Assembly: GCA_035610835.1 (NCBI GenBank)
Contig: CM069447.1
Coordinates: 38,600,057 to 38,664,056, forward strand
Reading direction: 5' to 3'
DNA length: 64,000 nucleotides
Source of the DNA: Ophiura sarsii
Taxonomy: Eukaryota; Echinodermata; Ophiuroidea; Amphilepidida; Ophiuridae
Shown here: piece by piece, positions 1 to 64,000 of the stretch
How positions within the stretch are numbered: position 1 is the stretch's first letter
Layout of the letters: the number at the start of each line of letters is the position of its first letter
Program-made: the position numbers and the translations under genes
The notes under the pieces: model-generated
What the model saw: only the letters and a program-made list of their open reading frames with translations
Told to the model about the DNA's origin: nothing
The model's database searches: none

Positions 1-105
1 TCGACTCCCTGTTGATGCCTGTTACCCATCTCCATACCTGACTGGTTGATATAGCACACAGTGGACAATACAAATCAATGATAACCCATAGCAAACCACA
101 ATCAT

Positions 106-358
106 AGAAAAAAGGTGTTCGAACACTGACCCTAATTGCCATGCTTATTGGACCATAACAGGCATGCTATTTGAGTCACGTGAAAATCAAAACTTGTTAA
201 TGGTAAGCTGGAGTATCCCTTACTCATATCCCTCCCCCTTCCCCACCGATCAATGTTGCGAGGCCCTGTGCTGATGGTGGGCAAATTGTGGGATTCAACA
301 TTGATCAGGGGGGAAGGGGGAATATATACACCTACAAAGTGTTCGAACACTTTTTTCT
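106..358. mobile_element. Fold-back element, 253 bp
   Basis: Both ends carry the same inverted end sequence around the 12-bp palindrome GTGTTCGAACAC (116-127 and 339-350), extended outward by A/T runs. Inside, a C-rich arm (about 229-262) pairs with a G-rich arm (about 297-322) that also includes an inverted CATTGATC/GATCAATG core. It looks like a non-autonomous fold-back MITE. No clear target duplication is seen. Confidence 0.6.
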
Positions 359-404
359 AACATTGCAATTCTAGTGCATTTGTTGTCGTTACTTGTGGTT
401 TTTA

Positions 405-572
405 AAATCATCATGACTTCAACAATATCCATTCAATCTTTATGAATGAGGTACCAAATTACGGAGAAGAAACGTGCTCATTTAAAGTATATTTCATATT
501 TTTGGTACCGATTATTGATTTTGGATTAGCCAACATCAAAGCGCCTGGTCAGAGACTTTTAGTGCTAGGTGT
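405..572. mobile_element. Truncated copy of the 3545-4015 fold-back MITE family
   Basis: The segment matches the right half of the element at 3545-4015: the GGAGAAGAAA core, the 'gattagccaac..caaagc.cctgg' stretch and the terminal GCTAGGTGTA. The left half is absent. It is a broken copy in the sequence preceding the first recognised exon. Confidence 0.6.
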
Positions 573-638
573 ATTAACTATTTACTAACCATATAATCAT
601 GTAAAATGCATTACAATTATTGTTTCACCTTCTTACAG

Positions 639-39793
<39,155 letters not shown>

Positions 39794-40004
39794 TAGAAAT
39801 TCATTGTTTCGCTTTCAGCTAACAACACCTCGGCTGTGAGTACTAAACTTGTATTAGTTGTACTCAGTAGTTGGTGAAAATCAAAGCTAAGAGTATTTAA
39901 ACCATCCAAACTATGTTGATCTATAAAATAGTTTCAAACAAGCAAACCCTTTTCCAAAAACTATTTCACATAATTGAATTACATCAAAGTTAATTCATTT
40001 TATG

Positions 40005-40010
40005 AATAAA
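40005..40010 (+). promoter_or_regulatory. Polyadenylation signal AATAAA
   Basis: First AATAAA after the death-domain stop (212 bases downstream), inside a short AT-rich 3' UTR and before the retrotransposon fragment at 40.05 kb. It probably ends the ankyrin/ZU5/death transcript. Confidence 0.6.
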
Positions 40011-40049
40011 AATATCAAAAACTAATTTCTCACCTGTTTAGTATGTCGT

Positions 40050-41030
40050 TTATATGTAGTATATGTTCCCTGGACTATGGACTTCCTCAAGGATCAATTG
40101 TTGGTTGGTCCTGTGTCTTTCTGCATATATACTATTGGCAGAATAATTCGGAAACACAACATCTCTTACCATCTATATGCTGATGATGTGCAATTGTATT
40201 CCAGCTGCAATCCGACATTAATGTCTTCTATTGATGTTGCACTCTCGACACTTGCCTCTTGTATTAGTGACATGCAATCTTGGATGATGTGCAACATATG
40301 TTGCAACTGAACAAAGACAATACTGAAAGTTGTGTTGCTGCGTCTCTACACAATAAATGCCATACGCCATCAGTTATATTACAAATTGGGGAAGAGACAA
40401 TTGAGCCATCTGAGACAGTCCGCAACCTTGGTGTTATCTTTGATTCCCGAATGACCATGCGCATCCATCTCTCGCAGTGTTACCTTTCACCTTCGTAATA
40501 TTTCCCGCATTCGGCGATTCCTCGACTTTGACCCTTGTAATTACATTATCCGCTCCTTTGTAATATCTCGGCTTGATTATGGCAGTGTTTTACTCATTGG
40601 TTCCGACATCAGTGGCATTTCAACCTCCAAACGCTTCAAAACTGGGCTGCAAAACTCATCTTCCTTGCAATGAAAAGGGATGTCTCTCCGCTACTTCATA
40701 AGCTCCATTGGTTACCTGTGACGGACAGAATTACCTACAAAGCCATGCTTTATGTTTTTAAATGTCTTACTGGGATTGAATCAATGTACATGTCATCAAG
40801 TTTAAAGTTATACCGTCCTACTCGATGAGGCCTACAATCAGCTTCCGATTCCACAAGACTGACTGTTCCAATCCGTAGCTGGTCATGCAAATCCGCCGCT
40901 GACAAGGCATTTTCTCATACAGCCCCCAAAGTTTGGAATAATCTACCGTCTAATGTGCGTAGTGCTCAATCACTTCCCATATTCAAAAAGGGACTAAAAT
41001 CTCATCTTTTTCCCACCATATAATATTTGG
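40050..41030 (+). pseudogene. Decayed 3' fragment of a non-LTR retrotransposon (CR1/L2-like)
   Basis: In shifting + frames: a PQGS-type motif (codons near 40080), then the reverse-transcriptase catalytic box HLYADDVQLY (40168-40197), then thumb-region patterns (VRNLGVIFDSRMTM; ISRLDYGSVLL), then the C-terminal pattern APKVWNNLPSNVRSAQSLPI followed by KKGLKSHLFP. At least three frame changes and several stops break it. The order and end motif fit CR1/L2-type LINEs. It is 5'-truncated, as usual for LINE insertions, and lies in + orientation just after the ankyrin gene. Confidence 0.85.
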
Positions 41031-44000
41031 TTTATCAATTGCATTCAGTATGTATTATGTATGTTTTTATTCATAACCGTGCTGTGATCTTTTGAAGAGG
41101 CACGTTAAATAAGTCTTTTGTCGGGATAGGTAGGGGTGTAGGGGTGTATGTATGTATGTATAATTTGTGTAACTAGCTGGGGTGTTTACATGTACATTAT
41201 ATGCATCTTATAGGACATTCACACTCCCGTTGGGGGCCCGGTGTGGAGTTCAAACAATGTCACAAGGCTTTTATCCACAATTTTGTTTGCAATACAGATG
41301 GCTTTTAATTCAAACGAAATTAGAACCATTAACACATCTGTTCACTCTCTTTCTGTAAATCTTAACATAACGAGAATATTGCTTTTTTCCATGGTTCATT
41401 TGTAACCATCCTCACAGGTTTAATAATTTTGCCTTATTATTGTCCCCTGCCAGGAAACATTACTATATTGTACTCTTGGCAGTAGATATTTACTTACCGT
41501 TCAATTTGGTTTTTAAGTTATGATAAATGTTTTATTATGACAAATAAGATAGTTGTTAATGACTATTTAATTGTCGTATTACTATATAGTTTATAGCCAG
41601 TTCTTTATTGCCAAATAATGTGTTTTTTATCTTCTCTGCGTGCCATAGTCAGTAATCAAAATGTTGGTGTGTGGTTTAAGCAGCTCGCTCACATCACGCG
41701 TGGGATACAGTGTCACGATGGGAACCAAACTTCGGTAATTATATAAAGCACGTTTAAAAAGGTCACATACCGAGTTCAAAAGTCAATTCAGATCAAGTTG
41801 TAAAATATGTTAAGTTTTTGATCAATTGAAAGATGAATTGGAACCAAATGTGGGAGATGTAGCATATGTGCACCGTTGTATGTTAAATCAGGTCAAATGT
41901 CACATACCACTATCTTTTTACGTATGTGTTTATAATATGCTAAAGTTTGCTTATAAAAACATGGCAACAAGCGTTCTTCTTTATCTCCATGCACACAAAC
42001 AACTTCTGTGTCCCGATGGCTTGTTTTATCCAAAATGGTAGAGTAACTTTTGGGACCCTCTTTACTATTTTTGACACAAAGGTAAGAAACTGGCTAGTAT
42101 CATTAAAGGAAAAAGAGGTCAAATGTTATAATAGTTGGCAATGTCTTATTGGTGATGCTATATTGCGCTATGGATTTTTTTTTTTTTTAAAGCTGTGAAA
42201 TGTTACTTTTATGGATGGGTTACAAAAAATGCCGATGGGCATCATATTATATTTTAACCCACTTTGGATTCTCTGTTTGATAGACTATCGCCCTAATTAT
42301 TTTTATTACATGCATTTATTTGGCACATTAAAAGGTATAGATATTCCTACCGATATATTGTGCTTAATTGTCAGGTATGGGAATTGTTAGATCTTAACCT
42401 GAAATCAAGGTTGTTTTGTGTGCATTTCTTTTAGATTCAGCCTCTGTTGACCTCTTTTTCTTTCATGCACACATTCAGCTAGAGTTCAATGTCATACCTG
42501 TGTTCTGCGAATTTCTGAAATAGGACAAATTGACAAATTGTGATTTGTATGTAAATAAATAAGTGTTACCAACACACTTCATCAGAATAACCTCTTGTGA
42601 TACTAACACTTCCACGCGGCTACTTACCATTATACAAAACAAGATTTTTTGGGGAACCTTTCCCATATTTCAATTGGGAAAAAGTCTATCTCAAAGATTA
42701 CTAAACTATACATGTACTATATATATATGTGTACTTATCGTATTGGATTTATCATGGGGATTCCAAATATGGTGATGACATTCAATGATTTACACATTTT
42801 CTAAACATTGTGTGAAATGTCGCATGGATGGTGTTAAGCCTGCCCTCTCGATGACATGAAGAGAAACAAGGGAGATCCTATTTCCATGTCATATCTATAT
42901 TACTAAAACAGTTCCCTCAACCAGAAAAAGCGGTCATGCCATCAGTGTACAATTATATGTAATGTTATTGTATGGAGATCATCATACTGTATCAACTATT
43001 CGTGTAAAAAAAATCTGTTACTGTTATTAATATTTCGTTCATTACTGCGTCTCATTGATATCATGTTAAATATTAATTTCCTTGTATCACTTATTGGGTG
43101 CCATCTTTGCGTTTTACATCTCTTGTAGTACCCATTATATCGTTTGGCAAACAGGATTGCAGTACAGACGCTACAATGAGCCCTTGGGATGTGTGACTGA
43201 AGACACATAATAACATGAACCGTAAAAGGTCCTTATGTTGCTTAAAATTGGTGTTTGCGAACGGTGCAAGTAAGACGAAATTGTCGTTAAAAGCTCCACT
43301 TTTATGAAATTCCCCCTCCTACATGGCAAAAGGGTCCTAATTTTGGAAAATGAAGGTCCACGTTTGACTAATATCATCTCGACCTTTAGAAATATGGTTT
43401 AAAGAGTGAAAATAAACTGTCCTGCTAGCAGGACAGATTATTTTCACTCTAAATTCCGCTCAAAAACCATGATGTTGGAGTAATTAGAAATCTTTTTTCT
43501 CTGTAACTCAGAATATATTTATGATTTATGATCAGCATATAAATCTGCAAGAAAATCTGTTTTCAAACAAAAATCAAAGATAGAGGGCGTCCCCTGGAAA
43601 AGATCGCATAATATGCCTTTAAGTTCTGAAAAAGTTCTTCCCTCGATGTATCATGCTCCATTCTGTCTGAATGTATATTTGTTATCTTTATGCTTATTAT
43701 CATACATCATATACACAGTTTACATAGATACTCATGTTAACATATTATATCTTAGGTATTTCTCTGCATTATTCCATATTCTGAATAATATTTTTAACTT
43801 TTTTTAAAAATAAATGTTGATGTTTCTACTAATCAGAACTTGCTAATTGTTAATTTCCAAAACCTATTATTTTATTTGTATAACTAGTGGTGTCTTCATC
43901 TTCTTGGTGAGAAAATAATACACCTGTAACTGTAACTTTAATAAACCTGCTATTGTATTTTTAAGATACCATGTCATGGACCACAGTCTATACACTCTTT

Positions 44001-44148
44001 ACTGTTTACAATAATAAAAGAATGTTCAATATATATGATCAATTGCATCACACGTGTCACTTATATTTTATTTTATTCCCGGCTTCTATTAGTATACTCT
44101 TTACCATTACTTCTAAATCTATTCGATACCCACATCAAATGACCTCTA
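41031..44148. other. Intergenic stretch, no gene recognised
   Basis: It holds short (GTAT)n after the LINE end (about 41148-41162), scattered AT-rich sequence and one strong hairpin at 43405-43453. Open frames up to 83 codons lack domains and codon bias. Confidence 0.5.
43405..43453. repeat. Hairpin with 22-bp arms around CTAG
   Basis: AGAGTGAAAATAAACTGTCC, then a central CCTGCTAGCAGG, then GACAGATTATTTTCACTCT. There is one mismatch in the stem. It looks like a small fold-back element or a folded RNA core. Confidence 0.65.
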
Positions 44149-44163
44149 TCAGTGGCGTATCCA

Positions 44164-44196
<33 letters not shown>

Positions 44197-44212
44197 GGGG
44201 GGGGGGGCAACA
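44149..44212. repeat. hAT-type end followed by long poly-G
   Basis: CAGTGGCGTATCCAGG at 44150 is nearly the terminal repeat of the complete element at 53865-54373. It passes into about 45 G with few interruptions. The other end is not found nearby, so it is a fragment. Confidence 0.45.
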
Positions 44213-44219
44213 CACCAAC

Positions 44220-45375
44220 TATTCTAAATATTATGTGGGGACGTTAAAAACGTCATACTGGACCATTGTAAGTGTTACAAATGTCAATTTTTGCGTACAT
44301 CGCGCGCATTAGTTTGAATGTTTCATTATTTAAGCTTAAAAAGATGGCATTGTAGGACAATTTCCCATGACCATTTTAGTTCAAAAACTGAAAAATTTTG
44401 CGCGCGCCGCGCGTATATTTTCTACAGGTTTTAACATTATAATTGCCCTCAAACCATGCCAAATATTATAAATATGATGTTGGGACGTTAAAGACGTCAT
44501 ACTGGACCAATTTAAGTGTTAGAAATGTCAATTTTTGTGTACTTCGCGCATTAGTTTCAATGTTTCATTATACAAGCTTGACAAGATGGCTTCAGGACAG
44601 TTTTCCATGACCATTTTAGTTCAGAAAGTCAACAAATTTAAGTTAAAAAGAATATTTTATGCAGGTTTTAACATTATATTGGCCCTCAGATCCACCAAAT
44701 ATTCTAAATATGTGGGGGACGTTAAAACATCATACTGGATCATATTATGTGGGAGACGGTCTTATCATACTGGACCATTAGTGTTAGAAATGCAATTTTT
44801 TCCTCGCTTCGCGCGCGTATTAGTTTTAATATTTCATTATTTAAGCTTAACAAGATGGCTTCAGGACAGTTTTCCATGACCAATTTAGTTTGCGCTCTCC
44901 GCGCGCATATTGTCTACAGGTTTTAACATTATAATGGCCCTCAAACCATACCGAATATTCTAAATATTATGTGGGGACGTTAAAAACATCATACTGGACC
45001 ATGTAAGTGTTAAAAATGACAATTTATTATTATTTAAGCTTAACAAGGTGGCTTCAGGACAGTTTTCCATGACCAATTTTAGTTCAAAAACTCAAAAAAT
45101 GTGTGCGCTCCGCGCAAATACAGGTTTTTACAATATTATGACTCTCAAACCACACAAACAATTATAAATATTATGTGGGGGACGTTATTATCATACTGGA
45201 CCATTAGTGTTAGAAATACAATTTTGTCGCGCTTCGCGCACGTATTCATTTTAATAGTTCATTATTTAAACTTAACAAGCTGGCTTCAGGACATTTTTCA
45301 ATGACCGATTTTAGTTCAAAAACTCAAGAATTGTGCGCGCTCACCAAATTCACCAATTATTACAAACGTTTGTAA
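44220..45375. repeat. Tandem array of about 240-bp units with GCGC-rich motifs
   Basis: About five diverged units start near 44223, 44463, 44694, 44953 and 45165. Each has ATTATGTGGGGACGTTA, then CATACTGGACCA, then TTCGCGCG..ATTAG, then GATGGCTTCAGGACAGTTTT and TTTTAACATTATA. A single diverged unit lies at about 28.10-28.22 kb. No conserved frame. Confidence 0.85.
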
Positions 45376-46690
45376 GATTTTGTTATTATTACATCATTAC
45401 ATATCAATAATCAATATGTTACTAAAATCATTAAGATCATTGTTAAATGGCATTACAATTCATTTGAAAATAATTATCAGCCCATTTATAGAAACCTTGT
45501 ATAAAACCTATGGCTCCAAACTGAGCACAAGAAGGACCCAAGTCCAAATGCCTGTATCTCAAATAGCAAATATGGAATTCGGTCTTTCTTGCGCCCAGGT
45601 CTTCAATTATGATGTCATAGTACATCGGGGGCAAACACATTCGCATCGTTTTATCAATTCAATCCATGTGTATAGTGTCAAGGATTGACACACCTTTAAT
45701 TACCCTAACACCCAATATAATACCATCCCATAAAAAAGTGTAACCTTGTGTTTCCATTCACCCGTCGGCTGTCCTTCCTGTTTCCCGATGTTGATATACA
45801 TTATATTTCGTTCTGTAGCTTTCTATTCAATTTTTTTAATACAGCCACTTAATATTTTTAAAAAGGGAGATTACAGTGATATAAATGTAGTAACATATTA
45901 ATACTTAGTCCTGATATTTTGCAAAATGTTGGGAAATACACATGCATCTATAAATATCATGAATCTATTTCAAACTATGGAAAGTCTTACCTTGTTGATT
46001 GTCAGTTATTTTCATTCCGGTATTTTACACAAACAATATGCTGATATGTTTTCTAGACGTGAGTCAAAGTGTATTTCAAGTTGTCTCAGAGATGGTACAG
46101 ACCCGCATATTGCAAATTGGTAATTCTCCAAAATAATTTAGATGATGTTGGTGTACATTTTCAAATACGGTCACAGCTGTTATTAAAGACGTTTGGACCT
46201 GGCCGAGCTGGTCACTAAAAGGCTAAAAGGGCTCGACCAGCGTTCGAATTAAGAAAAATAAATTGGTTATCCAGCGGATGACCTTGGTTGAGATTTACAC
46301 TCTACACTCAATTTAACACTTTACTACGGCCTGCACAACCGATTTCCGACCACTAATTTTAATTGCAAAGTAACCGGGACTTTTACTTATTTATATTTAT
46401 AACACAGGAATGAAAAATCACAAAACAAACCAAAAACGCGCATTTAACGGTATGGTAGAGAATCCGCTCAACTCGGGGACATTTCAAGTTTTTTTCTGCA
46501 TAATGTGTACAGGTAAAAACTCAATTTGATTGCTAATTTTAGCGAAACAAAATGTCAGAGGGATAATTGTAGTAATAATAGAATACTGTAGAATCAAATT
46601 TATTTGTGTAATTCATGCACGGGAAAGAGTCGGGTACAACTTTTTTTTAAAAAATCACAAAAAGACATTTTTTTACCCCATAAAGTTTTA
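45376..46690. other. Intergenic, nothing recognised
   Basis: AT-rich; no domain-bearing frame, RNA gene or clear repeat seen on either strand. Confidence 0.5.
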
Positions 46691-46691
46691 A

Positions 46692-46936
46692 AAAGCTAAC
46701 AAAATGATTTTGAGTAAAAAAATTCCCTAACACTAACTTAGGGACGATTTTATATTTTAAAACCTAATCTAATATTTTTTGAAATTTTGACCAAAAAGGG
46801 CCGAAAAAGTATTTTTTTCACTATTTTATCAATATTTCAAAAAATATTAGATAAGGTTTTTTAAAAAAAGTTAGTGTCTCCACATCATAATCTGGCAATT
46901 TGGGATTTTGTTACTCAAAATCGTTTTTGTTAGCTT
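46692..46936. mobile_element. Fold-back element of about 245 bp
   Basis: AAGCTAACAAAATGATTTTGAGT with its extension CACTAACTT and AAACCTAATCTAATATTTTT is inverted on the right (AAAAAATATTAGATAAGGTTT, then AGTTAGTG, then ACTCAAAATCGTTTTTGTTA). The arms are about 95 bp. Confidence 0.65.
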
Positions 46937-47156
46937 TGTTGAACTTGTTTGGGTCAATAAGCACCTTGTAGTCTGTTAAGAAGGGATTTAATTCTAAGGA
47001 ATTTAACACAATTATTTGATATTAAAAATAGTACTGTTTCTAGAGTAGTGAAAGTAGTATGTAAAAGAATATTAAAATGACTCCTGTAGACCTGTAGCTG
47101 TATATAGCCAATAGTTGTATTGGTTAATAATTTTTTCCTTACACAATTGACATACA

Positions 47157-49234
47157 AAAGTTAAAATGGGAGAGATAAAAGAGATACGTATTGGAGTGCG
47201 CCCTCATTTTTTTTCTTGAAATCAATGTGTTTTTTAGACCTATGTAATACTTGGCAGATACGAAGGGCATTCAATAAATTCTACCCTCTACCTTATAACG
47301 TTGTTATTAATAAACAGATGCAGCTTGAAACCTCAGCTACATATTCCATGAAAATTGATCTGAGTAATGGTTGTACTTTTCTGGAGATGCAGTGAAAACC
47401 AAACATCCCTTTATAATGTGACGGAAATCGGATGAAAAACAATAACATATTGCCAAAGTGCAATTAATTTGGCCTATTTCAAGAGATGAAACTTACTTAT
47501 CGGTCAATTATACCCGTTCTAAATGTTAAATATCTCTTTAACAGACTAAAACAATCAACATCATCATTGGATCATGCAGTAATGTGTGTTATAACACAAC
47601 GCAACACTGTCATTGCTGTTAGATTCAGTGGTGTAAATAGCTACATTCATACGTTAAGTAGCTGGAGTCATTTCTGAGTGGGAAACGTATTGGAGTGGAG
47701 ATCGATTGGTATAAGACGAATAGAATATTATGGTAGTATTATGGCAATCAAAGTAAATTGGTCTTGTATTGGCAAAGGTGGCACTACAGCAAGTCTTTCA
47801 AAACAGATTGGCAAACTATATGTTACTTACTAATGAACATTACAAAACAAATCAGAACTCCATTGGTTTTAATTTAGAATTATAAACAACATAGGCACGA
47901 ACAGTTTGCTGTATTTAATGAAAATAAAAGAGAATAATGAGTGCAATTTATGCAAAACAATCCATTACACTAGACCAAATGTACTGGCTGTTTACTATAT
48001 AAATTATCATGGCATAAAGAAAAGCCATCAATGATACGCAGTACGATAAACTATGGGCGACTTGGAAACATATTAATTAGTCAATATAGTACTTTTAAAT
48101 TTTGATTATGTGTAATGGATTGTATAACAACCTATATTAAGTACTGCTAACATTTTTCTTGTAAACGTATATCCTAAATAATGTTATGAACAAAAGTTAA
48201 AAGGGCTGAGATAAAAGAGATACGTATTGGAGTGCGCCCTCATTTTTTTCTTGAAATCAATGTGTTTTTTAGACCTATGTAATACTTGGCAGATACGAAG
48301 GTCATTCAATAAATTCTACCCTCTCATACCTTATAACGTTGTTATTAATAAACAGATGTAGCTTGAAACCTCAGCTACATATTCATTGAAAATTGATCTG
48401 AGTAATGGTTGTACTTTTCTGGAGATGCAGTGAAAACCAAACATCCATTTATAATGTGACGGAAATCGGATGAAAAACAATAACATATTGCCAAAGTGCA
48501 ATTAATTTGGCCTATTTCAAGAGATGAAACGTACTTATCGGTCAATTATAACCGTTCTAAATGTTAAATATCTCTTTAACAGACTAAAACAATCAGCATC
48601 ATCATTGGATCATGCAGTAATATGTGTTATAACACAACGCAACACTGTCATTGCTATTAGATTCAGTGGTGTAAATAGCTACATTCATATGTTAAGTAGC
48701 TGGAGTCATTTCTGAGTGGGAAACGTATTGGAGTGGAGATCGATTGGTATAAGAAGAATAGAATATTATGGTAGTATTATGGCAATCAAAGTAAACTGGT
48801 CTTGTATTGGCAAAGGTGGCACTACAGCAAGTCTTTCAAAACAGATTGGCAAACTGTAACTTACTAATGAACATTACAAAACAAATCAGAACTCCATTGG
48901 TTTTAATTTAGAATTATAAACAACATAGGCACGAATAGTTTGCTGTATTTAATGAAAATAAAAGAGAATAATGAGTGCAATTTGTGCAAAACAATTCAGA
49001 ACACAAGACTAAATGTACTAGCTGTTTAATATATGGACTATCATGGCATAAAGAAAAGCCATCAATGATTATATATACGCAGTATGATAAACTATGGGCG
49101 ACTTGGAATCATATTAATTAGTCAATATTGTACTTTTAAAATTTGATTATGTATCATGGATTGTATAATATACAACCTATAATAAGTACTGCTAACAATT
49201 TATGTAAACGTATATCCTAAATAATGTTATGAAC
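47157..49234. repeat. Tandem duplication, two units of about 1.04 kb
   Basis: 47157-48191 and 48192-49234 agree almost throughout, starting AAAGTTAAAA..GAGATAAAAGA and ending CTAAATAATGTTATGAACAA. Differences are a few percent plus small indels. No coding capacity is supported: the 63-codon frame present in both differs mostly by amino-acid-changing substitutions. Confidence 0.9.
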
Positions 49235-49642
49235 AACAGATTATTTTATACCAATGTTGTATTTTATTATGCATTTAATTGTTGTGCGACTATCTAATGT
49301 CAACGTATCCTGTATTTTTCAGGCATTTTTGTAATCATGTCTATGTATATATTGTGATGTGGTGTATACTTGGAGATGAGGTAAATAAAGATTTATGTAA
49401 ACGTATATTTTGTATAAAATATATTTACAAACTACATAAAGCAATATCCTAAAATTAATAATGTCTTGAACAAAATATTATTTCATTTCAATTATATTAT
49501 ATTTTGACATTTTATTTTAGTATGCATTTCATTGTGGGAATTGTATTTCTCATGCATTTATGTAATCATGGCTTTGTATTATTGTGATATGGTGTAACTT
49601 GGAGATAAGATAAATAAAAAATATTTCTTGGAGAAAAAACAC
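49235..49642. repeat. Diverged direct repeat of about 200 bp
   Basis: Two related stretches (about 49240-49400 and 49455-49620) share TATTTTATTATGCATTT, then ATTTATGTAATCATG, then TTGTGAT.TGGTGTA.ACTTGGAGAT. Noncoding. Confidence 0.5.
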
Positions 49643-49910
49643 ATTTTCAGCCCTTTTATGGCAAAAGGATGTATCTGATATGTTCTTTCCTAATGATATA
49701 CTTCCTTTTAACATGGATTGTGTTAACTTGGTTCAATAATCCTCACTTAGGAAAAGGTTGCAACTTGTAAAGACAATAAAAGTAATATACTGCCGTTTAC
49801 CACTACATGTTTATGGAGAAAAAAAGCTAACTTTGATCATGTTAAAAGGAAGTATACCGTTAGAAAACTACATATAAGATACATTCTTTGCCATGAAAGG
49901 CCTGTTTTGA
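49643..49910. mobile_element. Fold-back element of about 270 bp
   Basis: Left arm (ttttcagcccttttatggcaaaaggatgtatc.., 49646 on) is inverted on the right (..gatacattctttgccatgaaaggcctgtttt, to 49910), with inner arms CTTCCTTTTAACATG / CATGTTAAAAGGAAG. Confidence 0.7.
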
Positions 49911-50033
49911 TCTCATGTCTATCTAATGTTATATCGAGAAGCGGATAAAATATGGAATTAGAATCCTAAGCCTTAATGCCTCGATGCTAATTATCTGTGT
50001 TAGCGGTCTTAGAGATTTAAATCCCGGTCCCAA

Positions 50034-50380
50034 TGTGTTTTTTGCACCTAAGTAATACTTGGCATATACGAAGGTCATTCAATAAATTCTATATTTATAA
50101 TGTGATGGAAAACGGATGAAAAACAGTAACATATTGCCGAAGTGCTATTAATTTGGCGTATTTCAAGAGATGAAACGTACCTATCGGTCAATTATAACCG
50201 TTCTAAATGTTAGATATCTCTTTAACAGACTAAAACAATCAACATCATCATTGGATCATGCAGTAATAATGTGTTAGAACACAACGCAATACAACACTGT
50301 CATTGCTGTTAGAATCAGAGGTGTACTTAGCTTCATTCATAATGTTAAGTAGCTGGAGTCATTTCTGAGTGGGAAGAGTG
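50034..50380. repeat. Third, partial copy of the 1.04-kb repeat
   Basis: It matches the middle of the 47.2/48.2 kb units (AATACTTGGCA, AACAGACTAAAACAATCAAC, AAGTAGCTGGAGTCATTTCT) with a large internal deletion. A further fragment of the same family is at about 51.27-51.42 kb. Confidence 0.8.
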
Positions 50381-53005
50381 GGTAGGAAGACAGAATATCT
50401 GTCCAGTTAAATTTAAGACCAGAGAGAATGCACTTGTATAGCTAAACAGTGTATTTCCTTCTCCGCCCGTTTTGGTGACCAAATCTACTTGAGTCACAAA
50501 ACGTACACCATGTCAATGAGTTTAAAGTCAGTCTTCCTCCAAACCACCTTCAACCTTTTTCCATGAGAGATATGCATTTTGCAGGGCGCTTTTGGCACCT
50601 TAGCAGTTGAAGTTATTTCAGGACTTCATATTGCGCTGTTTTTACCAATATATTAGAATCACCAAGAATCCTATGCTGTGGAACTAAATAGTGCGCTGTG
50701 GACCAAAATTGGGATGACAAAAACCTGATTTTTACGACTTACGACACGGGCCATTTTATTTAGAATTTTCGTGTAAGTAAATGTCTTTATATTCTGAGTG
50801 TATAATAATAATATGATTAAATATTCTTTTAAATACTTATTGGTGAAATTTAAGTTAATTTCAGTATAGTGTTATACACCAAATTCATTTGTGTAATGTT
50901 ATTCATTTTTGAAGAATGGTTTCATTTAGAGCAAGAGATAAAACTTGTATTGGTTGATCTAATTTCGTTGATCTAATTTCGTATTGATAATATGTTGGAT
51001 TTTACCCAATAATGTTTGGCAGCATATCCGAAATAGATTCATTTTAGAATTCATTAGTAGTAATAAATTATTCAATCTGATATCTTACATTTCACAATTA
51101 CATAGTTTTTGTTTTGTGGCAAGTCTGGTACCAAATTGAGCCTACGAGATTCATCCAAATGTCTATCTAGCTTGTTAGGTCAAAACATAATTGGAAGTGT
51201 ATGACTTTCTTTTGTTGAGCATTTTATAATACAGCCTCCAATAAGATGGCAAAACGAACCTGGAGTCACTGAAAATCAGCCGCAAGTGATAGGCAAAACA
51301 TTATGTTACTTACCAATGAACATTACAAATACACTCGCAACTTCATTGACTTCAATTTTTTATACTTATATCAACAACATAGGCACGAGCAATTTGCTAT
51401 ATCAAACGAAATACCATATTGTAAATAAGGTACATTTTGCGAATCAGAAACAGAAACAATCCCAAAATAAACGGTAGATGATGATGCAACCTAATATCAT
51501 ATAAGAATCCATTATGTTGTTTTTAAAATGTCTTTGACATGTAAATATAATAGACTAGGGATTTAACATGTATAAGTGTATAATTAGAATGTCTGCCTTA
51601 TGTTACCACTTTGAATATCTGTAAATACTAAGTGCATACAATAGCGTTTTAACATAATAATGTATGCATATATATACAGGGCGAGTAAAAACGATCGGGG
51701 TTATTCAATGATGTATTGGAGGCTGCGCCCTATACAGTATCTTTATACAGACTGGGATGTATGTATATCGTTTACAATTGAATTTAATGTAGCTCAGTTG
51801 GTTGAGTACCCGGGTTCAAATTCCGTTCGAGGAAATAAAATTGATTGATTGTTATAATAATTAGACTTTCTTCGTTCAAGATTTGTCATGTGTGTCGTAC
51901 ATTTATCACATTTATGCAAGTATTTCCCTGCCTTACTTTATATTTTGAATTACATTTTTAACATATTATGCGTTATAAGTCTCTGATTTGCAGCTCGAAG
52001 AATAACATAATAGTATCACGACTCGTGGGGAACAGCATATTGTGTGCCAATACAGAATGGTGGTTTATTGATATTACTATGAGTTGGTTGGTATATAAAG
52101 CAGACGTGTAAATGCAGACGATTACGGTCACGTGATGTAAATCTGACAAGACCCCTGGTATCGTGAGAATACTTTGACAACTCCGGAAGCATTGCCTTGA
52201 ACGATCTTGTCAAGTGATTATTGAAAAAGACCCTCGTTTTAATGACTTTTATCGCAGTTTTATTTCAAATTTGGTATTTCATGTGTATAATATGAATCGA
52301 AATTTCAATGTTGGACTAATAAAGCAATATAAATTGTGACCAAATTAAAATACTAAAAAGTGGCGGGTGCGGTGCGAAAGATAGAGGGGTCGACAATTTA
52401 ACCATTATACTACGCAAGCAGATACGAAATTGAGTGGCGTATAGTTTTTTTGAAATACCTACTGATTGAATTTTCAGTTTACCCCGAACTAACCATACCA
52501 CTATTGTCATGAAGGCCAGAATATCGTAGAGTAGTAAATAGTATTGGCTATGCCTGCCTCTTTTCTACCATTCCCCTCATCAAGGTGAATACTTTTTTGA
52601 GCTACACACGTTACTATATTACCGGACTTGTTCGTATTATTAACATTGTTTTAACCCTGGCCTCGTCCTACTGAGACGTTACACGTTTATAACACCATTT
52701 ACTAAAGGGGGGTTAAAGGATGATTATTATGATTCCATTTGATGCTTATTTTGGTACCATTGTATATCTATAGCATGGTATTAAACTTCCCGAGCATGTC
52801 GTCATAATGACGTCACTAAACATGCCAAAATACAGATATATTCGTCTGTACAGTGAAATATAGGCCAAACTTGAAATTGTTTCAACAATAGTTCAAAATA
52901 TAAGAATTTCCCTCGGCTTTTTGCTCATAAGTAGGCTAATAATGTTTCCAATATTATACTAAACTTCTCTAAAAAAAGTTCTGAAACTTTTTTCAATCAC
53001 CAATT
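50381..53005. other. Intergenic, no gene recognised
   Basis: It includes the repeat fragment at 51.27-51.42 kb, an arm of the 13.9-kb fold-back family at 51.12-51.23 kb, and a tRNA-like remnant at 51786-51826 in which an A box (TAGCTCAGTTGGTTGAG) runs directly into a B box (GGGTTCAAATTCC) with the anticodon arm missing. Confidence 0.5.
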
Positions 53006-53225
53006 GTTTCGGATATTTCGTAATGTATTCATATTGTGTTTCCCATTTATGAAAAGCTGATGTGGTTTTTTTTCTTTCCAACGATACCTCATTTTGTAGC
53101 AATCACTTTTATCAATGCACAGCAACTTGCTTCAGAAAATGGGGAGGTCACAATCTGAAAAGAGGAGCACGTCAGCTTTTCAGCGAGGAAACATAATATG
53201 AATACATTACGAAATATCCGAACTT
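53006..53225. mobile_element. Fold-back element of about 220 bp
   Basis: TTTCGGATATTTCGTAATGT continuing to about 53065 is inverted at about 53168-53225 (GTCAGCTTTTC.., GAATACATTACGAAATATCC). Confidence 0.7.
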
Positions 53226-53864
53226 TTTGGGGGGAGTTTATAAGATTCAGATCCATACAATTAAGATGTTTTATAAAAATGGCGATTTTTAAATATTGTT
53301 AGGTACGTGTCAATCACCCTCCAACCCTCCCTACCATCAGACTTTGACAGCTTACCTTACCCCCAGGTAGGTGGTACCCTCGATTATTTTCATCAACCTG
53401 AGCACAAGGAATGTAACATCTAGACGCGTTAGGTAACACGTAGTATGTGTAAGGTTAGACATCTAAGATGTAACTTCGACGCCTTAGTTAACATTCTCGC
53501 TTTATTACGTAGATACCACCGTGACCTATTTTTGTTGTTTTAATATTTATATAATTCCCAGACACTTTTTCGATATATTTCCTTTTTAATTTGATGATTT
53601 GAACATTATTACCACTTGACACGCATGAATAAACGTGATGATGCTTGACTTCATCGCGACATTGTTATAATAATCTCAATTATACCGAGTTTGTTGCATC
53701 AATCTCGTTGCGCCCATGGATTGTTATAATTATTGTAGAGGTTCGTGATTTTAGTACAAACTAACTTATCAGGTTATTTGTTCACGATCATTTTACGTGA
53801 CCATGGTGACACGGTTCACAGTGCAATAGCCTGTCATAAACACGCTTAATGTCAGTGTCAATGG

Positions 53865-54373
53865 CAGTAGCGTAGCCAGGGGGGTGCAAGGGGGTGCAGA
53901 ATGCCCCCCTGAAAAATAATTTGACCGGGAAATCGGGAAGGCAGTGGAAAATCGGGAAGGTAAAGGAAGGGAAAGAAAGGGAGAAAAGGAAGGAAAGAAA
54001 AGGAAAAAGGGAAGGAAAAGGAAAAGGGAAGGAAAAGGCAGTAGCGTGTGGCTAAAAAGGGGAAATTTGCCGGTCAATTTTTCTTTTGCAGCAGTCGGCT
54101 AAATAAAGAAAAATGTTATAGAGAAAACTGATGAAAACCCGGTGGAATGGCGCGACTTTTTGACTGTCTGATTTTTTTTGGACCGTGCGAATTTGTTTGA
54201 CCTCAACCCCCCCCCCCATCCCCCCCCCCCCCCCCCCCACACTTAAATTCACGAGTTGACTGCCCAACATTTTTTTGGGGCTACCTTTTACGCCACCGGG
54301 TCGAACTGGTGCTCACCGGGAAAAAAATACCTTTGCCCCCCCCCCCTGACAAGTGACCCTGGCTACGCTACTG
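53865..54373. mobile_element. Non-autonomous hAT element (509 bp) with 8-bp target duplication
   Basis: It begins CAGTAGCGTAGCCAGGG and ends with the exact complement CCCTGGCTACGCTACTG. GTCAATGG flanks it on both sides (53857-53864 and 54374-54381), a perfect 8-bp duplication as in the hAT superfamily, whose ends also start with CAG. Inside are a polypurine stretch (about 53930-54045) and poly-C runs, but no transposase. Fragments of the same ends occur at 44.15 kb, 28.59 kb and possibly 56.69 kb. Confidence 0.85.
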
Positions 54374-54744
54374 GTCAATGGTACGTAGAAGGGTGCACAA
54401 CACTAAATCGCTCCTCGTTTTGTGTATGGTATAGTAAGTTCGGGCACAGTTTGGAAGACGTACGACTTTTTGACTATTGTATTAAAATTTAAAGCATGAT
54501 CTTTGGCTTCAAGCATTCCCGATATGCCTAAAATGGGTATTAAGAGCAAATAAAGGAGACTGATTTATGCCTAATTCACGTGTAATCCAATGGGACATTT
54601 GCATAGCAAAAAGGGTCGGACCGTCAACCCCCCAATATGACCGTCAAATTAGTTCAAAGATAGCCAATTGTTTGCACCCCTCCCTCTCTTCCCCTAAAAC
54701 AATAATATATTGTTTAAAATCTCAATTATGGCAATATTAGTGTA

Positions 54745-54815
54745 GAGAGCATTGTGTGGTCAAGTGGGTAAGGCGCAGGATTCAGGATACAAAGGTTGTG
54801 AGTTCTAGCACCGCT
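54745..54815 (+). ncRNA. tRNA-derived SINE-like sequence
   Basis: GTGTGGTCAAGTGGGTAAGG (A-box-like) and TTGTGAGTTCTAGCACC (B-box-like), about 35 bases apart, then a non-tRNA tail. This is the layout of a tRNA-headed SINE. Pairing is poor for a true tRNA. Confidence 0.4.
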
Positions 54816-55348
54816 ACGGCCAACGTGTTTGAATCACTAGCGTTGTTGCGGTGACCGTCGAAAATTAATACCGTAGTAGTTTTACGGGGGAAATGACCAA
54901 AAAGTGGCCCAATATGACTTGGAAAGATGACCTGGCAATGCTGTAGCGTATCAAAGGCTTTATACCCATTTGAAATACCTGGGCTATTGTTGTCAATAAT
55001 CACCGATACAGATAAGCTGCTGTTATTATTCACGAGAGTCATGTACGTATCATGTATTTAGAGTCTATTGAGGGCTCCCTTGTGCGTACCATTTGAAGTT
55101 ACGGACTGAAGGTGGGGTAACCGGTGGTGGGTGGGGGGGCGCAAACGTGTTTCATTTTTTACAATTATATTAGGGTGTAACTCAAGGGTCGCATTATGAC
55201 GCGTCTGCGCGTCCTAGACCTCTCACTTTCGAATAGTGACGCGTCAGATTTCAAATTGGAAAGCCTTGCGGGTCCCGATCAAAATTGAAGGGACCCCTCA
55301 CATTTGGAATGTATGGAATTGGAAACCTTAAGAAATTCTGTAAATTAC

Positions 55349-55881
55349 ATATCGTCAGCCTGCTTCGATAATTGCCTAACTCATTTTTTCTAGTTCTTAG
55401 AAAACAACAAAAGTATGAAACCTGTTACCTGTGTACCTGTAACTCATTTTGCATTATTGATAGATGGATTCATTATGTGGAATGAGGCCTTGTATTGTTG
55501 ATGTGAGGTTTGTATTGTTGATGTGATTTGGATTAGTGCATCCATGCACGCCAATTGAGGATTTGCGCGCGCCAATTGAGGATTGGCGTGCATGGATGCA
55601 CTAATCCAAGTCATATAGAAACAGATGAACACAGCCATACAATAATTTGATTAATTCCATGGATTTGTCAATGCAAATTCAATAATGCAAAATGAGTAAC
55701 ATGTTGGAGTTGTCTGGGGGCCCTTTTGCAACAAAACTCTTCATTTATCAACACTTTTGATTGGTCAATGACTTAGGTATTATAACAGCATGTGCATAAT
55801 GTAATGAAGTCATGATTTATGCAAAAAACTCAATTTTGCTGAAAAGTGAGTTAGGCAATTATCGAAGCAGGCTGACGATAT
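55349..55881. mobile_element. 533-bp nested fold-back element
   Basis: Three nested inverted pairs: ATATCGTCAGCCTGCTTCGA (55349) with its complement ending at 55881; AACTCATTTTGCATTATTGA (about 55441) with its complement at about 55678-55698; and TTGGATTAGTGCATCCATGC (about 55528) with its complement ending near 55612. Confidence 0.75.
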
Positions 55882-56264
55882 CCATCCTTTGCTCACATTA
55901 TAAATTCAATAAAACTGTCCTCATCATCGATCATACCCGTCGACCCCTAACTAACCAAACCATAAGTCATCGACTCATAGTGTGGCCTCTAATTTTCCTA
56001 AATCAGTTTCGGCCATTTTCAAATACCCATACTTTGGGACCTCTCATTTTCTTGAGGGACCCCTTAAATTTGTTTTTTGAAGTCCTACGGGGTCCCGAAA
56101 AATTTCATGGGACCTCTCACATTTTTGATCCAGTGCTATCCCTGGTGTAACTAGAGAAGGGGCAGGGCATCGATACCCCTCATGCCCTTGCCCTTCCACC
56201 CAAATGAAATAACCAACTCAATGTATATTCTCAAAAATAGTCGGTTATGCGGCCCCCGATCACA

Positions 56265-56930
56265 GACATGTCCCCCCCCCCCCCCCGGGGGGGGGGGGGG
56301 GGGGGGGGTACTCAGATTTGGTTTGGTCGGAGGTGTGCCGCTGGAGATTCAAAACCCTACCCATTTCTAAGGGTGGTTTTGGAAAAATCGGTACCCATTT
56401 TTAGGAGTTTTGCTTCATTTTAGACCAAATTGTCACAAATTATCGGGGAAAAGACCTAATTTTTGCCCATTTCCACGAAAATAGACCCATGTCTAAGGAT
56501 TTTTCAGTTGAAAAGCGTACCCATGGCTAAGGATGTCTCATGAAAAAAACGACCAACGTGGCACGTCTCCGTATGCCTTACATACGTGAGTACCCCCCCC
56601 CCCCCCCCCCCCGGATGTTCCCTTCCCGGTCGATCTCCTCTTATCCCCCACCCCACCTCCAAATTGATGACCCCATTTACATAGTTACGCCACTGCATAC
56701 AAATCAAGTAAAAAAACATCAGCAAAAAAACAAAGAAATAATCGACTAATATAGAAATCAACCCATTTGATCATGTTATAGTGAACAGGGCGTCGTAGGT
56801 ACTATACATGTACCATACTAAAGAGGCGTATAAGGCACACTAGTGCCGCAATGGGCCATATCGAATTTCAATGTGAACCCAGACCTCCCCCCCCCCCCCC
56901 CCCCCCCCACCCACCACCGCGATACTAATG
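56265..56930. repeat. Cluster of long C/G homopolymers
   Basis: C15-G20-type palindromic homopolymer at about 56271-56308, poly-C at about 56594-56612 and poly-C at about 56887-56908. Open frames through these are artefacts. Such tracts are prone to length error. Confidence 0.85.
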
Positions 56931-57170
56931 CAGCGTACATGGACACCACAAAAACTTGCATTAAACGTTGGGTTCTTATCATGATGGTGAAAAGGACGTC
57001 GTAGGGAAAGCTGTTGAGTGAAGGTCCCAATGAAGCGTCAGCAGATGTATGAATGTATACCATACTAAAGAGGCGTATATAAGGCACACTAGCGCCGCAA
57101 TGGCCATATCCAATTTCAATATGAGCCGCCCACCCCCGCACACAGTTACTATTCCTATACACGTCCGTAA
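56765..57170. repeat. Direct duplication of about 240 bp upstream of the RAG2-like gene
   Basis: Two copies share GACGTCGTAGG/GGGCGTCGTAGG, then TACCATACTAAAGAGGCGTA, then AGGCACACTAG.GCCGCAATGG (56817-56860 and 57060-57105). They lie within 400 bp of the RAG2-like start and could be part of a transposon end, but no CACTGTG-type terminal repeat is evident. Confidence 0.65.
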
Positions 57171-58487
57171 AAAAAATCGCCATTTTGGATTTTACCGGAC
57201 AATCACTAAAAATAATAAAATGTAATATTTAAAAGATTTAAAACTATTATTATTATTGCTTGAATTTGTAAAACGCAGCACATAAATTATGTATCATAAT
57301 ACAAAATACTTGAACGTGGATCCTGTGACACAGCGGGTCATCTGCCTAGTAACATCGTTGTATCACAGCGCTCAAACGTAGTTGATAGGAACCGATCATA
57401 ACAACACAAGCGATTCATCTGCTAATTGAAGTTTTAATCTGTTCAATTTCTTATTTGTCTACATTTTAAAGATTTTATCATGTTCCACTTGCCAACATGA
57501 CTTCAGTATTTTCAGATTGTACATTGAAGAAGATTTTTATCGCCAGTTCAAGCGAGATATATCCAGCTCCACGCGGCACTTGTTGGAATTCGTCGGACAA
57601 CAAAGTACTTTTCTTCGGTGGATCGAATTTTCATGACGATTTCCCAATATCATACACTCACGGTGCACGACAGGGGAACAGTTTTAAAAACTCAACATCA
57701 GGGAGAACTAAAACAAGACTAATAAGACCAAGTGTTGGCAATGCCGGCATTGAACACGAATATCGTGTGTATTTATTCGGAGGGCAGAATTGGATGAGAT
57801 GGGGCCAGAATGCCAGTGATGATTTCGTAACTGGATACTTTAAAGGGACATCTTTCTGTTAGGAAACCGTGCAGCAGCGGGGCTACACACCGTCTCCGAG
57901 ATTCGGACACACGTTTACCAAATGTGGTGGTCAACTGGGCGTTGTGTATGGAGGTTTCGATTTTGTCGGCTCATCATTTTGCCATGTCAATACAAACTTG
58001 TACTTTTTTCCTTAATTGATTTATCATGGCGAACGAGACCATCCAATATTCCACCTCTAGCTCAACACTCATGCACATATGTTGGACAGAACACATTCAT
58101 TATTATTGGTGGGTGCGTGCTGGATAGAGACAATACCATGATTCGACCGGGAGATGTCCATGTTGTACAGTATGGTGGGACTGCGCACCCAGAGAACTTT
58201 AATGTCAAGTCGTACAGCCATTCAGCTGAGCAGGTTGGAGATTTTATTTACATATTTGGTGGCTTGAAATCAACATCCGAGTCATCACAGACTAAACCAT
58301 CGCGTTACTTGCACAGACTATACTCCTGCCATCCATTTTTGCCGGAAATCTGAACATTGTATCGGACATTATTGATGAGCCATTTCAGCCGTGTTATGTA
58401 GTAAAACGAGGACTTCGAACCTTACAACTATTTAAGAATTCCGATCACTCTGTTTGGGAATTTACAGGCACTACATCGGCACCATTG

Positions 58488-58710
58488 ACTGTCCATCGTG
58501 ACCGTGTTCCTGAGCCTCAGACACACGATGCCGAAGAAGATCCTGCTGAGCCAATGCCAACCGAAGTCCATCGTGACCGTGTTCCTGAGCCTCAGACACT
58601 CAATGCCGAAGATCCTGAGCCAATGCCAACCAAAGTCCATCGCGGCCGTGTTCCTGAGCCTCAGACACATGATGCTGAAGAAGATCCTGAGCCAATGCAA
58701 ACCGAAGGAG
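58488..58710 (+). repeat. Three in-frame coding repeats in the RAG2-like hinge
   Basis: Copies begin at about 58491, 58566 and 58635, each encoding VHRDRVPEPQT-like residues and then an acidic stretch ending in EPMPT-like residues. Spacing of 75 and 69 bases keeps the frame. They lengthen the acidic hinge between propeller and PHD finger. Confidence 0.85.
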
Positions 58711-58858
58711 ATAATCCTGCCATAGCAGAAGAACCCATTTCTGTTGATGATCAGGCTGAGACTGATAGTGATACTAGTTGTGGCCTCGAGATGGATCAGG
58801 GACAGCCATATGCACTAGAATCCAGTGATGAAGATGACGATGACCAAGATGAACTTTT

Positions 58859-58999
58859 TGTAACAATGCGAAATGTAAATATGCAGATTATTCAGAAGAC
58901 AGAACTGCAAAACTGAAATGGGTCCAATGTGTGTCATGCTATATGTGGAATCATTCAACTTGCACCGAAGTAAATGGAAAATGTTTCTCCTGCTATATG
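58859..58999 (+). other. PHD finger of the RAG2-like protein (shifted frame)
   Basis: The frame beginning with the Cys codon at 58859 reads C-NNAK-C, then WVQCVSCYMWNHSTC, then GKCFSC. This is C-x4-C ... C-x2-C-x4-H-x2-C ... C-x2-C, a full Cys4-His-Cys3 set with the usual Trp two residues before His. Vertebrate RAG2 PHD binds H3K4me3; whether this one could is unknown. Confidence 0.8.
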
Positions 59000-59002
59000 T
59001 AA

Positions 59003-60960
59003 TGGCTTAAATATGTTAAAGGTCTGTTACCTGCCTGTAGCAACAAGAAGAACTTTAATAGATTGCAGTAAAATTGTAGACCTATTAATCAAAAGGAAAA
59101 TGCAGTAAGGCCACAAACAAAAAAGCTTGGGTCAGACAGACTTTTTTTTTGAAAATTGTAAGAAAATTAAAATATTATCTTTTACCCAGGCTTTAATTGA
59201 CGGTCACAAATTTTGAGAAAAAAAAGTTTAAATTTTACGGTAATATTTTCACCCTTCACTTTTCATTTTGACCCATCACTTTTTTCCCAAGGGTGAAATA
59301 CCCTTGGGGAAAAAATTGAGTGAAAACACTGTATTGTCGTCGAGTGCAATTGCGGGCATTATACGATGCGTTCTACATCCTCATCAAAAGTGTTAACTTT
59401 TTTTTAGTAGTTCATTATGCACGCTCAGAAACAGTAAAAACAACAACAAGTAAAAACCTAATCTTGTTCTGGTTATAATTGATCATTCATCATGAATAAT
59501 TTGGAAAAACGGAACAATAAAAGTGCGTACTGAATATTGTGCACCAAGTTCCCGGATGTGCGTCCAATATTCACAACATTTTGCCGTCTAATATTTTTGG
59601 TGCTGCACAGCAGATGTGCGCGTGAGAATATATTTGCTGAGAATGTCATATTATGATTTTATCAAAACAATCCGTTATATAAATAATAATACGGTAATAT
59701 TGAATGTCTTATTTTCGGGTGATACAATATTTTTATAGCTCGTGCAATATATATTATAGTTGCATCACCCTAAAAGCCATTCAATATTTTGTAATTCATG
59801 TATACTATTATCATGCGTATTGTTTGTTACTGTAGAAGGAAATAAAAGATGAAAACTGATAGTGTGATTGCTGGAATACGGTGTGATATGGATGGGCATG
59901 CACACTTTCATCATCGTACATGTAGTGTATTCTGTCAAAAATCACTTTTCCATCTCTATGTTCTCTAAAGTACAAGGTCAAAATCAAAACACCATACTCT
60001 TCTTTTTTTCATTTTTTTTAATTTATTATTATCTTTGTGTCAAGTGTACAAACAATTTATAATATTGCATTTGTATTTCGTCTCATTTGTTGATCTGTGA
60101 ATAAAACGGCATATTTTTCTAGAGGTGAATAACAGTTTTGTGTGCACTGATATATTAAATGCATTTTATGAAGTTCAATTTTTTATTCTTTAGGTTTCAT
60201 TTACAATTATAATTCCCTCCCAATTGTCTTGATACCCTATTAAAAGAGAATGTACGTACATGTTAATACAAGAAATAATTGCTTACGGCTTAGGCGACAA
60301 AAAAAACGTGTTCTACAGGCAAATGGACTTCTCAAGATACATATTGGTCGGTCGGCTGCTTTTTAAACTAATTTTCCCCTCAAAAAAGACCGTCCAAATC
60401 AAACATTGGTAAAAATATTTTGAGACATGAACATTTTGTTCACCTATTTTTAAAAAATGGGTTATTTGGCCTATGGGGCCATAGAACAGAGTTGTTGTCG
60501 CCTTTATTCTTGTAATATCATATTCTTTCCTTGCATAAATCTACAAGTCCGATAACATCGCCGAAGGCGTACAGGTTAAAAGTGTCCTTTAGGTCCAATA
60601 CATACATGTAGAAGGGATGGCAACTTGCATGCATCAATCAATCTTTAAAATGATGGATGGATGCATGTGCACTTTACTGTCTGGGTCCTAAATAATGTTC
60701 ACAATTTACAAAACAAATGGCAGTCATTATTCCCTGTTAGAGGCAACAATTCCTTTTTAAATAACCGGTAACCTTCAAAAAGCTACATTCAAATTAAACT
60801 AATATGATAGTCTAGATTTGTAATTGAACAAACACATTGAAGCGGCGTATTGCGTACATTAATTGCGTGAAGCGTGCACAAACACAAGTGTGATAATTCA
60901 AGGCGTGATCATCGTTGGGCTGCGTAATGTTGTTCATTTATCAATCTTACTTTAATAATA
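59003..60960. other. Spacer between the converging RAG-like genes, left part
   Basis: No gene recognised. An AATAAA at 59516-59521 could serve the RAG2-like transcript. A short hairpin (TTTTTTCCCAAGGGTG / ACCCTTGGGGAAAAAA) lies at about 59280-59316. The rest is AT-rich. Confidence 0.5.
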
Positions 60961-60964
60961 GCTT

Positions 60965-61650
60965 TCATGTCATTGAAAATATACAGGGATTCCTCAAATT
61001 GCTAAAACCCATTGGGCAGCTATTACTATACAATACAACCAACATGTATAATAGCTGTTGCCCTTTCATGTCATTGTATACAGGGATTCTTAAAATTGCA
61101 TTAACTAAGGAATAATAGCTGCCCTTTGTTTTCATGTCAAAAAACCCTTTCCAAGCCTCGTGTTGAATAAAGTTATTCTTTAAATTGCTACAATCCATGT
61201 TTTCATGTAAAAAAAACACACTTTCTCAATTAATGTGTACAATGAATAATAGCTGCCCTTGGTTTTCAGGTAAAAAAACACTTTCCAAGCCTATATGTTG
61301 AATAAAGGTTTCCTAAAATTGCTACAATCCACGGGGCAGCTATTTTTCTGCAATTTATGTGTACAAGGAATAATAGCTGCCCTTTGTTTTCGTGTAAATA
61401 AACACACTTTCTAAGCCTCATGTTGAATAAAGGGATTCCTAATATTGCTACAATTCATGGGGCAGCTATTTTTCAACAACAATGTACATAGAATAATACC
61501 TGCCCTTTGTTCTCATGTCATTTACCAGCCACAATTTAAATAAGCTTATGCCTAAGAATGCTCAAGATGCATGGCATGGCAGCTATAATTATATATGTAC
61601 AAGTGTACAATTGAATAATAGCTGCCCTTTGTTGTCTTGTCTAAAACGGA
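60965..61650. repeat. Minisatellite, unit about 100-130 bp, about six diverged copies
   Basis: Units share GAATAATAGCTGCCCTTTGT, TTTCATGT(C)A, CACTTTC.AAGCCT, GTTGAATAAAG, ATTGCTACAATCCATG and GGGCAGCTATT. It occupies the spacer between the RAG2-like and RAG1-like genes. Confidence 0.8.
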
Positions 61651-62059
61651 TGTTCAAAGTAGAAATAAAATTATAATAATAATACAAAAATACAAAAGAA
61701 ATAAGTGGAACAAAATGTTTAAACAATTTAATTCAATGCAACATGTAAACAAAAATTGAAGTGAACCTGATCTTTATATTAATATTTCAGATGAGAATAT
61801 TTTCAATAGCACCAATGTGAGTGTTACATTCTTCAGCTGCACATGGTTTGAATGTCACATGTCATTTTGTGGAAAATGACTGCGCCATGTATTGTATGTA
61901 TTGTTGGAATTACGTCCATAGCATACATACTACATGTACACATTTTCAATTTCTCACTTACGAAGTCGGATCGTCCATAATTTTCGCATTATAACAATAT
62001 AATACAAAAGATATTAAAGAAAAAGTAATTACAACATGTCAACACATTTCCTAAAGGTG

Positions 62060-62270
62060 TATGTTCCGATCACCTTTTTTTTGGCTATGATTTCTTTTTC
62101 ACATGATATTTTTATATCAGAAAAATACCCATATTTTTCTCATTTAACTGTAAAATCTTAGGGGCCATAGAAATGCTTCATTTAGAAATGATGGGCTAAA
62201 ATGTGGTGAATTACTGCCAAAGGTAGTTAACCACCAGCCAGTTTGTGTACTACTCAATGGGCAAAATTCT
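62060..62270. repeat. Dispersed repeat, second copy of the 11.7-kb repeat
   Basis: It matches 11700-11930 (CTATGATTT, TTTCTCATT, GTGGTGAATTACTGCCAAAG, GTACTACTCAATGGGCA). Noncoding in both places. Confidence 0.75.
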
Positions 62271-62676
62271 TGTGACCAGCAATCAGAACATCTTCCTTTA
62301 AAACTACATTATTGCGAAATTGGAACGGGAAAGAGTTGCAAATTATTATAGAGTAGGTAATACACACTGATGAGTTGATAACACTACTGCATGTACATTT
62401 CCTTCGCCTTTGCGCATACCGCATACATGAAAAATACAACAAAAAGAAATGTCAAGAATTCGGCATTAAGATGGCGAAAAAATAAAACCCCTGTTCTACA
62501 TGCAGTAAACAGACCGCTTTACAAGGGTCGGTAGGGCAAACTTTGTGTGTGCTTTTTTCTTCAAAAAATTCAGGATTTTTAAGTGAATTTTCAGCAATCA
62601 AAATCAAACAAGTTAAACAAATTTTAAACATCAATTATTTTTTCAAAATGGGTCGGTCGGGCCAGTAGAACAGTGT

Positions 62677-62682
62677 TTTATT
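62677..62682 (-). promoter_or_regulatory. Polyadenylation signal for the RAG1-like gene
   Basis: AATAAA on the minus strand, 74 bases after the tail stop codon at 62756-62758. Position and spacing suit the 3' end of the RAG1-like transcript. Confidence 0.5.
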
Positions 62683-62755
62683 TACACCATACTAACATTT
62701 TAAAGTCTGTCACAAAGAAGATTTTTTTATGGGTAAAATACCAGTTCCTTGCAGT

Positions 62756-64000
62756 CTAAGCATTTAAGCAAGTAATGCGCTTGTGGCCTTCTTGACCACA
62801 CTTCGAACATTTCTGACACAGTGGCTTTTTATTGGCCTTTCCTGTAATGATTTCATCGCATATAAAAGCCAGTGAAACTTCATAATGTCTCTCAACTCAT
62901 ACTTTGTGTTCTGCCGTGCGCACATCTTTCTAAGCATGCGAAACAGCTTGTTTCCATGCTCATTGGGCTCACTGGAAAAAGCCCCAACAGAACCATATCT
63001 TTCAATGAGTTCTGGGACATGGGCAAGAAATTTGTGAACATAATTTGGCATATTGTTTGCAATGTAGCCAAAATTTTGCTTGACCATGTCCATGAATTGA
63101 GCAGCATTTGCGGCATATTGGTCTACCAATTCTGGACAACTTTCCAGTGGCCTGGTGGCTTTCCAGACATGTTTTAGCTTTACATACTGCTCAATCAATT
63201 GGCGAACAACGCTACAGCGGTGTGGATCAATCATGGACAGCACTATCTCTGTGCATGCAGGGGTCATAAGGAAACGCGAATAGTTGCCAGGTTGCATTAC
63301 TCGTCTCTGTAGGCCAGTCTTCTGGCGCAAAGCCTCATCGAGTTCATTCTCCACTTCTTGCAGCCGTTGTTGATGATCCTTTTTGGCCCATTGCATTACT
63401 CCGGCAATGTAGATCTTTTTAAACCAAACAGCGGTATTTATCTCGCAGTGCAGCGTATCCAAGTGCGGGACATTGTGAATAAATGGATCGGCTTTGACAC
63501 CCTTTGAATTACGTGTTAGTGTTCTGTATGTCTCCTTATTGTCATTTTGAGTTCTTTCATCAATAAGTTTCTCAGATCTGTTCTGTGATCGGGAAATACG
63601 ATACTTAAATGGGTCCTCATACGCTTCCGTCCGTTCTGGTGGATTCGCACATTGTGCACAGGTATTCGGAAGATGACCCTGCCAACCCCACTGCCTTCCT
63701 TTCCAGTTTCTCGTCATACATAGTGGACAAAAAGTTCATCTTAAACTTCCATGGCACCCGTCCATTATGCATGTATGTCAAAACCGCATCTTGCAGATGA
63801 TTCCTTTCTTGTAGCACTGGCGTTGTCATGGCAGTAAACGCGAAATAATCATTTTCATCTGCCAGTGCTACAAGAAGGGGACGACAGTTAAGATGTGAAT
63901 TTGGTTTATCTTCCCTGAATACAATTGTTTCGCCGTGTTTGATATCCATGACACAAAAGGAGAAGCGTAACGCTTTATCCGCCAACTTATCTTCAGATTG
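62756..64000 (-). pseudogene. RAG1L: RAG1-like recombinase/transposase, C-terminal half; frame interrupted, runs off the right edge
   Basis: RAG1 and RAG1L are DDE-type recombinases/transposases related to Transib. The window opens inside the catalytic core (LADKALRFSF) and reads down the minus strand. Visible are MYDEKL at about 63713, where Asp matches catalytic Asp708 of vertebrate RAG1, exactly 19 residues before the zinc-binding C-x2-C (63647-63658); PHLDTLHCEIN; HKFLAHVPELIER with the zinc His pair; and NEHGNKLFR, where Glu (62959-62961) matches Glu962. KMCARQN and HWLLYAMKSLQ follow. Asp600 would lie just outside the window. One frameshift coincides with an ACGGACGG duplication (63627-63634). 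A second, at an A5 run (62826-62830), separates the body from the tail motif CSKCGQEGHKRITC. The stop in the tail frame is at 62756-62758. Similarity to vertebrate RAG1 is clear across about 370 residues. Decay and sequence error are both possible. Confidence 0.93.
62768..62809 (-). other. CCGHC zinc motif of the RAG1-like C-terminal tail
   Basis: The 14 codons read C-S-K-C-G-Q-E-G-H-K-R-I-T-C, exactly C-x2-C-x3-G-H-x4-C. This motif is known in the tail of invertebrate RAG1L and Transib transposases and is absent from vertebrate RAG1. It lies one frame away from the body of the gene. Confidence 0.8.

Follow-up and report, generated by a model that had tools for sequence, protein, structure and literature searches.

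The closest known transposon kin of the recombinase that assembles antibody and T-cell receptor genes are the family-A RAG-like (RAGL-A) elements. Vertebrate RAG2 carries an acidic segment that restrains jumping, and three features that oppose transposition are known. Martin and colleagues reportedly described, in 2023 (Mol Biol Evol, 'missing link'), RAGL-A transposons that are complete and encode an acidic hinge. On the other side of the family, the ProtoRAG element of Branchiostoma belcheri (RAGL-B) has a RAG2-like gene (RAG2L) without hinge and PHD, and the name 'RAGL_A' is used for P. flava, both according to PMC7204232. Sea urchin SpRAG1L/SpRAG2L is an echinoderm pair with a PHD (PMC8355894). 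In a published model, gain of the RAG2 hinge is one of the steps of host domestication (PMC9435367), and a preprint restricts hinge and PHD to jawed vertebrates (PMC11844651). Our literature search found no paper on RAG in A. filiformis or in brittle stars, and among the papers that it listed RAGL-A was named only in PMC7204232.

Here, we analyzed a window of 64,000 nucleotides and its surroundings, from a genome that is likely that of a brittle star. Amphiura filiformis was rejected as its source, as P0049 has no near-identical match there (52–67% at best). We propose, with a probability of roughly 85%, that the locus at its right side is a broken RAGL-A element with convergent RAG2L and RAG1-like (RAG1L) genes that likely moved as a cut-and-paste transposon. 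As far as our searches show, this copy was previously unseen.

A convergent pair of RAG1-like and RAG2-like genes

The RAG2-like pseudogene (57497–58999, plus strand) starts with the ATG at 57497 and has its stop codon at 59000–59002, while the C-terminal part of the RAG1-like pseudogene covers 62756–64000 on the minus strand and the gene continues past the window to the equivalent of position 69125 (G000:C7:38669181). As the RAG1L frame ends at 62756, the two genes stand tail to tail at a distance of 3.75 kb (59003–62755). The preliminary description, which had reported a kelch-PHD-type gene facing a RAG1 core across this gap, was therefore correct, down to the exact start of the plus-strand gene.

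PF12940 (RAG1; cut-off 25) matched three pieces of RAG1L, which scored 191.7, 126, and 68 bits; the second of them extends past the window and the third is entirely outside it. The C-terminal core piece (62836–63660, minus) carries the H937/H942 zinc pair and E962, the middle piece (63635–64000, minus) carries D708 and C727/C730, and D600 is found just past the window edge. A 16-row alignment showed that D600, D708, E962, C727, C730, H937, and H942 are all kept, confirming the D708 and E962 equivalents and both zinc pairs recognized previously; in the same alignment position 848 is M and position 649 is H. All 16 PDB matches of the C-terminal piece at E <= 0.001 were RAG1 or RAG1L (best E 2.8e-53), hence the identification of the minus-strand gene as RAG1-like holds, with no best match outside RAG1/RAG1L among them. 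The gene ends with a CCHC tail of the invertebrate kind (CTT*; 62756–62854, minus) in a shifted frame. Extension to the right, which had been proposed as a check, revealed the D600 region, then an N-terminus of the RAG1 importin-binding type (PF12560, 40.6 bits against a cut-off of 23.3) and a RING (PF00097, 28.1 bits against 21). A repeat begins farther on, at the equivalent of position 69192.

On the plus strand, the kelch-repeat part of RAG2L (57497–58475) matched PF13418 with 40.5 bits in the read-through (cut-off 21.6). It is followed by an acidic hinge (58476–58862) of 129 aa, containing 39 D/E and 7 K/R for a net charge of −32, inside which a 69-bp tandem repeat is present in 3.0 copies (58491–58707). 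We call the terminal zinc segment (58874–58999) PHD-like because of its C4HC3 spacing, recognized by eye; the profile match is weak, as PF00628 (PHD) reached 16.4 bits on this end, below the cut-off of 24, and the profile search reported no PHD family for the whole read-through or for the intact second copy described below.

A second copy and the left end of the element

A second copy was found on another chromosome (C6:27352428–27355456), with 2687 of 2758 aligned bases identical (97.4%). It contains RAG2L only, as an open frame, and shares with the window the first part of the stretch between the gene tails (59003–59910); no RAG1L was found within 17 kb. The number of 69-bp repeats in the hinge differs between the two copies. 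The dN/dS between their RAG2L genes is 0.17 (Fisher P 8e-5), and RAG2L is thus a gene that was under purifying selection until recently.

We placed the left end of the element at 57131 (57131–57167; C7:38657187) because homology with the C6 copy stops there, the flanks outside being unrelated. This end starts with CACCCC, followed by CACACAGT. Genome-wide, with up to 3 mismatches allowed, its sequence matched twice in forward orientation and not at all in reverse, against 0 and 2 for a control pattern, indicating a chance level of about 2; the left end was found in just two copies across the genome. Two heptamer-like CACAGCG sites (57329 and 57364) were rejected as ends, both being inside the element. 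We did not find the right end, terminal inverted repeats, or a target-site duplication. A search for exact inverted matches between the flanks, scoring of CAC…GTG pairs, a scan for RSS and ProtoRAG heptamers, and searches with the defined left end in the other loci analyzed, in the whole genome, and in about 15 kb to the right all gave no right partner, and comparison with the related copy on C11 gave no right boundary. The second terminal repeat that the preliminary description expected to the right was therefore sought in vain; its suggestion that the locus is, or was, a RAG-like transposon is supported for a RAG-like element, of which the present copy is a fossil.

We asked whether the stretch common to C7 and C6 could instead be a segmental duplication, the RAG pair being resident, possibly domesticated, and not mobile. 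Such a duplication would agree with the failure to find an inverted end or target duplication, with a second copy devoid of RAG1L, and with a left end limited to two copies, but it does not account for homology ending exactly at CACCCC between unrelated flanks, considering that RAG and Transib ends as a rule begin with CAC (PMC7204232). Moreover, window-type RAG1L relatives are spread over several chromosomes (C12, C3, and C4 at 52–67% protein identity; C11 at 82% DNA identity, N-terminus only). We therefore consider a segmental duplication unlikely and infer that the element moved by transposition.

Family placement, related loci, and decay

In RAG1 trees built without an outgroup, the window RAG1L was on the vertebrate-RAG (A) side, with support of 100/99 in a 30-row tree and an SH-aLRT of 99 in a 59-row quick tree, and it joined the ProtoRAG (RAGL-B) side in neither. 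This refines the preliminary description, which had compared the layout with the vertebrate RAG locus and with ProtoRAG-type transposons. Judging from these sequence comparisons, the window element very probably belongs to RAGL family A. A ProtoRAG-type element of family B, with which it has the CCHC tail and M848 in common, is highly improbable in view of the A-side support, of position 649, which is H in the window versus V in 6 of 6 B rows, and of the acidic hinge, which is missing from the one B-type RAG2L examined. The same genome has a family-B pair with a PHD and without a hinge.

The genome also contains two further A-side lineages besides family-B copies, and in one of these lineages an intact RAG1L lies next to a hinge-bearing RAG2L. 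The acidic hinge is present in two A-side lineages, the window type and the C296 type, while the third, L005, to which P. flava and A. filiformis sequences are related, has the vertebrate-type E at RAG1 position 649 and M at 848. C296-type copies on C2, C4, and C1 have RAG1L sequence in common with C296; the C4 copy also shares short repeats with it, and the C1 copy its downstream array and stretches at 88–89 kb. Element ends were not found at these three copies. A sister relationship between C296 and vertebrate RAG1 (SH-aLRT 84 in the quick tree, only 76/14 in the careful one) is not claimed.

Convergent pairs of RAG1L and a kelch gene are also present at C296 and at C6:60.26 Mb, which together with the window makes three diverged loci. 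We identify the window kelch gene, whose repeats were found by profile, as RAG2L from its convergent position, from the acidic hinge and PHD-like end that it carries, and because RAG1L is paired with a kelch gene at the two other loci as well. Its read-through had amphioxus RAG2L as best PDB match (E 5.6e-5) and RAG2L was also the top match of the C296 kelch gene, whereas for the intact second copy LZTR1 came first (7e-7) and RAG2L second (6.7e-6). The proposed RAG2 relationship is therefore favored, weakly, by the window gene, and an ordinary kelch protein comes ahead for the intact copy. PF03089 (RAG2) was reached by neither of the two; it matched nowhere in the genome nor in any of 14 controls, so that a genome search with this profile is uninformative either way. 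The LZTR1 match and the silent PF03089 would suit an ordinary host kelch gene lying beside RAG1L by chance, a coincidence that is very hard to accept considering the top matches of the window and C296 genes, the convergent arrangement at three diverged loci, and the tendency of published RAG2L genes to evade standard searches (PMC7204232).

The RAG2L of the window is interrupted by one in-frame stop (57860–57862), and its frame is shifted by three indels, located at about 58.01, 58.32, and 58.85 kb. RAG1L has one stop, four frame changes, and, beyond the window edge, a LINE insertion, a site for which an intron may be an alternative, P0048 being a protein sequence. Intact frames of both genes, the mark of an active member, are absent from this copy, and neither protein can now be made from it. 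The preliminary description did not mention this breakage of both genes. A working or domesticated RAG1–RAG2 pair, its breaks being assembly errors or introns, would fit the past selection on RAG2L but is scarcely credible against a stop and three indels in a gene that is open in its other copy in the same assembly, the damage to RAG1L including the LINE, and frames of 971 and 955 codons open elsewhere in that assembly.

Possible jumping brakes and comparison with known systems

Before its decay, an element of this kind would be predicted to use RAG1L to cut at element ends starting with CAC, with RAG2L assisting and restraining it. By analogy with vertebrate RAG2, the hinge could have served as a brake, and the PHD-like end may have read H3K4 methylation. 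At this locus, an invertebrate element in which M848 and the CCHC tail are retained combines a RAG1 N-terminus and a RING with an acidic hinge and a PHD-like end. As a hinge-bearing A element and a hinge-less family-B pair are present in one genome, the order of the domestication steps could be tested by swapping single parts. A more tentative proposal, to which we give somewhat less than even odds, is that jumping brakes are older than antibodies, the hinge being fast-evolving, repeat-built, and still selected in a recently mobile family. If true, the hinge of the window and C296 types and E649 of L005 would place two of the three known anti-transposition features before the vertebrates, in which only R848 and the loss of the CCHC tail would then have been added.

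SpRAG1L/SpRAG2L resembles the window as an echinoderm RAG1L/RAG2L pair and has a PHD where the window has a PHD-like end, but SpRAG1L (P0025) is on the B side of the tree. Similarly, B. belcheri ProtoRAG shares the convergent genes, the CCHC tail, and M848, and is on the opposite side from the window RAG1L. The RAGL-A transposons of Martin et al. (2023) are reportedly alike in the A-side RAG1L, the convergent hinge-bearing RAG2L, and probably an echinoderm-type host; compared with them the window copy is broken and its hinge is made of a 69-bp repeat varying in number. Finally, jawed-vertebrate RAG has in common with the window the A side, the tail-to-tail order, the RAG1 N-terminus, RING, and core, and a RAG2 with acidic hinge and PHD-like end. 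On the contrary, it has R848 and E649 where the window has M848 and H649, and the window differs from it by keeping the CCHC tail (in a shifted frame), by the breakage of both genes, and by a second copy with a common left end.

The RAG1L–RAG2L pair and its proposed working

As the preliminary description had recognized, the window holds a RAG2-like gene (RAG2L, + strand) and a RAG1-like gene (RAG1L, − strand) placed tail to tail, ending at 59000 and 62756, 3.75 kb apart. RAG1L starts at an ATG past the window edge, at window-equivalent 69125 (window numbering continued to the right), and encodes, from N- to C-terminus, an importin-binding domain of the RAG1 type (PF12560, 40.6 bits), followed by a RING (PF00097, 28.1 bits) and a zinc stretch; then come the RAG1 core, split into three pieces (PF12940; 68, 126, and 191.7 bits), and, last, a CCHC tail. 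The C-terminal piece matched 16 PDB sequences, every one of them RAG1 or RAG1L. In a 16-row RAG1/RAG1L alignment, the window copy has the previously noted D708, E962, and both zinc pairs (C727/C730, H937/H942), as well as H795 and, like the importin-binding domain and the RING, found by the suggested extension rightwards, D600. Residue numbers were taken from mouse RAG1 alignments, and the structure letters differ at 962 and 848, 6oem being presumably RAG1 with E962Q and 6xnx RAG1 with R848M.

Two positions of this alignment concern the control of transposition. Position 649, which has a role in restraining transposition in RAG1, is V in 6/6 family-B (ProtoRAG side) rows, E in the 2 vertebrate rows and in 3 rows of a third A-side (vertebrate-RAG side) lineage (L005, P0047, P0052), Q in the proteins P0048, P0049, and P0050, H in the window, and a gap in the C296 row. 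Position 848 is M in 14/14 invertebrate rows and R in 2/2 vertebrate rows; passages of PMC8355894 state that R848 and the hinge jointly suppress transposition >1000-fold.

RAG2L runs from the ATG at 57497 through kelch repeats, an acidic stretch (the hinge), and a PHD-like end, directly followed by the stop at 59000. For the earlier reading as a kelch-PHD gene, the C4HC3 spacing is visible by eye, but the PHD-like end remained below the PF00628 cut-off (16.4 versus 24 bits), and profile scans of the longer sequences (window read-through and intact copy on contig C6) gave no PHD family. The RAG2 signal was likewise partial: amphioxus RAG2L was the top PDB match of the window read-through (5.6e-5) and of the C296 kelch gene (1.7e-4), but for the intact C6 copy LZTR1 ranked first and RAG2L second, and neither the window read-through nor this copy reached PF03089 (RAG2) in the profile search.

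If the locus worked as RAG and Transib members do, RAG1L would make nicks and hairpins at CAC ends and reinsert the element elsewhere, RAG2L would hold RAG1L stable on DNA, and the acidic hinge would restrain target capture. On the same analogy, H3K4 methylation would be recognized by the PHD-like end, an activity presented in parts of PMC8355894 as demonstrated for vertebrate and sea urchin RAG2.

Second copy, left end, and late breakage

A genome search with RAG2L yielded, besides the window, a single close copy, on C6, and on C5 a distant match at 30%. The C6 copy (C6:27352428-27355456) contains an open frame of 540 codons (C6:27352834–27354453), 531 from Met, 530 of which served as query in searches, and aligns with window 57131–59910, 2687/2758 aligned bases being identical; beyond window-equivalent 59910 it runs into a palindromic repeat, and no RAG1L was present in the 17 kb fetched. 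Because the homology opens with CACCCC and the sequences outside are unlike each other, the left end of the element is fixed; genome searches found it in these two copies only. A second terminal repeat had been anticipated, but neither an inverted partner (0 reverse matches to the end genome-wide at <=3 mismatches; chance level ~2) nor a target duplication was found.

The element is dead in the window copy. RAG2L has a premature TAG at 57860 and, compared with the open C6 copy, 3 frameshifting indels (near 58.01, 58.32, and 58.85 kb) and 2 in-frame losses, one being a 69-base hinge unit; by eye, the C6 hinge has four repeat units versus three in the window. RAG1L has a premature TAA at 68649–68651 (window-equivalent), changes frame near 68.31, 64.27, 63.65, and 62.85 kb, and carries, between RING and core, a LINE with reverse transcriptase (PF00078, 68.5 bits; frames on the + strand at window-equivalent 64799-67791). 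The linker holding the LINE is continuous in P0048, and there may be an intron at this site. A repeat starting GGGGGTCATTCC, also present beside the C6 copy, occupies window-equivalent 69192-78436, from 67 bp upstream of the RAG1L ATG, with 1.06-kb inverted arms (69363–70419 and 77384–78436; 97.7% identical) 7 kb apart. Elsewhere in the window, 20007-21137 and 22596-25850 hold a long TTC-rich simple repeat, which causes the skew in the window, then an array of ~155-bp units.

Over 492 codons (1 codon excluded for a stop), the window and C6 RAG2L differ by 13 synonymous and 8 nonsynonymous changes (dS 0.041, dN 0.007, ratio 0.17; Fisher P 8e-5). Therefore, RAG2L remained constrained for the greater part of the period after the two copies separated, and the window copy was broken late. 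C296-type RAG1L compared with its relatives gave dN/dS of 0.22–0.41 in four comparisons.

Place in the RAG family and coexisting lineages

Six proteins matched the window RAG1L read-through: P0048 (1069 aa, ENA; 63% identity), P0049 of Amphiura filiformis (51%; itself absent from the Ophiura sarsii genome), P0050 (46%), P0051 (43%), P0052 of Ptychodera flava (36%), and P0053 (33%). The careful tree, 30 rows picked from the 59 of a quick tree, P0003 (98.8% identical to P0001) having been dropped ahead of both, separated 14 A-side rows (4 vertebrate RAG1, 5 of the window clade, C296/L004, and L005/P0047/P0052) from 16 others at 100/99. The latter comprise the deep pair P0046/P0053, ProtoRAG, P. 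flava P0011, sea urchins, sea stars, bivalves, and the C6 and L006 sequences of O. sarsii. The quick tree gave the same split (16 versus 43 rows, SH-aLRT 99). Neither tree contains an outgroup. Both place the element on the side of vertebrate RAG, with no settled order of branching for the window clade, C296, and vertebrate RAG1. The family names are those of PMC7204232, in which RAG_A unites vertebrate RAG and P. flava RAGL_A.

We also looked for other loci in the genome (1.57 Gb, 748 contigs), where PF12940 matched 54 stretches, grouped by eye into ~25 places, 14 of which were fetched whole or in part. A second A-side type (C296:72170-80434) has RAG1L convergent to a hinge-bearing kelch gene. 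Its RAG1L is an open frame of 971 codons (936 from Met) with M at position 848, scores 432 bits against mouse RAG1 and 179 against amphioxus RAG1L, and terminates without the CCHC tail. The kelch gene has an acidic hinge (39 D/E in 104 aa) and a PHD-like end read by eye only, with no Pfam PHD match; its kelch part appears incomplete, and an upstream exon is likely. The related copies on C4, C1, and C2 are fragmentary; at C4:53147183-53149310, one core segment of a C296-type RAG1L matches five places, four at 381-bp spacing. The third A-side type (C6:26.95 Mb, C7:56.39 Mb, C6:76.43 Mb) is related to P0052 of P. flava and P0047 of A. filiformis.

A family-B pair (C6:60264415-60269635) has an open RAG1L of 955 codons (C6:60264415–60267279) that includes the CCHC tail. 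The kelch gene converging on it has no acidic hinge; its PHD is above cut-off and only 9 residues from the last blade. Thus, in this small sample, both hinge-bearing types are A-side and the one B-type RAG2L examined lacks the hinge. Adjoining this pair, a 477-codon frame (C6:60275953-60277383) shares by eye a C-terminal stretch with a 555-codon open frame in the window (38126-39793, +), which we take to resemble a ZU5/death-domain host gene. A. filiformis has relatives at 38–55% identity for the window, L005, and B types, and none was found there for the C296 type.

The kind of element is already known, since complete RAGL-A transposons, acidic hinge included, were reportedly found in P. flava and in echinoderms by Martin et al. 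2023. New here are the window RAGL-A member, its left end, and the recent constraint on it, the hinge built of repeats that vary between copies, and the coexistence of several A and B lineages in one genome.
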